DNA from: Prochlorococcus marinus str. MIT 0919
Lineage (GTDB): Bacteria > Cyanobacteriota > Cyanobacteriia > PCC-6307 > Cyanobiaceae
Length of the DNA stretch: 64,000 bases
Assembly: GCF_027359375.1 (NCBI RefSeq)
Contig: NZ_CP114779.1
Span: 620,001 to 684,000 of the forward strand
Direction: 5' to 3'
Part shown: positions 1-64,000 of the stretch, piece by piece
Numbering within the stretch: position 1 is the first letter of the stretch
Layout of the letters: each line of letters begins with the position of its first letter
Notes under the pieces: generated by a model
Told to the model about the DNA's origin: nothing
Databases searched by the model: none
Seen by the model: only the letters and a program-made list of their open reading frames with translations
Translations under genes and position numbers: made by a program

Positions 1-1308
1 AAAGAAATTTTCTATAAAACTAATAAAGAATTTACAACTAATAATATTGAAAGCCCATTAGTAGCTGAATATAAGAAAATTAAAACTATTATAATTGAAG
101 GTTTTGGCTCCTCGGTCCCAGACGCTGCTCAAAATGCTGCAAAAAATGCCTTAATGCAAGTAGTTGGATCTTTTGTTGATACAGAAACAATGCTAAAAAT
201 GCAAACCAAACTTAATAGTGGCATTAATTCTGAATCTAAAGTTGATTTTAAATTCCAATCTAATGAAGATTACAAGGAAGTAATAAGAGAATATTCTCAA
301 GGTTCTATAAAGTCCTTCCAGATTCTGGATACTAGAGTTGAGAATGAACTCTATGTTGTAAAAGCTAGAGTTGATATAAGGGTCGAAGATTTTAAAGCAT
401 ATGTAAAGAAATTAGCTTATGGTTCAAAAGATGTATCTATTAATTTATTTGCCAAAGCTGCTGCAGAGACAGATAATTTAGCATCTAAGTATGATTTACT
501 AATAAACAAAATTTTCAAGCCAGTTAGGAACGGTGAAGTATATAAAATTGAAATCGATCAGCCAATAAATTTAGTTGACTTCTGGTCTTCTGATTATTGT
601 AAAAAAAACCCTAGTTACTCTTACTGTAAAAGTAATGGAGCACTGTCTGGATGGAATACCAAAACAACATTCATATTTCCATTTCAAATTAAGTTGAAAA
701 AGAATTTCCAAGAAAATATCATAAATATACTTGATAATATTAGTGATCAAAAGAAAATAGCCTTTAGTGGAACAAGTCCAAATTTAAAATTAGCTCATAG
801 TAAAAATGATCACTTGCTTACAATATTTGATACGAATTTACCTCAAGCTAAGCAGACAATTTATCGCATTAATGATATTTATGAATACATGAGAGATAAA
901 TACAATGAGAAAGAGCTCTATAACTATTGGATATGGAATCTGCATAAAAATAGTGAACAATATAATAATGATGTGTCTTATTTTAATCCTATAAGAATCA
1001 AATTACTTGACTCTTATGGGAATGTCTTATATGCAAAGCAATACTCTGTTCATTCCAACTTACTACGCAATGTAGTTGATGAGTATAGGACAGGAACTAA
1101 TTTAGTTGAAGTCGGTTGGTATGGAGTAAAAACGTGTGATATTTGCTATGGATTGTATCAATATTTACCAAGATTTTCTCTTTGGGCTGGGGGTATAAAT
1201 CGTGAACAAGTTATTTTTACTAGTCGAAAATATCTTATGGCACTAGATATTAAGTTAGAGATGCTGAGAGAGCTTAAAAAAGTAGAAATTGATTTTGTTG
1301 ATAACTAA
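1..1308 (+). CDS. Envelope-type protein with FlgT-N/LPP20-like domain, 5' partial
   Basis: The reading frame is open from the first base of the window, so the true start lies upstream; an internal ATG at 154 would cut through a conserved-looking segment and is unlikely to be the start. The visible N-terminal part contains the pattern GFGSSVPDAAQNAAKNAL followed by VVGSFVDTET. This matches the 'G.G....dA..nA..nAL.qv.G..vds.t' signature of secreted FlgT-N/LPP20-type domains in bacterial envelope proteins. The rest is lysine/asparagine-rich, with several Cys near the middle and C-terminus (SSDYCKKNPSYSYCK; KTCDICYG) that could form disulfides in an exported protein. The signal peptide would be outside the window. 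Exact function is unknown. The next gene downstream also encodes a small secreted protein. Confidence 0.7.
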   Translation, partial: KEIFYKTNKEFTTNNIESPLVAEYKKIKTIIIEGFGSSVPDAAQNAAKNALMQVVGSFVDTETMLKMQTKLNSGINSESKVDFKFQSNEDYKEVIREYSQGSIKSFQILDTRVENELYVVKARVDIRVEDFKAYVKKLAYGSKDVSINLFAKAAAETDNLASKYDLLINKIFKPVRNGEVYKIEIDQPINLVDFWSSDYCKKNPSYSYCKSNGALSGWNTKTTFIFPFQIKLKKNFQENIINILDNISDQKKIAFSGTSPNLKLAHSKNDHLLTIFDTNLPQAKQTIYRINDIYEYMRDKYNEKELYNYWIWNLHKNSEQYNNDVSYFNPIRIKLLDSYGNVLYAKQYSVHSNLLRNVVDEYRTGTNLVEVGWYGVKTCDICYGLYQYLPRFSLWAGGINREQVIFTSRKYLMALDIKLEMLRELKKVEIDFVDN

Positions 1309-1447
1309 TAAAAATTAGCATACTTGTCTTTGTAGTTCTTTCAAAAGAAATTAACTTCTATTTTTTTATACAGTTAGAAAATTTACTGTCCCTCTTTATG
1401 CTAGTAGTATTGAATATATGTATTATCTATATATACAAGCTAATGTT

Positions 1448-1957
1448 ATGAAGGCCTTATCTGTCTTACTTACTTCACTATTGATAGCACCGTCTCAGGT
1501 ACAGGCATATGACGAGTACCAACCTGGCTTCTCCTCAGAGCGAAAATGTTTTAAAACTGAGTACAGAGAAGAATATATTCCTGGTTCAGAATCCTCGCCA
1601 GGTTACGTCAGATATTTTAAGGATGAAGTTTCTGTTCCTTGCATCTCCACTAATTGGAGAACTGTTAGAAGATACCAGAATTACAAACCCCATTGGAATA
1701 AAAGAACTAAAAGAGGTTATCTAATACATGGGAATCGATATTCTTCTGAGCCTCTTAAGAGAAATTATGGTTACCTAGTACCAAGGCAGGGCTATGCTCC
1801 AAGAAAAATTGCCAGTTCTTGTAATAGCCCAAACAAAACTACTGGGGGATTGATTGGTGGGGGTATTGCTGCTGCTCTATCCAAAAAAGATGCTTATGGA
1901 TGGTCTATCCCCCTAGGTGCAGTTCTTGGAATGGGCTTAACTAGTGCTGATTGTTGA
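1448..1957 (+). CDS. Small secreted protein with C-terminal glycine zipper, hypothetical
   Basis: About 169 aa from the ATG at 1448. The upstream ATG at 1418 would add ten residues before what looks like a clean signal peptide (MKALSVLLTSLLIAPSQVQA, cleavage after AQA-like VQA), so the internal start is preferred. The mature part is rich in Tyr, Arg and Lys with paired cysteines. It ends in a glycine-zipper-like stretch (TTGGLIGGGIAAALSKKDAYGWSIPLGAVLGMGL), typical of small outer-envelope or membrane-associated proteins in cyanobacteria. It probably resides in the periplasm or outer membrane. No enzymatic motif is visible and I do not recognise a named family. A shorter overlapping reading frame in +3 is a shadow. 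Confidence 0.6.
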   Translation: MKALSVLLTSLLIAPSQVQAYDEYQPGFSSERKCFKTEYREEYIPGSESSPGYVRYFKDEVSVPCISTNWRTVRRYQNYKPHWNKRTKRGYLIHGNRYSSEPLKRNYGYLVPRQGYAPRKIASSCNSPNKTTGGLIGGGIAAALSKKDAYGWSIPLGAVLGMGLTSADC

Positions 1958-2234
1958 ATATCAATTAGCTCAGAATTGAGGAATTAATAAAAGTTGATTT
2001 TTAAAAAGGCTTAATTTAACGCCTCTTCTTAATATGAGTCATGTAAAGGTTCGTATAATTAGCTACTACTAACAATAGCAAAAGGAAAGTGTTTAAATTC
2101 AATTTATTCAGTGATTTTGTCAGTCAATTATAAAGAGGCATAGCACTATCTCAAGCTTAGAGAAAAAAGGTTTTTGAACTTGCTATAAAAGGAGGTTACT
2201 AAACCAAGTCTCAATCTAAATATATACCTATCAA

Positions 2235-3164
2235 TTATTGTTTAGAAACTACAAAACTCATTACACCTCCGTCACCATATAGGATCTTTGCTATTGGGCT
2301 GTTATAGTCTTTATAAAAAGGTGCAACAATCTTACGAATATTTGAGAATTTGGGAGACTTGCTAACTCGATACGCTGAAGAGAATCCAGCCTCAGATAAC
2401 CTTTTAAGGTATTCACTCTCAGTGGATTGTCTATAAGATGGAGCCAAGAGTCTATCCTCTATCGTTAGCAGAAGATCTTGATCTATTAAATCTAATAATG
2501 AATCAAGAAATTGTTGGGAGCTAATATAAGACTGAGTTTGATCGTTAGGAATCTTATTTTTCATTTCAGTAATCAATATGCGAATATTTTCTAGATTTAG
2601 ATTGTTATCTATTAAATCTTTAAAAACCTCATTGTCACGATACACATCTCGCATGGTTTTCATTACGAAATCTCCAATTAATCCACCTGATCCTTCAACA
2701 GCAACAAAGAATTTACCTTTTGGAGCGAGCACTCTGTGGATTTCTGAGAGAGCTTTTTTTTCATCTCCAACATGATGGAGTACTCCTTGGCACAAAATGA
2801 AGTCAAAACTATTTTCAAGGAAAGGAAGGTCTGTAGCATTTGCAACTCTCGGCTCCCACTTTTCGCTTGAGAATTCATACTTCTTCAATAATTCAGAAGC
2901 AGGCTTAATAAAAGAATCATCAACATCAACTAAATTAACAAAAGCTGCGCCAAGATTGAGAAGGTTAACCGTGCCAGCTGCATTTGATCCGCAACCAATG
3001 TCTAAGCACTTTTTCCCTTGAAAATAGTTTTTTGGTACTTTTAGATACTCTTCACTAAGCAGACCTTGCATCCTTTGGCGACTTATCTCAGTAATGTTTT
3101 GCCTAATATGTATTTTGTGCATGACATTCCTTGTAATACTTGCAAGTTTGTCAGTGAAAGCCAA
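2235..3164 (-). CDS. Class I SAM-dependent methyltransferase
   Basis: The protein has the Rossmann methyltransferase motif I (DIGCGSNAAGT, about residues 55-65), an acidic residue ending motif II (VDVDDSF) and the motif IV/post-motif LCQGVLHHVGD typical of the Methyltransf_11 group. The C-terminal third has no recognisable domain and may determine substrate. The first codon used here is TTG at 3164, preceded on the reverse strand by AAGGAG about 13 bases upstream; an ATG at 3122 is an alternative that would still keep motif I. It stands alone between a small secreted protein gene and an AlpA-like remnant. The substrate cannot be read from the sequence; small-molecule or lipid/sugar methylation is likely from the family. 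Confidence 0.75.
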   Translation of the reverse strand: MAFTDKLASITRNVMHKIHIRQNITEISRQRMQGLLSEEYLKVPKNYFQGKKCLDIGCGSNAAGTVNLLNLGAAFVNLVDVDDSFIKPASELLKKYEFSSEKWEPRVANATDLPFLENSFDFILCQGVLHHVGDEKKALSEIHRVLAPKGKFFVAVEGSGGLIGDFVMKTMRDVYRDNEVFKDLIDNNLNLENIRILITEMKNKIPNDQTQSYISSQQFLDSLLDLIDQDLLLTIEDRLLAPSYRQSTESEYLKRLSEAGFSSAYRVSKSPKFSNIRKIVAPFYKDYNSPIAKILYGDGGVMSFVVSKQ

Positions 3165-3369
3165 TGTTATAAATAATCTCCTTGAACTTTACTACGCAGA
3201 GGTTGTCTGTCGACTTGGGCATACCTCAACGTATATGAGATGTCATGAAACAAGTTATACCAATTAATTTTGAATAATCTAACACTTAGCCTAACATCAC
3301 AATGACACTATATGAAACGTTCATAAGTAAAGAAAGCAGCGGTAAAACCTTGATTTGATTAGCTTTCTC

Positions 3370-3543
3370 TTATATCCAATTTTTAATATCTTTTTCCAAC
3401 ACAACCACTAAGTTTGAACCTATAGAAATCTGGCGAGGGAAAGTCTTGTCAACCATTTTTTGATAAACGGTTGCTCTGGATACCCCAGTGGGATGGACCA
3501 CCTCAGGCCAAAGGATAAAGCCTTGGGAAATTGTCGTGAACAT
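3370..3543 (-). CDS. AlpA-type helix-turn-helix (excisionase-like) protein
   Basis: About 57 aa from the ATG at 3543; a TTG at 3597 would extend it by 18 residues with no family resemblance. The segment LWPEVVHPTGVSRATVYQKM followed by FPRQISIGSNLVVVLEKDIKNWI fits the AlpA/MerR-like excisionase family: winged HTH recognition helix, 'FP..i..G', and a terminal 'I..WI'. The usual Trp of the wing ('v.W') is replaced by Val. Such proteins regulate excision of tRNA-integrated elements. It lies some 540 bases from tRNA-Ser(CGA), with no integrase or other mobile gene in between, so it looks like a leftover of an integrated element or a domesticated regulator. Confidence 0.6.
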   Translation of the reverse strand: MFTTISQGFILWPEVVHPTGVSRATVYQKMVDKTFPRQISIGSNLVVVLEKDIKNWI

Positions 3544-3645
3544 AGTGTTCAAAAGAGAAAGGACTCTCCTATTGCTATTGCAACCACACCCCTTCAAGAT
3601 TTTCTGTACTCATCCTACTGACCACTAAAAATGTAATTAATTAAC

Positions 3646-4056
3646 CTAAAAATGTGATATTTCAGGGATAGCCTCAACTCTTACGTGCACATATTTCTTA
3701 CGATTATGACATTTAGAAGTAGTAACCATCATTTTTAATTGTGAATCTAAAGTAGGCGTATCACTTATCTTTTTAGGATGAAAACATTCATCATCACTAC
3801 ATATTGATTCTATATATCTCAAAATTTCAACTCTAGCGATCGACTCTGCTTCAAATAATGATTTAACAAAATCCTCTTTTAAATCAGAATCAACTTTTAC
3901 CATTTGTGTTGAGACCAATTTATACTTACCATCGACCACTATTAAATCAAGACCAGTTTTTTTCATTGCCGAACTACAAGAGTCTAATGCTAAAACTTTT
4001 ATTGGAGTTAGGAAGGTCATGATTCCAATTAGTACGAGAGATAAACTTGGATACAT
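3646..4056 (-). CDS. Small secreted protein, hypothetical
   Basis: 136 aa with a clear N-terminal signal peptide (hydrophobic LSLVLIGIMTFLTPIKVLA, cleavage near ALA). The mature part has five cysteines and the segment DFVKSLFEAESIARVEILRYIES. That helix, with its alternating Ala/acid pattern, recalls the A/N-rich helix of LPP20-like domains and loosely resembles the first gene of this window. ATG at 4056 is the start; there is no obvious better alternative. It is located just downstream (on its strand) of tRNA-Ser(CGA) and its first codon is 25 bases from the tRNA 3' end. No function is recognised. Confidence 0.55.
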   Translation of the reverse strand: MYPSLSLVLIGIMTFLTPIKVLALDSCSSAMKKTGLDLIVVDGKYKLVSTQMVKVDSDLKEDFVKSLFEAESIARVEILRYIESICSDDECFHPKKISDTPTLDSQLKMMVTTSKCHNRKKYVHVRVEAIPEISHF

Positions 4057-4080
4057 GTAAAACTAAAAAAATTAAAAATG

Positions 4081-4165
4081 CGGAGAGGGTGGGATTCGAA
4101 CCCACGGACAATTGCTTGTCAAACGATTTCGAGTCGCTCGCTTTCGACCACTCAGCCACCTCTCC
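4081..4165 (-). tRNA. tRNA-Ser(CGA)
   Basis: Class II tRNA read on the reverse strand. The acceptor GGAGAGG/CCTCTCC pairs perfectly with discriminator G. The anticodon stem AGCGA/TCGTT encloses the loop CTCGAAA (anticodon CGA), and the long variable arm TGACAAGCAATTGTC forms its own hairpin. The T arm contains GTTCGAATC. There is no encoded CCA. The long variable arm plus CGA anticodon gives serine. Confidence 0.95.
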
Positions 4166-4254
4166 CGAATCCCGATTGTAATAGTCTTATATCATTAATG
4201 AAAAAGTTAATATATTTTTAAAATAAATTGTATTTAGAAAGAAAGATGAAAATA

Positions 4255-5283
4255 TTATTTCCATCCTGCTTGAGACATATATTTAATTGCTTTTGAATTA
4301 AAATCACCTAGTTGGTTAATTGAAACTTTATCAGGTGTAAATCTACCAAATATTTTTACTTCCTTAGACTCATTAAAGCCAATTAATGGATGCTCATATG
4401 TTGGCCCTGCTAAGCCTTTGCTTCCTGTCGGGGAAGCAAGAAACTCTAGTAATTGTATACCCTCTGATTTGTTCTGAGCATATTTAGCTAATCCACCAGC
4501 GCTAACATTGACATGAGCTGGGTCAGGTGTAATTACTCGAACTTTCTTTGCAAATTCAATATCTTTTTTCCCATTCACCCCTGCAAGCATACGTGCGACA
4601 TAATAATGATTGACAATTCCTATCCCGCATTTCCCCTGAGCTACGGCTCTAGTTATTCCTATATCGCCAGGGAAATATGGTTGAGAAACATTTGAAATCA
4701 TTCCTTTTAGCCATTTTTGAGTTTTAGCATCCCCATTGAGAACCAACTGATCTGCAACTAGCGACTGATTATATGGGCTATTCCTTTTACGCAAGCAAAC
4801 TAAACCTTTTAAAGAGGGGTCAGAAAGATCAGAGTAACTTTTAATCTTATTTATATCAACCAGATTAGGATTAGCAACTAAAACTCTTACTCTTCTAGTA
4901 AGAGCAAACCAACGGAATTTAGGGTCACGATATTTAGCGGGAACGCTTTCTTCCAACTTTACTGACCTGTAAGGTTGGAGTAATCCTTGCTTAGCTGCAT
5001 TGGTAATCCTTGCAGCATCTACCAATAAAATAACATCTGCATTTGAATTCTTCCCTTCTCTCTTAAGCCTTTCAATTAAGGAAATACCTGTAGCCTCTAT
5101 CAACCTGACTCGAATGCCAGTTTGTTCAGCAAATTTTTTAAATACCAGGCGGTCTGTATTGTAGTGGCGGCCAGAATAAACTCTAACTTCCTTAGATTCT
5201 GCATTTAGGCCAATAACAGATCCACTAGCAGCGAAAACAGTTGTAAGTATAAAAGAAGGAAGAAAACGTTCTAAGATTTTCAT
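4255..5283 (-). CDS. futA: Ferric iron ABC transporter periplasmic binding protein (FutA/IdiA-like)
   Basis: About 342 aa. The N-terminus after a hydrophobic export signal reads VRVYSGRHYNTDRLVFKKFAEQTGI, the hallmark of FutA/IdiA/FbpA ferric-binding proteins ('vYSgRhy..d..l...F...TGI'). Further family features are ADVILLVDAARI, QPYFPGDIGITRAVAQGKCGIGIVNHYY with the conserved tyrosine ligands, and LEFLASPTGSKGLAGPTYEHPL. It would bind Fe(III) in the periplasm and deliver it to a FutBC permease, which is not in this window. The ATG at 5283 gives the natural start; a TTG at 5301 only adds six residues. It is divergent from a PKHD-type dioxygenase across a 149-base promoter region holding a 16-base palindrome. 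Iron regulation is likely but no canonical Fur box is evident. Confidence 0.9.
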   Translation of the reverse strand: MKILERFLPSFILTTVFAASGSVIGLNAESKEVRVYSGRHYNTDRLVFKKFAEQTGIRVRLIEATGISLIERLKREGKNSNADVILLVDAARITNAAKQGLLQPYRSVKLEESVPAKYRDPKFRWFALTRRVRVLVANPNLVDINKIKSYSDLSDPSLKGLVCLRKRNSPYNQSLVADQLVLNGDAKTQKWLKGMISNVSQPYFPGDIGITRAVAQGKCGIGIVNHYYVARMLAGVNGKKDIEFAKKVRVITPDPAHVNVSAGGLAKYAQNKSEGIQLLEFLASPTGSKGLAGPTYEHPLIGFNESKEVKIFGRFTPDKVSINQLGDFNSKAIKYMSQAGWK

Positions 5284-5356
5284 TAATTGATTAAGAGACA
5301 AAAGATAGTTATAAATAGTTTATACAAATCGAAGTTTTTTTCATGTTAATCTTTTT

Positions 5357-5372
5357 ATACATATATATGTAT
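5357..5372. promoter_or_regulatory. 16-base perfect palindrome in the futA/PKHD divergent promoter
   Basis: ATACATATATATGTAT is exactly self-complementary over 16 bases and sits between the divergent futA and PKHD dioxygenase genes. It could be an operator or simply a low-complexity AT palindrome containing promoter elements. It does not match the classical 19-base Fur box. Confidence 0.3.
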
Positions 5373-5432
5373 TAATTGATCCTTGGTGCAATTATTTAAT
5401 ACTAAACATTTTCAAGGTTACTTATTGCTCAG

Positions 5433-6098
5433 ATGAATTATTTAATACATCAGCTCTTAAGCGATGAGATTACTGAATCTATTGTTAAAGGGGTTCTTGA
5501 AGAAAAAGCTTCCTGGGAAGATGGAAAAACAACCGCAGGTTCTCATGCAAAAGCAGTAAAAAACAACTTGCAACTAAATAAAAGCTCAATCTCAGCAGTA
5601 CAAAACAGTAAGAAAATTGTCCAAGCAATTACTTCAGATCAACTAGTTAAAAGTTTTTCTCTACCAAGAAAAGTTCATGGAGTGATGTTCACCCAATCAT
5701 CAGTTGGTCAAGGATATGGTAGTCATGTTGATAATCCTTACATGTCTACAGGTAGAAGTGACTTATCCTTTACTGTTTTTCTAAGTGAACCAGGTTCTTT
5801 CGAAGGGGGTGAGCTATGCATACAAACAATTAATGAAACAAAAGAAATTAAATTAAAAAAGGGCGAAATAATAATTTACCCAAGTACAAGTCTTCATTCT
5901 GTTAACACAGTAACAAAGGGGAAAAGATTAGTGTGCGTTGGTTGGATCCAAAGTTATGTATCTAATAATGATGACAGAAATTATCTATTTAGCTTAGATG
6001 CTGGCTCAAGAGGACTACTAGCAAAGTATGGAAGATCTAATGAACTAGATCTTGTATTTCAATCTTATAGCAATCTTTTAAGAAGACTTGGAGATTAA
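5433..6098 (+). CDS. PKHD-type 2-oxoglutarate/Fe(II) hydroxylase (PiuC/YbiX-like)
   Basis: 221 aa, the usual length of the PKHD-type hydroxylase family. The iron facial triad is visible as HVD (GSHVDNPYM, about residues 96-104) and the distal His in STSLHSVNTVTKGKRLVCVGW, with the Arg/Lys of the 2-oxoglutarate site following. The family couples O2 and 2-oxoglutarate to hydroxylation of an unknown substrate; in other bacteria (PiuC) it is linked to TonB-dependent iron uptake. Here it is divergent from futA and upstream of a porin gene, which agrees with an iron-related role. It is cytoplasmic, with no signal peptide. Confidence 0.85.
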   Translation: MNYLIHQLLSDEITESIVKGVLEEKASWEDGKTTAGSHAKAVKNNLQLNKSSISAVQNSKKIVQAITSDQLVKSFSLPRKVHGVMFTQSSVGQGYGSHVDNPYMSTGRSDLSFTVFLSEPGSFEGGELCIQTINETKEIKLKKGEIIIYPSTSLHSVNTVTKGKRLVCVGWIQSYVSNNDDRNYLFSLDAGSRGLLAKYGRSNELDLVFQSYSNLLRRLGD

Positions 6099-6187
6099 TT
6101 TGCAACCTTTTATACATCCATTCGTAACATAGGTGGTAATGTTTTAAGCTAATTAGCGGCAATATAATAAAAGTTTTCAACAAGGAT

Positions 6188-6427
6188 ATGGTCAAAAGGT
6201 CTCCAGTGGCAATATTTATGGCTGCTACAGCACTTATTGCTTCAGGTTCTTTGCAGGCAAATCTTGTAAATGCCGGTGAAAAAAGTTTAGGTGGATTAAA
6301 AGAATGGACTACAGATCAAGGCATTGATGAAGAAAGCAGCCTTGACAAGGAAGCAAAAGCAGCAAAAGAAAAGGCAAAAGAAGAAGACATCTGCATACCA
6401 ATAGGAGAAGGGGAAAATTGTTGGTAA
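6188..6427 (+). CDS. Small secreted hypothetical protein
   Basis: 79 aa. The N-terminus has a basic start (MVKRS), a hydrophobic core (VAIFMAATALIASGSLQA) and a probable signal-peptidase site near VNAG. The mature part is short, highly charged and alanine/lysine-rich (DKEAKAAKEKAKEEDICIP), with two cysteines near the C-terminus that could form one disulfide. It lies 89 bases after the PKHD gene and directly before a strong bidirectional terminator. No named family is recognised; a lineage-specific periplasmic peptide is the best description. Confidence 0.55.
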   Translation: MVKRSPVAIFMAATALIASGSLQANLVNAGEKSLGGLKEWTTDQGIDEESSLDKEAKAAKEKAKEEDICIPIGEGENCW

Positions 6428-6440
6428 TTTTTTTAACATA

Positions 6441-6475
6441 AAAAAAGGATGCCAAAATGGCATCCTTTTTTTTTT
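6441..6475. terminator. Strong bidirectional intrinsic terminator
   Basis: The stem GGATGCCA/TGGCATCC (6447-6454 with 6458-6465) has a 3-base AAA loop and is flanked by an A run before and a T run after, so it works for both converging genes (the small secreted protein on + and the porin on -). It is the only textbook Rho-independent terminator I found in the window. Confidence 0.95.
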
Positions 6476-6498
6476 AAGAAGTGATCTTTTTTTGAAGA

Positions 6499-8046
6499 TC
6501 AGAACTTAAAGGTTGTCTGTACTAAAGCACCGATAATGTTGTCATCGGAACCGTCATAAACTTCGCTTCCACCGAAGAGCGCAGGTGTAACTGTAATGCC
6601 ATCAGAAACTTTGTAGTCGTAATAAACTTCCCAAACAAAGTTGTCTTCTGCATCATCCTCACCTGTTGTTCCTTCATAGCTAGTAGCGTGCTGGCGTGAA
6701 CCAAATGCCAATCCAGCTCTGTTACCAGAGTTCATGAAGTCTTTCCACATAAGACCTGCCATCCAAGAAGCAGTTCTTTTGATTTCATTATTGTCAGGCT
6801 CATTTAAAGTCCTCCAATCAAAACCAAGCTGGAAAGCAGGGATAGCTCCAGTTTCAGCAGGTTTCCAGTAATAACGAAGAGCGTAGGCATCTTCGCCTTC
6901 ACCAGTTACATCATTACCTGCAGCTGTTGAATAATAATCAGACCAGTTTTTGCAGTTATCTGCTTCATCACAACCGTGATGAGCTACAGCGGCAATAATT
7001 TGCCATCTATGGTTACCGTAAGAAACCTGACCTAAAGTCTTACTTTCAGTATCTGTCAAGATACCGGCGTCCGCATCACTTCCACTAGAAGAAGCGTGGT
7101 TAAGACTTACAGTCCAACGCTTGTCTGTATAAGAATCTGTTGGCTGGGTCCAAGCAGCACCAAAACCTGGTGAAGTACTTGAGCCATAAGTAGCTCCATT
7201 ACCACCTAGAGCAAATTGCTTAAGAACTGGCTTGTAAATAGATGGCGCTGTAGCCAACATGTAGTAGTTCTCAATCTTAGGACCAGCCCAGTATTTAACT
7301 TCCCCATGGGTCCATTCATACCAAAGCTTATCTACTTCGATAATGTCGGAATTACCATTTGCAACTGCTAAATAAGTACCACCATCCTTATCGCCCCAAG
7401 GGTTTGAAGTACCCATGTTGCCGGTCATGAGTCTTGTGTAAAGACGATCAGTACCTGTAAAGCTTGAATTTAATTCAATTCTATAGCTGTATGTTCCGCT
7501 GATTTTGTCACCATGATCGACAGCTGCATCAGCATTTGAATCATAGTTAACTCCACCAACAACAAAAGCTGCTCTACCTTTTAACTTTGTAGTAGAGGCG
7601 AATTGGCCAGCACTAAGTTCATTAAGCTTGTACTCAAGACCATCTACTCTTCCTTTGAGAATGGCCATTTCAACGCCAAACTCTTCTGCCAAAAGCGAAG
7701 CATCAGAAGATACTCCCTCGGCATTTGCCATGAGACCATTTTCAAAGCATGCATTTACTAATGCTGCAGCCTCATAACGAGTTAAAGCCAAACCAGACTT
7801 AAGGTTTTGAGTGTAGGAATTGTCTACACAACCATAAGAATCGCTTAGATTTTGAAGTGCTGTATAAGCCCAATCTCCAGGAACAATATCTGAGAATTGT
7901 GAACTGGAAGGAGCCTTTAGCTTTTTAGCTGGTTTCGAAGCGTACTTTGATACATCAGTCATATTCACTTCAGCTGCATTAGCAGCCAAAGGAGCAACCA
8001 ATCCCAAAGCAGCAGGGATCACCAGCAACTGCTGGAATAATTTCAT
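6499..8046 (-). CDS. SLH-domain outer-membrane porin (Som/iron uptake porin family)
   Basis: About 515 aa. A signal peptide (MKLFQQLLVIPAALGLVAPLAANAA) is followed by an SLH-like domain (SQFSDIVPGDWAYTALQNLSD ... LTRYEAAALVNACF), a short coiled segment (LAEEFGVEMAILKGRVDGLEYKLNEL) and an OprB-like beta-barrel ending in ...VQTTFKF, a C-terminal aromatic typical of outer-membrane barrels. This is the cyanobacterial porin architecture: the SLH anchors to peptidoglycan-linked polymer and the barrel allows diffusion of small solutes, and homologs include the 'iron uptake porin' group. The start is ATG 8046, preceded by GTGAGGAAC (Shine-Dalgarno AGGA); an upstream GTG at 8058 overlaps that site. 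Proximity to futA suggests an iron context. Confidence 0.9.
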   Translation of the reverse strand: MKLFQQLLVIPAALGLVAPLAANAAEVNMTDVSKYASKPAKKLKAPSSSQFSDIVPGDWAYTALQNLSDSYGCVDNSYTQNLKSGLALTRYEAAALVNACFENGLMANAEGVSSDASLLAEEFGVEMAILKGRVDGLEYKLNELSAGQFASTTKLKGRAAFVVGGVNYDSNADAAVDHGDKISGTYSYRIELNSSFTGTDRLYTRLMTGNMGTSNPWGDKDGGTYLAVANGNSDIIEVDKLWYEWTHGEVKYWAGPKIENYYMLATAPSIYKPVLKQFALGGNGATYGSSTSPGFGAAWTQPTDSYTDKRWTVSLNHASSSGSDADAGILTDTESKTLGQVSYGNHRWQIIAAVAHHGCDEADNCKNWSDYYSTAAGNDVTGEGEDAYALRYYWKPAETGAIPAFQLGFDWRTLNEPDNNEIKRTASWMAGLMWKDFMNSGNRAGLAFGSRQHATSYEGTTGEDDAEDNFVWEVYYDYKVSDGITVTPALFGGSEVYDGSDDNIIGALVQTTFKF

Positions 8047-8280
8047 TGAGTTCCTCACACGGATGCCCAGAAAATGGGCACTTATACTATATATATATAC
8101 AAATCAAAGAAGGTTATCTTTGGAACATCCTCAAGTATCATTAATTACTTTTACTAATCGTGTAATTGCGTGATGTATAAAATTTTACATCTTCTTTCTT
8201 TTTACTTCTTCCATCCAGCGATGCCGAAGTGCTTTTAGCATAGTGAATTATCTCAATATTTTGATAGTTTCGATTTTTAC

Positions 8281-9159
8281 TTAGAGATTTTTATTTTTCA
8301 GTAAAGGGAAACTTAACCTTTCTCTCTCAACCAACCAAAGTTCTGCTACTTGACGAGAAAGGTTGCGAATTCTTGTTATTGTTGCGGTTCTTTCTGTAAC
8401 TGAAATAACCCCTCTTGCTTCTAAAAGATTAAAAGTATGGCTACACTTCAGGACATAATCTAAAGCGGGTATAGGAAGATTTTGGGAAACTAATTGCTTA
8501 GCCTCTGATTCATAAATATCAAAAAGCTTATTTAATCTTTCAGCATTGGAATATTCAAAATTAAACTTACAGTTTTCTTTCTCTTGATTAAGCCATATAT
8601 CTCCATAGCTGTAATTTTTATCCCACATTAAATCCCAGATACTCTCCACATTTTGAAGATACATTGCTAGTCGTTCTAACCCATAAGTAATTTCAATCGA
8701 TACAGGCTTACAATCAATGCCCCCACATTGCTGAAAATAGGTGAATTGGGTAATTTCCATTCCATCAAGCCAAACTTCCCATCCAACTCCCCAGGCCCCC
8801 AGTGTAGGAGACTCCCAATTGTCTTCAACAAATCTAATATCGTGCTTACTTTGATCAATACCTAGCGACTCTAGAGAGCAAAGATATTTTTCCTGTATGG
8901 AATCTGGGGAAGGTTTAATTAGCACCTGATACTGAAAATAATGCTGGGCTCTATTGGGGTTATCGCCATACCTGCCATCCGTTGGCCTTCTGCAAGGTTC
9001 AGGGTAAGCAACTGCCCATGGTTCTGGGCCTATAGCTCGCAAAATCGTATGAGGGCTCATAGTTCCAGCTCCTTTCTCGGTGTCATAAGGCTGGAGAAGC
9101 AAGCATCCCTGATTAGACCAGAATAAATTTAATTGAGTAATGATGTCCTGGAAGTACAT
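8281..9159 (-). CDS. glyQ: Glycine--tRNA ligase alpha subunit
   Basis: 292 aa, the standard length for the bacterial GlyQ subunit. The start [20 protein letters not shown] and the segments [18 protein letters not shown] and [19 protein letters not shown] are highly conserved in class II glycyl-tRNA synthetase alpha chains. It forms an alpha2beta2 enzyme with GlyS, which is not in this window; alpha and beta genes are commonly unlinked in cyanobacteria. It starts at ATG 9159. It marks the end of core sequence before the polysaccharide island that follows. Confidence 0.97.
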
Positions 9160-9219
9160 AAGTCAGTTATTGCAAGGGTTTTTAGCTTTCATATTCATTG
9201 ATAGGGTACTAATAGGTCT

Positions 9220-9327
9220 ATGAAACCGAAGCAAGCAGGTCTCAAATCGAAAGATCTGCTGATAGGTGGAAAACCTCATAGGCGATTATCTCAAATCATT
9301 GGTGTTATAAAAAGAGTGCATAAGTGA
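9220..9327 (+). CDS. Possible small basic protein, 35 aa
   Basis: A short frame from ATG 9220 to TGA 9327 encodes a strongly basic peptide (MKPKQAGLKSKDLLIGGKPH...). It fills part of the 292-base gap between glyQ and the methyltransferase. Only weak Shine-Dalgarno potential (ATAGG) precedes it and no family is recognised. It may be chance coding in a gap. Confidence 0.2.
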   Translation: MKPKQAGLKSKDLLIGGKPHRRLSQIIGVIKRVHK

Positions 9328-9451
9328 ATCCATACGACATCAAATGGTTTCGCATAAAGAAAAGCATAAGTTTTATAATTAATTAAACAAGAAAATAAAC
9401 AAGGGGTGTATAAAAATGATTTCAATTATAATAAAGAAAATTACTTAAAAA

Positions 9452-10228
9452 ATGGAGTTAAATGAATACAAAGTAATGGCCAGGGTCGAGGCAAAACATT
9501 GGTGGTTTATTCACAGACTAAAACTTATCAGGGCTTTAATAGGAAAAGAGTTTAAAAAAAAAGAAAGGAAACTAAGCTTATTTGATGCTGGATGCGGTAC
9601 AGGCGGGATGCTGGTGAAACTAAAAGGAACAGGTTTGATAAGCACAGCATGTGGCTGCGAACCTGAAGAATGGGCTTACAATTACTGTAAAGAACAAGGG
9701 TTAAATATAAATAATTGCGCTATAGAAGAATTAAATATACAAGATAAAAGTTTTGACATAGTACTGTCTATGGATGTTTTATATCATAGAAATGTTGATC
9801 CCAAACTAGCTATAAAAATCATTTCAAATTTACTAAAGTTGGATGGAATACTGATTTTGAATGTGGCTGCTATCCCTAGTCTTAGAAGGGCTCATGATGA
9901 GAGGGACTGGGGAGCTAGGAGGTTCGTAAAATCTGATTTAGAGGAATTACTTCTAGAAACTGATTTAGAGATAGTTAGCATAAATTATTGGAACACATTA
10001 TTATCTCCAGTAATATGGCTTCAAAGTAGATGGTATGAAGTTTCAAAGAAATTCAAGAAAAAAATAATAGTTAATAAATCATCTCTAGAAATGCCGTCTA
10101 AATTAATTAATAAATTAATGATAAAAATACTTGAGATAGAGAATCTTCTTTCAAGATTCATCCCATTCCTAATTGGAAGTTCAATTCTTCTAGTAGCCAG
10201 AAAAACTAGGGTAAGAAGTCAGCGTTAG
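9452..10228 (+). CDS. SAM-dependent methyltransferase of polysaccharide-cluster type
   Basis: 258 aa. It starts MELNEYKVMARVEAKHWWF, the 'E...HWWF..R' preface common to Methyltransf_23-type proteins in surface-polysaccharide clusters. Motif I is LFDAGCGTGGMLVKL; motif IV is DIVLSMDVLYHRNVD. The C-terminal hydrophobic stretch (FLIGSSILLVARK) might peripherally attach it to the membrane. It is the first gene of the first island, convergent with a membrane glycosyltransferase and overlapping its end by 23 bases. It likely methylates a lipid-linked or nucleotide sugar, or another small precursor; the substrate is unknown. Confidence 0.75.
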   Translation: MELNEYKVMARVEAKHWWFIHRLKLIRALIGKEFKKKERKLSLFDAGCGTGGMLVKLKGTGLISTACGCEPEEWAYNYCKEQGLNINNCAIEELNIQDKSFDIVLSMDVLYHRNVDPKLAIKIISNLLKLDGILILNVAAIPSLRRAHDERDWGARRFVKSDLEELLLETDLEIVSINYWNTLLSPVIWLQSRWYEVSKKFKKKIIVNKSSLEMPSKLINKLMIKILEIENLLSRFIPFLIGSSILLVARKTRVRSQR

Positions 10229-11549
10229 CATAATTTATAAAGTTAATCAACAAGTAAAGGCTAGATATAAATAGGGTTGCGAGAAATAAATATCTTTGCT
10301 TAATGGATATAAGCTCGATACGGTTGTTTAAAAATAAACATAAAGAAAGGTAGAAGAATGGCTGGCCAAATACATATCTTCCTAGCGAAGCCATATAAAA
10401 GGGCTGTGTTAAAAAACAGATTAATGAATGTGAGAATGCAAAAAATGTAGAGAAATAGAAAAGAAAGTCTTTGTCTGCGGTATATGTTGTTATCAGTGTA
10501 TTTTTAGGCTGATCTAAATTTTCTGAAGCTGTTCTTTTAGAAATATCATTAGAGAATATGCCTGAGATTATTCCGATTGGAGGATATAGCAAAGTTAAAG
10601 CTAATTTTCTAAAAGGTACGGTAGAGATTTTTCTAAAAAAATAGTTAGACAATCCATTAAAGTAACCAATTAATAATATAAAAGGATAATATAAAGCCCA
10701 GAAATCTATTAATGGTGATTTTGAAGTAAGAAAGTAAATAGGCCGAAAACCTAAAGATTTATTCCACATCTCCTGAGCGTAAAATGGCTCAAAGAATCTA
10801 AATTGATGATCAACTAGAATATTTCCATAGATCACATATCCAGCGAAAGTTCCAAGCAAGATTAAAGAACTTAAGAAGAGGTATTTCTTTAAAAATCTAA
10901 ATCTAATTTTATTAGCGATAATCAAAAAAGAGATTGAAAGAGCTATAGAGAAAATAGTTTGAATTAAAATTGGCCTTGTTAAAGATAGCAAAATTGAAGA
11001 TGCAAAGATAACTAAGTAATTTAAAAATAGTGAAAAAGGTCTATAAATTTTAGCAGTTAATATATTATGCATAGAAAGCAGGAGGACAATACTTTGAAAA
11101 GCAAAAATAGATTCGGTATATCCCATAAAAAAAACTACTGTCATAGGACTTAGGGTATATAAATAGAATGAACAATTTGCAAAAAGTCTGCTATTAGAAA
11201 CCCTATAAAACAAAGGCTTGATTAAGGTAATTGAAAGAATGCCAAAAATGCTTGATAGTAATATTGTTGCTTTATAAATTTCCAAGCTTGTAAGCTTAGT
11301 AAACGTAGATAGAAGAAAAGGCCAAAGGGGATAATAAGCTGTTCTTTGAAGGTCTATATATTTATTCTGGGCTAGAAATATATAGTGCTCCATATCCAAG
11401 TAGCCATATTTTGAAATATGAGATGTTTGACCTAGTAGCCTAGGAATAAGGTTAGGGTTAAGAAGTATTGCTAAAGGTAAAATAACGCCTAAAAGAATAA
11501 GCAAAGGTAGATATTCTCGTACATTAAAACTTAATTTGCGTGTAAGCAT
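10206..11549 (-). CDS. PIG-V/Gpi18-like membrane mannosyltransferase family protein
   Basis: 447 aa with about ten hydrophobic segments. Diagnostic stretches are YLDMEHYIFLAQNKYID, AYYPLWPFLLSTF and YLYTLSPMTVVFFMGYTES. The last matches the 'NP.siff...YTE' loop of the PIG-V/Gpi18 (PF04188) family of polyprenyl-phosphate-sugar-dependent transferases, and the acidic DMEHY loop near the N-terminus is the expected catalytic site. It would add a hexose to a surface glycan on the outer face of the membrane. The upstream GtrA-like gene on the same strand (58 bases away) fits a flippase/transferase pair. Confidence 0.7.
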   Translation of the reverse strand: MLTRKLSFNVREYLPLLILLGVILPLAILLNPNLIPRLLGQTSHISKYGYLDMEHYIFLAQNKYIDLQRTAYYPLWPFLLSTFTKLTSLEIYKATILLSSIFGILSITLIKPLFYRVSNSRLFANCSFYLYTLSPMTVVFFMGYTESIFAFQSIVLLLSMHNILTAKIYRPFSLFLNYLVIFASSILLSLTRPILIQTIFSIALSISFLIIANKIRFRFLKKYLFLSSLILLGTFAGYVIYGNILVDHQFRFFEPFYAQEMWNKSLGFRPIYFLTSKSPLIDFWALYYPFILLIGYFNGLSNYFFRKISTVPFRKLALTLLYPPIGIISGIFSNDISKRTASENLDQPKNTLITTYTADKDFLFYFSTFFAFSHSLICFLTQPFYMASLGRYVFGQPFFYLSLCLFLNNRIELISIKQRYLFLATLFISSLYLLINFINYANADFLP

Positions 11550-11607
11550 GAATAGCTATATATAGTAGGCAGAGATATGGTAATACTAACAATTATTGTG
11601 AATTAAA

Positions 11608-11988
11608 TCAAAGGGCACGCTTAAAATATACTTTACAAAGTGCATATGAAATAAAAGCCCAGGAAATCATGGTTACAAAACCAATCAAAGAGTCGGATGC
11701 ATTTAATGCAACAAGTTGAGAACCAATTATGAAAGATGCTAGCATACATATGAATTGAATAACTAAATAAGATAAAAGAAATTGTAAATCAAATCTGGTC
11801 TTAAAAGTAATTCTTGCGTGTAAGAATGAAGTCATCAGTATACAAATTGATCCTGCCAAAAGTACTGCTATGTTTCCTTTAAAGCCTGAGTTAGTAAAAA
11901 TAAAGAAGAGAACCAAATAAATCACTTCAGAGATCATCCCTACTGAGACAAATCTGAATAAAGTTTGGTTTAGTCTAAATAATGGCAA
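11608..11988 (-). CDS. GtrA-family membrane protein
   Basis: 126 aa with four hydrophobic helices and the N-terminal RFVSVGMISEVIYLVLFFI, a GtrA (PF04138) signature ('rF..vG......d..l...l'). GtrA proteins are thought to flip bactoprenol-linked glucose or similar across the inner membrane. The start used is TTG at 11988; no better codon is seen in frame. It is co-directional with the PIG-V-like transferase (58-base gap), and a GtrB-type GT2 lies nearby at 14878-15813, so the three parts of a Gtr-type glycan decoration system are present. Confidence 0.8.
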   Translation of the reverse strand: MPLFRLNQTLFRFVSVGMISEVIYLVLFFIFTNSGFKGNIAVLLAGSICILMTSFLHARITFKTRFDLQFLLSYLVIQFICMLASFIIGSQLVALNASDSLIGFVTMISWAFISYALCKVYFKRAL

Positions 11989-12064
11989 GAGTAATTAATT
12001 TCCTATCACTTGTACATTATAGGCTAGCTAAAAAGGTATAATAGTTGCATATTCAATTTTTATA

Positions 12065-13570
12065 GTGGACACTATAATTGCCGATGCTCAAGACAGTAAT
12101 AACTATCCAAAGAAGGTGCTCGTAATAGGTACTGGACTAGCTTCTTATGGCACTTGCTTAGGTTTACTAGAAAAAGATTATTTACAAGTAGATGTTATAG
12201 ATATTGGTCTAACAAAGCCATACCTTAATCAAAAAAATATTTCTGTACCCAATTCTAAAGATATTAATGGTAGCTTCTTCCCATATGGAATAAATGATAA
12301 AAGATGGAGTAGCGAGTTACACTCAGAAAGAATGTGCTCTAGCCATGCTTACGGCGGCTACAGCAAAGCTTATAGCGGGTCTATATTACAGCCCAAAAAT
12401 GAGGATCTTAAAGATTGGCCACTTGAGGCATTACCTAAAGCAAAGCACTATTCCCATATATTATCTACACTTCAGATAGACCAAAAATTTGATGAGCTAA
12501 ATACTATATTCCCACTTAATCCCAATGAAAAATGCACCAGGTTACCAAAAAAGTCCTATTTAGGTTATTCAAGAATTGCAAAGACTTATAAGAAGGATAA
12601 GCAAGGGAGAATTAATATTTATCCCTTTGATTGTTCTGAGATATTTAACGAGTGGATAGATAAAGGTAAAATAAAATATTATAATAATAGAAAGGTTATA
12701 AGCTTGAAGGAAAATAAAAATAAAAATATTATTGTTGAGATAGAAAAGGCGAATGGAAATGAATATTTAGAATACGAATACGTATTTTTAGCAGCTGGCT
12801 GTATAAATACTACAGCTATTGTAGATATAAGCTTATATGGAGCCGGCAAAAGGAATTACACCATTAAGTCAGCTCCATTCTTGCTTCAATTACATTTTAA
12901 ATTAGCCAACCCGCTGAGTATTATAAATTGGCGAAAATTAAAGTCATCCCAAAATTCAGACTATGCCTTATGTAAATACTTTCTGGAAATAAATAATAAA
13001 TATACAGGCGGCTATTGGAGCCATACACAGATAGGAGACTTAAATAGAATTATAATAGATAAACTAAAATCGAAACTTCCCAAATTTTTATGGAATATTA
13101 CTAATTTAATAAAAATATTCTTTCAATTCTCAATTAGTGTATTTCACTCTTCTCAGGGAATTGACTCGAAATTAATAACTGAAGTTAAACACGTGCATGA
13201 AAGCAAATTAATCCAGAGTATTAAAATAATTGAACCAGAGTATACATGCAATTTAGGGCAAGTAATAGCTGTAAAGTGTGGAGTCTTTTCTAATTTCAAA
13301 AAACTCCTTATGCTTCCAATACCATTCTCTATGGTGTTGGGAAATATAGCTAGAGGTAACAAACTAGGAGGGTGGCACTATGGTGCTACTTTACCTTTTT
13401 CTAAAACAAATAATTCAAAAGGTTTTTGTAAAGTAACTGGACAATTAAATGGAATACAGCATGTTTTTGTTACAGATGCATCTACATTTCCATCAATTCC
13501 TGGAAGTAGTGTTGCTTTACTAACGATGACTAATGCTTACCGTATTGCTGCAGAGGCAAACCTAAAATGA
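12065..13570 (+). CDS. GMC-type FAD-dependent oxidoreductase
   Basis: 501 aa. The N-terminal dinucleotide-binding motif is KKVLVIGTGLASYGTCLGLLE. The C-terminal block GGWHYGATLPF ... VFVTDASTFPSIPGSSVALLTMTNAYRIA is the classic GMC_oxred_C ending, with the catalytic His (His of GGWHYG) and FAD contacts. It would oxidise an alcohol, probably a sugar or polyol hydroxyl, to a carbonyl using FAD. It starts at GTG 12065. Its stop overlaps the next gene's ATG (ATGA at 13567-13570), so it is translationally coupled to a PLP-dependent aminotransferase; the pair suggests oxidation followed by transamination of one substrate. No signal peptide is seen. Confidence 0.8.
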   Translation: MDTIIADAQDSNNYPKKVLVIGTGLASYGTCLGLLEKDYLQVDVIDIGLTKPYLNQKNISVPNSKDINGSFFPYGINDKRWSSELHSERMCSSHAYGGYSKAYSGSILQPKNEDLKDWPLEALPKAKHYSHILSTLQIDQKFDELNTIFPLNPNEKCTRLPKKSYLGYSRIAKTYKKDKQGRINIYPFDCSEIFNEWIDKGKIKYYNNRKVISLKENKNKNIIVEIEKANGNEYLEYEYVFLAAGCINTTAIVDISLYGAGKRNYTIKSAPFLLQLHFKLANPLSIINWRKLKSSQNSDYALCKYFLEINNKYTGGYWSHTQIGDLNRIIIDKLKSKLPKFLWNITNLIKIFFQFSISVFHSSQGIDSKLITEVKHVHESKLIQSIKIIEPEYTCNLGQVIAVKCGVFSNFKKLLMLPIPFSMVLGNIARGNKLGGWHYGATLPFSKTNNSKGFCKVTGQLNGIQHVFVTDASTFPSIPGSSVALLTMTNAYRIAAEANLK

Positions 13571-14865
13571 TCAAAAGAGCTATCGCTAGAGGATCCATTC
13601 AGCATGAAATATCCAATGACTTAAATGCATTTGCCAAGTTAATACTTAACCCAAGCTATGCTCGTCAGATTGATAGAAACGAAATCTTAAAAGCAAAGAG
13701 ATCCATTAGTTCATATTTTGATAATTACAATGTAACTCTTTTTCCTTATGCCAGAACTGCTCTACATGCTGTATTAAAAAGTCTAGATATCCCTAAGGGC
13801 TCTAAGGTATTAATGACTCCTATCAATATAGGACCAATGCTTAATATTATAGAAAGCTTGGATTTACATGTAGACTTTGTTGATGTTAACCTTGTAGATT
13901 TTGGCCCCAATTATATACATTTAGAAGATAAGTTGGCTGAAAGTCCAAGTTGTTTGTTTTTAACATATCTATTTGGTTATGTGCCAGATGTTGAGGTTAT
14001 AGTAAATTTGTGTAAAAAATATAATGTAAGATTAATAGAAGATATTTCTCAGAGCATAGGATCAAAATTTGATAAGAAATTACTAGGCACTTTTGGTTCC
14101 GCTGCAATATACAGTGCCTCTCTAACGAAATATGTTGATGGGTATAATGGCGCCTTTGCTATAACTAATTCTGCTTCGATTTACAAATCTGTTGAAAATT
14201 ATCAAAAGAAGCTAAATAATCCTGACAAAAATAGAATAAGAGGAATTGTCTCTAAAACTTTGTTATGGAATATATTACTGAATAAACACATCTTTAATAT
14301 CTTTACTTATAGATTACTAAGCATAATTTCAATATTCAAACCAAAACTTTTTAAAAAATTACTTGGGCCATCTATAAGCCTTCAGAAGAGCTCAATTCTT
14401 CCTGGTTTTTATTTTGAGTCCATTACAAATCTCCAATCTATAACCATTAGAAAATATCTAGGTAAGTTAGATATATTAATTTCTAAGAGGAGATTATACG
14501 CTAAAATAGTATTAACAGCAATAAAAGAAATAGGGTTAACTAGAGATATATACAATTCATATCTAGAAAAAGAGAGGTATAATAATTATTGGCAATTTGT
14601 TATAGAAGTTAAAGATATAGATTTGGCTAAAGAGTTGTTATTTAAAAATGGTATTGAGACTGGTAACACTAATCTTCCAAATCTTTCCATAAGCTGTAAT
14701 CAAAACTTGAGGAATGCAAATAGATTAAAAAATAATTTTATATTTATTCCTATGCATGAACATTTAGATATTAATGATTACAAAAATATATTTTTATTAC
14801 TAGAAACTCACAAATTAATAGTTATTGATGATAATTTTTTAAAAAGGATAAGTATATATAGTTAG
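13567..14865 (+). CDS. DegT/DnrJ/EryC1/StrS-type aminotransferase, divergent
   Basis: 432 aa. The fold-type I sugar aminotransferase pattern is visible: RTALHAVL (near residue 63), VLMTPINIGPML, VRLIEDISQSIGSKF (Asp that contacts the pyridine N), and SASLTKYVDGYNGAFAI with the probable Schiff-base Lys188. The usual 'GEGG' after the lysine is replaced by 'GYNG', so the family assignment is solid but the subtype is unusual. An insert around residues 210-265 (LLWNILLNKHIFNIFTYRLL) is longer and more hydrophobic than in standard sugar aminotransferases. It is coupled by ATGA overlap to the GMC oxidase, so it probably aminates the carbonyl made by that enzyme. Confidence 0.75.
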   Translation: MIKRAIARGSIQHEISNDLNAFAKLILNPSYARQIDRNEILKAKRSISSYFDNYNVTLFPYARTALHAVLKSLDIPKGSKVLMTPINIGPMLNIIESLDLHVDFVDVNLVDFGPNYIHLEDKLAESPSCLFLTYLFGYVPDVEVIVNLCKKYNVRLIEDISQSIGSKFDKKLLGTFGSAAIYSASLTKYVDGYNGAFAITNSASIYKSVENYQKKLNNPDKNRIRGIVSKTLLWNILLNKHIFNIFTYRLLSIISIFKPKLFKKLLGPSISLQKSSILPGFYFESITNLQSITIRKYLGKLDILISKRRLYAKIVLTAIKEIGLTRDIYNSYLEKERYNNYWQFVIEVKDIDLAKELLFKNGIETGNTNLPNLSISCNQNLRNANRLKNNFIFIPMHEHLDINDYKNIFLLLETHKLIVIDDNFLKRISIYS

Positions 14866-14877
14866 ACTTTTAATGAG

Positions 14878-15813
14878 TTATTGCTCTATAACCTCATCTA
14901 TGAAATAGAGCGGCCTTGCCTTTGACTCAATATAAATCCTACCAATATATTCACCTAAGATACCTATAAATATTAACTGTAGACCACTACTAAAAAGAAT
15001 TGCGAGTGCTAAGCCAGCCCAACCTTCAACCCAATTATCTGTCATAAGTCTAGAATAAAGGACATAGATGATTCCAATGATAGAAATTAGTGATGCAAAT
15101 AAACCGGATAGAGTAGCTAACTGAAGAGGCTTCCTTGAAAAGGATGTAATTCCCTCTACAGCAAATCTAATCATTTTTATCAATGGATATTTGCTAGTAC
15201 CTGCATATCTTTTTTCTCTTGAATAGTCTACATGCGTTTGCTTAAAGCCAGACCAAGTAATAAGACCTCGCAAATATCTACCTCTCTCCGGCATCGCTCT
15301 CAAAGCTTGTACTACTTTCTTATCAATCAATCGAAAATCTCCTGCATCTAAAGGTATATTAATGTCTGAAAGTAAATTCAATAACCTGTAAAAGATAGCT
15401 GCAGATATTTTCTTAAATCTGGACTCAGATTGCCTTTCTATTCGTCTCCCATATATTACATCAAACCCATTCTCCCATTTAGCTAGCATTGAGGCCGCTA
15501 ATTCAGGAGGATCCTGTAAGTCAGCATCTATAACAATGACTGCCTCGCCAATGGCATTATTAATTCCGGCTTGAACAGCTATTTGGTGTCCATAATTTCT
15601 TGATAGACCTATTAGCTTGATTCGAGAATTATATGTAAATGCTTCCTTAATTAGCTTTCTAGTGTTATCGATGCTTCCATCGTCTATAAAAATTATTTCC
15701 CATTTATATTTATCCAGTGATTCACAAACTTTATCAATTCTCTCTACAGCCTGTGTTATGACTTCTTGTTCGTTAAAGCAAGGAACGACCCAAGTGATTG
15801 TGTTTTTATCCAT
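14878..15813 (-). CDS. GT2 polyprenyl-phosphate glycosyltransferase, GtrB/DPM1-like
   Basis: 311 aa. The GT2 domain shows WVVPCFNEQEV, FIDDGSIDNT and the nucleotide/metal motif DADLQDPPEL, then GRRIERQSESRFKK. Two C-terminal transmembrane helices (LATLSGLFASLISIIGIIYVLY and GLALAILFSSGLQLIFIGILGEYIGR) are the GtrB/YfdH/ArnC architecture. It would move a sugar from a nucleotide donor to undecaprenyl phosphate at the cytoplasmic face. With the GtrA-like flippase (11608-11988) and membrane transferases nearby, it completes a bactoprenol-linked glycan modification route. It converges with the aminotransferase gene, 12 bases apart. Confidence 0.9.
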   Translation of the reverse strand: MDKNTITWVVPCFNEQEVITQAVERIDKVCESLDKYKWEIIFIDDGSIDNTRKLIKEAFTYNSRIKLIGLSRNYGHQIAVQAGINNAIGEAVIVIDADLQDPPELAASMLAKWENGFDVIYGRRIERQSESRFKKISAAIFYRLLNLLSDINIPLDAGDFRLIDKKVVQALRAMPERGRYLRGLITWSGFKQTHVDYSREKRYAGTSKYPLIKMIRFAVEGITSFSRKPLQLATLSGLFASLISIIGIIYVLYSRLMTDNWVEGWAGLALAILFSSGLQLIFIGILGEYIGRIYIESKARPLYFIDEVIEQ

Positions 15814-16094
15814 AAGATTTAATATACATAAAGAATGAATAAGGATATATAAATTAATATTGATTCATACTTTCGCTAAATCATAAGGTTTCTTTACACT
15901 AATATTTTAGGCAAATATAGAAGCTGCTGCAATAAGCAAAGGTGAAGAAGGTTGATAAGGCTGATAATATTAACCTCTCAAAAGGCGGGGGGTAAATATA
16001 ATAGGACATTTGAAGAGGGGAAATTGTCAAAATGTAGCCTAAAAAATTATCGTCAAAAATCAGAAATTAGTTTAATTTAGTATAAGATGAATAG

Positions 16095-17267
16095 TTAATC
16101 ATCGAGATTGATGAACACACTTCTTATTTTATTATAATGACTAGATCTAAAGTTTCTAAAAAATATAAAAAATAAAAATAGCCTTTCTTTTAATAATAGT
16201 AGAGAACATTTAACTACGGAGAATGATTTGTCAGTATTAAATTCTGATTTTGCATACCTTCTTTTAATTATTGCTTGATTAAGCCAATGTAATTCTTCCT
16301 GCATTGGCAAACATAGCCAAAAAATTGAGAATATTTTTTCTAGCTTAGTAAAGCTCTTATCAGAGTATGAAAAAATAGAGTTAATATTACCATTTAAAGC
16401 ATAGAATAGATTTTTTTCATATCTTCTTAAAGGTACTTTTCTGCTATGACGTGAAGGATCAAAAACTGAGGTTCTAGCTGAAGGATTAGCTCCCCAATAG
16501 ATTTTTGAACCAAATGTACTTTTGGTCATAGAAATATTAAAGTCAATATCCAAATATTTAGATATTTTTAAAAGAAGAGGGTCTCTATTCGATCCGAAAT
16601 CTTCTATTTTGAAAACGCACATATCCATATCGAGTTTACAATAGTCATATAAGTTATTCGCCATACTCGACAATTGGTCTATAGGTGAGTAAGGTTGCTT
16701 ACGAAGATAAGCCTTCTCTTTAGTAAGTTTTATCCTTGAGCAATACGCGCGCATAGGATCTCTAACAGGGATCAAGTGTTTAGATTCAGGAAAAATCTTA
16801 AGAAACTCAAATGTTATCCAGGGTTCATGCGGATGAAGTAAAACAACCTTATCTTTGAGAATGTCTCTACCATGTGAACATGAATATGCATAATAAAGAG
16901 ATAGGATTACATTCCTTGGCGTAATATTTTCATTAAGAATATGTTGATAGTAATAAAATATAAAATCATTTCTATTAGTCTTGATTCCTTCATTCATATT
17001 ATCACCTAAATTATGGAGACCAGAACTATTAGGATCTATTAAGCTCATTTTTGAAGTATCATAGAACTTTGGATTATGTAATTCAAAAATATTCAGCGCT
17101 TCTTCTGCTGTTTGATATTCATTATGTATTAAAGGTATTAAATTTGGTACGCCAGGGATGGTACATATTTGAGGGTGACCATCGAGCAAACTATGTATAA
17201 AAACACTGCCAGTACAAGATTGGTAATGGGTGATTGCAGCAATTTTTAGATTAAACAGGGTATTCAT
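16095..17267 (-). CDS. Sulfotransferase-like protein
   Basis: 390 aa. The N-terminal segment ITHYQSCTGSVFIHSLLDGHP resembles the 5'-phosphosulfate-binding loop of PAPS-dependent sulfotransferases ('..RsGstfl..lL..HP'). LIPVRDPMRAYCSRI (about residues 165-179) resembles the 3'-phosphate-binding motif ('..RdP....S'). The basic Lys/Arg of the P-loop is replaced (QSCTGS), so activity is not certain. The role would be sulfation of a surface glycan using PAPS. It is transcribed alone; flanking gaps of about 280-300 bases show no further gene. cysQ, which would recycle the by-product PAP, is present in the core region at 38444. Confidence 0.65.
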   Translation of the reverse strand: MNTLFNLKIAAITHYQSCTGSVFIHSLLDGHPQICTIPGVPNLIPLIHNEYQTAEEALNIFELHNPKFYDTSKMSLIDPNSSGLHNLGDNMNEGIKTNRNDFIFYYYQHILNENITPRNVILSLYYAYSCSHGRDILKDKVVLLHPHEPWITFEFLKIFPESKHLIPVRDPMRAYCSRIKLTKEKAYLRKQPYSPIDQLSSMANNLYDYCKLDMDMCVFKIEDFGSNRDPLLLKISKYLDIDFNISMTKSTFGSKIYWGANPSARTSVFDPSRHSRKVPLRRYEKNLFYALNGNINSIFSYSDKSFTKLEKIFSIFWLCLPMQEELHWLNQAIIKRRYAKSEFNTDKSFSVVKCSLLLLKERLFLFFIFFRNFRSSHYNKIRSVFINLDD

Positions 17268-17564
17268 TACTACTTATATAATTCCAAGTAAAATGGTTTT
17301 ATAATAGTAATAATAGCACATTGAAAACTTAGCGAAAGGATGATCTAGTAGTCAAAAGAATGAGTGAATTCAAATTTCTATATAAACATGGTATAGGAAC
17401 AGAGGGATATATATTTATTAATAAACTTAGAAGTCACTAATTGAAAAATGATATTATCTATTAGAAGAAGTTAAGAATCATTGTCGAAATTAGTCTATCA
17501 TTTAGAAAATGTGCCTTATTAAGCACTTCACTTCACTTCAAAACAAAGTATTACTAAGAATAAT

Positions 17565-18629
17565 ATGACTTCCATTATTATCACAGTTGGTCCTAGTTCT
17601 ATTGAACCTTCTAAGCTAAAGAAGTTAAAATTGTGTGGAGCTGACAGATTCAGAATAAATCTTTCGCATGCTACTCATTCTTCTCTTGAAGAGTACATAA
17701 ACATAATTAAAAGCGTTGGTATTACTCCTTCTATTGATACTCAAGGGGCTCAGCTAAGAATTAAAAGTACTTCATTATTTGAAAGCATTCCAGCGGGAGA
17801 TATAGTCAACTTGTATTTTACTGATGAATATAAGAAAATAACCCATGACAATGAATATATAGCGCTCAACCATCCTGAGGCTGTAGATCAAATTATTGCA
17901 GGAGACATAATGAAAGTGGATTTTAATGGACTTGCTTTAGAAATCCTAGAACAAACTGGCGATAATTGTCTTAAGGCAAAAACCATTTCATCTGGATCGG
18001 TGTTAAAAAATAGAGCTGTTGATATTCAATCCAAAAGTCTAAAGTTATCGGTACTAACAGAATTTGATAAGGAGGCAATTAAATACGCTTTATCAAATGG
18101 CATTAAGGAAGTATATGCTTCTTTTATATCAACAGAATCTGATGCCAGATATCTAAGAGATATAATTGGTAAAAATATAAAACTGATATCAAAAATAGAA
18201 ACATCTATGGGTATAGCAAATGTTTCTAAAATAATTGATCTATCTGATGAAATATTAATTGATAGAGGTGACTTAAGTAGAGAAATAAGTATTGCAGCTA
18301 TTCCAATGGCAGTATTTAATGTTATAAAGATAGCAAGAGAAAAAAGAAAACCCGTAAATATTGCTACCAATGTTCTCGATAGCATGATGAAAGCAAGTTT
18401 ACCTTCGAGAGCAGAGATTTCTGACATATATAGCCATCTTTCTGCTGGAGTTTCAGGCATAGTTCTTGCTGCTGAAGTTGCTATAGGTGACAACCCTGTA
18501 AGTTCAACAGCTCTATTAAAATACTTAATTGATTCCTACAAAAACTACGAAAGGGGTTTTCACGGAATTGGTAAAATTAATAAACCTTGCAAGGAACTTA
18601 TAGGAGACGAATTGTTTAATTGGTTATAA
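17565..18629 (+). CDS. Minimal pyruvate-kinase-like protein lacking the C-terminal domain
   Basis: 354 aa against about 470-590 for ordinary pyruvate kinases. The A-domain barrel and inserted B domain are present: ITVGPSS (7-12), RINLSH (Arg30, Asn32, Ser34), SIDTQGAQLRI (Asp58, Arg65; canonical DTKGPEIR), LISKIETSMGI (Lys210, Glu212), DRGDLSREI (Asp236), NIATNVLDSMM (Thr268) and SRAEISDIYS. The allosteric C domain is missing entirely. The catalytic Arg, Lys, Glu, Asp and Thr equivalents remain, so phosphoryl-transfer chemistry on a PEP/enolpyruvate-like ligand is plausible. It sits inside a polysaccharide island, co-directional with a KdnA-like aminotransferase 226 bases downstream, so a role outside glycolysis is inferred. 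An antisense frame of 155 codons inside it is a shadow. Confidence 0.75.
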   Translation: MTSIIITVGPSSIEPSKLKKLKLCGADRFRINLSHATHSSLEEYINIIKSVGITPSIDTQGAQLRIKSTSLFESIPAGDIVNLYFTDEYKKITHDNEYIALNHPEAVDQIIAGDIMKVDFNGLALEILEQTGDNCLKAKTISSGSVLKNRAVDIQSKSLKLSVLTEFDKEAIKYALSNGIKEVYASFISTESDARYLRDIIGKNIKLISKIETSMGIANVSKIIDLSDEILIDRGDLSREISIAAIPMAVFNVIKIAREKRKPVNIATNVLDSMMKASLPSRAEISDIYSHLSAGVSGIVLAAEVAIGDNPVSSTALLKYLIDSYKNYERGFHGIGKINKPCKELIGDELFNWL

Positions 18630-18855
18630 TATATTTTTGATTCTAAAAACATTTATAAAATTAAAGCCTAAATAATATTGATTTGTATTGAACTCGACTT
18701 ATAGCTTTTATTTGACTGCATAAAATTCTTGTAAGTCATCAATAATAATATAATAATAGATACCTATGAAAAAAGAAATCGTACTATAAGGCATACAATT
18801 AAATAGATTTCTTATATCTAGTGATATGCTATATAAATAAATTAGAATTACTTCC

Positions 18856-19992
18856 ATGCCAGGATTTGAATGGATAGATGAGAGCGAAGCAAAAGCCGTA
18901 CAAGAAGTTTTTGAAGAAGGAGGGGTTCTCTTTGCTCATGGATGGGATAATGCTAGAAAGAAATATCATGTCAGAGAGTTTGAATCAAATATTTCTAAGG
19001 CTTTTGACGTAAATTACTCTAGGGCTGTAACTTCAGGTACTGCTGCTCTTAAATGCGCGTTAAAGGCCATTGGAGTTAAAAAAGGATCAAAGGTAGTTAC
19101 TCAAGCGTTTAATTTCATAGCGGTAATAGAAGCGATTATTGACTGTGGTGCTCATCCAATTATTTGTGGTGTTGATGATAATTTAGACTTAGATATCAAT
19201 GATCTTAATAAAATATATGATGACAATGAAGATATATCAGCCATTATTTTGGTTCATATGCTTGGTATTGGAGGCCCTATAGAAGAAGTAGTGTCCTTCT
19301 GTAAAGAGAATGATATTAAATTAGTAGAGGATAATTGTGAATCAATTGGAGCTACATATAAGGGTAAGAATCTAGGTTCATTTGGAGACTGTGGTGTTAT
19401 AAGTTTTGATCATGGTAAAATGATAACTTGTGGAGAAGGTGGAATGATATTAACAAATTCTGAAAAGATTCATAAGTACGTTGTAAGCTATTCTGATCAT
19501 GGGCATGCATATCAAGAAGGTATACCAAGAGGTCTAGACAAGAAATCAATGCCTGGATTTAATTACAGATTGACAGAACTTCAAGCTGCGGTAGGCAAAG
19601 CCCAATTAGATAAGTTAAATTTAATTTTAGAAAGTAATAAAAGAAGATTTAATGCTCTTAATAGTATCTTAGAAAAACACTTCCGAGTTCGTAAGTTAAG
19701 ACAACATCAAACAGGTAGCTACGATACATTTATTTTTTTCGTAAAGACAATTGAAGAAAGGTCCAAATGTGTTCAATTAATGAAAGAACATCAAATACCT
19801 ACAAAGAATCTTCCAGATGCTATGGAATGGCATTGTACCTATTTCTTTGAACATGCTCTTCCCAAAAATGAAATAGAGTCTAGTAAAGAAACATACAATA
19901 AACTAAATTTATCAATAGCAATAGGAATTCTTAGATCTATAGAGGTAGAAAGATATGAGAATCTAGCCTATGACCTCGTAAGAAATATATAA
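18856..19992 (+). CDS. DegT-family sugar aminotransferase, KdnA-like
   Basis: 378 aa. It begins MPGFEWIDESEAKAVQEVF followed by GGVLFAHGWD, a start that recalls the KdnA (8-amino-3,8-dideoxy-manno-octulosonate transaminase) branch of the DegT family; this is from memory of the family and should be tested. General family features are TSGTAALKCAL (59-69), VEDNCESIGATY (Asp contacting PLP) and ISFDHGKMITCGEGGMI with Schiff-base Lys188. It would transfer an amino group from Glu to a keto-sugar. An upstream gap of 226 bases separates it from the pyruvate-kinase-like gene on the same strand; downstream is a GT39 membrane transferase. A generic nucleotide-keto-sugar aminotransferase is the alternative. 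Confidence 0.8.
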   Translation: MPGFEWIDESEAKAVQEVFEEGGVLFAHGWDNARKKYHVREFESNISKAFDVNYSRAVTSGTAALKCALKAIGVKKGSKVVTQAFNFIAVIEAIIDCGAHPIICGVDDNLDLDINDLNKIYDDNEDISAIILVHMLGIGGPIEEVVSFCKENDIKLVEDNCESIGATYKGKNLGSFGDCGVISFDHGKMITCGEGGMILTNSEKIHKYVVSYSDHGHAYQEGIPRGLDKKSMPGFNYRLTELQAAVGKAQLDKLNLILESNKRRFNALNSILEKHFRVRKLRQHQTGSYDTFIFFVKTIEERSKCVQLMKEHQIPTKNLPDAMEWHCTYFFEHALPKNEIESSKETYNKLNLSIAIGILRSIEVERYENLAYDLVRNI

Positions 19993-20054
19993 ATAGAGAG
20001 AATACTTACTAAAAATCTAGGAATACATATTTTGAACCTTAATTAACCTAAACT

Positions 20055-21566
20055 ATGACTCTAATTAAGAAAAGGCTATCATTAAAAAATAATATACCTT
20101 TAATTGTAGGTTTAATTCTAAGACTAATAAATATCAATTCCCCTATTTTGGGGATTCATAGCTGGCGGCAAGCAGATACGGCTGCTATAGCAAGAAATTT
20201 TTATATTCATAGCACACCTATATGGTTGCCTCAAATAGATTGGATAGGCTCTAGTAATGGTTATGTTGAGTCAGAGTTTCCTATATTTCCATACTTGGTA
20301 TCCATACTCTACAAATTACTTGGAGTAAATGAATGGATAGGAAGGTCTTTATCAGTAGTATTTAGTCTGATTACAATAGTTTTATTAATAAAGATAGGGA
20401 CACATTTATTTGGAGAGAAAGAAGGCTGGTGGGCTGGCTTAATATTCGCAATACTGCCCATAAGTGTTTATTATGGTAGGACATTTCAAGCTGAGTCATT
20501 AATGCTATGCCTCTCGGCCTTAAGCATAGAAAGACTAATATTTACATTTAAATACTATTCAAATATTAATCTCATAATTAGTTGTCTTGCTTTCACATTA
20601 GCCTGTCTAATAAAAGTAATTCCAATGATATGGTTGGGTTTACCAATATTCACAATTTTATTATTCTATAAGCCTAGAAAATTCTCTGGTAAAAGAATAA
20701 CTTATCATATTAGTAATACGCGTAGATTATCTATATCTATTTTATACTTTCTATTTGCGTTAACTGCATTATTTTTTTGGTACTCACATGCTTATTCATT
20801 AGGGCAAGATAGTGGATTAACATTTGGCTTTTGGGATTCTGATAGAAGCAATGTAAAAATGTTATTCGAAATAAATATATGGTTGAATATGCTTGTTAGA
20901 GTTATGATAAGAATTTTCGCTCTTGTATTATTTCCTATCTTATTAATTGGCTTGAAAAATACATATAAAGGTGTTGAAGGCAAAATACTAATCTCTGGAA
21001 TTGTGGGTGTTTTTGTTACTACAATAATGGCAATTAAATCAAGTAGTGTTCATGAATATTACCAACTACCCTTATTAATATTTTGTTGCCCTTTAATAGG
21101 TAAAGGCATCACAGATATAAAGAATTCAAATATAGTTAGAACTTGCATTGCTCTCACTACTGCAATAAGTCTAATCATTCTTTCAATTGACTACTATTTA
21201 ATAGAAAGTAAGCAGAATGATATTTGGATGCCTCTAGCTTTAGACATAAGAGAACGTGTCAATAAAGATGAACTAATAGTAAGTGTTACAAATAGTGATC
21301 CGACTTTACTTAATTTAGCCCGACGTCAAGGATGGTTAACATCCTCTAGGAATGTGACTCTATCCAATCTTAATAATTGGTATAATGAAGGTGCAAGATT
21401 TTTGGTAGGAAGTCTGAACTGGAATGAAAGTTATTCAAAAACAAAGGACAATGAAAATAAAAAATTATTCAAAGATTTAATTTGCAAGAAAGATATTCCT
21501 GAATTCTGTCCTAAACCTCCGCATTTTACTTATCTTATTCCCTTGGAGAAACTTATTAACAAATAG
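20055..21566 (+). CDS. GT39/ArnT-type membrane glycosyltransferase
   Basis: 503 aa, about eleven hydrophobic segments. The first periplasmic loop contains HSWRQADTAAIARNFYIHSTP, with the DTA acid expected to be catalytic, followed by VESEFPIFPYLVSILYKLLG, the 'E.P....l...l..l.G' pattern of PMT_2/GT39 transferases. The C-terminal soluble part (about residues 395-500) probably binds the lipid-linked donor or acceptor glycan. It would transfer a sugar from a polyprenyl-phosphate carrier to a periplasmic glycan. It lies 62 bases after the KdnA-like aminotransferase on the same strand. Confidence 0.8.
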   Translation: MTLIKKRLSLKNNIPLIVGLILRLININSPILGIHSWRQADTAAIARNFYIHSTPIWLPQIDWIGSSNGYVESEFPIFPYLVSILYKLLGVNEWIGRSLSVVFSLITIVLLIKIGTHLFGEKEGWWAGLIFAILPISVYYGRTFQAESLMLCLSALSIERLIFTFKYYSNINLIISCLAFTLACLIKVIPMIWLGLPIFTILLFYKPRKFSGKRITYHISNTRRLSISILYFLFALTALFFWYSHAYSLGQDSGLTFGFWDSDRSNVKMLFEINIWLNMLVRVMIRIFALVLFPILLIGLKNTYKGVEGKILISGIVGVFVTTIMAIKSSSVHEYYQLPLLIFCCPLIGKGITDIKNSNIVRTCIALTTAISLIILSIDYYLIESKQNDIWMPLALDIRERVNKDELIVSVTNSDPTLLNLARRQGWLTSSRNVTLSNLNNWYNEGARFLVGSLNWNESYSKTKDNENKKLFKDLICKKDIPEFCPKPPHFTYLIPLEKLINK

Positions 21567-21631
21567 ATTGATTATTTTATCCAATACAATTTCAATAAGT
21601 AAATTTAAATATGCTTTTTATCTTTGTTAAC

Positions 21632-22747
21632 TTAAGGGCTATTCCAAACAAAGCGAGATGATGCGACATAGTTCCATATAAAAACTATAGAAATGCCAGC
21701 TATTTGAGCTAAAACTGTATTATTAGAAATTGTATTGTAAAAAGCGGTTGCAAGTCCAATATTCGCAATCACAGGAAATGAAGCAACAATAAGAAATTTA
21801 AAAAGACCTTTTAGCAGAGGAATCCCACTTAAACGTCTAGATCGGAAAGTTAATATATTATTAATTAAATAATTAGAAGTAGCAGCTATAATAACTGATA
21901 TTGGCAATGATGAACTAAAGCCAAGTGAAAACAAATTCATGGCTATATTTGTAGTAATTAATTGAACCCCAACACCACTAAGTCCTACAATTCCAAAGCT
22001 AATTGCTCTTCTTGGCAAAATTCTACATGTCAAAGTATGTAAAAGTGAAATTAAAAAGTCCCATACTATAGATACTTCTAATTTTGATTTTCCATGTAGT
22101 CGAGGTTGAAAAGATAAGGGCACTTCTCCCACACAAAAACATCCTCTACTGATTGAAAGAAACTCATACAAGAATTTAAAACCATTAACGTCAACCTTGT
22201 AAATTATTGGCAAGCATGGTTCAACCTTAACGACAAAGCATCCACTCATATAGTCTGTTATATGTTGATAGTTTTTTGGCAAGCTTGTTCGAGCTAACAA
22301 ATTAGCAAAAGACGAACCACCTGTTCTTCTCTGACTTAGGCCCCTAATATTTGCTGATTTTAAGAAACGGCTACCAATCACCAAGTCATAATCTCCTTCA
22401 TTTAAGAAATTGACAGCATTTATTAAATCCTTAGGCAGGTGCTGGCCATCGGCATCCATTAAAGCAACAATATCTCCCTGCGCATTTAATAAACCTTCCT
22501 TTATTGCACTAGCCAAACCTGATCTGCCTACACGACGAATAATTCTTATGCGTGGATCTTGAAATGAAATGCTCTTAACAAGCTCAAAGGTGCCGTCTTT
22601 TGAATCATCATCAACAATTAAAATTTCAAGCTCATAGGAATTAGCTAAATCTATTAATTCTTCAATTATTAAAAAGATATTTTCCTTCTCTCTAAAGGTA
22701 GGTAAGACAATAGATAGTCGATTTGTTTTAATAATATTTTTATCCAT
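21632..22747 (-). CDS. DPM1-type GT2 fused to GtrA flippase domain
   Basis: 371 aa. Residues about 10-230 form a GT2 domain (LSIVLPTFREKENI; LEILIVDDDSKDGT; DADGQHLPKDL; IGSRFLKSANIRGLSQRR). Residues about 240-371 form a GtrA domain of four helices beginning RAISFGIVGLSGVGVQL and ending FIWNYVASSRFVW, the usual GtrA C-terminal 'n......F.W'. Such fusions make polyprenyl-phosphate-mannose or -glucose and pass it across the membrane in one polypeptide. It is a second, self-contained donor system beside the separate GtrA (11608) and GtrB (14878) genes. It converges with the GT39 gene. Confidence 0.9.
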   Translation of the reverse strand: MDKNIIKTNRLSIVLPTFREKENIFLIIEELIDLANSYELEILIVDDDSKDGTFELVKSISFQDPRIRIIRRVGRSGLASAIKEGLLNAQGDIVALMDADGQHLPKDLINAVNFLNEGDYDLVIGSRFLKSANIRGLSQRRTGGSSFANLLARTSLPKNYQHITDYMSGCFVVKVEPCLPIIYKVDVNGFKFLYEFLSISRGCFCVGEVPLSFQPRLHGKSKLEVSIVWDFLISLLHTLTCRILPRRAISFGIVGLSGVGVQLITTNIAMNLFSLGFSSSLPISVIIAATSNYLINNILTFRSRRLSGIPLLKGLFKFLIVASFPVIANIGLATAFYNTISNNTVLAQIAGISIVFIWNYVASSRFVWNSP

Positions 22748-22993
22748 TAAATATATTAATTATCAAAGATCTTGAAGTAAGAAGATTTCTCATCATGAAA
22801 ACAACCCATACAAAGACTATAGAACACTAACTAGAATTGGACTACCTTAATCAATAGCACTGTGATTAGTTTTATTTTTCGAAGAGTGTTGACTAAAGAG
22901 TTTTCTTTTTAAAGCTATTTACAGTGTATACAATGTGAATAATGAAAAATCCGAATTGAGTGACCTCCAAGACCCCATGCAAACTATAGAAAA

Positions 22994-23131
22994 ATGACCA
23001 AGCTAAAAAAAGATAAAGAGGCAAGTCCTTTTATTCAAAAAATAGTACTGCTTTTATTTGGCATTGGACCAATAGTGATTATGGGATTGTTTTTAAGCTC
23101 AAATGGTTTTTTTAATCCACCTGGCTCATAA
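22994..23131 (+). CDS. Candidate single-pass membrane peptide, 45 aa
   Basis: ATG 22994 to TAA 23131 encodes a 45-residue peptide. The charged N-terminus MTKLKKDKEASPF precedes one hydrophobic helix (IVLLLFGIGPIVIMGLFL), and the tail is FFNPPGS. The design is like the many one-helix small proteins of cyanobacterial thylakoid or inner membranes. No named family is recognised and the Shine-Dalgarno is weak. It is too short for standard gene finders. Confidence 0.4.
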   Translation: MTKLKKDKEASPFIQKIVLLLFGIGPIVIMGLFLSSNGFFNPPGS

Positions 23132-23185
23132 TTTCGCTCAATCTCACTACACACTCCTAATATTCAATCCTAAGAAGAGCTGACA

Positions 23186-23407
23186 ATGCTCAAGGAATAT
23201 ATTGCGCCAAGGGACCCTCAACAAGGTATAGTTCTTAAGGTTTTCTTCATTTTTGGCATGAGCAGCATTGCTCGAGGCTATAAAAACAAGATTTGTTTTT
23301 CAAGGGGAGACAGGAGGCGTCTGGCCCACTACCTTATAAAGGCCATTGCTTGTCTAAGAATCGAACGGGGGGACGACCTCCCACGCCTGAGACAAAACTT
23401 CGATTAA
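23186..23407 (+). CDS. Uncertain small ORF over a GC-rich patch, 73 aa
   Basis: The frame begins MLKEYIAPRDPQQGIVLKVF and ends in a very basic, Arg-rich segment (SRGDRRRLAHYLIKA ... RIERGDDLPRLRQNFD). The second half uses C/G-ending codons (gac agg agg cgt ctg gcc cac), unlike neighbouring genes. It could be a real small gene of foreign origin, a degraded gene, or translation through a structured RNA. No family is recognised. Confidence 0.25.
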   Translation: MLKEYIAPRDPQQGIVLKVFFIFGMSSIARGYKNKICFSRGDRRRLAHYLIKAIACLRIERGDDLPRLRQNFD

Positions 23408-23593
23408 ATGATCATTTACAATCCTATTTTTAGCTTCCTATGCTATGGAAGCATAATTTACTTTATATCTTTCCTATATCGTGAAGTATCAAGAAGGTAA
23501 ATATAGATTAATTTTAGAGGGATATTATTTTGAATCTTTGAAAAACAAATAAGAATTTCTTACCAGCCAATCCTCAGAAAAAATATATTTTAT

Positions 23594-25420
23594 CTATATC
23601 TTCTCCGGGTTAGGGGCTCTCCAGTCAGGAGACTCTCCACGATAATTCATTAGGTAATTAGCGCGATCCTGAAGCTTTACTCTATCTATTCTCCATACAT
23701 TATATATTCCAAATTTTCCAAGTTTAATAGGCTGCATAGCCTTCCAGTGAGGATGGCCGCTTGTTTGATTATCAATAACCACCAAAACAGTCTGGGAGGA
23801 ATTCGCCGATCCAATAGGTTTTCCTGCCCATCCTTGTCTTACTTCAGCATTCAATCTATCTGCCAGATTGACAAGTCCTTCTGCATCATTAGCTTCAAAA
23901 ATAATAATTTGTTTAGTGTAAAAATGTATTGAGGGCTTATTTATGCCTACCATAGCAATTGCCTCATTATCCTTTTGAGAAGACACCAATAGATTGGACA
24001 CCTGCCGTAACGGTAATTGCCTTAGGCTATCACTAATATTCCACAAAGGTAGCATAAAAAATAACTGGAAAAGTATTAAAGGTATTTGGGTTAAATAAAA
24101 TCTTCTATGATTATTTTTAACAACTAAAATCAATCCTGATAACGCTGTAAGTCCAAGAAGTAAAGACCCTTTAAACGGCAAGTTCCTTGAGATAAATTCA
24201 CTGGAAAAATTAGGTATCTCAGGATCATAAACAGAATATATCCATGTTTTAGAAAGCCAAAGTACTAATGCAAGAGAAAAAGATAAAGATATCAAAGCCC
24301 ATAAAGAAGCTTTATACCTTAGACTCTTATTAATATTCATATTAGAGGAGATCCCTATCAAAATTGCTGCTGCTGGAGTGGCTGGTAACCAATAGCTTGG
24401 TAATTTAGTCGCTGCAAAAGTAAATAAAAGAAAAACGGAAATTAACCAGCAAGAAGCAAACTTTAAGATAGATTTATCTGGCTCTATAAAGTCTAGATTC
24501 TTACTTTTAATTAAAGCAGAAATTGATTCAAATAAACCTAATAATAGGAAGGGTGTAAATGGCAAAGATGCTACTAACATAATAAATATAAAGAACCACC
24601 AAGGCTGAGAATGGCTATTAACAACAGAGGTTAATCTCTGAAAATTATGGTATCCAAAAAAACTATCCCAAAAAGGTTTTCCTTCGACTAGCAACTCCAA
24701 CAAATACCAAGGGATGCTTACAAGAAGGGCAACGCTCAAACCTTTTAAAGGTTTGAGCCTTGCGATTATATTTATATAATCTTTTTGTATAAAAGCAAAA
24801 GCAAACAAGGTCATTAATGCTAATACAATAGCTACCGGACCTTTACTAAGTACTGCAAGTCCTAAAAATATCCACTGCCACAACCAATATTTTTTTATTG
24901 GTCTTACATAAGTTCGCCAACTAAGAAGTAAGCTTATACCCAAAGTAGAACAAAGCAAAGCATCACTTACAGCAATTCTGCTCCAAATAAGTACAAGAGG
25001 AGAAAGGGCAAAAGCAAGGGAAGTGACTAATGCTGCCCTCCTCGGTGCAGCAATATGAACCCCTGGCCATCTCATTACAGTATCCCCGAGAATCAACATG
25101 AGCATCAATGTTGAAAGAGCTGATGGTAAACGCGCCGACCATGTGCCAAGGGGATCCCAAATACTTTGTCCAGGCAAGGAGTAAAAGAAACCCATCAACC
25201 AATAAACCAAAGGTGGTTTATCAAATCGAGTAAGGCCATTAACTCTAGGGGTTAACCAGTCACCAGTAATGCTCATCGCCCTTCCTGAAGCAGCGAATAA
25301 AGGAGGAGTTTCGTCAACTAATCCTGTGGAACCTAATTGCCAGCAGAAAATCAATGTGCCTAAGAAAAAAATCAAGCAAATGCATCTTTTATATTTATTT
25401 CTAGGTATTAGTAGTGCCAC
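23594..25420 (-). CDS. ArnT-like polyprenyl-phosphate-sugar transferase (PMT/GT83 type)
   Basis: 608 aa starting at GTG 25420. The first loop after helix 1 has STGLVDETPPLFAASGRAM (acidic DE expected to be catalytic), then VNGLTRFDKPPLVYWLMG, the signature 'l...KPPL.YWl' of ArnT-like lipid A/undecaprenyl transferases. About twelve hydrophobic segments follow, and a soluble C-terminal domain (about 480-600) with AMVGINKPSIHFYTKQ is also ArnT-like. It would glycosylate a lipid or glycan at the periplasmic face. It is third in a reverse-strand unit with GT4 (10-base gap) and the DMT transporter. This unit looks like core sequence rather than island by its richer codon use. Confidence 0.85.
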   Translation of the reverse strand: MALLIPRNKYKRCICLIFFLGTLIFCWQLGSTGLVDETPPLFAASGRAMSITGDWLTPRVNGLTRFDKPPLVYWLMGFFYSLPGQSIWDPLGTWSARLPSALSTLMLMLILGDTVMRWPGVHIAAPRRAALVTSLAFALSPLVLIWSRIAVSDALLCSTLGISLLLSWRTYVRPIKKYWLWQWIFLGLAVLSKGPVAIVLALMTLFAFAFIQKDYINIIARLKPLKGLSVALLVSIPWYLLELLVEGKPFWDSFFGYHNFQRLTSVVNSHSQPWWFFIFIMLVASLPFTPFLLLGLFESISALIKSKNLDFIEPDKSILKFASCWLISVFLLFTFAATKLPSYWLPATPAAAILIGISSNMNINKSLRYKASLWALISLSFSLALVLWLSKTWIYSVYDPEIPNFSSEFISRNLPFKGSLLLGLTALSGLILVVKNNHRRFYLTQIPLILFQLFFMLPLWNISDSLRQLPLRQVSNLLVSSQKDNEAIAMVGINKPSIHFYTKQIIIFEANDAEGLVNLADRLNAEVRQGWAGKPIGSANSSQTVLVVIDNQTSGHPHWKAMQPIKLGKFGIYNVWRIDRVKLQDRANYLMNYRGESPDWRAPNPEKI

Positions 25421-25430
25421 TGATTCAGTA

Positions 25431-26546
25431 TTAATTTTGATTTGAATTTATATTTTTGTACGCATTCTCCTCACTTATCCACATGGCAATTTTTTTTGCA
25501 AAGCATTGATATGAAGCTGAATTTAATGCCCATTCTCTACATTTATTACGATCAATCTTATCAACTCTTTTTGCAGCCAAAATCAATTCATCAATGTCAT
25601 CATTTTGAACAAGCCAACCAGTGACACCTGAATTAACTAATTCCCCAGGTCCTCCTCGATTATAAGCAATTACAGGTACTCCACAAGCCATTGCCTCTAC
25701 TACTACATTCCCATAAGCTTCATTCCATTTTGGAGTATTAATAAAAGCCCTACATTCTCCTAATTGATTTTGGAACTCTTTAGTAGGCAAAAAACCTCGC
25801 CAATCAATTGTTCCTGCTGGCAATGACTCCTCAATATTTCTTGCATATTGTTCATTCTCAACAACCCCCCAAACTAATAAAGTTTCTTGAAAATGAGCAG
25901 CTACAGCTGCAGCGTCCTCTAAACCCTTTTCAGGAGCAACCCTTCCTGCCCAGCCAAGTGGGCCATCAGACCTGGGGTTGAATTTATATTTATCTAAATC
26001 AAATCCATTGCCAACAACTATCGGTTGCTGAACCAAGTCGTAATCTGAAGCTTGTCTATGAGTATGAAAAGCAAGTCTAGAATGATGAGTCTTGGATAAA
26101 TTATTTATTTGATTTTTCATAGCTTCAGAGACACCGCCCATACTTATTAGATGAAAGATATTTGGTCTTACATAAGGTGTAATCCACAAAGGTAACCAGT
26201 CATAACCAAAGTTTAATATTGCATCTACCCCCTTTTCTAAAGCTATTTCAAGTGCCTTGTCCCACATGCTTGGCAAAACACCTTTGACAGGGATTGTTAC
26301 TGGAGAAATGTAATTTTGGTGCTGCCAACTAGCTTGTGCCAAGCCAGATACATAACAGACTTCAATATCTTTACATTCTTCAGGGAGTTGAGATCCATTA
26401 GGAGCAACAAGTATTACTTCATGGCCAATTCTTAATAAACCTTGTATTAAGGAAAGCAATGTCACTTCAACTCCCCCTCCTTTTCCGCTTCCTAAAGAAC
26501 CTATAGGAGTGCTAACTAGCAAAAGCTTCAAAGCATTAACAGTCAT
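25431..26546 (-). CDS. GT4 glycosyltransferase, pteridine glucosyltransferase (BGluT)-like
   Basis: 371 aa GT-B fold protein. The N-terminus LLLVSTPIGSLGSGKGGGVEVTL matches what I recall of cyanobacterial UDP-glucose:tetrahydrobiopterin glucosyltransferase. The donor-site motif is PKWNEAYGNVVVEAMACGVPVIAYNRGGPGE (EX7E type), typical of GT4. If BGluT-like, it glucosylates tetrahydrobiopterin in the cytoplasm; otherwise it is a general retaining glycosyltransferase. It starts at ATG 26546 immediately after the stop of the DMT transporter gene (no gap) and 10 bases before the ArnT-like gene, so the three are probably co-transcribed. Confidence 0.75.
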   Translation of the reverse strand: MTVNALKLLLVSTPIGSLGSGKGGGVEVTLLSLIQGLLRIGHEVILVAPNGSQLPEECKDIEVCYVSGLAQASWQHQNYISPVTIPVKGVLPSMWDKALEIALEKGVDAILNFGYDWLPLWITPYVRPNIFHLISMGGVSEAMKNQINNLSKTHHSRLAFHTHRQASDYDLVQQPIVVGNGFDLDKYKFNPRSDGPLGWAGRVAPEKGLEDAAAVAAHFQETLLVWGVVENEQYARNIEESLPAGTIDWRGFLPTKEFQNQLGECRAFINTPKWNEAYGNVVVEAMACGVPVIAYNRGGPGELVNSGVTGWLVQNDDIDELILAAKRVDKIDRNKCREWALNSASYQCFAKKIAMWISEENAYKNINSNQN

Positions 26547-27503
26547 TTATATGCCTCTTTGATTTTCCTCTGAAAGTTCATCAAAAGGTATCCACAAGCG
26601 ATTCCTCTGACTTACTAAAAAGACTGAAACTAGAACTAAAGCAACACCAATCCATTGCAAACTTTCTAGTCGTTCTCCAAGCCATATTCCACCGGACAAA
26701 AGTGCAAATACAGGCGTTAAAAACGCTAGGGTACTAAAGCTAGTCAGCTCCTTTTTATTAGCAAACCAAAAGAATAATCCATAAGCTAATGCACTTCCGA
26801 AAAGACTTGCATAAGCCATAAATCCCCATTGAACAACGGTCCAATCTGGCCAAAAAGACCAATTGCTATCGAAATAATGCCAAATTATCAAAGGAAAGCT
26901 ACCCAGAGTCATATGCCAACCAGTTACGGCTACTGGGTCACTTTCTTTACATGTAAAACGAATTAATACAGTCCCCAAAGCCATTGCTATTGCTGCCGCA
27001 AGCATCCACCCCTGCCCATTGCTAAAAAGATTCCCACCTGAAACAGCATCTCCCATCAAAAGCCAATGTCTAAGCAAACCTGGGGACACCCCCAAACATA
27101 TTATTCCTACCAAACCAAGCATTAATCCTGCCCAGCCGAAAGGGTTAATTGCATCGCCAAAAAGACTTCTTGCTAGCACTGCAACCATTAAAGGTTGGGA
27201 ATCTATAAAAACCGATCCAAGTCCCGCCCCTGTCTCTAACAACCCTCTTGCCAATAAAAATTGAAAAAATGTCGCATCAACTAAAGTAAAAACAACAAAC
27301 CATCCCAAGTCACCTTTAGCAATCTTCAAAGTTCTTTTTAAAATTACTAATGTGCACAGAACAGCAACTCCAGCAGGGAAAAGTCTTAAAAAAGCAACAA
27401 TTTCAGGCCCTCCAGATTGCACAAGAGGTGCCATTGCAGCCATGGCTGTGCCCCATAATGCAAAGGGCAGAATCATTAATAACCAATTGAACATTTCAAA
27501 CAT
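26547..27503 (-). CDS. EamA/DMT-family transporter
   Basis: 318 aa with ten predicted membrane helices in two similar halves, as in the EamA duplicated domain. The first repeat starts FALWGTAMAAMAPLVQSGGPEIVAFLRLFPAG and the second begins around WMLAAAIAMALGTVLIRF with LTPVFALLSGGIWLGERL, the conserved 'P..a.l.g...l.E' helix end. The family exports or exchanges small metabolites; substrate is unknown. It is the first gene of the reverse-strand EamA-GT4-ArnT unit and is divergent from sppA with 37 bases between, so the shared promoter must be very compact. Confidence 0.85.
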   Translation of the reverse strand: MFEMFNWLLMILPFALWGTAMAAMAPLVQSGGPEIVAFLRLFPAGVAVLCTLVILKRTLKIAKGDLGWFVVFTLVDATFFQFLLARGLLETGAGLGSVFIDSQPLMVAVLARSLFGDAINPFGWAGLMLGLVGIICLGVSPGLLRHWLLMGDAVSGGNLFSNGQGWMLAAAIAMALGTVLIRFTCKESDPVAVTGWHMTLGSFPLIIWHYFDSNWSFWPDWTVVQWGFMAYASLFGSALAYGLFFWFANKKELTSFSTLAFLTPVFALLSGGIWLGERLESLQWIGVALVLVSVFLVSQRNRLWIPFDELSEENQRGI

Positions 27504-27540
27504 GACTTAAGCCTGTTGGCTTCTTTTAAGATCCAATTAA

Positions 27541-28365
27541 ATGAGAACTAATCCAATGATCTGGCCTTGGCGTCGTAAATCCAAAAAAAGGATGGCAAGA
27601 ATCATTATTGATGGAGCCATCAATAGTGAAACAAGAAAGCTTTTCTTGAAAGCTGTAAAACAAATTGAAGAAAGAGAGTTCCCAGCATTGCTGGTAAGGA
27701 TAGATAGCCCTGGAGGGACTGTTGGGGACAGTCAAGAAATCCATGCTGCGATTCTTAGGCTTAGAGAGAAAGGCTGTCATGTAGTAGCAAGTTTTGGAAA
27801 CATTTCAGCTTCAGGAGGAGTATATGTTGGTGTGGCAGCCGAAAAAATCGTTGCCAATTCTGGAACAATTACTGGCTCAATTGGAGTGATCCTCCGTGGC
27901 AATAACCTATCGAAATTACTTGAAAGAATAGGTATTAAATTTGAAACAATCAAAAGTGGCCTTTATAAGGATATTCTTTCTCCCGATCGAGCTCTTACTC
28001 CAGAAGAAAGAAATTTGCTTCAATCTCTTATAGATAGTAGTTATATCCAGTTTGTTAGCGCGGTTGCTAAAGGTAGGGGATTAACCGAGGAATGCGTTAA
28101 GGCCTTCGCTGATGGAAGAGTTTTTACCGGTACGCAAGCTTTAGAACTTGGATTGGTAGATGAGCTTGGAGATGAAAACCATGCAAAGCTTTTAGCAGCA
28201 AAGCTTGCAGGGCTAGATGAGAAACTACAGCCAATCACTTTAGGCCGTCCTAAGAAAAAGCTATTAGGACTGATTCCTGGAAGTAATACTCTTGCAAAGT
28301 TCTTTGAATTATTAAATATTGAACTTTCCAATTCTGGCCAAATTCTTTGGCTATTTCGTCCTTAA
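27541..28365 (+). CDS. sppA: Signal peptide peptidase SppA
   Basis: 274 aa, the short (single-domain) SppA type. The nucleophile is Ser91 in GNISASGGVYV, and the general-base Lys143 lies in IKSGLYKDILSPDRALT; RIDSPGGTVGDSQEI is the conserved oxyanion-side loop. It degrades leftover signal peptides in the membrane. There is no long hydrophobic N-terminal anchor, only a short basic start (WPWRRKSKKRM), so membrane attachment may be peripheral. aroH follows immediately, its likely start 24 bases past the sppA stop. Confidence 0.92.
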   Translation: MRTNPMIWPWRRKSKKRMARIIIDGAINSETRKLFLKAVKQIEEREFPALLVRIDSPGGTVGDSQEIHAAILRLREKGCHVVASFGNISASGGVYVGVAAEKIVANSGTITGSIGVILRGNNLSKLLERIGIKFETIKSGLYKDILSPDRALTPEERNLLQSLIDSSYIQFVSAVAKGRGLTEECVKAFADGRVFTGTQALELGLVDELGDENHAKLLAAKLAGLDEKLQPITLGRPKKKLLGLIPGSNTLAKFFELLNIELSNSGQILWLFRP

Positions 28366-28388
28366 ATCAAAACCTCAATAAGCAAGAT

Positions 28389-28745
28389 ATGAAATTACAG
28401 GCTTTGCGAGGAGCTACTACTAGCCCAAAGAACTCAATTGAATCAATTGAAAAAGCTGTTAGCGAACTTGTATCAGAATTAGTAACAAGGAACAGACTTG
28501 ATGCGAGTCAAATTGTTTCAATAACTTTTTCAGTAACAAGAGATCTAGATGCTTGTTTCCCTGCTTCTATAGCAAGACGACAGCCAGGGTGGGAAAAGAT
28601 AGCCCTTCTTGATTGCCAACAAATGTTTGTCAAGGGAGATTTAGAGAAGTGTATTCGTATTCTTGCTCATGTATGGATACCTGAGAATCAAGAGCCTCAT
28701 CACACTTACCTAGGAAGAGCTAGTAAACTGCGTCCAGACATGTGA
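28389..28745 (+). CDS. aroH: Chorismate mutase, AroH type
   Basis: 118 aa from ATG 28389, giving the start MKLQALRGATTS that aligns with monofunctional AroH enzymes ('iRGaTt'). An upstream ATG at 28347 overlaps the end of sppA and adds an unrelated extension. Conserved residues include TFSVTRDLDACFPASIARRQPGW (active-site Arg and the Phe/Pro core), CIRILAHVW and HTYLGRASKLRPD. It converts chorismate to prephenate for Phe and Tyr synthesis. Trimeric enzyme, cytoplasmic. Likely in an operon with sppA. Confidence 0.92.
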   Translation: MKLQALRGATTSPKNSIESIEKAVSELVSELVTRNRLDASQIVSITFSVTRDLDACFPASIARRQPGWEKIALLDCQQMFVKGDLEKCIRILAHVWIPENQEPHHTYLGRASKLRPDM

Positions 28746-28862
28746 ATTTTTCACCAGCCACATTGCAGTAAGAATCCTTACCCTTGTGCTTTCCTTTACA
28801 CAGAGAATTAACTAATCAATTTAATCTCATAACCAAATTTGCACTTTCGCCTTATCTGAAAA

Positions 28863-29444
28863 ATGCCCACTATTAAAAAGAACCTTAAATCTATCTTTAA
28901 AGGAGTTCTTATCTCAGCATTACTTTTTACTGGAATCATAGGAATTGAAAAAGCGACTCAACAAGCTTCTCTTGCCGGTCCAGGATCATTTGAATTTCAA
29001 TGGGATCCTGATCCAAACTTTAGGAGACTGAAATCATTCCAAACATCAAATGAAAGGTTAGATAGGGCAACCTATTATTTCTTTCTTCGTTCAAGCGAAA
29101 GGAAAACAGGTGTATTAAAACTATCTATAAAGGTCCCTGATTATTTCGAAGCAAAAATTAAGCCTGAAAAGATGAGTTTATGTCAGGTAAAAATAGGCGG
29201 ATGGCAAGATAGAACAAAGTGCTTAAAAGATATTCCTGCTGCTTTTGAAATCAATGAGGACCAAACGTCAATTGATATTTTCCCTGATCAGCCTATACCT
29301 GTCGATTCAAAGCCATATGCTGTTGTCATGAAACTATGGAACCCAAGGAAAGGAGGCATGTTCCAATTTCATGCGTACGCTCAATCTCCTGGAGCGATGC
29401 CAATATCTAGTTATGTTGGAACATGGACTTTTGAAGTAGAGTAA
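28863..29444 (+). CDS. DUF2808 secreted protein
   Basis: 193 aa. An N-terminal hydrophobic segment (GVLISALLFTGIIGI) gives an export signal or anchor. The mature region ATYYFFLRSSERKTGVLKLSIKVPDYF ... KIKPEKMSL ... INEDQTSIDIFPDQPIPVDSKPYAVVMKLWNP fits the cyanobacterial DUF2808 family, with its conserved 'l.i.vP..f..ki' and 'f..pv.pg....v.l....np' pattern. Function is unknown; members are periplasmic or cell-surface. It stands between aroH and rpmH with its own 117-base leader. Confidence 0.85.
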   Translation: MPTIKKNLKSIFKGVLISALLFTGIIGIEKATQQASLAGPGSFEFQWDPDPNFRRLKSFQTSNERLDRATYYFFLRSSERKTGVLKLSIKVPDYFEAKIKPEKMSLCQVKIGGWQDRTKCLKDIPAAFEINEDQTSIDIFPDQPIPVDSKPYAVVMKLWNPRKGGMFQFHAYAQSPGAMPISSYVGTWTFEVE

Positions 29445-29500
29445 ACTGATAAATTAACTAAATAATCAAGTAATTAATCCTTTTTAAGGACTATCTCACA

Positions 29501-29638
29501 ATGACTAAAAGAACACTTGGTGGAACCAGCAGAAAAAGGAAAAGAGTGTCAGGATTTCGTGTTAGGATGAGAACTTATACTGGCAGAAGAGTAATCAGAG
29601 CAAGAAGGAAAAAAGGCAGAGCCCAAATTGCTGTATAA
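29501..29638 (+). CDS. rpmH: 50S ribosomal protein L34
   Basis: 45 aa: [20 protein letters not shown] ... then [24 protein letters not shown]. The N-terminal 'TkRTl.Gt.rKrkR.sGFR.Rm.t..Gr.vi..RR.kGR' is diagnostic of L34. A Shine-Dalgarno-like AAGGA (29486-29490) precedes the ATG. It is followed by rnpA in the nearly universal rpmH-rnpA order. It is shorter than most gene-calling cut-offs but certain. Confidence 0.98.
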
Positions 29639-29690
29639 AAACAAATAATTTCTATCAAAATCAATTATTAAGAAACTTTCTTTAAAGCGA

Positions 29691-30083
29691 ATGGTTCTTC
29701 CAAGATCAATGCGAATAAAGGGTTACAAGAGTTTTGAATATATTCATAAAACTGGTATTAAGTACAACAGCACATCAATGCTAATAAAAGTAGCTGTTTC
29801 AAATTCTCATTTAATCAGAGAAAAGTCATTTCAAAAAAAAAATATCAATACATGCCGCTGTGCAATTTCAATCAGTAATAAAGTAAGCAAGAAGGCTGTA
29901 ATAAGAAATCGACTTCGTCGTCTCTTCCATGAGCACTTAAAATTAAGATTGCTAAAGTCAGCAACCTTGCAAAACCATTGGATACTCATAAGTCTAAGAC
30001 CTAATGCCTTAGACAAAAGGTCTAAGAATTTGCTAGAAGAAGTCGACCAGTTACTTCATAAGGCTGAATTGAAAAATGCTTAG
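29691..30083 (+). CDS. rnpA: Ribonuclease P protein component
   Basis: 130 aa. The RNR motif is present as [24 protein letters not shown], the core of the RnpA family ('k..GkAV.RNrikR..rE'), and the N-terminal [17 protein letters not shown] is the substrate-leader-binding part. It is the protein subunit of RNase P for tRNA 5' maturation, acting with rnpB RNA (not in this window). The C-terminus overlaps the next gene by 8 bases, indicating coupled translation with the PH-domain protein. Confidence 0.95.
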
Positions 30084-30477
30084 CACCTCTGAAAAAGTTT
30101 TTTACGAAGGTCCTCCCGCAAAAGAGGACCTCATATTTAATCTTTTAGCAGGGGTTACTCTAATTGGTCTTCCTTTTACGTTTGGAGCTGTCGTTAGGGC
30201 CTTATGGCTCAGGTTTAAAATTACTGATAAGCGAATTTCTGTAACTGGTGGATGGCTTGGAAGAGATAAAACACAAATAGCCTATAACCAAATCGAAGAA
30301 GTCAGATCTATCCCCCGAGGTCTTGGCTCATATGGGGATATGGTTCTTGTAACAAAAGATGGTGCAAGGTTAGAAATGAGATCAATGCCAAATTTCAGAG
30401 AGGTGTCAAGTTATATTCAAGAAAAAGTGAACCAAAGATCTAGCAACAGTTCCTCAGATAAGGTGGTGGGGTTTTAA
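30076..30477 (+). CDS. Membrane PH-domain protein (bPH2/YdbS-like)
   Basis: 133 aa. One or two hydrophobic helices ([27 protein letters not shown]) are followed by a bacterial PH domain: [55 protein letters not shown]. It is the conserved cyanobacterial neighbour between rnpA and yidC and overlaps rnpA by 8 bases. Role unknown; membrane association next to the YidC insertase gene suggests an envelope function, by context only. Confidence 0.85.
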
Positions 30478-30580
30478 TACTCTTAAAATACACAAAAAGT
30501 CTAAGAGAACTTATTATCTTTTATTGATGCAAGGCAAATTAAGCCTTCCAACTTTTCCATTCCATTCATACTGAACAATC

Positions 30581-31729
30581 GTGATCGGGTACATCTCTGA
30601 CAATCTGCTTATCCCGATCCTGGATTTTTTCTACGGATTAGTCCCAAGCTATGGGCTTGCAATTGTCGCGTTAACCATTGTTATTCGTCTCGCACTTTTC
30701 CCTTTGAGTGCTGGTTCCATTAGAAGTGCCAGGCGAATGCGAATAGCCCAGCCTGTAATGCAAAAACGTCAAGCAGAGATTAAAACTCGTTATGCAAGTA
30801 ACCCTCAAAAACAGCAGGAAGAATTAAGCAAACTAATGGGTGAATTTGGGAGTCCCTTAGCAGGCTGCCTTCCCCTATTAGTCCAAATGCCAATTCTCTT
30901 TGCTTTGTTTGCAACCCTCAGAGGATCACCTTTTGCTGATGTCCCTTATCTAGTAAATATAAAGGTTCTTCCACCAGAACAAATTGCAACTATTGAACCA
31001 AAACCATTTAAAAGTCCTAAACACTCAATATTCATTACTGAGAAAGACCACTTCCCAGTAGTGGCTTCGTTGCCAGGAGGTAATAAAATTGCTGCTGGTG
31101 AATCAGTTGATATAAAGCTAGAAACTCCAAGTGGTGAAGTATATACAAATTTACTATCTAGATTTAAAGATGGAGGCAAATTTACTCCTACTTGGAAAGT
31201 TACTAAAGGGGATGATCTTGTACAGGTTTCCTCTGAAGGAAAAGTTTCGGCGAGATATCCTGGAGATGCAACAATAGAAGGCAAGATTCCTGGTCTCGCA
31301 GCTAAAAGTGGATTCTTATTCATCAAAGCTTTGGGACAGGTAGGTTTTTATGTTGATGGAGCTATTAATTGGGATATAGCAATTCTTGTGGGAGGCTTCG
31401 GGTTAACACTTTTAATATCTCAAGCCCTTTCAGGGCAAGGCATGCCAGCAAACCCTCAACAATCAACTGCAAATAAAATCACACCAATAATGATAACTGG
31501 TATGTTTCTTTTCTTCCCGCTACCAGCAGGAGTTCTCTTATATATGGTTATTGCAAATATATTCCAGGCAGTGCAAACTTTCTTATTGAGTAAAGAAGCT
31601 TTGCCAGCAAACTTACAAAAAATACTTGATGACCAAGTTAATCAACAAGGCAAAGCTGCGATAGCAGGGCCATCTTCAACACTCGGAGAATCAGATCGCT
31701 TACCCTTTGAACCAAAAAGCAACAAATAA
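30581..31729 (+). CDS. yidC: Membrane protein insertase YidC/Oxa1
   Basis: 382 aa from GTG 30581. The YidC core is clear: [45 protein letters not shown] (first cytoplasmic hairpin with conserved basic residues) and [21 protein letters not shown]. The C-terminal helices include [19 protein letters not shown]. The periplasmic domain between helices (about residues 130-245) is cyanobacterial in style and includes a small Ig-like stretch ([20 protein letters not shown]). It inserts thylakoid and plasma-membrane proteins, alone or with Sec. The rpmH-rnpA-PH-yidC order is conserved. Confidence 0.95.
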
Positions 31730-31815
31730 ATCTTTTTATTTCACCTTATAATTTACTTTAATAATTTGAAAGCATAAAAAACATCAATTTTATATTCCCA
31801 ACATTTTAGAGACCT

Positions 31816-33294
31816 ATGCATAACTGGAATAATCAATTTGATCTTTTAATTAAATCAAGAACTCCACTCATATTTATTAGAAGCGGGGAAGAGCAAAGAA
31901 TTCTGTCTCTCATAAACGAAGCTTCAAAAAGACTCAATAATAGACGTATTGCAACATGGGATTATATCGAAGGCTTAAAAGGAATTCTTAACTCAGAAGG
32001 CTTAGGTGCACGTCAACCAATGGCCATACTCCAATGGTTGCAAACATTAGATGATTCATCTCCAACAATTCTTCTTGCTAAAGATTTTCATCGCTTTTCA
32101 GAAGATGCTGGTATTTCCAGAATGCTAAGGAATTTATCTAGTGATTTACGTAAGAAAACACATACTCTTGTTCTTTCTGCTGTGGATTGGAATCCTCCTA
32201 ATGAACTTGAAGAATCCATAACTATTTTAGATCTACCATTGCCAAAAGAAGATGAAATAAAAATACTACTTAGCAACATTGCTAAAGCAAGTGACTCATT
32301 CCTATCGGAAGATGTTTTAGAAGAACTAACACATGCCTGCAGTGGCTTAAGCGAAATAAGAGTTCGCCAAGTAGCTGCTAGGGCTCTAGCCCAGCGGGGT
32401 CGCTTAGGGAAAGAAGACCTCGTAGAGGTCTTAGCAGAAAAACGTCAAGCCATAGCAAGAAGTGAAGTTCTTGAATATTGCGAAACCTCAGCCACTCCAT
32501 CTGATATTGGTGGTTTAGATGCATTGAAAAAATGGCTAGACCAAAGACATGCTGCATTCTCAGATGAAGCACGAAAGTTTGGATTACCCTTACCAAGAGG
32601 TGTTCTTCTAATAGGTCCGCAAGGGACGGGAAAATCTTTAACAGCCAAAGCAATTGCTCATAGCTGGTCAATGCCTCTACTGAGACTAGATGTGGGTAGA
32701 CTTTTTGCAGGCCTGGTAGGTGCTAGTGAAGCTAGAACAAGGGAAACTATTCAACGGGCAGAAGCGATGGCTCCTTGTGTCTTATGGATTGATGAAATTG
32801 ACAAAGGGTTTGGAGGAGATGCAAGAAGTGATGGAGGCACTAGCCAAAGAGTCTTAGCAAATGTTCTCACTTGGATGGCTGAGAAAGAATCTCCTGTTTT
32901 TGTGGTTGCAACAGCAAATGGTGTTGATCGCCTACCTGGAGAGCTTCTTAGGAAAGGACGATTCGACGAAATATTTTTGCTTGACTTGCCAAGCAGTCTT
33001 GAAAGGATGAGCATTCTTAAACTGCATATTGCCCAACGAAGACCAAAGTTATCCATTCCGCTCGAATCAGTGGTTGATAGGACAGAAGGTTTTTCAGGGG
33101 CAGAATTAGAACAAGCCGTAATTGAAGCTATGCATTTTGCTTTTACTGAAAGAAGAGAAGTTTTAGAAACAGACCTCATCCTTGCATCCTCTCAACTAGT
33201 CCCTCTTTCAAGAACAGCAAAAGAGCAACTTGACTTTCTAAAAGAATGGGCAGCTAGTGGTCGAGCCAGACCAGCATCAATTAAGATTATTTAA
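31816..33294 (+). CDS. ycf46: Ycf46-type AAA ATPase
   Basis: 492 aa, single AAA module in the C-terminal half. Walker A is GPQGTGKSLTAKAIAH, Walker B VLWIDEIDKGF, sensor and Arg-finger segment VVATANGVDRLPGELLRKGRFDEIF. The N-terminal half (FDLLIKSRTPLIFIRSGEEQRI) is the Ycf46-specific domain. The family is conserved in cyanobacteria and algal plastids, with reported links to CO2 utilisation in cyanobacteria; the exact substrate is unknown. serS follows directly when its start is placed at GTG 33302. Confidence 0.9.
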   Translation: MHNWNNQFDLLIKSRTPLIFIRSGEEQRILSLINEASKRLNNRRIATWDYIEGLKGILNSEGLGARQPMAILQWLQTLDDSSPTILLAKDFHRFSEDAGISRMLRNLSSDLRKKTHTLVLSAVDWNPPNELEESITILDLPLPKEDEIKILLSNIAKASDSFLSEDVLEELTHACSGLSEIRVRQVAARALAQRGRLGKEDLVEVLAEKRQAIARSEVLEYCETSATPSDIGGLDALKKWLDQRHAAFSDEARKFGLPLPRGVLLIGPQGTGKSLTAKAIAHSWSMPLLRLDVGRLFAGLVGASEARTRETIQRAEAMAPCVLWIDEIDKGFGGDARSDGGTSQRVLANVLTWMAEKESPVFVVATANGVDRLPGELLRKGRFDEIFLLDLPSSLERMSILKLHIAQRRPKLSIPLESVVDRTEGFSGAELEQAVIEAMHFAFTERREVLETDLILASSQLVPLSRTAKEQLDFLKEWAASGRARPASIKII

Positions 33295-33301
33295 AAAAAT
33301 A

Positions 33302-34585
33302 GTGCTAGATCAGCGTCTTATCAGGGAAAATCCCAACCTCATTGCAGAGGGTTTAAAAAGCCGTGGAATTAATGTTGACTTAATTAATTTGAAGCTAAAA
33401 AGCGAAAAGCTTAAAAATCTGGAGCTTCAAAGAAATCAACTTCAAGCCAAAAGCAATGAAATTGGCAAAGAAGTAGGTAGGAAAATAAACAATGGGTGCG
33501 AACCTAGTTCCATAGAGATCAAATCCTTGCGGGAGAATGGAAACAAAATAAAAAAAGAAGTAAATGAAATAGAAGAAATAGAAAAGGCCATTTTTGAAGA
33601 AATTAAACAAGAAATTCTTACTTTTCCTAATATTCCTGATAAAGAATGTCCAACTGGAAAAGACGAAAATGACAATATTGAAATCAGATCATGGGGAGAT
33701 CCAAAAAAAGGTAAAAATTATAAACAACATTGGGAAATAGCAGATAAATTAGGCCTATTAGATACTGAAAAATCCGTCAGGATAGCGAAAAGTAGGTTTG
33801 TAACCCTTTTCAATGAAGGAGCACGTTTAGAACGATCTTTAATTAACTTCATGCTTGATATGCATACAAAAAAAGGGTACACAGAAGTACTCCCTCCTGT
33901 TTTAGTTAACACTGCTAGCTTGACAGCTTCGGGACAACTTCCAAAGTTCTCTGAGGAAAGCTTTCGTTGTATAGATGATGATCTTTGGCTAACACCTACA
34001 GCTGAAGTTCCTTTAACTTCACTTCATAGAGGAGAGATAATTCCTGCCAACCAACTTCCTCTTCGATACGTCGCTTACAGTCCATGCTTCAGGCGCGAAG
34101 CAGGGAGTTATGGGAAAGATTCTCGAGGACTCATTAGACTTCACCAATTCAACAAAGTTGAGCTTTACTGGTTTGTTCATCCAGCACATTCAAAAAAAGC
34201 TCATGAAAAAATAACTGAAGACGCAGAAGCGGTTCTAAAAGCACTTGAACTTCCTTATAGAGTTTTAGATCTGTGCTCTGGGGACCTTGGGTTTTCAGCA
34301 TCTCGTACTTTTGATTTAGAAGTTTGGCTGCCAGGAGCTAATTCATATAGAGAAATTTCAAGCTCTAGTGTATGTAATGATTTCCAAGCAAGAAGGTCAT
34401 CTATTCGGACAAAGGAAGGTAAAAAAAGCATGCTTGTACATACCTTAAATGCAAGTGGTCTTGCAATTGGTAGGACCATGGCAGCTCTTCTTGAAAATGG
34501 GCAGAATTCAGATGGGACAGTCAATCTCCCAAAAGCTCTAGTTCCTTACTTTGGCAAGAGCCAAATAAAACCTAAAGGCAAGTAG
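33302..34585 (+). CDS. serS: Serine--tRNA ligase
   Basis: About 427 aa from GTG 33302 (start (V)LDQRLIRENPNLIAEGLKSRG), which matches the universal SerRS N-terminus; an ATG at 33257 would overlap ycf46 and add 15 non-conserved residues. The N-terminal coiled-coil arm (KSEKLKNLELQRNQLQAKSN ... KEVNEIEEIEKAIFEEIKQ) binds the long variable arm of tRNA-Ser. Class II motifs are FRREAGSYGKDSRGLIRLHQF (motif 2) and ASGLAIGRTMAALLEN (motif 3). One of its substrates, tRNA-Ser(CGA), is encoded at 4081-4165. Confidence 0.97.
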   Translation: MLDQRLIRENPNLIAEGLKSRGINVDLINLKLKSEKLKNLELQRNQLQAKSNEIGKEVGRKINNGCEPSSIEIKSLRENGNKIKKEVNEIEEIEKAIFEEIKQEILTFPNIPDKECPTGKDENDNIEIRSWGDPKKGKNYKQHWEIADKLGLLDTEKSVRIAKSRFVTLFNEGARLERSLINFMLDMHTKKGYTEVLPPVLVNTASLTASGQLPKFSEESFRCIDDDLWLTPTAEVPLTSLHRGEIIPANQLPLRYVAYSPCFRREAGSYGKDSRGLIRLHQFNKVELYWFVHPAHSKKAHEKITEDAEAVLKALELPYRVLDLCSGDLGFSASRTFDLEVWLPGANSYREISSSSVCNDFQARRSSIRTKEGKKSMLVHTLNASGLAIGRTMAALLENGQNSDGTVNLPKALVPYFGKSQIKPKGK

Positions 34586-34588
34586 TTA

Positions 34589-35683
34589 ATGTCGTTTTTC
34601 AATGTCATAGCATCAATTGGTGTACTAGCTCTGTTGATTTTTTTTCATGAAGCAGGTCACTTTCTTGCTGCCAGATCACAAGGAATACGCGTAAGTGGAT
34701 TTTCCATTGGTTTTGGACCAGCAATATTAAAAAAAGAGTCCCAAGGTATTGTTTATTCAATCAGGGCTTTCCCTCTTGGTGGTTTTGTTTCATTCCCTGA
34801 CGATGATGAATCATCAAACATTTCATTAGAAGACCCAAACCTTCTTCGCAATAGACCTATTAATCAAAGATTATTTGTCATTTCTGCTGGTGTTTTAGCG
34901 AACCTTTTAATTGCATGGCTTGTATTATTTAGTCAAATAAGTGTATGGGGACTCCCTAATCAACCTGATCCGGGTGTTCTAATAATGGGTGTTCAAGAGA
35001 AAGAAGCTGCAGACATTGCTGGGTTAAAAGTGGGAGATCAAGTTTTAAGTGTAAATGGTTATGACCTTGGCTTTGGTAAAGAAGCTGTTCAGAAATTAGT
35101 TGAAAAAGTTCAACAATCACCAGGACAGTTAATAAAATTAGAGAGTGTAAGTAATGGTGTTAAGAAAACTTTAACTATTACACCTTCAGAACATCTTGGT
35201 AGCGGAAAAATAGGAGCTCAATTACAACAAAATATTAGCGCTACAAGAAGCCCTGCAAAGGGTGTTAATGAGGTCATAAGTCAATCTAATGCTCAGTTTA
35301 TGGATTTATTAGTAAAAACTGTAAAAGGCTATCAAGGTCTTATAACCGATTTCGCTTCAACCTCTAAACAAATTAGTGGTCCAGTAAAAATTGTTGAAAT
35401 TGGTGCACAGTTTTCAGAACAAGGTTTACCTGGGATTATGTTTTTCGCTGCATTAATATCAATCAATCTTGCCGTTTTAAATTCTTTACCTTTACCAATT
35501 CTTGACGGAGGACAGTTTGCCTTAATTGTCATTGAAGGAATTAGAGGTAAACCTATTCCAGATAAGATACAACTTGCTTTTATGCAGTCTGGTTTCTTTC
35601 TTTTGGTGGGCCTGAGTATCATTCTTATTATTCGAGATACTAGTCAATTAGCAATATTTAGAGAGCTAGCTAGTAATCGATAA
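34589..35683 (+). CDS. rseP: Site-2 intramembrane metalloprotease RseP
   Basis: 364 aa. The zinc motif HEAGH is at residues 20-24 in helix 1 (IFFHEAGHFLAARSQGIRV), a PDZ domain lies around residues 130-200 (ADIAGLKVGDQVLSVNGYD), and the third zinc ligand is in LPLPILDGGQ. This is the full RseP/YaeL S2P architecture. It cleaves membrane-anchored anti-sigma factors or other single-pass proteins after a first cut. The gene starts 4 bases after the serS stop, so co-transcription is likely. Confidence 0.95.
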   Translation: MSFFNVIASIGVLALLIFFHEAGHFLAARSQGIRVSGFSIGFGPAILKKESQGIVYSIRAFPLGGFVSFPDDDESSNISLEDPNLLRNRPINQRLFVISAGVLANLLIAWLVLFSQISVWGLPNQPDPGVLIMGVQEKEAADIAGLKVGDQVLSVNGYDLGFGKEAVQKLVEKVQQSPGQLIKLESVSNGVKKTLTITPSEHLGSGKIGAQLQQNISATRSPAKGVNEVISQSNAQFMDLLVKTVKGYQGLITDFASTSKQISGPVKIVEIGAQFSEQGLPGIMFFAALISINLAVLNSLPLPILDGGQFALIVIEGIRGKPIPDKIQLAFMQSGFFLLVGLSIILIIRDTSQLAIFRELASNR

Positions 35684-35754
35684 CACATATTTGGTCTCGC
35701 TATAAAGAAGATGAAGGAGTAAAGTCTTAAACATATTGATGACTAAGATTTTTC

Positions 35755-36057
35755 ATGGCAAAAAAATCGATGATTGCTCGAGATGTGAAACGCAAAAAAC
35801 TAGTTGAGCGTTATTCAGCGAAGAGGAAGAGATTACTTGATCAGTTCCATTCAGCGAAGGACCCAATGGAGCGCTTAGAAATTCACAGAAAAATTCAGGC
35901 TTTACCAAGAAATAGTGCCCCATCAAGAATGAGGAACCGTTGCTGGGCCACTGGGAAGCCAAGAGGGGTATATCGTGATTTTGGTCTTTGCCGTAACCAA
36001 TTAAGACAAAGAGCACATAAAGGTGAACTACCTGGAGTCGTTAAATCAAGTTGGTAA
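35755..36057 (+). CDS. rpsN: 30S ribosomal protein S14 (zinc-free type)
   Basis: 100 aa, the length of the zinc-independent S14. It starts [20 protein letters not shown] and has the C-terminal block [42 protein letters not shown], diagnostic of S14. There is only one pair of Cys (no CXXC...CXXC), confirming the long, zinc-free form. It stands alone between rseP and pnp rather than in a ribosomal operon, as is usual in cyanobacteria. Confidence 0.98.
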
Positions 36058-36248
36058 CCACAAAAAAGCAAAATTTAAATTATCTCTTAAAGGGCATTCT
36101 CATAGCATAAAAACAAGTGATCAAGGGCGATCTCACCAATTAAAGGCTTTCTTATTAGCAATCCCAATAGCTAGCATATGAACTTTTCTAATGAATAAGT
36201 CCCTATCAAGTGCAACAATGTCAGTAGATAATAAAGACATAAGCAAAC

Positions 36249-38414
36249 GTGCAAGGTCAGACAACAACGGTCTCCTTTGATGGTCGGGAAATACGGCTAA
36301 CTACAGGAAGATATGCCCCTCAAGCAGGTGGTTCAGTACTAATTGAATGCGGCGATACCGCAGTCTTAGTTACAGCAACTCAGTCCCCAGGCAGGGAAGG
36401 AGCAGACTTTTTACCTCTCATTTGTGACTACGAAGAAAGGCTTTACGCCGCAGGAAGGATACCTGGAAGCTTCATGCGAAGAGAAGGACGCCCACCTGAG
36501 CGAGCGACCTTAATTTCTCGTTTAATTGACCGACCATTAAGACCTCTTTTCCCAAATTGGATGAGGGATGATATTCAAGTTGTCGCAACCTGTCTTTCTT
36601 TAGATGAACGGGTGCCAGCAGATGTTCTTGCTGTAACTGCCTCATCAATGGCAACTCTTCTAGCGGAAATACCATTCTATGGTCCAATGGCAGCAGTAAG
36701 AGTTGGCTTGCTAGGAGACGATTTTGTATTAAATCCAAGCTATAGAGAAATTGAGCGTGGCGACCTTGATCTAGTGGTAGCAGGCACACCTGACGGTGTT
36801 GTAATGGTCGAAGCAGGAGCAAATCAATTATCCGAACAAGATGTTATAGAAGCAATAGATTTTGGCTATGAGGCTGTGTCTGAACTAATCAAAGCGCAGC
36901 AATCGATACTTAAAGAAAGTGGTATTGAACACAAAAAACCTCTTGAACAAGAGATAGATGACACAATTCCTGCTTATTTAGAAAAGAATTGTAGAAAGCC
37001 TATTGGAGAGTTGCTTAAAAAATTTGAACTTACAAAAGAAGAAAGAGACACAAAACTTGAAGAAATTAAAACAAACTTGGCCGAAAAAATCGAGTCTTTA
37101 AAAGAAGATAATGCAGTTAAAAAAGTTATTTCATCCACTCCAAAATTACTATCCAATAGCTTTAAAAGTTTAACGAAAAAGCTTATGCGCGAGCAAATAA
37201 TTAAAGATGGAAAAAGAGTAGATGGAAGAGCTTTAGATGAAGTCAGACAAATCGATTGTGCAGCAGGAGTACTGCCAAAAAGAGTTCATGGTTCTGGCTT
37301 GTTCCAAAGGGGGCTTACACAAGTTCTGTCAACTGCAACCTTAGGTACTCCAAGCGATGCACAAGAAATGGATGATCTAAATCCTAGTTCTGATAAAACT
37401 TATATCCATCACTACAACTTCCCTCCTTATTCTGTAGGCGAGACAAGGCCAATGAGAACACCTGGCCGTAGAGAAGTAGGTCACGGTGCTCTTGCCGAAA
37501 GAGCTTTATTCCCTGTATTACCACCCAAAGAATCTTTCCCTTATGTACTTAGAGTTGTAAGCGAAGTCCTAAGTTCTAATGGCTCAACTTCAATGGGCTC
37601 AGTATGTGGAAGTACTATTGCCCTCCTAGACGCTGGAGTCCCATTAAAAGCGCCTGTAAGCGGAGCTGCTATGGGCTTAATCAAAGAAGGTAAAGAGGTA
37701 AGAATTCTTACAGATATTCAAGGTATAGAAGACTTCCTTGGTGACATGGATTTCAAAGTAGCTGGAACAGAAAAGGGCATCACTGCTCTCCAAATGGATA
37801 TGAAAATCACTGGTCTAGAAATTAAAACCATAGCTGAAGCAATAAATCAAGCGAAGCCGGCAAGAACCCATATTCTTGAAAAAATGAATGAGACAATCGA
37901 CAAACCTCGTGATTCGTTATCCCCACATGCTCCTAGGCTTTTAAGCTTCAGGATTGATCCAGAACTAATTGGCACAGTAATTGGACCTGGAGGCAGGACA
38001 ATTAAAGGAATAACTGAAAGAACAAATACAAAAATAGATATAGAAGATGGAGGAATAGTTACTATTGCCTCTCATGATGGAGTAGCAGCAGAAGAAGCTC
38101 AGAAGATCATTGAGGGTCTAACAAGAAAAGTTCATGAAGGTGAGATCTTTACCGGCTCAATAACCCGAATTATTCCTATAGGAGCGTTTGTAGAAATTCT
38201 CCCAGGGAAAGAAGGTATGATTCATATTTCTCAACTATCTGAAGCACGTGTTGAGAAAGTTGAAGATGTCGTAAAAGTAGGAGATGAAGTAACAGTAAGA
38301 GTTAGAGAAATAGATAATAGAGGTCGCATTAATTTAACTTTAAGGGGAGTATCTCAAGGCAATGAGATGAATTACCCACAACCTACACCTACACCTGTTG
38401 CACCATTAAATTAA
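36249..38414 (+). CDS. pnp: Polyribonucleotide nucleotidyltransferase (PNPase)
   Basis: 721 aa from GTG 36249. There are two RNase PH domains (first starting [24 protein letters not shown]; second [23 protein letters not shown]), a helical linker, a KH domain ([25 protein letters not shown]) and an S1 domain ([34 protein letters not shown]). The second RNase PH domain keeps the phosphorolytic motif [19 protein letters not shown]. It degrades or tails RNA 3' ends. A 191-base leader separates it from rpsN; autoregulation of pnp leaders is known in other bacteria but no specific element is visible here. Confidence 0.98.
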
Positions 38415-38443
38415 CATCTGATTTTTATTAATTAAATCTCTAT

Positions 38444-39349
38444 CTAACTATCAATCATACTTAGTGCTTGAGTAATAAGATTGCTAAGAAAATCATGCCT
38501 AACTCCATGGCTAGCAACTAAACACCCACTTTGATTAAAGCCTTCCTTCCCATATACAAGTGGTTGACCATTTGCTTGGGTGAATTTACCTCCAGCTGCT
38601 TTTAAAACTGCCTCTGGAGCTGCCATATCCCAATCCTTAGGAGAGGTTTTACCTGAGAGAGAAATATAGAAATCAGCATCCCCTCTTAGGATAGTTGCAA
38701 TTTTGCATCCAACACTTCCCACTCCTTTTGTTTCTCCAGGAGAAAGTTTTTCAATCAAGCTTGAGAGCCTTTTATCCCTATGAGTTTTACTTGCTAAAAG
38801 AATCATTTGGCAAAGCTCATTGCGATGGCTGAAATTAGCTAGTTTTTTCTCACCTAAACGATTTTCACACCAAGAGCCCTTACCAATTATTCCAAACCAA
38901 AGTTCTTCTGATTCAGGTATCAAAACAACTCCTATTTTTGGAGAAAGGTTCTTTAAGAGAGCTATATGTACAGCATATTCTCCTGTCCCATTAAGAAAAT
39001 CCTTAGTACCATCCAAAGGATCTAATACCCACATCCAGTTATTATTTTCAGAAAAGTTATCTCCAGATTGACCTTTTACATTTTCCTCGCTTAAAACAAT
39101 CCAATCAGCACCAGGGAAATTAGCCTTCAGTCCTTCTATCAACCAAGAATTAACAGCCAAATCAGCAGAAGAGACTGGTCCATCACCCTTATCATCAACA
39201 GACAGATGTTCAGGAAAACCAAATGGAGGCTTTTCGCCTCTACCATAAGCCATCAAAATATCAGCAGCTCCCCAACTTAAATATCTAAGACTTTCTAAAA
39301 GGTTTTCAAGTTTTATTCCATTAGGAAGAACAAAATTAGGGGAACTCAT
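38444..39349 (-). CDS. cysQ: 3'(2'),5'-bisphosphate nucleotidase CysQ-like
   Basis: 301 aa inositol-monophosphatase fold. Metal-site motifs are DKGDGPVSSADLAVNSWL, LSEENV and WVLDPLDGTKDFLNGTGEYAVHIAL ('DP.DGT.dF'), and the second Asp motif is SPKDWDMAAPEAVLKAAGG ('WD.AAp..il..AGG'). It converts PAP to AMP, clearing the by-product of sulfate assimilation and of PAPS-dependent sulfotransferases such as the candidate at 16095-17267. It is convergent with pnp (29-base gap) and divergent from rsmI with 19 bases between the coding regions. Confidence 0.9.
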   Translation of the reverse strand: MSSPNFVLPNGIKLENLLESLRYLSWGAADILMAYGRGEKPPFGFPEHLSVDDKGDGPVSSADLAVNSWLIEGLKANFPGADWIVLSEENVKGQSGDNFSENNNWMWVLDPLDGTKDFLNGTGEYAVHIALLKNLSPKIGVVLIPESEELWFGIIGKGSWCENRLGEKKLANFSHRNELCQMILLASKTHRDKRLSSLIEKLSPGETKGVGSVGCKIATILRGDADFYISLSGKTSPKDWDMAAPEAVLKAAGGKFTQANGQPLVYGKEGFNQSGCLVASHGVRHDFLSNLITQALSMIDS

Positions 39350-39368
39350 GGATTTCTAGAAAAAGACT

Positions 39369-40265
39369 TTGATTGAAAAAACCGAACCAATAGCAAAAAG
39401 TTTGTACGTAATTGGAACACCAATAGGAAATCTTGGTGATCTATCACCAAGAGCACAAGCAATACTTCAGAAAGTCTCTCTGATTGCCTGCGAGGACACT
39501 CGTTATAGTGGTCAACTTTTAAAGAAACTAAGTATTAAAAATAATCTTATTAGCTTTCATAAGCACAATACGAAAAGCAGGATCCCAAAACTACTTGGTT
39601 TTTTAGAAGAAGGCAGCAGTATTGGTTTAATTAGCGACGCTGGCCTTCCAGGCATAAGCGACCCAGGAGAAGAACTTGTTAATGCAGCCAAAATCGAAGG
39701 TTATAAAGTCTTTTGCATTCCAGGCCCATGCGCCGCTACAACAGCTCTCGCCAGCAGCGGCTTACCTTCAAATAGATTTTGCTTTGAAGGTTTTCTCCCA
39801 CTAAAAAGAAAAGATCGGGAGAAAGCTCTCCTTTCTATTACTAGCGAAGAAAGGACAACTGTTATATATGAGTCTCCGCATAGGTTGCTAAGACTTTTAC
39901 AAGAGCTCTTAGAACTCTGTGGGAGTGAGCGACCTTTGCAAGTCGCTAGAGAACTAACCAAAAAGCATGAAGAACAGATTGGTTCGAATATTGGAGATGT
40001 CCTAAAGCATTTTCAACAGATCAAGCCCAAGGGAGAATTTACAATTATCCTTGGAGGTCTCACCCCCAAAACAGATGACAAAAAAGCTGTCGATAATTCT
40101 CAACTGCTCAAGAGAATGAATTCACTTATAAAAAAAGGGGCTAGCGCAAGCTATGCAGCAAAAGAAGTTTCTAAAGAGACTGGGCTTCCTAAGAAATTTC
40201 TGTATACAATTTTGCACGAAATGCCTAATACTTCTAGTGATTTAGACAACATGCAGTCACAATAA
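39369..40265 (+). CDS. rsmI: 16S rRNA (cytidine1402-2'-O)-methyltransferase
   Basis: 298 aa. It opens LYVIGTPIGNLGDLSPRAQ, followed by CEDTRYSGQLLKKL and ISDAGLPGISDPGEELV, all hallmark motifs of the RsmI (YraL) tetrapyrrole-methylase fold. It methylates the ribose of C1402 in 16S rRNA. The start used is TTG 39369; no ATG lies close enough upstream of the conserved segment. It is divergent from cysQ with a 19-base gap, so promoters must overlap the coding regions. Confidence 0.95.
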   Translation: MIEKTEPIAKSLYVIGTPIGNLGDLSPRAQAILQKVSLIACEDTRYSGQLLKKLSIKNNLISFHKHNTKSRIPKLLGFLEEGSSIGLISDAGLPGISDPGEELVNAAKIEGYKVFCIPGPCAATTALASSGLPSNRFCFEGFLPLKRKDREKALLSITSEERTTVIYESPHRLLRLLQELLELCGSERPLQVARELTKKHEEQIGSNIGDVLKHFQQIKPKGEFTIILGGLTPKTDDKKAVDNSQLLKRMNSLIKKGASASYAAKEVSKETGLPKKFLYTILHEMPNTSSDLDNMQSQ

Positions 40266-40290
40266 TATTGTTAAGCAATTCAGTAATTAG

Positions 40291-40527
40291 ATGCTAAAAA
40301 AATCTCTTCTTCTGATATTCACTTTTACAAATGCTGGTTTAATACTTTTTGCACTTTGTTTAGGAGCACAAAATCTCAAGGAAAGGCATGAACTCAATCT
40401 AGGCTTTTCCTCAACTCCTCCTTACCCTACAGGTTTCCTATTAGGTCTATCTGTTCCTATAGGGCTTATAAGTGGAGGGTGCAGTGCAGGGATATTAACT
40501 TTCTCAGGAGAAGACAAATCTAAATAG
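40291..40527 (+). CDS. Small membrane protein with two hydrophobic helices
   Basis: 78 aa. Two hydrophobic stretches (SLLLIFTFTNAGLILFALCLGA and YPTGFLLGLSVPIGLISGGCSAGIL) are separated by a short polar loop. The size and the spacing resemble small conserved cyanobacterial membrane proteins; I do not recognise a family. It follows rsmI by 25 bases, so it is probably in the same transcript. Its 3' end overlaps the converging HTH gene by 8 bases. Confidence 0.6.
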   Translation: MLKKSLLLIFTFTNAGLILFALCLGAQNLKERHELNLGFSSTPPYPTGFLLGLSVPIGLISGGCSAGILTFSGEDKSK

Positions 40528-41275
40528 GTTCACCTTCTTCTTGCAAGTCAAGTGCTATTAAACAATCGTCAATTACAAGCCTAGTAATTCCTTTGGAAAC
40601 TAAAAATGGGCATGAGATCCTAAACACATCACGATTTTGTATCTTTAAAACTCTTTGATTACGAGAACAACTTCTTTTAGCTGATCGCTGATTCGAAAAG
40701 AGAAGAATCGCCAAGCGATTTTGATCCTTTTCAGGGAGGAAACTCCATTGTGAGAAATCCTTTAAGGGCTTTGAATCTAATTCAACTTTTTTATCAACGA
40801 GCATATAGATCGTTTCTGGCAAAAGATCCACCTTAAAAGGTTTCACAGCCACCTCTTTTTGCTCTTCCCATCCAAGATCAGGTATTAAAGGAACGAATTC
40901 TGTAAATGAATCTTGAGTAGAGGCTTCCTCTAAATCAGGGGCATTAGTATCTTCACTGACATTTCCCCATGTTGAATCTTCTAAGAATTCATCATTTTCA
41001 GTCAATTCATTCTCAGTATTTTCATGACTAGAGTTCGTAGAATTTTGATGAAGTACCTCAGGGAAAGAAGAGACATCTTGTTTTATTAACTGTCCTCTCG
41101 ATCTAGCCCGCTTTAGTTGTGCATACTGATCATCTGACAAAACTAATTTTACTGTTCTTGTTATTGTGCTTGGTGTGCAACCATATTCTTTAGCGAGGTC
41201 TATAAAAGCCTTACCTAAAAGGGCTCCCTTAACGATCTCCGTTTTTTGATTTTCGGAAAGCTTTCTAGCCAAATT
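40520..41275 (-). CDS. HTH-domain DNA-binding-like protein, cyanobacterial hypothetical
   Basis: About 251 aa from TTG 41275 (LARKLSENQKTEIVKGALLG); a GTG at 41311 would add 12 residues reaching almost to the tRNA-Arg gene. The N-terminus contains a helix-turn-helix of resolvase/transposase-like type (FIDLAKEYGCTPSTITRTVKLVL). The middle is acidic and low complexity (TENELTENDEFLEDS), and the C-terminus (about 160-250) is a compact domain with no recognised family. It may be a regulator limited to marine cyanobacteria. It is divergent from tRNA-Arg(TCT), where the second polysaccharide island begins. Confidence 0.65.
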   Translation of the reverse strand, partial: NLARKLSENQKTEIVKGALLGKAFIDLAKEYGCTPSTITRTVKLVLSDDQYAQLKRARSRGQLIKQDVSSFPEVLHQNSTNSSHENTENELTENDEFLEDSTWGNVSEDTNAPDLEEASTQDSFTEFVPLIPDLGWEEQKEVAVKPFKVDLLPETIYMLVDKKVELDSKPLKDFSQWSFLPEKDQNRLAILLFSNQRSAKRSCSRNQRVLKIQNRDVFRISCPFLVSKGITRLVIDDCLIALDLQEEGEPI

Positions 41276-41338
41276 AATTAATTTAAAAATGAACCACACA
41301 TAGTTTGCCACCTTTCGAACGATTAATATTGAAAACGT

Positions 41339-41412
<74 letters not shown>

Positions 41413-41569
41413 TTCAAGCTTAATCTAGGAAAGTTGATTCAACATACTCTAATAAAATAATAGTTATCTATCCAACAAATGGAATTTGAATCCTCAGCGA
41501 CTAATTAATTAACTATAAAAACAGTCTGGAGCTTAAGTTATATAAAGTAATTTAAGGTTTGTCAAACTG

Positions 41570-42613
41570 CTATCTACTATACCCAGAAGGATTTAGCTTT
41601 TGCCATTGCCATCCATCTCTACAAATATCTTCCAAAGTCCTTTTTGGCTTCCAATCTAAATATTTAAGAGCCAACTGATTATTTGCAACAGCAAATGGTA
41701 CATCTCCCAGTCTTCGGTTAGAAAAAACATATGGGATTTGACATTTATTCACAGCTTCAAAAGTCTTAACAAGTTCGAGGACACTGGTACCTTTGCCAGT
41801 ACCAATATTCAATTTAATTAGGCTACGATTTTCTCCTAACAAGTACTGCAAAGCTGCAGAATGTGCTTCGGCTAAGTCCATTACGTGGATATAATCACGT
41901 ACACCAGTGCCATCAATAGTAGGCCAATCATTACCAAAAATAGTTAATGAATCGCGTAAGCCAACAGCAACTTGACTTATATAAGGAAATAAATTATTTG
42001 GCTTCTCCAAAGGATGCTCTCCTATCTTACCGGAAGGGTGTGCGCCAACTGGATTAAAATAACGAAGACAAGCAATTCGCCAATTATTTAAAACATTTTC
42101 ATATAAAGAGTTTAATATTTCCTCTACAACAAGTTTGGTTTGGCCATAAGGATTAATAGGTTTTAGTTCAGATTCTTCAGTAAGCAATTCATTTACTGAA
42201 GATCCATAAATTGTTGCACTGCTACTAAAAACAATAGTCCTGCAATTAAATTCATCCATTGTTTGAAATAAGTTTATTGCACCAGCAACATTTACATCCC
42301 AATAAAGCATAGGTTCATTCACAGATTCAGCTACTGATTTTAAACCAGCAAAATGAATTACTGCTTGAATAGGCTTACCGTTAGATATTGCGCTAAGGAA
42401 AATACTTGAAAGTAATTCAGCATCTCTTATATCACCTTGAATTATAGTTATAGAGTCTAAATTATTATTTAAAATAGAAACTCTTTCTAATGCAATTGGT
42501 GAACTATTTATATAAGAATCTAATACTATTAATTCATGACCACTATCAAGTAATATCAAGCATGTATGACTACCTATGAAACCCGAGCCTCCTGTAACTA
42601 ATATTGTAGTCAT
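41570..42613 (-). CDS. galE: UDP-glucose 4-epimerase
   Basis: 347 aa extended SDR. The NAD motif is LVTGGSGFIGSHTCLILLDSGHEL. The catalytic Ser/Tyr-Lys are in VFSSSATIYG and INPYGQTKLVVEEIL (YxxxK), and the C-terminal RYFNPVGAHPSGKIGE ... LFPYISQVAVG and GTGVRDYIHVMDLA are specific for GalE. It interconverts UDP-glucose and UDP-galactose for glycan synthesis. It is the first island gene after tRNA-Arg, transcribed toward it, downstream of the epimerase at 42686 (72-base gap). Confidence 0.95.
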   Translation of the reverse strand: MTTILVTGGSGFIGSHTCLILLDSGHELIVLDSYINSSPIALERVSILNNNLDSITIIQGDIRDAELLSSIFLSAISNGKPIQAVIHFAGLKSVAESVNEPMLYWDVNVAGAINLFQTMDEFNCRTIVFSSSATIYGSSVNELLTEESELKPINPYGQTKLVVEEILNSLYENVLNNWRIACLRYFNPVGAHPSGKIGEHPLEKPNNLFPYISQVAVGLRDSLTIFGNDWPTIDGTGVRDYIHVMDLAEAHSAALQYLLGENRSLIKLNIGTGKGTSVLELVKTFEAVNKCQIPYVFSNRRLGDVPFAVANNQLALKYLDWKPKRTLEDICRDGWQWQKLNPSGYSR

Positions 42614-42685
42614 GATGAATGTGAAAAATAGCTTTTAGAAAAGTAGAAGGAATAGCCCTCAAAGAACATTATTAAATATACATAT

Positions 42686-43723
42686 TCAGATTTTATAAAA
42701 GTCTCGATACCATTTTATAAAAAGTGAAACACCTTTTTCTATTGATGTCTTAGGGGAGAATCCGACCCATTCCTCTAGCCTTTGAGTATTAGCAGCTGTT
42801 GCGACAACATCTCCAGGCTGAATCGGTCGCAAATTCTTAATTGCTTTTTTTTCTAAAGAATTCTCAAGCAATTCTATAAACCTTAAAAGTTGCACTGGCT
42901 TGCTATTGCCAATATTGAAAATACGATGTGGAGCAAAAGATGTTGCAGGGTCTGGATTTATAGAGTCAAAATTTGGATCTGATGTAGCAGGTTTGTATGA
43001 GCAAAGCAAAATTGCCTCAGTTATATCATCTATAAAAGTGAAGTCTCGAAGCATTTCGCCAAAATTAAAAATATTAATTGGCTTACCAGCCAAAATAGAT
43101 TTAGCAAAAATCATGGGAGCCATATCCGGCCTACCCCAAGGGCCATATACCGTGAAAAATCTTAATCCTGTAGCAGGGATCTGATATAAATGGCTATAAG
43201 TATTTGCCATTAATTCATTAGCTTTCTTTGTAGCGGCATAAAAACTAATAGGATGATTTACAGCTTGCGTTTCCTCGAATGGAAGATTTCTATTACCTCC
43301 ATAAACTGAACTGCTGGAAGCATAAATTAAATTCTCTACAGAAAATTCCTTGCAGAGATCAAGAATATTAAAAAAACCTATTAAATTACTTTGGACATAA
43401 GCAGAGGGGTTCTCTATTGAATAGCGAACACCTGCCTGAGCGGCGAGGTTGATAACAATATTTGGGGAATGCCTTTCGAAAATTTCTTGCAATGCTGCTC
43501 TATCATCAATTGAAGCCTTGTAAAAGGACCAACGAGAATTAGAGTTTATTAAATTTTGCTCGATCTGGCGGAGCCGGGCTTGCTTCAAAGATATGTCATA
43601 GTATGAATTTATATTGTCTATACCAATCAGTTGTTCACAAGTTCCCAAAAGTCTCTCTATCAATGCTGCTCCAATAAATCCTGCGGCTCCAGTAACTAAA
43701 ATAACTCGTTTCTGGTGATGCAT
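42686..43723 (-). CDS. UDP-glucuronate 4-epimerase-like sugar epimerase
   Basis: 345 aa extended SDR. The NAD motif is ILVTGAAGFIGAALIERLL, followed by GIDNINSYYDISLKQARL, a stretch typical of the CapI/LspL/GAE group. The active site is YASSSSVYGGN and SFYAATKKANELMA (YxxxK), and the C-terminal pattern is RFFTVYGPWGRPDMAPMIF and FGEMLRDFTFIDDITEAI. It interconverts UDP-glucuronate and UDP-galacturonate. It forms a pair with galE on the reverse strand and is divergent from the 2-hydroxyacid dehydrogenase (158-base gap). Confidence 0.9.
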   Translation of the reverse strand: MHHQKRVILVTGAAGFIGAALIERLLGTCEQLIGIDNINSYYDISLKQARLRQIEQNLINSNSRWSFYKASIDDRAALQEIFERHSPNIVINLAAQAGVRYSIENPSAYVQSNLIGFFNILDLCKEFSVENLIYASSSSVYGGNRNLPFEETQAVNHPISFYAATKKANELMANTYSHLYQIPATGLRFFTVYGPWGRPDMAPMIFAKSILAGKPINIFNFGEMLRDFTFIDDITEAILLCSYKPATSDPNFDSINPDPATSFAPHRIFNIGNSKPVQLLRFIELLENSLEKKAIKNLRPIQPGDVVATAANTQRLEEWVGFSPKTSIEKGVSLFIKWYRDFYKI

Positions 43724-43881
43724 TGCAAATTAATTTAAGCTTGAATGATAGTTTAGGTATTTTATGAGATTATCAGCTTATAAAGTTAAAGTTCGCATCT
43801 TAGTTAGATTTCATTAGCATGCTAGGTAAAACATTATATAATTGAAGAAAAAATGTTCTAAGTAATCAAATTTAAATTCTT

Positions 43882-44835
43882 ATGTTAAAAGATAGTGTAG
43901 CAGTAACAGATTATTTAAGGGAATTTTCAATAGAAAAGGAAATACTAGGGAGTTATTTTTCAAACGTGTTGTCCGAAAATACAACGATTGCTCTGGTTTG
44001 GACTAAGGGAATAAATAAAGAGTTTCTCTCTAGGTATTCGAATATTAGAGCGTTGGTAAGATATGGCGTTGGGTACGACAATATAGACATAGAAGAATGC
44101 ATGAGAAGGAAGATACTTGTTGTAAATACACCAGACTACGGAATAGACGAAGTTTCAGATACTGCCATTTCAATGATACTTAACCTGGTAAGAAAGATAA
44201 ATTCTTTTCAGGTATTAGCCAAGGAGAGTGAAAGTTTATGGAGGGGTGAAAAAATAGATCTCCCTATAAAGAGACTAAACCAGATGACACTAGGCATAAT
44301 TGGGCTAGGCAGAATTGGGGCATCTGTAGCAAGGAAGTTTCAGTCATTTTCAAGAAACATACAGTTTTATGACCCTTTACTACCTTCGGGAGTAGAGAAA
44401 ATATTAGGCATAAATAGATGCTTTGATAAGAATACTCTATTAGAATCATCGGATATTGTATCTATACATACTCCATTAAATAAAGATACCGTAGGAATGG
44501 TGAATACTAATTTCATATCTAATATGAAAAAAGGTTCTTACCTTATTAACGTATCAAGAGGTGGGATAATAGAAGATAGTGAAATAATATATAAAGCTTT
44601 GAAAAATAGACACTTAGAAGGCTACGGTACAGATGTCTGGACAATGGAGCCTCCAAGGAAAGAGGACTTACTTTATAACTCCTGGCTAGCTGATAGTGAT
44701 TTTCAAGGACGTATTATTGTAAATCCTCATACTGCATATTATAGCAGCGAATCCCTTATAGAATGTAGGGTTAAAGCGTGTAAAAATTGTTTAAATATTA
44801 TAAGTGGTAAGAATATTCTAAACAAGATCATCTAG
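43882..44835 (+). CDS. D-2-hydroxyacid dehydrogenase family protein
   Basis: 317 aa. Motifs in order: RYGVGYDNIDIEEC, LGIIGLGRIGASVARKF (NAD GxGxxG), NVSRGGIIEDSEII (catalytic Arg), GYGTDVWTMEPPR (catalytic Glu) and NPHTAYYSSES (catalytic His). All three catalytic residues are present. The family reduces 2-oxoacids to D-2-hydroxyacids with NADH (SerA, LdhA-like). It lies in a polysaccharide island with a D-lactate dehydrogenase (dld) at its far end; the substrate may be a carboxylated glycan precursor rather than a central metabolite. It is followed after 21 bases by a CelD-type acyltransferase. Confidence 0.85.
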   Translation: MLKDSVAVTDYLREFSIEKEILGSYFSNVLSENTTIALVWTKGINKEFLSRYSNIRALVRYGVGYDNIDIEECMRRKILVVNTPDYGIDEVSDTAISMILNLVRKINSFQVLAKESESLWRGEKIDLPIKRLNQMTLGIIGLGRIGASVARKFQSFSRNIQFYDPLLPSGVEKILGINRCFDKNTLLESSDIVSIHTPLNKDTVGMVNTNFISNMKKGSYLINVSRGGIIEDSEIIYKALKNRHLEGYGTDVWTMEPPRKEDLLYNSWLADSDFQGRIIVNPHTAYYSSESLIECRVKACKNCLNIISGKNILNKII

Positions 44836-44856
44836 CTTACACCGAAGTTTAATTAC

Positions 44857-46017
44857 ATGAATAAATTAACATCAAAGCTATATACTAAACTCAATCATCA
44901 ACTTAAAAGTGAGTGGTTAGAACTAGAAGAAGAATCCTCTTGTTCTGTTTTTCAGAGTTACAGTTGGTTTGAAAAATGGCTTGAGTTTAATCATAATAGA
45001 ATTAATTCTCTAAATATAGAAATTTATGTAGTGTACGAAGATGAAAAAGTACCTGTTGCATTATTTGCTTTAGAGCTTAGAAAGCATATGACTAATGTTG
45101 TTTATAAATTTGCGGGAGATCGACTATCGGAATATAATATGCCAATTATAACTAATCGATATAATAATTTAAAGAGAAAAGCAGTCTGGGAAAAACTTCT
45201 CGAAAGCATATCTAGTCATGATTGTTTTTTAATAGAAAGGTATCCTAAAGCTAATATAAATAGGAAAGAAGAATTAAATCTCATTGAATTACGTGGAATA
45301 AAAATTGGTCAGTCTAAAAGTGTTTGCACTAAGACTTATAAAGATATAGATGAACTGATGAAAAATGTCTCAAAAAAGATGATCAAAGATAACCGTAGAT
45401 TTACTAGAAGATTAAATGAAATAGGTAATATTGAGTATGTTCATTATAGAAATCGAGACGAATACATTAAAATATTCAATGAGATATCGATATGCTTGGA
45501 AGAGAAAGTAAGGAAAATGAGAATACCTTTTTCAAGTAAAATTTTCATTAATGATAATTATTATAATTCTTTTTACAATTTAGGAAATGGATCAAATATT
45601 GCTTCTGATCTGATTGGAATTAAATTGGATGGGCAATTACTAGCTGCTTGCTGGTCTCTTAGATATAAAGACAAGCTATATTATTTATATCCCGCTTATA
45701 TGAATACATCCTATATAAAATATTCACCTGGCAGACTTCTGCTTGAGTATTTGATAAGATTCAGTTTTAAGAATAACATAAAGCAAATAGATTTTACACT
45801 CGGAAATGAATCTTATAAATATAATTGGAGTGGTGAAAAAAATATTTTAAATGACTATATAAGAATATCTACAATCAAAGGTTACCTTATACTAATCCAA
45901 AAAAAGTTTGTAAATTTAATTAAGAGCAATAGTACACTATTAAGAATTATCAGAGAAATACTATTTTCATTAGAGGGTATTCAAATAAATTCTAAAAAAC
46001 CTAGAGTATATAGATAA
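44857..46017 (+). CDS. CelD/BcsL-type GNAT acyltransferase
   Basis: 386 aa. The N-terminal FQSYSWFEKWLEF is the typical entrance motif of the CelD/FemAB-like Acetyltransf_6 (PF13480) group. A GNAT-like core follows around residues 180-320: RRFTRRLNEIGNIEYVHYRNRDEYIKIF, LAACWSLRYKDKLYYLYPAYM, then KYSPGRLLLEYLIRFSFKNNIKQIDFTLG with the 'G..l.....a...g....d...g' acyl-CoA pattern. It probably acylates an amino group on a glycan precursor. It overlaps the next gene (TAATGA, 46015-46020), so both are translationally coupled. Confidence 0.75.
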   Translation: MNKLTSKLYTKLNHQLKSEWLELEEESSCSVFQSYSWFEKWLEFNHNRINSLNIEIYVVYEDEKVPVALFALELRKHMTNVVYKFAGDRLSEYNMPIITNRYNNLKRKAVWEKLLESISSHDCFLIERYPKANINRKEELNLIELRGIKIGQSKSVCTKTYKDIDELMKNVSKKMIKDNRRFTRRLNEIGNIEYVHYRNRDEYIKIFNEISICLEEKVRKMRIPFSSKIFINDNYYNSFYNLGNGSNIASDLIGIKLDGQLLAACWSLRYKDKLYYLYPAYMNTSYIKYSPGRLLLEYLIRFSFKNNIKQIDFTLGNESYKYNWSGEKNILNDYIRISTIKGYLILIQKKFVNLIKSNSTLLRIIREILFSLEGIQINSKKPRVYR

Positions 46018-46997
46018 TGAAAATATTTATACGAAAAATAAAAGACAAATTTAAAAATATAAAGTTAGACATATGGAATATATATATAATCAACACAGAT
46101 ATATTTTGGAGGTTATTTTCTCAGAAGAATATAACCCTATCAAGCATAAAAGGTGCCTCATTAATTCATATCAAGAAGGCTCCCGGCCCATATATTATTG
46201 CTGCTGACCCTTATTTTATTTCTGAAAAAATAATACTTTTTGAAAGTATAGCTAGGGGAAATGGCAATGGTTGTATCTTCAAATATGATCTTTCAACAGA
46301 AAGATACTTTAAGTTAGATTTAGATAATTCTTTGCATTATTCATTTCCACGTTCATTTAAATATAATGGTAATACGTACTTAACCTTTGAATGCCACAAC
46401 ATTAAAGGAGTTTGTATATACTTAGTTGAGGACTTATTATCACTTAAATTAAAAAAAGTATCTACGGATTTTAGCTCAGAAGATAAGAAGTACAGAATTA
46501 TAGATCCAATTATAAAAGAAGAGAAAGATGGCTTAGAGCTTAGATGCAGCTGTCTAGAATCTCAAAATAGAGAACAACTTGTATTCTTTGCTGACAATCA
46601 TAGAGCAGACTTGAAATTTAAATTAAAAAAAAGAATCATATTGTCGGATTGCATTCAAGAAATAAAAGGTAAAACAATGAGATCCGCAGGTGGTGAGTTG
46701 GTTTATCAAAATAAAGATTACTTACCCATGCAAATGCACCGAGATAGTTATGGAGATGGAGTATGGCTTTTTCAAGAAAAACGTCGCCATATTGATCAAG
46801 AAGAAACTGTGATAAAAGTAATAGATAGGTCCTCAGAAAGATGCTGTTTCGGTCCTCATACGATCAATTATTCCCCTAATAGGGAATATATAGCATTAGA
46901 CTTATGCTTTAAAGATATTCAACTGTTTTACTTAAAAATATATTGGCTTTTGATAAAATATTTTTCCAGAGTAACAAGGCTAATAATAAATGGTTAA
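46017..46997 (+). CDS. GINT1 N-terminal-like glycan-associated protein
   Basis: 326 aa. The central block AADPYFISEKIILFESIARGNGNGCI, YSFPRSFKYNGNTYLTFECHN and RSAGGELVYQNKDYLPMQMHRDSYGDGV matches the sequence logic of the domain named after plant glucosamine inositolphosphorylceramide transferase 1 N-terminus ('adP.v......fyE', 'sYP.vf...g..y..PE', 'R.aG......g...rp.Q.....YG'). In bacteria this beta-propeller-like domain occurs alone or with formyltransferases in polysaccharide clusters; activity is unknown. It is coupled to the CelD-type acyltransferase by a TAATGA overlap, so they may modify the same sugar. Confidence 0.55.
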   Translation: MKIFIRKIKDKFKNIKLDIWNIYIINTDIFWRLFSQKNITLSSIKGASLIHIKKAPGPYIIAADPYFISEKIILFESIARGNGNGCIFKYDLSTERYFKLDLDNSLHYSFPRSFKYNGNTYLTFECHNIKGVCIYLVEDLLSLKLKKVSTDFSSEDKKYRIIDPIIKEEKDGLELRCSCLESQNREQLVFFADNHRADLKFKLKKRIILSDCIQEIKGKTMRSAGGELVYQNKDYLPMQMHRDSYGDGVWLFQEKRRHIDQEETVIKVIDRSSERCCFGPHTINYSPNREYIALDLCFKDIQLFYLKIYWLLIKYFSRVTRLIING

Positions 46998-47002
46998 AAT
47001 TT

Positions 47003-48028
47003 TTACCAGGAGTTTCTGAGCATCCTTTCCATAGATATTGTACTTACTTTATTTAAAGGTATACATATTAGTTCTTTCCAATTTCTTAATGCATTCTCAG
47101 ATTTATCTATTTGGATATCTGGAAGGCAAGGCCAACTAAAAGCTGCTAAAGAGTTCTCATAACAATGGAGGATTATTTTATTACGGTGCTCCATACTTAA
47201 ACATCTTGCAGGAAAAGCCCAAGGGCACAATTTATTAATTTCAATATCATATATAGGTTTTAAATTTAGTTCTGAGCATAAACTTTCAGCCATTTTCCAT
47301 GCTCTTGCTCTTGATTTAAATATATTATCCCAGTTTATAAACTGAGAGAAGTTATCTTCTAAAGGAGTTATAGAAAAATTTTTTATTTGCTTTTCCCTAA
47401 ATGAAAATGGACTTTCTTGATCAGAATAACTTAATTTATATATTCTAAATTTGTTACGTAAAAGCCTATAGATAGTATTATCATAATAGTAATTACTAGT
47501 TAATGGGATCATCTTATAATCCAATGAAATTAATTCTGATTTATTTCTGTATTTTGATATAAGTTCTAAAGAGTTTATTGTAGCAACTCCTCCTATGGCA
47601 TTTCCATATAATTTCTTAGGGGAACTAAAACTTATATCTCCAATCTCTCCTAAATGGATATCATTAGATTCTCCTCCAAAGCCATGGCTATTATCCTCTA
47701 TTAAAATAATATTGTTTTCTTGACAAATAGACTTTAGGAAATCGATTTCTGCCGGAATACCAAAATAGTTTACATACAAAATGCTTTCTATTTTAATAGA
47801 GTTATCTAACAATTCTAAAATAGATTTCTGGCAAGGAGAAAATTTATAGTCGACCTTATAATATGCAATCCTTATATTAGCTTTCGTTAAAGCATCTGTT
47901 AGAGAATTACAAATAAACTCAGGAACAAGCGTAACTGTATTTTCTTTAAAGCTCTGAAACTGATTTAATAACCATAGTAATCCAAACCTACCTTTTTTAA
48001 AATAGAGTGAATTTTGCTTTACGGTCAT
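47003..48028 (-). CDS. DegT/DnrJ/EryC1/StrS-family aminotransferase
   Basis: 341 aa. Family landmarks: NTVTLVPEFICNSLTDAL, ILYVNYFGIPAEIDFLKSIC, IILIEDNSHGFGGES (Asp contacting PLP), and ISFSSPKKLYGNAIGGVATI with Schiff-base Lys about 138-139. The 'SSPKKLyG..iGG' pattern is close to aminotransferases acting on nucleotide-keto-sugars. It is slightly shorter than the usual 370-390 aa, and the C-terminal region is not well conserved. It faces the CDP-glucose operon (rfbG and others) divergently, so it may aminate a CDP-4-keto-6-deoxy sugar; that link is inference. Confidence 0.75.
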   Translation of the reverse strand: MTVKQNSLYFKKGRFGLLWLLNQFQSFKENTVTLVPEFICNSLTDALTKANIRIAYYKVDYKFSPCQKSILELLDNSIKIESILYVNYFGIPAEIDFLKSICQENNIILIEDNSHGFGGESNDIHLGEIGDISFSSPKKLYGNAIGGVATINSLELISKYRNKSELISLDYKMIPLTSNYYYDNTIYRLLRNKFRIYKLSYSDQESPFSFREKQIKNFSITPLEDNFSQFINWDNIFKSRARAWKMAESLCSELNLKPIYDIEINKLCPWAFPARCLSMEHRNKIILHCYENSLAAFSWPCLPDIQIDKSENALRNWKELICIPLNKVSTISMERMLRNSW

Positions 48029-48162
48029 TTTTCAAGGAAATAATTTAGGCAGTCAAAAAAAACAAGACAGATAATTTATAAAAAAGTTTTGAGGCATTAT
48101 TCAATCACAATAGTCCTTTAGTTAGAACTATCTATATAATATCCTTATGATATCATTAAAAG

Positions 48163-49266
48163 ATGAATCTACTGGACACATTTAAAGATAAAAAAGTTGT
48201 TATTACTGGTCATACTGGCTTTAAGGGTTCATGGCTTTCTATATGGCTTTTATCTCTTGGTGCAGAAGTACATGGTATAGCTCTAGAACCACCTACTAAT
48301 CCATCTCTATTTAAAGAAGCATTAATTGAAAGTAGGATTAGCGATAATAGGATAAATGTTAAAGACCAAGATAAATTAATTAAATTAATAGATCATGTCA
48401 AACCTGATTATTTATTTCACCTTGCTGCCCAGCCATTAGTCAAGCAGTCATACATAGATCCAGTAGAGACTTGGCATACTAATGTTTTGGGTACAGTAAA
48501 TATTCTAAATACACTTAGGCTTATAAACAATAGATGCATCGCTATCATAATTACTAGTGATAAATGCTATGACAATAGAGAATGGGTTTGGGGCTATAGA
48601 GAAACAGACAAGCTAGGTGGTTCTGATCCATATAGTTCTTCAAAAGGCTCAGCAGAAATTGCGTTTAAATCCTTCTATAGTTCATATTTCAACAAAGAAG
48701 ATAGTAATGTCCTAATTGCATCAGCAAGGGCTGGCAATGTTATAGGAGGGGGAGACTGGGCTAAAGATAGAATTGTCCCAGACTGTATTAGATCTTGGAC
48801 AAGGAATAACATAGTTTCAATCCGAGCACCACATTCAACAAGACCATGGCAACATGTTCTTGAACCCCTGAGTGGTTACTTGTGCTTAGCACAGGAATTA
48901 TCTAAACAAAAAGAGCTTAATGGGGAATCTTTTAATTTTGGTCCAAGTTCAAGCAATAACTATTCAGTAATTGAACTAGTAAAGAAGCTTTCTATAGTAT
49001 GGCCAGAACAAAGATGGGAATTAATCGGTAATAATAATAATTCAAAGGAGCACGAATCAGGACTTTTAAAACTTAATTGCGACAAAGCACATGCACAGTT
49101 AGGCTGGATGCCTACTCTTGACTTTAGTTCAACAATAGAATATACAGGTTCTTGGTATTATGATTTTTATTCAAAATCTCAAGAAACAGAACCTTATAAC
49201 CTCTGTCTTCATCAAATCAATTCATACACAAACTTATCAAGAGAGGTAGGTAATCAATGGATTTAG
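48163..49266 (+). CDS. rfbG: CDP-glucose 4,6-dehydratase
   Basis: 367 aa extended SDR. The N-terminus DTFKDKKVVITGHTGFKGSWLSIWLLSLGA is diagnostic of RfbG ('v.vTGHtGFKGsWL...L'). FHLAAQPLVKQSYIDPVETW and ITSDKCYDNREWVWGYRETDKLGGSDPYSSSKGSAE contain the active-site residues (Asp/Lys/Tyr-Lys). It converts CDP-D-glucose to CDP-4-keto-6-deoxy-D-glucose. It is the first gene of a five-gene forward operon with overlapping ends; its last codons overlap the RmlC-like cupin by 10 bases. Confidence 0.95.
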   Translation: MNLLDTFKDKKVVITGHTGFKGSWLSIWLLSLGAEVHGIALEPPTNPSLFKEALIESRISDNRINVKDQDKLIKLIDHVKPDYLFHLAAQPLVKQSYIDPVETWHTNVLGTVNILNTLRLINNRCIAIIITSDKCYDNREWVWGYRETDKLGGSDPYSSSKGSAEIAFKSFYSSYFNKEDSNVLIASARAGNVIGGGDWAKDRIVPDCIRSWTRNNIVSIRAPHSTRPWQHVLEPLSGYLCLAQELSKQKELNGESFNFGPSSSNNYSVIELVKKLSIVWPEQRWELIGNNNNSKEHESGLLKLNCDKAHAQLGWMPTLDFSSTIEYTGSWYYDFYSKSQETEPYNLCLHQINSYTNLSREVGNQWI

Positions 49267-49688
49267 AAAAGCAGAATGTATCCAGAGTGCAATTGAGGAG
49301 AATAGCTGTAGAAGGTGGGGATGTGCTACATATATTAAAGTCAACTGATAAACAATACAAGGGGTTCAAAGAAGCCTATTTCTCAGTAATTGAGCAAGGT
49401 AGAACAAAAGCATGGAAAAGACATTTAAATATGACTATGAACATTGTTGCTCCAGTTGGATCTGTACAGTTTATACTTTACGATAAAGATTTGAAATTAA
49501 TTTTAAATACTGTTATAGGAGAAAAAGAATACTATTTACTTACTGTACCTCCTGGAATATGGTTTGGATTCAGAGGCCTTTCAAAAAAAGATAGCTATAT
49601 ACTTAATATAGCTAACGTTCTTCATGACCCTAATGAAGTAGAACGCCAGCCGTTATCCTTCTTGAATTTCTTAGAGGTGGAAAAATGA
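49257..49688 (+). CDS. RmlC-like cupin, probable CDP-hexulose 3,5-epimerase-type protein
   Basis: 143 aa, shorter than the 180-190 aa of standard RmlC. The cupin core reads EAYFSVIEQGRTKAWKRHLNMTMNIVAPVGSVQFILYD with the likely catalytic His in KRHLNMT, then KEYYLLTVPPGIWFGFRGLSKKDSYILNIANVLHDPNEVER, which mirrors the 'iPpgfaHGF..l.....v.y.....y.p.....' ending of dTDP-4-dehydrorhamnose 3,5-epimerases. Between rfbG and rfbF, it probably epimerises the CDP-4-keto-6-deoxyhexose. Overlaps: 10 bases with rfbG, 4 bases (ATGA) with rfbF. Confidence 0.75.
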   Translation: MDLEKQNVSRVQLRRIAVEGGDVLHILKSTDKQYKGFKEAYFSVIEQGRTKAWKRHLNMTMNIVAPVGSVQFILYDKDLKLILNTVIGEKEYYLLTVPPGIWFGFRGLSKKDSYILNIANVLHDPNEVERQPLSFLNFLEVEK

Positions 49689-50446
49689 AAGTAGTAATTC
49701 TTGCTGGTGGATTTGGTACAAGGTTATCGGAATACACATCCATAATACCAAAGCCAATGTTGAGGATAGGTGATAAACCAATAATTGAACATATCATGAA
49801 TATATATTCAAAATTTGGTTTAAATGATTTTTATCTAGCTTTAGGTTATAAAGCTGAAGTTGTAAAAGATTATTTTTATAAATATCAAATATTAAACTCT
49901 GACTTCAAAGTTGACTTAAGAAATGGAAGTATAAAACCATATCAAAGACATTCTCCAAATTGGTCTGTTAGTTTAATTGACACAGGGAAAGATACTATGA
50001 CAGGAGGAAGACTGCTGCGACTTAAAGAGTATATAAAAGATGAAACATTTCTTCTAACCTATGGTGATGCTGTTACAGATTTAAATATAAATAATGTTTT
50101 AAATTATCACAAGAAACATGGTAAATTAATAACTGTAACCGCTGTTAGACCTACAGCTAGATTTGGAGAACTAAAGATTTCCAAAGATAATAGTGTATCA
50201 AGCTTTAGGGAGAAACCTCAGCTTATGGAAGGTTGGATTAATGGCGGATACTTTGTAATAGAACCGGAATTTCTAGATTACATATCAAATGACCAAACAA
50301 TACTAGAGAAAGAACCTCTAGAGAAAGCAGCAAGTGATTCTCAATTAATGGCCTATCTGCATGAAGGTTATTGGCATTGTGTAGATACCAAAAGGGATAA
50401 AGATACACTTGATGATCTTGTCAAATCAGGCAGGCAACCATGGTAG
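49685..50446 (+). CDS. rfbF: Glucose-1-phosphate cytidylyltransferase
   Basis: 253 aa nucleotidyltransferase. The N-terminus KVVILAGGFGTRLSEYTSIIPKPMLRIGDKPIIEHIM is the RfbF signature, with the 'GGfGTRL...t...PKPM..iG..Pi..hiM' pattern that distinguishes CTP-using enzymes from RmlA. Further blocks are FLLTYGDAVTDLNI (metal-binding Asp) and EGWINGGYFVIEPEFLDYI. It makes CDP-glucose from CTP and glucose-1-phosphate. It starts inside the stop of the cupin gene (ATGA) and overlaps the next SDR by 7 bases. Confidence 0.97.
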   Translation: MKVVILAGGFGTRLSEYTSIIPKPMLRIGDKPIIEHIMNIYSKFGLNDFYLALGYKAEVVKDYFYKYQILNSDFKVDLRNGSIKPYQRHSPNWSVSLIDTGKDTMTGGRLLRLKEYIKDETFLLTYGDAVTDLNINNVLNYHKKHGKLITVTAVRPTARFGELKISKDNSVSSFREKPQLMEGWINGGYFVIEPEFLDYISNDQTILEKEPLEKAASDSQLMAYLHEGYWHCVDTKRDKDTLDDLVKSGRQPW

Positions 50447-51363
50447 CTAAGGCAAAAGTTCTAATTACTGGAGGCTCTGGCTTCATTGGCTCACATCTTG
50501 TAAAGGTGCTAATAGATTGTGGGTATGATGTAATAAGTATTTCAAGAACAAAGCCGAATAAAATTCGAGCTGTCAAAAAAGCTCATTATATAGAACATAA
50601 TATTAGAAAAGAAATTACTAAAGATATAGAAAAGAAGATTGAATCTGTAGAATATATAATCAACTGTTCTGGATACGTAGATCATACAAGTTTTAAAGAT
50701 GGGGGTAAGTCAGTATTTAAAGATCATTATAATATCCCAATGAAATTGATAGATTTAAGTAGGTTAGTTAATTTAAGAACATTTGTTCACCTTGGCTCAA
50801 GTGATGAGTATGGTAACCTCCAATCCCCAATCAGTGAAGATGTTAGAGAATGTCCTATATCACCATATTCGCTAGGCAAGTTGACAGCCACTCATTTCCT
50901 ACAGCAAATGTTTAGACTATATAAAATCCCTATTATAGTTTTACGTCCTTTTATAGTATTTGGTGAAAACCAAGAAACAAATCGTTTTTTACCTTATTTA
51001 ATAAGTAATTGTTTAGCGTCAAACACTTTTGGTGTAACAGAAGGGGGTCAATTAAGAGATTATTGCTATGTAGGTGATGTGTGCAATGCAATATTAAAAT
51101 GCTTTGATAATAATAAGGCCTACGGACAAGTTATAAATATAGGCTCTGGGGAGCCTGTTAGTATTAAAACATTAACTAATAGTGTAGTAAATATAATCGG
51201 TTCAGGAAAACCTTGTTTTGGAGAAGTTCCTTATAGGGAGTCTGAAAGCATGGCTTTATATCCAAATATAATAAAAGCCAAAAGTCTACTTAAATGGGAA
51301 CCAACTAATGAGATGAATAAAAATCTAAACAAAGTTATTAATTGGTATAAGGAATATGCTTAA
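50440..51363 (+). CDS. NAD(P)-dependent SDR, probable CDP-4-keto-6-deoxyhexose reductase/epimerase
   Basis: 307 aa extended SDR. The cofactor motif is VLITGGSGFIGSHLVKVLIDCGYDV. The active site has VHLGSSDEYG and CPISPYSLGKLTATHFL (YxxxK), then RPFIVFGENQETNRFLPYLI. The position right after rfbF and the relation to CDP-abequose/paratose synthase-type proteins suggest reduction of the C4 keto group of the CDP sugar. No RfbH/E1 dehydrase is in the operon, so the product should be a 6-deoxy rather than a 3,6-dideoxy sugar. It overlaps both neighbours (7 and 8 bases). Confidence 0.85.
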   Translation: MVAKAKVLITGGSGFIGSHLVKVLIDCGYDVISISRTKPNKIRAVKKAHYIEHNIRKEITKDIEKKIESVEYIINCSGYVDHTSFKDGGKSVFKDHYNIPMKLIDLSRLVNLRTFVHLGSSDEYGNLQSPISEDVRECPISPYSLGKLTATHFLQQMFRLYKIPIIVLRPFIVFGENQETNRFLPYLISNCLASNTFGVTEGGQLRDYCYVGDVCNAILKCFDNNKAYGQVINIGSGEPVSIKTLTNSVVNIIGSGKPCFGEVPYRESESMALYPNIIKAKSLLKWEPTNEMNKNLNKVINWYKEYA

Positions 51364-52273
51364 TAAACCATTAGTTAGCATTTTAATGAACTGCCTTAAT
51401 GGCGAAAAGTATTTAGAGGAAGCGATAGAAAGTGTTCTTAGGCAAAGTTACAAACATTGGGAGGTTATATTCTGGGACAATAATTCAATCGATAATTCTA
51501 GGGCAATAATTATGCAATATAAAGACGAAAGGATAAGGTACTTCCATTCATTGAATAAAACAAATTTGGGTAAAGCAAGACAAGACGCATTCAATAAAAT
51601 AAAAGGCGAATTCCTCTGCGTATTAGATGTAGATGATACTTGGAGGAAGAATAAATTAAGTGAGCAATTACATTTTTTCGAAAATGAAAGGGTTGGGATA
51701 TGTTATTCTAATAGTGAGTTTTTTAGCTATAAGAATAAGGAAAATCTATATCCCAAAGATATTGTGATGAAAGATAGTTGTTCTAAATTGATAACGAACT
51801 ATCATATATCGCTTGAGACAGTCATGTTGAGGGTAAAATATATAAGAGAATTAGAAAAATCATTTGATGAAAATTACAGTCATATATCAGATTTCGATCT
51901 AATTACAAGATTATCAACAAGGTGTGGAATCGCCTACTGCCCGAAAGTATTAGCTTGTTGGCGGATACATGAAGGAAGTGAAGGGTATACAAAACCTCAA
52001 TTATTTAATGCCGAGAAGTTATTATGGATAAAGAATAATAAGGAGAGCAAGTATTTTAGTAAAGTGGATCGTGCTATTTATGAATTGGAGAAGCTCGTTC
52101 ATGCTAGTAAAAGAATGTACATTAAAAAGCAATATAATAATTTTTTCAAAGACATTACTTTTAGTTATAGTAATGCGAGAAATTTGTTTTATGTATTATT
52201 CTCTTATATTCCAATTTTAACTATATTAGCAATGAAAATAAAGAATACTATGTATAAAGCAAAGTGGTTCTGA
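51356..52273 (+). CDS. GT2 family glycosyltransferase
   Basis: 305 aa GT-A fold. Motifs: VSILMNCLNGEKYLEEAIESVLRQSYKHWEVIFWDNNSIDNS, then GEFLCVLDVDDTWRKNKL with the DVDD (DxD-type) metal site, and HISDFDLITRLSTRCG near the acceptor site. The C-terminus has a hydrophobic stretch (LFYVLFSYIPILTILAMKI) that could attach it to the membrane. As the last gene of the CDP-sugar operon, it likely transfers the CDP-activated deoxy sugar to a growing glycan. It overlaps the SDR gene by 8 bases. Confidence 0.9.
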   Translation: MLNKPLVSILMNCLNGEKYLEEAIESVLRQSYKHWEVIFWDNNSIDNSRAIIMQYKDERIRYFHSLNKTNLGKARQDAFNKIKGEFLCVLDVDDTWRKNKLSEQLHFFENERVGICYSNSEFFSYKNKENLYPKDIVMKDSCSKLITNYHISLETVMLRVKYIRELEKSFDENYSHISDFDLITRLSTRCGIAYCPKVLACWRIHEGSEGYTKPQLFNAEKLLWIKNNKESKYFSKVDRAIYELEKLVHASKRMYIKKQYNNFFKDITFSYSNARNLFYVLFSYIPILTILAMKIKNTMYKAKWF

Positions 52274-52292
52274 TTAATTGTACTAATTAGGT

Positions 52293-53897
52293 TTATAAAA
52301 CCTTAAGGTTAACACTATTAATATTAATAGCTTGAATCTGGGGATTGTGTAAATAGGATGTCCTTATAGCAATTACATTTGATCCAAGGGAAATAGCTGA
52401 GTTTACATATGAAGAATTTCCAAAAATACAATTTCTACTTAATTTAATTGATTCAAATATTGTCTCTCCTGCTTTATCAATAAAGGTAATTCTTGGTATT
52501 TTTATATTGTATTCATGATAAAATCTATAAAATTGATTTATTGCCTCCACTCGATTTACAGTAGGATGCAATCGGACAAAGAGATTGCTTACAGACAAAA
52601 TTTCTTCGTAAAGATGATAAGTAGAGCGATTTTTATATATCCTTAATAAGATAATATAGATTTCATTATGATCATTGTGAGAAAATATTGTAAAATCTCT
52701 ACCTGAAGTAATACTATCTAAATAACTTTTTTTATTATAAGTTATATCAGTTCTATTCAAAGAATCACGTACAACACTAATTTTATATTTCTTGCTTGAA
52801 AATAGACTTTTCATTTCAGAAGCGGAATTGATATCTTGATGCATAAAATTGTTATTGCACCATAAACCCATGGCTAGTTCAAAGTTAGTAGGTACAAATT
52901 GTGGTAATGCGTTCTTGGAAAATATTGATCCATAATATGTATAGACTTTAACGCAAGGATTGATCTTAGTTATGTTCTTATAAAGGCCTAAAGATAAGGA
53001 TTTATGACTTAGTTGATTCTCATGCCAAAGGAAAATATTTTGTAAGTTTGATACTTTTAAAATATCTGCAGATATTTTATAATTCAATAATGCTATAAAT
53101 CGCTGGTTAATATATTTATAAGAATTTATTATGCTTACTATTGTTCCATAAGTAAACTTGGGGGAGCAAGTAAGCTCAAATAAGTATAGCCTTGCTAGAT
53201 CTATTAAAGTAGAAAATATTTGTAATGGAGAAATAAAGTCCAAAGACGTGTGAACATCGTCATAAGTATTGATAGCCAAAAAGCCTAGGATATTAAAGCG
53301 GTATTGAAAAAATGAGGTTACTAAAGTGGCCCTGGAAGTTTCCTTGTCATAGTCTGGATAATAGTATTTAATTGATTTATACTTTTTTTTCCTCCAATAA
53401 AATATAGTGTAAAGCTCCTCAAAAAGAATAGTTTTATTATTAGCTTTTCGTTTTATATAGTTCCGTAAAATTCCAATGTAAAATAAGGCATATATAAATA
53501 TAAATACAAAATCTAGAATTGAAATCAATAAATGAATCAAAAACTTTAATATGCTAATAAAAATATACTTAAGATAATAAGCAGATGGCAATTGACCTTG
53601 CGAAAAGAAAATACCAATTGAATAAGCTATCTTTTGTTTATTTGAAAGCGAAGATAATAAATCTTTGCCTAATAACTTATTGTAAAATCCTAATAAAAAA
53701 ATAGTATCTAAATTAGTTGTGTCAAGAAAATAAACATCTCTATCCGTCATAAACGAAAGTAAATATATTGGGGACTTATGATATATATTCTTTCTAGCAA
53801 AATTACCTATATCTCTTATTCTTGATAAAATATTAAATAGAGTATTAGCATCATCAAATGAGAATGAGGAAGGGAATTTACTTCTTAATATTTTCAT
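52293..53897 (-). CDS. Unknown protein, possible GT-B-type surface glycosyltransferase
   Basis: 534 aa with no clearly recognised family. A hydrophobic region around residues 115-150 (FLIHLLISILDFVFIFIYALFYIGI) is probably a membrane anchor. The C-terminal third has features seen in GT-B capsule/polysialyltransferase-like enzymes: IFLWHENQLSHKSL, NLFVRLHPTVNR and NCIFGNSSYVNSAISLGSNVIAI ('..g.sSs....a...g..vi.i'), which would form the nucleotide-sugar site. It is the last gene of the reverse-strand operon with the CMP-sugar synthetase (53-base gap after the LdpA-like gene). A role as the transferase using the CMP-activated sugar is an inference from position. Confidence 0.5.
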   Translation of the reverse strand: MKILRSKFPSSFSFDDANTLFNILSRIRDIGNFARKNIYHKSPIYLLSFMTDRDVYFLDTTNLDTIFLLGFYNKLLGKDLLSSLSNKQKIAYSIGIFFSQGQLPSAYYLKYIFISILKFLIHLLISILDFVFIFIYALFYIGILRNYIKRKANNKTILFEELYTIFYWRKKKYKSIKYYYPDYDKETSRATLVTSFFQYRFNILGFLAINTYDDVHTSLDFISPLQIFSTLIDLARLYLFELTCSPKFTYGTIVSIINSYKYINQRFIALLNYKISADILKVSNLQNIFLWHENQLSHKSLSLGLYKNITKINPCVKVYTYYGSIFSKNALPQFVPTNFELAMGLWCNNNFMHQDINSASEMKSLFSSKKYKISVVRDSLNRTDITYNKKSYLDSITSGRDFTIFSHNDHNEIYIILLRIYKNRSTYHLYEEILSVSNLFVRLHPTVNRVEAINQFYRFYHEYNIKIPRITFIDKAGETIFESIKLSRNCIFGNSSYVNSAISLGSNVIAIRTSYLHNPQIQAININSVNLKVL

Positions 53898-53950
53898 TAA
53901 GTAGATTTGTGAGAGAAGTTAATAATTAAAACGTATAAGATTGGTATACA

Positions 53951-54997
53951 TTATTTATTGAATGAGGGTATAAGTCGAGAAGGTCTTAGATTATTTTCAA
54001 TTAAATTATATGCATTCATAACTGCCTCATTTAAATGCATGTTAGTCTCTCTTAATGTAATTAAATCAAGTTCAGTTTTAACAATTTTCCTTGCATGTGT
54101 GCCTATACTTATGCCAGAAAATGATACGCCACATTGTCGAGCTAATTGACCTGTTAAGCTATTGGTTCCTCCTGAGATAAGTAATGGCAAGTCTTTGAAT
54201 CTTTTATCTTTTAATATTAATTCCTTATTGATTATATCTGCTATTGATACAGCCTGTAATGTCGTATTAAAATCATCCTTATTTCCACCCATAGCAACAC
54301 CATCGGCTTGGATGATAAGTCTATCATCAGCTATATCCTTGGCTAATTTTATCCTTTCCATTAAATGGTTATTTGTCATATGTGTACGATCTAAACACAT
54401 CGATAGCATTCCATTAGGCAAACAATTACATACTGTCTTCCATTCTTTAATTGTAGTAATATCATCTGCTATTGATGCATGTAGCTCTATACTTTCTGCA
54501 CCTGCTTCTATACATAAAGGTAAGACTTGTTCAATCTTTTTAGAATCATATCGATAGTGAACTGCTTCAACAGATGGAGGGCATGCTGATTCACAGTTAC
54601 CGCAACCAATGCATAAATGGTCATAAACCTCTAAAGATGATGGAATTGCATTAGTCGGGCACGCTGGAATACATGAATTACATCTTATGCAATCATTAGT
54701 AATCACTGCTTTGCGAACATGGTGATCGCCTGGCATGCCAACACTCACAGTTATAAAAGGAGGATCATTCTCATCGGAAAAATAAGGGTTCTTAGAAGAA
54801 AGAGCTGCGTCAATCCCTTGTCTACAAGCTTTTACAACAAGAGGGTTTGCAGATAAGTCAAATCCCTTACAACCCGCAAGTGTATATACATAAGATAGTT
54901 TACTGACTTTATCTAAATCCTCATAACCTGCTCCACAAACCAACTTAAAAAATAAAGAATTAGAAAGAATTTCCTTATACCTAGAGAATCTATCCAT
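53951..54997 (-). CDS. LdpA-family di-[4Fe-4S] protein
   Basis: About 348 aa from ATG 54997; a TTG at 55009 would add four residues. The N-terminal FKLVCGAGYEDLDKVSKLSYVYTLAGCKGFDLSANPLVV closely follows the start of cyanobacterial LdpA (light-dependent period protein). Two ferredoxin-type clusters follow, numbered from the TTG: Cys107, 110, 113, 117 in CIRCNSCIPACPTNAI and Cys133, 136, 139, 143 in CIGCGNCESACPP. The C-terminal part has LLISGGTNSLTGQLARQCG and SGISIGTHARKIV as in LdpA. Authentic LdpA is a redox-sensing input of the Kai clock. Here it is inside a sugar operon, 25 bases after the HAD phosphatase gene, so it is probably a paralog with a metabolic redox role. This is not verified. 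Confidence 0.8.
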   Translation of the reverse strand: MDRFSRYKEILSNSLFFKLVCGAGYEDLDKVSKLSYVYTLAGCKGFDLSANPLVVKACRQGIDAALSSKNPYFSDENDPPFITVSVGMPGDHHVRKAVITNDCIRCNSCIPACPTNAIPSSLEVYDHLCIGCGNCESACPPSVEAVHYRYDSKKIEQVLPLCIEAGAESIELHASIADDITTIKEWKTVCNCLPNGMLSMCLDRTHMTNNHLMERIKLAKDIADDRLIIQADGVAMGGNKDDFNTTLQAVSIADIINKELILKDKRFKDLPLLISGGTNSLTGQLARQCGVSFSGISIGTHARKIVKTELDLITLRETNMHLNEAVMNAYNLIENNLRPSRLIPSFNK

Positions 54998-55034
54998 AAT
55001 GTTATTCAACCATTTTTATATTATCGAGCTATAT

Positions 55035-55706
55035 TCAAAGTGGCAAAGAATTTAATAGTTCAGAAACTTGGCCAATTATAGGGATTGAATTATTGATACA
55101 GTATGACTTATAATCCTTGAAGTCTGTCCAGTTACTAATAAAGATAAAATCAAGGCCATTTTCTAGCGCAACTTGATGGTCAAGTCTACTATCACCTAGG
55201 AAAAGAGCTGGCAAATTAAGAGTCCCTTTTGAGATTTCTCTTGTTAAAATCTTATTTTTAGTATCTGGACTGCCATATATACCTCCATCGAACAATTTAA
55301 ATAACTTGTTAGCTACAAAAATCTCTCTAAGTTCTTCTTCCGCCCCTCCGGAAACTATAAACCAACTTTTATCCTTAGTGAATTCTCGTAAAAGTCCTAA
55401 TTTAGATGCAACCTCTGCCTTAAATAGATATTTCTTACATTCTTTACTATAAATATCAACAAGCTCTTCTAAATTTGGACCATTTTTCAAAGATGAGTAT
55501 TTAGGAGCTATAACAGAGAGAAAGTAATCAAATTTCTTATATCTAGAAACACCTCCATTTAATTGATGGTAATCTATTAACCTATCTATTGATTCCTTAC
55601 CATAGGGCTGAAGTGCTTTTCTAAAGCAATCAGTTTTAATAAAATTAGAATTTAGTAAAACACCATCGCAGTCAAATACAATTGATCTATATCTATCAAG
55701 TAACAT
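55035..55706 (-). CDS. HAD-superfamily phosphatase
   Basis: 223 aa class IA HAD hydrolase. The nucleophile motif is IVFDCDGVLLNSN (DxD), motif II WFIVSGGAEEEL, Lys motif YGSPDTKNKIL, and motif IV LFLGDSRLDHQVALENG. The helical cap between motifs I and II indicates a small-molecule phosphatase. It is coupled to the kdsB-like gene by a TAATG overlap and likely removes a phosphate from the sugar acid made by the operon aldolase, analogous to KdsC or to the 9-phosphatase of nonulosonate pathways. Substrate is inferred. Confidence 0.85.
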   Translation of the reverse strand: MLLDRYRSIVFDCDGVLLNSNFIKTDCFRKALQPYGKESIDRLIDYHQLNGGVSRYKKFDYFLSVIAPKYSSLKNGPNLEELVDIYSKECKKYLFKAEVASKLGLLREFTKDKSWFIVSGGAEEELREIFVANKLFKLFDGGIYGSPDTKNKILTREISKGTLNLPALFLGDSRLDHQVALENGLDFIFISNWTDFKDYKSYCINNSIPIIGQVSELLNSLPL

Positions 55707-56443
55707 TATTTAAAAATTTGTGATAATTGTTGCTCAACAAGTGGAATATCTGAGGGTACATCTACTGCTAAGGATGAGTATTTTGTATGAAACATCTTGA
55801 TCTTAATTCCTAATTCAAAAAATCTAAGAATTTCTATATCTTCTTTACTTTCTAAATAACTCTTTCTTCCAAAAGAAAGAAATCTATCTAAGTCAACAGG
55901 GGAATAAGCATATATACAAACTTGCTTCTTATACTGATCACTTTTTAATATTTGCTTTTTATTAGCCGGTATTAAAGATCTTGACATATATAGCAAAGTA
56001 TTATCCTCTGAAACAACGACTTTAGGTATATTTATATTCTCAGGTTGTTCATCTTGTCTAATATTATTATAGCAATTGATAACGCTTTCATAATGAGATT
56101 TCTTAAAATTTATTGCACGCAATATATCTGTCTCATTAACTAGGGGTTCATCTCCTTGAACATTTACAAAAATATCATAATCTAAATCCTTAGCTGCCTC
56201 TGCTACACGGTCTGTACCTGTTAAAAGGTTAGAACTTGTAAAGATAGAATTATATCCTGATTCATTAACTAATTTTGCAATACGGTTATCATCGGTAGCT
56301 ATATAAACATCTTCTTTTCCTATAGCTCTAGCGGAAAGCTCTGCTACCCAAATAATTAAAGGTTTTCCATTTAATTGGACAAGGGGCTTGCCAGGAAACC
56401 TGGTTGAGTTATACCTAGCTGGGATTATTACGCATGCTTTCAT
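55706..56443 (-). CDS. KdsB-type CMP-3-deoxy-ulosonic acid synthetase
   Basis: 245 aa, the normal length of KdsB. Motifs: VIIPARYNSTRFPGKPLVQLNGKPLI (CTP loop), YIATDDNRIAKLVNESGY, LTGTDRVAEAA and FVNVQGDEPLVNETDI. These define the 3-deoxy-manno-octulosonate cytidylyltransferase family. It would activate a 2-keto-3-deoxy sugar acid as its CMP derivative. Marine picocyanobacterial LPS is reported to lack Kdo, so the true substrate may be another ulosonic acid. It starts 3 bases after the aldolase-fusion stop and ends with a TAATG overlap onto the HAD gene, giving a tight operon. Confidence 0.9.
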   Translation of the reverse strand: MKACVIIPARYNSTRFPGKPLVQLNGKPLIIWVAELSARAIGKEDVYIATDDNRIAKLVNESGYNSIFTSSNLLTGTDRVAEAAKDLDYDIFVNVQGDEPLVNETDILRAINFKKSHYESVINCYNNIRQDEQPENINIPKVVVSEDNTLLYMSRSLIPANKKQILKSDQYKKQVCIYAYSPVDLDRFLSFGRKSYLESKEDIEILRFFELGIKIKMFHTKYSSLAVDVPSDIPLVEQQLSQIFK

Positions 56444-56446
56444 AGC

Positions 56447-58063
56447 TTAAATACCATAGACACTTTGAATCATTAGATTTTTATATTTAGAAGGTGTAAT
56501 AGCTATAAGTTCTACTTTAGGCTGATATTTTTTATAAACTTCTAATAATTGATTGATTTCATCATTACGAGTATCTCCCGAAGCATAACCATCAAATCCT
56601 GCTAAATAGATTTTCTTTGCCCCTCCACTAGTGGCGATTGCCAAAGCATATGAAATAACTAATGAATTGGGTATAAAGCAATATTTATCATGAAACTCAA
56701 AACCTTCCTGGGAAATACCTATACCATAATCTAAAACTTCCTTTTTATGTAATAAAGAAGAGAAGTCTAAAGGGAGCATTGAAAGAGGAACAACAAGTGG
56801 TTGTGGTAAATGTAAATGAGAGGTGAGATCTGCCAACAACCTTGTAGGGTGACTGGCTACTCTTAAATCTATCAAATCATTATTGATCAATGTCTGAGTA
56901 TTCATTGCAAGAACAACTGGCTGAAAGCGAGATATAAAAGATTCGACAGCCTTTAGATGTAATTGTAATTTAGACCCAGTACCTAAGAGCAAAACATCTT
57001 TACCTTTAAAATATAACGAAGGAGACCAAGAGCCCTTAGGTTTATTGTTATAGAACTTTCTAGTATCATTTAAGCTTGTAAAGTTAAATTTTTTGCCACC
57101 CTGATCACGAAGATAATTAATAGAAGCTAAAATATCTTCTTCTTGGTAACGGTAATCTGAAAGCATCGATTGAATATAAGATGGGTGAATAGAGTATTTG
57201 CCTGCTAGGTAATAAAAAGGATTGGTACCCCAAGAGTGTTTTGCTTTTAGAGGTAAAAATTCTTTATTAATTAATTTCAACAATGGAACATAATTCGTTT
57301 GTCGACCGAATCGAGAATTCAACTCTAATATCAACTCTTCCGTTTTTGCATTACCAGGACCTCTTCCAATACCAGTTATTGTTGAATCTACCCAATCTAC
57401 CCCTTCTTTAATTGCTTGAAGAGTATTGGAAAGGGCTAGTCCTTGGTTGTCATGAGCATGAATTCCTATTTGTCCTTTCCAATAAAGCTTGAAAGAAGAG
57501 ATGATGTTCTTAATTTGATCTGGCTTAATAGAACCCAAGCTGTCCGCAAAGTACAAAACATCAACGCAAGAGCTAGATAAATACTTGCCAATTTGTTCTA
57601 TATCTTGATTAGTTTGATCTGATATCTGAGTGATATTGCAACCTGTTTTATAACCTGCTTCATGTAAATACTCAAAAGCTGGCTTAACACAATGAATGGA
57701 GTCAGCTGGACAAGCAATCCTAATCAAATCGACTGGTGAGTCTTTACAAGCTGCTGGAACAAGTTTATTTAACCTTGTGAAACTGAAATTGTTATCTGGG
57801 ATCAAATCAGCTGCATTAATCATTACAGCTATTCCTATAGAATCGGGAATTGATAAAGAAGACAAGAAGTCGTCTGTCGTGAAAGCACATGCACCCTTGA
57901 AGCTATTATTATCAAAATATCTAAACCCTATTTCGCAAAAGTCTATAGATATAGCATCCAAAGCACTCAAGTAGTTGTTTATTAAGTATTCAGAGAAATC
58001 CCATTTTGTATAATAACCTCCATCTCTAAATGTACAGTCTAAATGTATTATCTTTTTTTCCAT
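56447..58063 (-). CDS. DRE-TIM aldolase (HMGL-like) fused to a C-terminal Rossmann-like domain
   Basis: 538 aa in two parts. Residues 1 to about 255 are an HMGL/4-hydroxy-2-oxovalerate aldolase-type barrel: LDCTFRDGGYY (RDGG metal/substrate motif), DSLGSIKPDQI, GIHAHDNQGLALSNTL (His202 and His204 metal ligands) and GIGRGPGNAKTEEL. Residues about 255-345 match the small helical domain of DmpG-type aldolases. Residues about 350-538 form a separate domain with VLLLGTGSKLQLHLKAVESFI and SGGAKKIYLAGFDGY, resembling the DUF115/MptE-like or GT42 fold ('aialGf..iyl.GiD.y'). The barrel would join pyruvate or another 2-oxoacid with an aldehyde; the second domain could be a transferase or binding module. 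First gene of the reverse-strand operon. Confidence 0.75.
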   Translation of the reverse strand: MEKKIIHLDCTFRDGGYYTKWDFSEYLINNYLSALDAISIDFCEIGFRYFDNNSFKGACAFTTDDFLSSLSIPDSIGIAVMINAADLIPDNNFSFTRLNKLVPAACKDSPVDLIRIACPADSIHCVKPAFEYLHEAGYKTGCNITQISDQTNQDIEQIGKYLSSSCVDVLYFADSLGSIKPDQIKNIISSFKLYWKGQIGIHAHDNQGLALSNTLQAIKEGVDWVDSTITGIGRGPGNAKTEELILELNSRFGRQTNYVPLLKLINKEFLPLKAKHSWGTNPFYYLAGKYSIHPSYIQSMLSDYRYQEEDILASINYLRDQGGKKFNFTSLNDTRKFYNNKPKGSWSPSLYFKGKDVLLLGTGSKLQLHLKAVESFISRFQPVVLAMNTQTLINNDLIDLRVASHPTRLLADLTSHLHLPQPLVVPLSMLPLDFSSLLHKKEVLDYGIGISQEGFEFHDKYCFIPNSLVISYALAIATSGGAKKIYLAGFDGYASGDTRNDEINQLLEVYKKYQPKVELIAITPSKYKNLMIQSVYGI

Positions 58064-58280
58064 GACAACTGTTTATCCTAATTTATAAAGCAAGTAGAGA
58101 ATTGAGGGATTAAATTTTGGTAATTTTATCCATTAAAGGATTTGTAAAAGTATTATAGCTTGCAAAGAAAAAATTTCCAACATTAAAAAGCATTTCTGAG
58201 GGTTTGAAATTTTAATTCAGCATTATTGTTGATAAATGAAGAGAACCGATCAAAGCTTTAGGAAGTAATATCTATCAATT

Positions 58281-59981
58281 TTAGGAATAAAATTTATTTT
58301 TTGATAATTTACCTATCCCAGAATTAAAAGAATTGGTTGGATCTATCTTTTTATAAAAATTAGAAAGGTCGTATTCAGCAAAATAGAGATGACCTACATT
58401 ATGCTCTGCTGGGTATTTTGCTCCTAAAGAATCTAATTTTGCAAGAATTACTTTTTTCTGTTCATCAAAGTCCTCTGTATTAGATAAAATTAAATCCCAA
58501 TGAAAGACCATACAAAGAAAATGTCCCATACGAAAAGACTCTAATATTCCAGTTGAATTATTATCTGTTATTATTCGATCCCAATCAGTACAGTTCCTGG
58601 GTAGTGCAACATCTAATGGTAAAAGATTAGCAGGTATATTGTTATTTATAATCATAAAACGTTTTGGCGCAATTCCTGCTACGTATCTATGCAAAAGTAA
58701 ATCTTGACCTTCCACCTTTAAGCATTCATGATAATCAAATTCTTTATTCTTACTTTCTAAAAAAGAAAGCATCTCTCTAGTTTCTTCTATACATTTATCA
58801 CCTGCCTTAATTATTAGGATGTGATCAAATAGCCGTCTATATTCTCTTGCAATCTTAGGAAGGTGATCAGGCAATAATTGTGCATGGTCATGAAGAAAAT
58901 TATCTACAAAGTTAGATGCATCTAAATTTAACGAAGAGAAAAATACCTCTATTTTTTTCTTTATTCCAAATAATTTAGGAATAAAGCCACGGCCAAGGTA
59001 TTTAATTATTAGAAATGTGTCTTTACCATATTTAGATGCTGCATCAAAAAAGCTTTTATGCATATATTCAACCATTTCAGGCAAGTCTTCAAAACTAGTA
59101 AGTACATAGTTCCTGAGCTCACTGAAATTCTTAGAATCATTTGTTCCAATCAAAAACACCTGCTCTTTTCGAGGCTTAACGAAAGTATCTAAACGTGCAG
59201 CAAAAACTGCCACTTTACCTGCACAGCCACTAGATTCATACAATCTTCTTCTATCTGAATTATATCTTGCTGGCAAAGAAGATTTAACATCTCTTATTCT
59301 TTCACTATATTCAATATCTGATGCTTTCATTTTAGATTCTTGTAGGTCATGTTGGTTGAAATTTATGTTTTCTAGATTAGATAATATTTCCTCAGGGGTA
59401 TTGCCAAGTTCAATATCTAAATGATTTATTAATTCTAATTTTCCCTTGGAATTAACTCTAGCAAAAAGAGATAATTCAGTATAGGCTGGGCCTCTGTTAA
59501 CCAAATTACCCCCTGAATTATTACATATTCCTCCCACTATTGATGCCCCAATACATGAAGAGCCTATTAATGAATGGGGCTCACGGTTATAATTTGACAA
59601 GGTTTCTTCTAACTCAAATAAAGTTGCGCCAGGAAAGGCTAATACTTGCAAACCGTTATTCAAGATAATGATCCTGTCTAAACGCAAAGTATTTATAATT
59701 ACAACATCACGGTCATATTTATCACCATCAGGTGTGGAACCACCTGTCAAGCCAGTATTGGCTGCTTGGATAATAATTATCTTGTCCAAAGAAATGCATA
59801 ACTTGAGCACCTCCCAAAATTCAATAAGATCTTTAGGTAAAACAACACAATTTGCCTTGCCTTCTCCTACTCTAATTCCTTGTCTATAACTTTTTGTTGC
59901 CTTTTCACCTATAAGTAAGTTCTTCTTACCAACAATTTTTTTTAGGCCTTGGTTTAATTCAGTCAGTCGGTCATTCCTCAT
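58281..59981 (-). CDS. dld: FAD-dependent D-lactate dehydrogenase (quinone), Dld
   Basis: About 566 aa from ATG 59981, which has AGAGG upstream; a TTG at 60005 is less likely. The FAD/PCMH domain shows IIQAANTGLTGGSTPDGDKYDRDVVIINTLRLD and FPGATLFELEETL ... GSSCIGASIVGGICNNSGGNL. The C-terminal membrane-binding domain contains LLPLDVALPRNCTDW, characteristic of E. coli-type Dld. It oxidises D-lactate or a related D-2-hydroxyacid to the 2-oxoacid and passes electrons to quinone. It lies 217 bases upstream of the aldolase operon on the same strand; pyruvate produced here could feed the aldolase. Confidence 0.9.
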   Translation of the reverse strand: MRNDRLTELNQGLKKIVGKKNLLIGEKATKSYRQGIRVGEGKANCVVLPKDLIEFWEVLKLCISLDKIIIIQAANTGLTGGSTPDGDKYDRDVVIINTLRLDRIIILNNGLQVLAFPGATLFELEETLSNYNREPHSLIGSSCIGASIVGGICNNSGGNLVNRGPAYTELSLFARVNSKGKLELINHLDIELGNTPEEILSNLENINFNQHDLQESKMKASDIEYSERIRDVKSSLPARYNSDRRRLYESSGCAGKVAVFAARLDTFVKPRKEQVFLIGTNDSKNFSELRNYVLTSFEDLPEMVEYMHKSFFDAASKYGKDTFLIIKYLGRGFIPKLFGIKKKIEVFFSSLNLDASNFVDNFLHDHAQLLPDHLPKIAREYRRLFDHILIIKAGDKCIEETREMLSFLESKNKEFDYHECLKVEGQDLLLHRYVAGIAPKRFMIINNNIPANLLPLDVALPRNCTDWDRIITDNNSTGILESFRMGHFLCMVFHWDLILSNTEDFDEQKKVILAKLDSLGAKYPAEHNVGHLYFAEYDLSNFYKKIDPTNSFNSGIGKLSKNKFYS

Positions 59982-60245
59982 ATGTCTAAACCTCTGAGAT
60001 TTCAATATTAAGCTTTTAATTCTTATTATTACTACAATGCTTTAATACTTATTAATGTAGAAAAGTCAAGTAAACTATCAGCATAAAATTATGGCATGGT
60101 TTATATTCTTACAAGTTAATGGTGCCCCGCTATACAATTTATTAGATTGCTAAGTATAGATCTATAGTGTTTTTTCAACGTAGGTAAGTGAACAATACAT
60201 CAAGCTAAGGTTCTTTTATAAAAGATTAGTTCCAATCAAACAAAA

Positions 60246-60318
60246 TGGAGCCAAGCGGATTCGAACCGCTGACCCCCTGCATGCCATGCAGGTGCTCTAC
60301 CAGCTGAGCTATGGCCCC
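60246..60318 (-). tRNA. tRNA-Ala(GGC)
   Basis: 73 bases. Acceptor GGGGCCA/TGGCTCC (one G-T pair), discriminator A, D arm AGCTCAGCTGGTAGAGCA, anticodon stem CCTGC/GCAGG with loop ATGGCAT (anticodon GGC), T arm GCGGTTCGAATCCGC. The third acceptor pair is G-T, the identity element for alanine at 3:70. There is no encoded CCA. It marks the right edge of the second island. Confidence 0.97.
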
Positions 60319-60345
60319 AAAAGAGGTCTTTACTTTACACCTCAA

Positions 60346-60960
60346 TCATTTCGTCTTCCTCCAAACTGCTAAAAGTTTTCCTTGGATTTGAATCTGAGTG
60401 GCATCTATTTCTATTGGTTCGTAAGCAGGGTTAGCAGCCTCAAGTCTTACTAAAGAACCCTTACGGAAAAAATGTTTAAGCGTAGTGCCTGAGCCTGGGA
60501 CCATTGCACTAACTACTGTCCCATTCCTTATTCGAGAAGGATCATTAACAGGTTCCATTAGGACCATATCTCCATCTGCAATATAAGAATCAACCATTGA
60601 GTCGCCATTAACTGTTAAAGCAAATAAGCCGCGAGTTTGAAGAACACTATTCAAATCAAGAGTTTCTTGAACATCATCAAAAGTCTCAACCAATCCTCCA
60701 GCAGCTACTGAACCCAAAACGGGAACACCAGAGAATGCATCTCCAAGTAACTGCAAAGTTCTTGCGTGACCTTCTTTCCATGTGATCCATCCTTTTTCCT
60801 GAAGATGGCGAAGCCTGCTCTGAATAGGGGCTGGGGAACGAAGGCCCATGCCTTGCATCATCTGCCTAATAGAAGGGCTGTGGTGATTAGTGCCTATGTA
60901 TTCAGAAAGCCACTCATAAAGTTCTTGCTGAGCTGGTGTAAGCGAAGCTTCTTCTCCCAT
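60346..60960 (-). CDS. lexA: LexA repressor
   Basis: 204 aa, normal length. An N-terminal winged HTH (LTPAQQELYEWLSEYIG ... SPSIRQMMQGMGLRSPAPIQSRLRHLQEKGWI) is followed by the Ala87-Gly88 cleavage site (SVAAGGLVET) and the catalytic Ser121 (NGDSMVDSYI) and Lys162 (TTLKHFF). All elements for RecA-stimulated autocleavage are present, so it can be an SOS repressor, in contrast to some cyanobacterial LexA proteins that have lost them. A near-consensus SOS-box palindrome lies 30 bases upstream, suggesting autoregulation. It is oriented toward tRNA-Ala. Confidence 0.96.
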   Translation of the reverse strand: MGEEASLTPAQQELYEWLSEYIGTNHHSPSIRQMMQGMGLRSPAPIQSRLRHLQEKGWITWKEGHARTLQLLGDAFSGVPVLGSVAAGGLVETFDDVQETLDLNSVLQTRGLFALTVNGDSMVDSYIADGDMVLMEPVNDPSRIRNGTVVSAMVPGSGTTLKHFFRKGSLVRLEAANPAYEPIEIDATQIQIQGKLLAVWRKTK

Positions 60961-60989
60961 AGCAAATTAAGTAAAATCATTCACTCTTC

Positions 60990-61003
60990 AATACATATGT
61001 ACC
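60990..61003 (-). promoter_or_regulatory. Putative LexA (SOS) box upstream of lexA
   Basis: Read toward lexA, the site is GGTACATATGTATT, with a perfect inner palindrome TACATATGTA (60992-61001). It fits the cyanobacterial LexA consensus (RGTACNNNDGTWCB) at all defined positions but one (the C near the 3' end is T). Position 30-43 bases upstream of the lexA start supports autoregulation. Confidence 0.6.
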
Positions 61004-61027
61004 TATAAAATTGCGAATTTGCAAATT

Positions 61028-61984
61028 TCAAAGCCCCCCTAACAATGAAGCTAAAAGCGCTTGCTGTATATGCAATCGATTCTCAGCTTGCTCAAATATC
61101 TTGCTAGCCGTGCTTTCCATGAGTTCATCAGTAATTTCTTCCCCCCTATGTGCGGGTAAGCAATGCAAGATAATTGCTTCAGGATCTGCTTGAGAGAACA
61201 GGTTATTGTCAACAGTAAATCCCTTGAAAGCTATTTCCCGTTGACACTGCTCTTCTTCCTGACCCATAGAAGCCCAGACGTCTGTATAAATTGCATTTGC
61301 ACCTTTTATAGTCGACTCAGGATCATTTGAAATTTGAATAGTTGATCCAAAGGACGAAGCAGAACGAGCTTTCGAAACAATATCTGGATCAGGTTCAAAT
61401 CCAATAGGGCTAGCAACTCGGACATTTACACCAAGAAGTGCTCCACAAAGAATTAAAGAATTAGCAACATTATTTCCATCTCCAATATATGAAAGTGTAA
61501 GGCCCTTCAAGCTGCCAAAAGATTCTTGAATAGTCAGGAAATCAGCCAATGCTTGGCAGGGGTGTTCTAAATCAGTAAGAGCATTAACAACTGGGATAGA
61601 AGCCCAATTTGAATAATCAACCAAATCTTGATGAGAGTATGTTCTTATTGCCAATGCATCACAGTATCTACTTAAAACTCTTGCGGTGTCTTTGATTGGT
61701 TCTCCTCTACCTATTTGGGTAGCTTGTAATCCCAAATCAACTATCTGCCCCCCTAGTCTAGCCATTGCAACTTGAAAACTTACCCTAGTTCGAGTAGATG
61801 CCTTGCTGAAAATCAAGCCTAAAACTCGATTACCAAGGTCTATTCTTCTATTTTCAATCTTAAGCTGGATTGCAAGCGCAAAAAGAGCTTTAATCTGCTC
61901 TGAGGTCAAATCAGCAGATGAAATAAAATCCTTTCCTTTTAACTCAGAAAGTTCACAAGCAACACCTTTGGAAGCAGAGTCCAT
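61028..61984 (-). CDS. argF: Ornithine carbamoyltransferase
   Basis: 318 aa. The carbamoyl-phosphate motif is FSKASTRTRVSFQVAMARLGG ('STRTR'), the second site LEHPCQALADF ('HPcQ'), and the ornithine-binding motif ILHCLPAHRGEEI ('HCLP.hRG.Ei'). It makes citrulline in arginine synthesis, cytoplasmic trimer. It starts at ATG 61984 and lies 68 bases before the ftsH stop on the same strand; lexA follows after about 67 bases. The order ftsH-argF-lexA is typical of marine picocyanobacteria. Confidence 0.97.
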   Translation of the reverse strand: MDSASKGVACELSELKGKDFISSADLTSEQIKALFALAIQLKIENRRIDLGNRVLGLIFSKASTRTRVSFQVAMARLGGQIVDLGLQATQIGRGEPIKDTARVLSRYCDALAIRTYSHQDLVDYSNWASIPVVNALTDLEHPCQALADFLTIQESFGSLKGLTLSYIGDGNNVANSLILCGALLGVNVRVASPIGFEPDPDIVSKARSASSFGSTIQISNDPESTIKGANAIYTDVWASMGQEEEQCQREIAFKGFTVDNNLFSQADPEAIILHCLPAHRGEEITDELMESTASKIFEQAENRLHIQQALLASLLGGL

Positions 61985-62052
61985 GGAGTTAGCATCAAAA
62001 AGCCTTTATCGGAGATAAAGGCCCCTTTCGTCAAGTCCTAATCAAACAAACT

Positions 62053-63912
62053 TCATGGCAGGGAAGACTCTGCAAGCATATTTTTAAGATCATCTCCTTC
62101 TATAACTTCTTTCTGGAGAATCTTTTGAGAGATAGTTTCAAGTAAAGAAAGATTATGCCTAAGAATATTTAGCGCGCTTTCATGAGCTTCATCTACGAGA
62201 CTTCTTACTTCCTTATCAATAGCTTGAGCAGTTGCATCACTAACAACCCTTCGTGGATTGTTATTACCTCCTAAGAAAGAACCTCCTCCCTGCTTGTCAT
62301 AAGCCAGAGGTCCCAAAATTTCACTCATTCCATAGGTCCCAACCATCTGTTCAGCAAGATCTGTCGCTCTCTGCAAATCATTAGAAGCCCCTGTTGTGAT
62401 TTTCCCAAATACAATTTCTTCTGCTGATCTTCCTCCCAAGAGAGTTGCTATTTGACCTTTTAGATCATCTTTTGAATTCAAAAACCTCTCTTCAGTAGGC
62501 AATTGCAGGGTATATCCAAGTGCACTCATACCTCTAGGTACTATAGAAATCTTGGCCACCTTTGTTCCGCCAGGCATTAGATGCCCGACAATTGCATGTC
62601 CAACTTCGTGATAAGCAACAACTCTCTTTTCATCTTCTTGAAGAACCCTGCTTTTTTTCTCTAAGCCTGCTACAACCCTTTCTATAGCTTCATTTAAATC
62701 TTGCTGTTCAACTTTAGTTCTCTTATTTCTTGCTGCTAGCAATGCAGCTTCATTAACCATGTTTGCTAAATCTGCCCCAGCGAATCCGCTAGTGGCTTGA
62801 GCAATTAAATCGATATCTATATCTTCCGCTAATTTGACTTTTTTAGTATAGATATCAAGTATTGTCTTCCGTCCTGAGAGATCAGGCCTATCAACTAAAA
62901 CTTGTCGATCAAACCTTCCTGGACGCAATAGAGCCGCATCAAGAACTTCTGGTTGGTTAGTTGCCGCTAGTACAATTACTGGCTTATCTGCAGATGCAAA
63001 ACCATCCATTTCAGTAAGCAATTGATTTAAAGTTTGCTCTCTCTCGTCATTACCCCCAACGACACCCATTGATCCTGATCTGCTTTTACCAATTGCATCA
63101 AGCTCATCAATAAAGATTATGCAAGGTGCTTTCTTTTTAGCTTGTTCAAACAAATCTCTAACTCTAGCTGCCCCAGCCCCTACAAAAAGTTCTACAAATT
63201 CAGATCCTGAGATAATAAAGAAGGGTACTTCTGCTTCTCCAGCGACGGCTTTGGATAGCAAAGTTTTACCTGTTCCAGGAGGACCTACTAATAAAACTCC
63301 TTTAGGTATGCGAGCTCCTATATCTGAGTACCTTTGAGGCCTTTTAAGGAAATCAACTATTTCAGTCAATTCATCTTTCGCTTCGTCTACACCTGCTACA
63401 TCAGCAAAAGTTACTCTTGACTCTTCATCCGGCACATATACTTTTGCTTTGCTTTTAGTAAAGCTCAAAGCACCTTGAGCACCACCTCCACCCATACTTC
63501 TTCTGGCAAAAAATTGAAGAACTAAAATAAAAATCAAAGGTGGGACAACCCAACTAAGAATTGTTGTAAATATGTTTGGTTTTTTAGGAGGTGCTGCTGC
63601 AAATTCGACCCCCTTATTTTCTAGTCGCTGAGGAAGATCCATATCAAATATTGGCGTTGTTGCCAATACAGATGGTGAGCCTTCAATAGGAGATGAAAGC
63701 TCATATCTAATTTGTTCTTGGGTTATATATGCTCGCTTTACTTCTCCATCATTAACTTGATTAATGAACAGGGAGTAAGGGACTCTTGGCACTTGCATAT
63801 TTTGATTAGGGAAAAAGCTACTAAAAAGCAATAGAGCTCCAAATCCAATCAGTACAAGGTTGATAATTCCAAACCGCCGATTAGGTGGATTTTCGTCTTG
63901 TCGAATCGGCAT
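62053..63912 (-). CDS. ftsH: ATP-dependent zinc metalloprotease FtsH
   Basis: 619 aa. Two transmembrane helices (about 14-34 and 113-136) enclose a luminal/periplasmic domain. The AAA module has Walker A GPPGTGKT (210-217), Walker [12 protein letters not shown], and second region of homology [22 protein letters not shown]. The protease zinc site is [12 protein letters not shown] (about residue 430). The N-terminus with [22 protein letters not shown] is cyanobacterial. The protein forms membrane hexamers and, in the cyanobacterial family, removes damaged D1 and misfolded membrane proteins. Cyanobacteria have several paralogs; which one this is cannot be decided here. Confidence 0.97.
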
Positions 63913-64000
63913 GAAAACAATTTTTTATTGATTACCAAACTAAACAAATATCATGAAATCCGTTAATGATTTTCAGGTGTAAGAACCGAACGAGCTTGAC

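Follow-up and report, generated by a model that had tools for sequence, protein, structure and literature searches.

A Prochlorococcus operon that probably makes and transfers a non-Kdo acidic sugar by way of a pyruvate-aldolase-type enzyme, and its core module in other bacteria and phages

Five consecutive reverse-strand open reading frames occupy positions 52293-58063 of the 64,000-nucleotide stretch of Prochlorococcus DNA analysed here (the window), which comes from a genome of 1.72 Mb. Their coordinates and spacings, confirmed from the ORF list of the window, are exactly those of a preliminary description of five reverse-strand genes with very short gaps: 3 bases between the ALD and KdsB-type genes, a 1-base stop/start overlap (TAATG) between the KdsB-type and HAD genes, 25 bases between the HAD and Fe-S genes, and 53 bases between the Fe-S and GT genes. 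The genes and the features within them are as follows, with the basis for each in parentheses.

56447..58063, reverse strand: ALD, a DRE-TIM (HMGL-like) aldolase with a Maf/GT42-like C-terminal domain, 538 aa (full-length homologues in 80 loci)
57044..58063, reverse strand: N-terminal aldolase domain of ALD, residues 1-340 approximately (alignment to 1nvm and 3dxi)
56450..57031, reverse strand: C-terminal domain of ALD, residues 345-538, predicted Maf / GT42 sialyltransferase / MptE-like fold (AlphaFold2 and VIA-align)
55706..56443, reverse strand: KdsB-type CMP-ulosonate synthetase of an aldolase-linked clade, 245 aa (family matches, tree, subfamily residues)
55035..55706, reverse strand: HAD-superfamily phosphatase, 223 aa (family matches, motifs, adjoins ALD/cytidylyltransferase in most loci)
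53951..55009, reverse strand: LdpA-family Fe-S protein of a non-canonical subfamily, accessory, 352 aa, TTG start (family matches)
54572..54706, reverse strand: eight-cysteine 2x[4Fe-4S] ferredoxin-like insertion, residues 102-146 of the Fe-S protein (Fer4 matches)
52293..53897, reverse strand: GT, a putative CMP-ulosonate transferase, 534 aa (predicted GT-B fold, HP and SS motifs; without a family match)

The operon is part of a polysaccharide region of low GC content (0.27-0.34, compared with about 0.38-0.40 nearby).

A wide distribution of part of this operon is evident from the analysis of ALD homologues. The complete five-gene order recurs in Prochlorococcus AG-402-G22. Full-length ALD homologues with 42-68% identity are found in 80 loci, and ALD, a CMP-sugar synthetase and a HAD phosphatase occur together in 61 of the 78 best loci, in several phyla that include Halomonas, Marinobacter, Pseudomonas, Pelagibacteraceae, Bacillus, Lewinella and others. 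In 59 loci the next gene after ALD encodes the cytidylyltransferase (median gap -1 base), and in 12 of 15 viral contigs the aldolase and KdsB are fused in a single ORF; among annotated phage genomes, neither the Fe-S protein nor GT has a homologue, and ALD has none that spans most of its length. Because the five-gene order together with both flanks recurs in a second Prochlorococcus, and the core recurs across several phyla, the arrangement is not a chance one. That these are separate polysaccharide-island genes without a common pathway (a catabolic aldolase, a stray phosphatase and a stray cytidylyltransferase) might be suspected in a low-GC polysaccharide region with high gene turnover; conservation across several phyla, gene overlaps and gene fusions make it highly improbable and refute it for ALD, the cytidylyltransferase and the HAD enzyme, a verdict that does not extend to the Fe-S protein. 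The linkage of aldolase, KdsB and HAD, whose conservation beyond this strain had been proposed as a check, thus holds far outside it, with the fusions in phage contigs in addition. ALD, cytidylyltransferase and HAD are a widely exchanged polysaccharide module, with Wzy/WaaL, Wzx, ABC exporters and glycosyltransferases as neighbours in other genomes. The preliminary description had presented the operon as the best candidate for a new system in the window; the linkage stands, while the window is one member of a widespread module that is peculiar neither to it nor to cyanobacteria. A literature search, with most subscription journals outside its scope and hence a weak negative, found no description of the module.

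ALD belongs to the DRE-TIM metallolyase superfamily by its match to the HMGL-like family PF00682 (2.7e-25, 89.7 bits) and by its set of arginine and metal-ligand residues: in an alignment to 1nvm and 3dxi, R13, D14, H202 and H204 take the positions of the catalytic Arg and the metal ligands of DmpG-type aldolases. The position of DmpG His21 is Tyr17 in ALD, and R13, D14, Y17, H202 and H204 are invariant in all 65 ALD sequences. The nearest solved structures to the aldolase domain are 3dxi (243 bits) and then the 4-hydroxy-2-oxovalerate aldolases. The first, deposited in the PDB as a 'putative aldolase', shares the RDGGYYTNW motif with ALD but consists of the aldolase domain only and has no assigned function. 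DmpG, MhpE and BphI share the DRE-TIM fold, the catalytic Arg and the Asp/His/His metal ligands; ALD differs from them in its sub-equivalog scores (93.9 bits against a cut-off of 229 for TIGR03217, and 83.2 against 286 for NF006049), in the replacement of the catalytic His by Tyr, in its non-catabolic operon and in its extra C-terminal domain. With Tyr17 standing in every ALD where 4-hydroxy-2-oxovalerate aldolases have their general-base His, the reaction could differ.

This substitution, and the fact that the DRE-TIM superfamily also holds isopropylmalate, homocitrate and citramalate synthases, bear on an alternative in which ALD is a Claisen-type enzyme (isopropylmalate or homocitrate synthase-like) or a lyase, and CMP is attached to some other carboxylate that it makes, e.g. 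one with a branched or lengthened chain. We regard this as improbable: 4-hydroxy-2-oxovalerate aldolases score clearly above Claisen enzymes against the aldolase domain (94 versus 60 bits or less), and at the same locus in the sister genome G002 the ALD slot is taken by unrelated HpcH/HpaI-family aldolases, with a KdsB-type gene, a HAD, the Fe-S gene and the GT all present. An HpcH/HpaI aldolase also adjoins ALD in some clusters elsewhere. These occurrences point to aldol chemistry; the extra aldolase would, however, be superfluous if ALD alone made the product, which counts against our preferred explanation of ALD as the aldolase that starts the pathway.

The C-terminal domain of ALD was modelled with AlphaFold2 (pLDDT 95.7), and VIA-align matches the model to the flagellin glycosyltransferase Maf (5mu5, Z 15.1), MptE (8sd5, 12.3) and the GT42 sialyltransferase CstII (1ro8, 11.7). 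The predicted fold is thus common to these proteins, although sequence similarity is near the noise limit (PF01973 matches weakly in 3 of 65 ALD members) and the ALD domain is fused to an aldolase. With this match we dropped the possibility that the domain is unrelated to glycosyltransfer. CMP or a CMP-sugar is probably the ligand of this half of ALD, which would act as a second transferase or link synthesis to activation. The earlier term 'aldolase fusion' can be made specific: a class II pyruvate-aldolase-type domain is joined to a Maf/GT42-like domain.

The second gene encodes a member of the CMP-ulosonate synthetase (CTP_transf_3 / KdsB) superfamily, as judged by its match to PF02348 (3.3e-42, 145 bits) and its intact nucleotide-site residues R10, S13, R15, K19, R78, Q98, D100 and D235 (E. 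coli numbering); with the KdsB model NF009905 its score is 265 bits, above the cut-off of 255. In a tree it falls within an ALD-linked clade (support 100/99), and E. coli KdsB and the second copies from module-bearing genomes form a separate clade (100/95). The nucleotide and catalytic positions are invariant, and the C-terminal domain, which binds Kdo in KdsB (domain assignment from PMC3149649), contains 11 of the 13 positions that are diagnostic of the subfamily; the sugar-domain changes are R164K, H181Q, G183C and Q211I. The third gene product matches HAD_2 (1.4e-06) and carries the DxD, Ser-Gly-Gly, Lys and GDxxxD motifs; its matches are to HAD_2/PGMB-type models and to no KdsC model.

The operon resembles the CMP-Kdo pathway (KdsD-KdsA-KdsC-KdsB) in its predicted sequence of C-C bond formation, dephosphorylation, KdsB-family CMP activation and surface-glycan transfer, and could be an ordinary CMP-Kdo pathway with another first step, in which ALD joins pyruvate to D-arabinose 5-phosphate, HAD is the Kdo8P phosphatase, the KdsB-type enzyme is the CMP-Kdo synthetase and GT is the Kdo transferase. 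The identical order of steps and the score above the NF009905 cut-off fit such a pathway, as does the lack of any other Kdo supply in a genome without kdsA: searched by family and by protein, the window's genome has no TIGR01362 match for a kdsA-type Kdo8P synthase, and its only match to the arabinose-5-phosphate isomerase KdsD/KpsF, a 482-aa frame that aligns in part (model positions 173-266), scores 36 bits where the cut-off is 203.7. The differences are nevertheless several: a pyruvate-aldolase-type enzyme replaces the PEP-dependent KdsA, with KdsA and KdsD both absent from the genome; the HAD enzyme is of another type; and the KdsB stands in a clade distinct from genuine KdsB, with an altered sugar domain. 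The placement of this KdsB among genuine Kdo enzymes, together with a kdsA elsewhere, had been named as what would overturn the interpretation, and neither was found. No SIS-type KpsF/KdsD exceeds the cut-off in the window's genome, in genomes G001 and G403 or in Rossellomorea. Among 26 genomes examined, 22 have kdsA over cut-off, and most Gram-negative ones have two KdsBs, the second of which accompanies a true kdsA in most of the module-bearing Gram-negative genomes; the module is therefore not the Kdo route of these hosts. Finally, the preliminary description's point that marine picocyanobacterial LPS is reported to lack Kdo is borne out for marine Synechococcus LPS (PMC4515613). We consider a Kdo product unlikely, and many proteins now annotated as Kdo enzymes are, judging by the tree, probably not so.

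We also considered a Pnt-type pathway to a CMP-activated phosphonate, in which the aldolase-type enzyme would lengthen a phosphonate skeleton. Nucleotidyl activation of phosphonates is reported to be common in bacteria (PMC6697681), and PEP mutase is 1 of 64 downstream neighbours elsewhere; but PEP mutase is absent from the window's genome and from five others searched, among them G001, G403 and two Gram-positive hosts, and a KdsB-family synthetase with a HAD enzyme fits a sugar. We have dropped this extremely improbable reading as largely refuted.

The remaining two proteins are the Fe-S protein and GT. The Fe-S protein matches 4Fe-4S (Fer4) and LdpA_C (PF12617; 2.1e-07) and, like the cyanobacterial clock-input protein LdpA, combines an LdpA_C domain with an inserted eight-cysteine ferredoxin motif, all eight cysteines being invariant in 19 sequences. 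Its score of 119 bits against the NF045992 cut-off of 450 makes it a relative of LdpA and not LdpA itself; in picocyanobacterial relatives, LdpA-type proteins reach 288-316 bits with the same equivalog cut-off, and the operon protein differs from them in sharing only 27-30% identity and in being operonic with sugar genes. Among PDB matches to the family, the best 60 of 95 cover the ferredoxin part only. The protein is present in the Prochlorococcus loci, in Candidatus Microthrix, in one viral contig and in several deep-branching members of the phylum to which the window belongs. Earlier taken as an added part of the pathway, it does belong to the operon, but not to the core; it is a lineage-specific accessory, outside the scheme proposed below. 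GT has no match in family searches, and a sequence search of the PDB found nothing. A model built from 6 sequences (pLDDT 77, middling Z around 8-9) predicts a helical N-terminal part followed by a GT-B fold at residues 157-534 (52296-53429, reverse strand), with Z of 8.8 to KpsC, 8.4 to polysialyltransferase and similar values for other GT-B enzymes; it carries HP (H444-P445) and SS (S495-S496) motifs, and R-L-H-P is invariant in six GT sequences. The families compared for a GT-B fold with an HP motif were the CMP-sialic and Kdo transferases GT38, GT52, GT99 and GT107, to which GT may be related.

Together, these results make it likely that the operon directs the synthesis, CMP activation and transfer of a non-Kdo acidic sugar of the 3-deoxy-2-ulosonic acid type. 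Judging by its family and motifs, the aldolase domain of ALD would be a metal-dependent class II enzyme that adds a pyruvate enolate to an aldose, free or phosphorylated; the resulting 4-hydroxy-2-oxo acid would be a 3-deoxy-2-ulosonate or its phosphate, and the HAD enzyme would then remove the phosphate. The KdsB-type enzyme would form the CMP-ulosonate with a sugar pocket predicted to be altered relative to Kdo enzymes; for this step, membership of a CMP-sugar synthetase family with an intact nucleotide site is established at the sequence level. The GT-B protein, by its predicted fold and motifs, would add the sugar to a surface glycan, using HP/SS motifs as sialyl- and Kdo-transferases do. 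The original reading of C-C bond formation, dephosphorylation, CMP activation and transfer through a pyruvate-type aldolase is thereby supported, as a prediction of chemistry.

Kdo and the sialic-acid family are built by two types of PEP-dependent synthase, and it is through these that annotation detects such sugars. The module shares with the NeuB/NeuA, PseI/PseF and LegI/LegF pathways a predicted CMP-activated acidic ulosonic acid and a Maf/GT42-type fold, and many modules have, like the NeuA/PseF pathways, a PseF/NeuA-like cytidylyltransferase; this replaces the KdsB-type enzyme in about one third of modules, so products may differ among them. It departs from the NeuB/PseI/LegI pathways in having no NeuB-type synthase among the operon's five genes (NeuB-like genes lie elsewhere, L037) and no recurrent dedicated nucleotide-sugar precursor genes in the module. 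We tentatively suggest that marine and soil bacteria and phages may share a third class of CMP-ulosonate pathway, not described before, that uses a pyruvate aldolase in place of a PEP-dependent synthase and makes acidic sugar(s) in no catalogue, with ALD both starting the pathway (aldol addition) and handling its end (Maf/GT42-type CMP-sugar domain) in one polypeptide.

Most likely, then, the Prochlorococcus set and the three-gene core of other bacteria and phages join pyruvate to a smaller sugar to build an acidic cell-surface sugar, which they also activate. Reconstituting the pathway should be easy, as its first committed enzyme is a single protein whose proposed substrate, pyruvate, is inexpensive. 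Current annotation names the genes, e.g. in Leisingera, 'aldolase catalytic domain-containing protein', 'KdsB' and 'HAD hydrolase', and a widespread module bypassing PEP-dependent synthases would mean that acidic surface sugars in many bacteria are missed at present. The sugar could also matter for phage receptors in Prochlorococcus, whose close relatives reportedly have LPS without Kdo; the fused aldolase-synthetase in phage contigs makes this idea testable.

The operon comprises five consecutive reverse-strand open reading frames, as the preliminary description had it, with gaps of 3, -1, 25 and 53 bases:

56447-58063, reverse: two-domain protein (ALD), DRE-TIM aldolase domain followed by a Maf/GT42-like domain
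55706-56443, reverse: KdsB-type synthetase
55035-55706, reverse: HAD protein
53951-55009, reverse: Fe-S protein
52293-53897, reverse: putative transferase (GT), 534 aa

The segment lies in a complete genome of 1,716,770 bases (G000; the window is G000:C1:620001-684000) and is more AT-rich than the surrounding DNA, a usual trait of polysaccharide islands in the host's group. In a same-genus genome, G001, all five genes occur in unchanged order, flanked on one side by a D-lactate dehydrogenase gene, lexA and argF and on the other by glycosyltransferase/CDP-sugar genes, as at the window's operon. Here the CDP-sugar type set (48163-52273, opposite strand: 4,6-dehydratase, nucleotidyltransferase, epimerase, GT2) adjoins the operon, as it also does in G001 and a second same-genus genome, G002. 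A quinone-type D-lactate dehydrogenase gene (58281-60005, operon strand; 765 bits to NF008387) precedes the operon by 217 bases, a position kept in both genomes; it could supply pyruvate to the operon or be a mere neighbor.

The association of ALD with a cytidylyltransferase and a HAD gene is conserved well outside this strain. Scanning the phylum with the aldolase turned up full-length relatives in four further cyanobacterial genomes, each with both genes adjoining, and a search across 84,980 genomes returned at least 572 confirmed relatives. The best 80 of these are full length or nearly so (42-68% identity) and represent Gamma-, Alpha- and other Proteobacteria, Campylobacterota, Bacillota, Bacteroidota, Candidatus Microthrix, SAR86, Pelagibacteraceae and Prochlorococcus. 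Both partners adjoin ALD in 61 of the 78 analysable loci from this set, and several of the others stop at contig edges. Among the matches listed, the cytidylyltransferase immediately follows ALD in 59 loci (median gap -1), 40 being KdsB-type and 19 of a second, PseF/NeuA-like type. On 12 of 15 viral contigs, several of them near-identical, a single reading frame encodes both the aldolase domain and the KdsB-type enzyme:

L067-L076, L078, L080: phage contigs with a single-ORF fusion of aldolase domain and KdsB-type CMP-ulosonate synthetase

Glycosyltransferase and MptE-like genes surround the fusion ORF on these contigs. In other genomes the module's neighbors encode O-antigen ligase/polymerase, flippase, ABC exporter and glycosyltransferase, and its context is therefore surface polysaccharide.

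The best solved relatives of the aldolase domain are 3dxi ('putative aldolase'), with which ALD shares an RDGGYYTNW motif, and the DmpG-type 4-hydroxy-2-oxovalerate aldolases. The Arg and metal ligands of the latter, whose roles are established in DmpG/BphI, align with R13, D14, H202 and H204 of ALD, invariant across 65 sequences, whereas the DmpG general-base His is replaced by Tyr17 in all ALD members. Class II pyruvate aldolases yield 4-hydroxy-2-oxo acids, and from a sugar aldehyde a 3-deoxy-2-ulosonic acid; ALD would thus add pyruvate to a sugar aldehyde to form such an acid. At the G002 counterpart, flanked by the same glycosyltransferase and D-lactate dehydrogenase, ALD is absent:

L193, G002:C1:1162001-1180000: several HpcH/HpaI-family aldolases, KdsB-type gene, different HAD, Fe-S gene, GT

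A swap of unrelated aldolase families in one slot would be expected if the job is pyruvate addition, and the replacement points to that role. Some modules contain both families, an HpcH/HpaI gene adjoining ALD (as at L083:5437-6213 and L123:9599-10360, and in roughly six more loci).

The predicted structure of the ALD C-terminal domain (pLDDT 95.7) matches the Maf flagellin glycosyltransferase (Z 15.1 over 181 residues), MptE (Z 12.3) and the sialyltransferase CstII (Z 11.7). Since CMP-nonulosonates serve Maf and CstII as substrates, and MptE is a pyrophosphokinase, a CMP-sugar role for the modeled domain is likely. The GT protein has no family match; its AlphaFold2 model from six sequences (pLDDT 77, pTM 0.79) has a GT-B fold at residues 157-534, and its top structural matches include a polysialyltransferase and the beta-Kdo transferase KpsC, tied with UDP-sugar GT-B enzymes. 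An RLHP motif is invariant and GNSS mostly conserved; in sialyl- and Kdo-transferases the HP histidine protonates the leaving phosphate (PMC9587256).

Whether the activated sugar is Kdo itself was addressed by the KdsB phylogeny that the preliminary description had proposed, which places the window's enzyme outside the E. coli KdsB clade, in a genome that lacks both kdsA and a SIS-type arabinose-5-phosphate isomerase. In a maximum-likelihood tree of 71 rows it falls in a 40-row aldolase-linked clade (support 100/99), separate from E. coli KdsB and the copies not linked to the aldolase (100/95), and the linkage label requires 2 changes versus 16 in shuffles. A second, smaller aldolase-linked group (99/97; Bacillus, Methylobacillus, Pseudomonas BMS12 and others) and the G002 enzyme adjoin the 40-row clade. 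Among 26 genomes examined, kdsA was over the cut-off in 22 and most Gram-negative module hosts have two KdsB-family genes; the Gram-positive Rossellomorea carries just one, and no kdsA passes the cut-off there. Both KdsB groups have the nucleotide and metal site (R10, S13, R15, K19, R78, Q98, D100, D235; E. coli numbering) among their shared invariant positions, and 11 of the 13 systematic differences, among them A124N, R164K, H181Q, G183C, Y187F and Q211I, lie in the C-terminal half, the domain of Kdo binding and dimer formation (PMC3149649). On these grounds the sugar is probably not Kdo but another ulosonic acid, which is consistent with a report that marine Synechococcus LPS lacks Kdo (PMC4515613).

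The Fe-S protein belongs to the LdpA family and has the full set of eight ferredoxin cysteines. Its gene occurs near ALD in Prochlorococcus, Candidatus Microthrix (L121), seven deep-branching phylum members and one viral contig; most modules lack it, and the protein is therefore accessory. LdpA-type proteins, a clock-input family, score near 300 bits in genomes G012, G005, G403 and G231 and were not found in G000, G001, G002, G477 and G487, which carry the 53951-55009-type paralogue; it may have replaced them there. In Prochlorococcus AG-363-C20 a second, shorter paralogue (L194:11400-12269, 289 aa, 32% identity) follows the first.

Together, these comparisons, unusually broad and clean in their signal, argue for a predicted CMP-ulosonate biosynthesis operon of a known kind in variant form; the original reading is supported in outline, its scope widened beyond the window and its parts refined. 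We found no published description of the module in the open-access literature that the search covered. Just outside the window, two NeuB-like, two NeuA-like, an aminotransferase and other sugar genes (G000:C1:605472-613725; L037:5472-13725) form a separate sialic/legionaminic-type acid cluster and, given its separateness from the operon, the CMP-ulosonates made by this streamlined genome may be of more than one kind.
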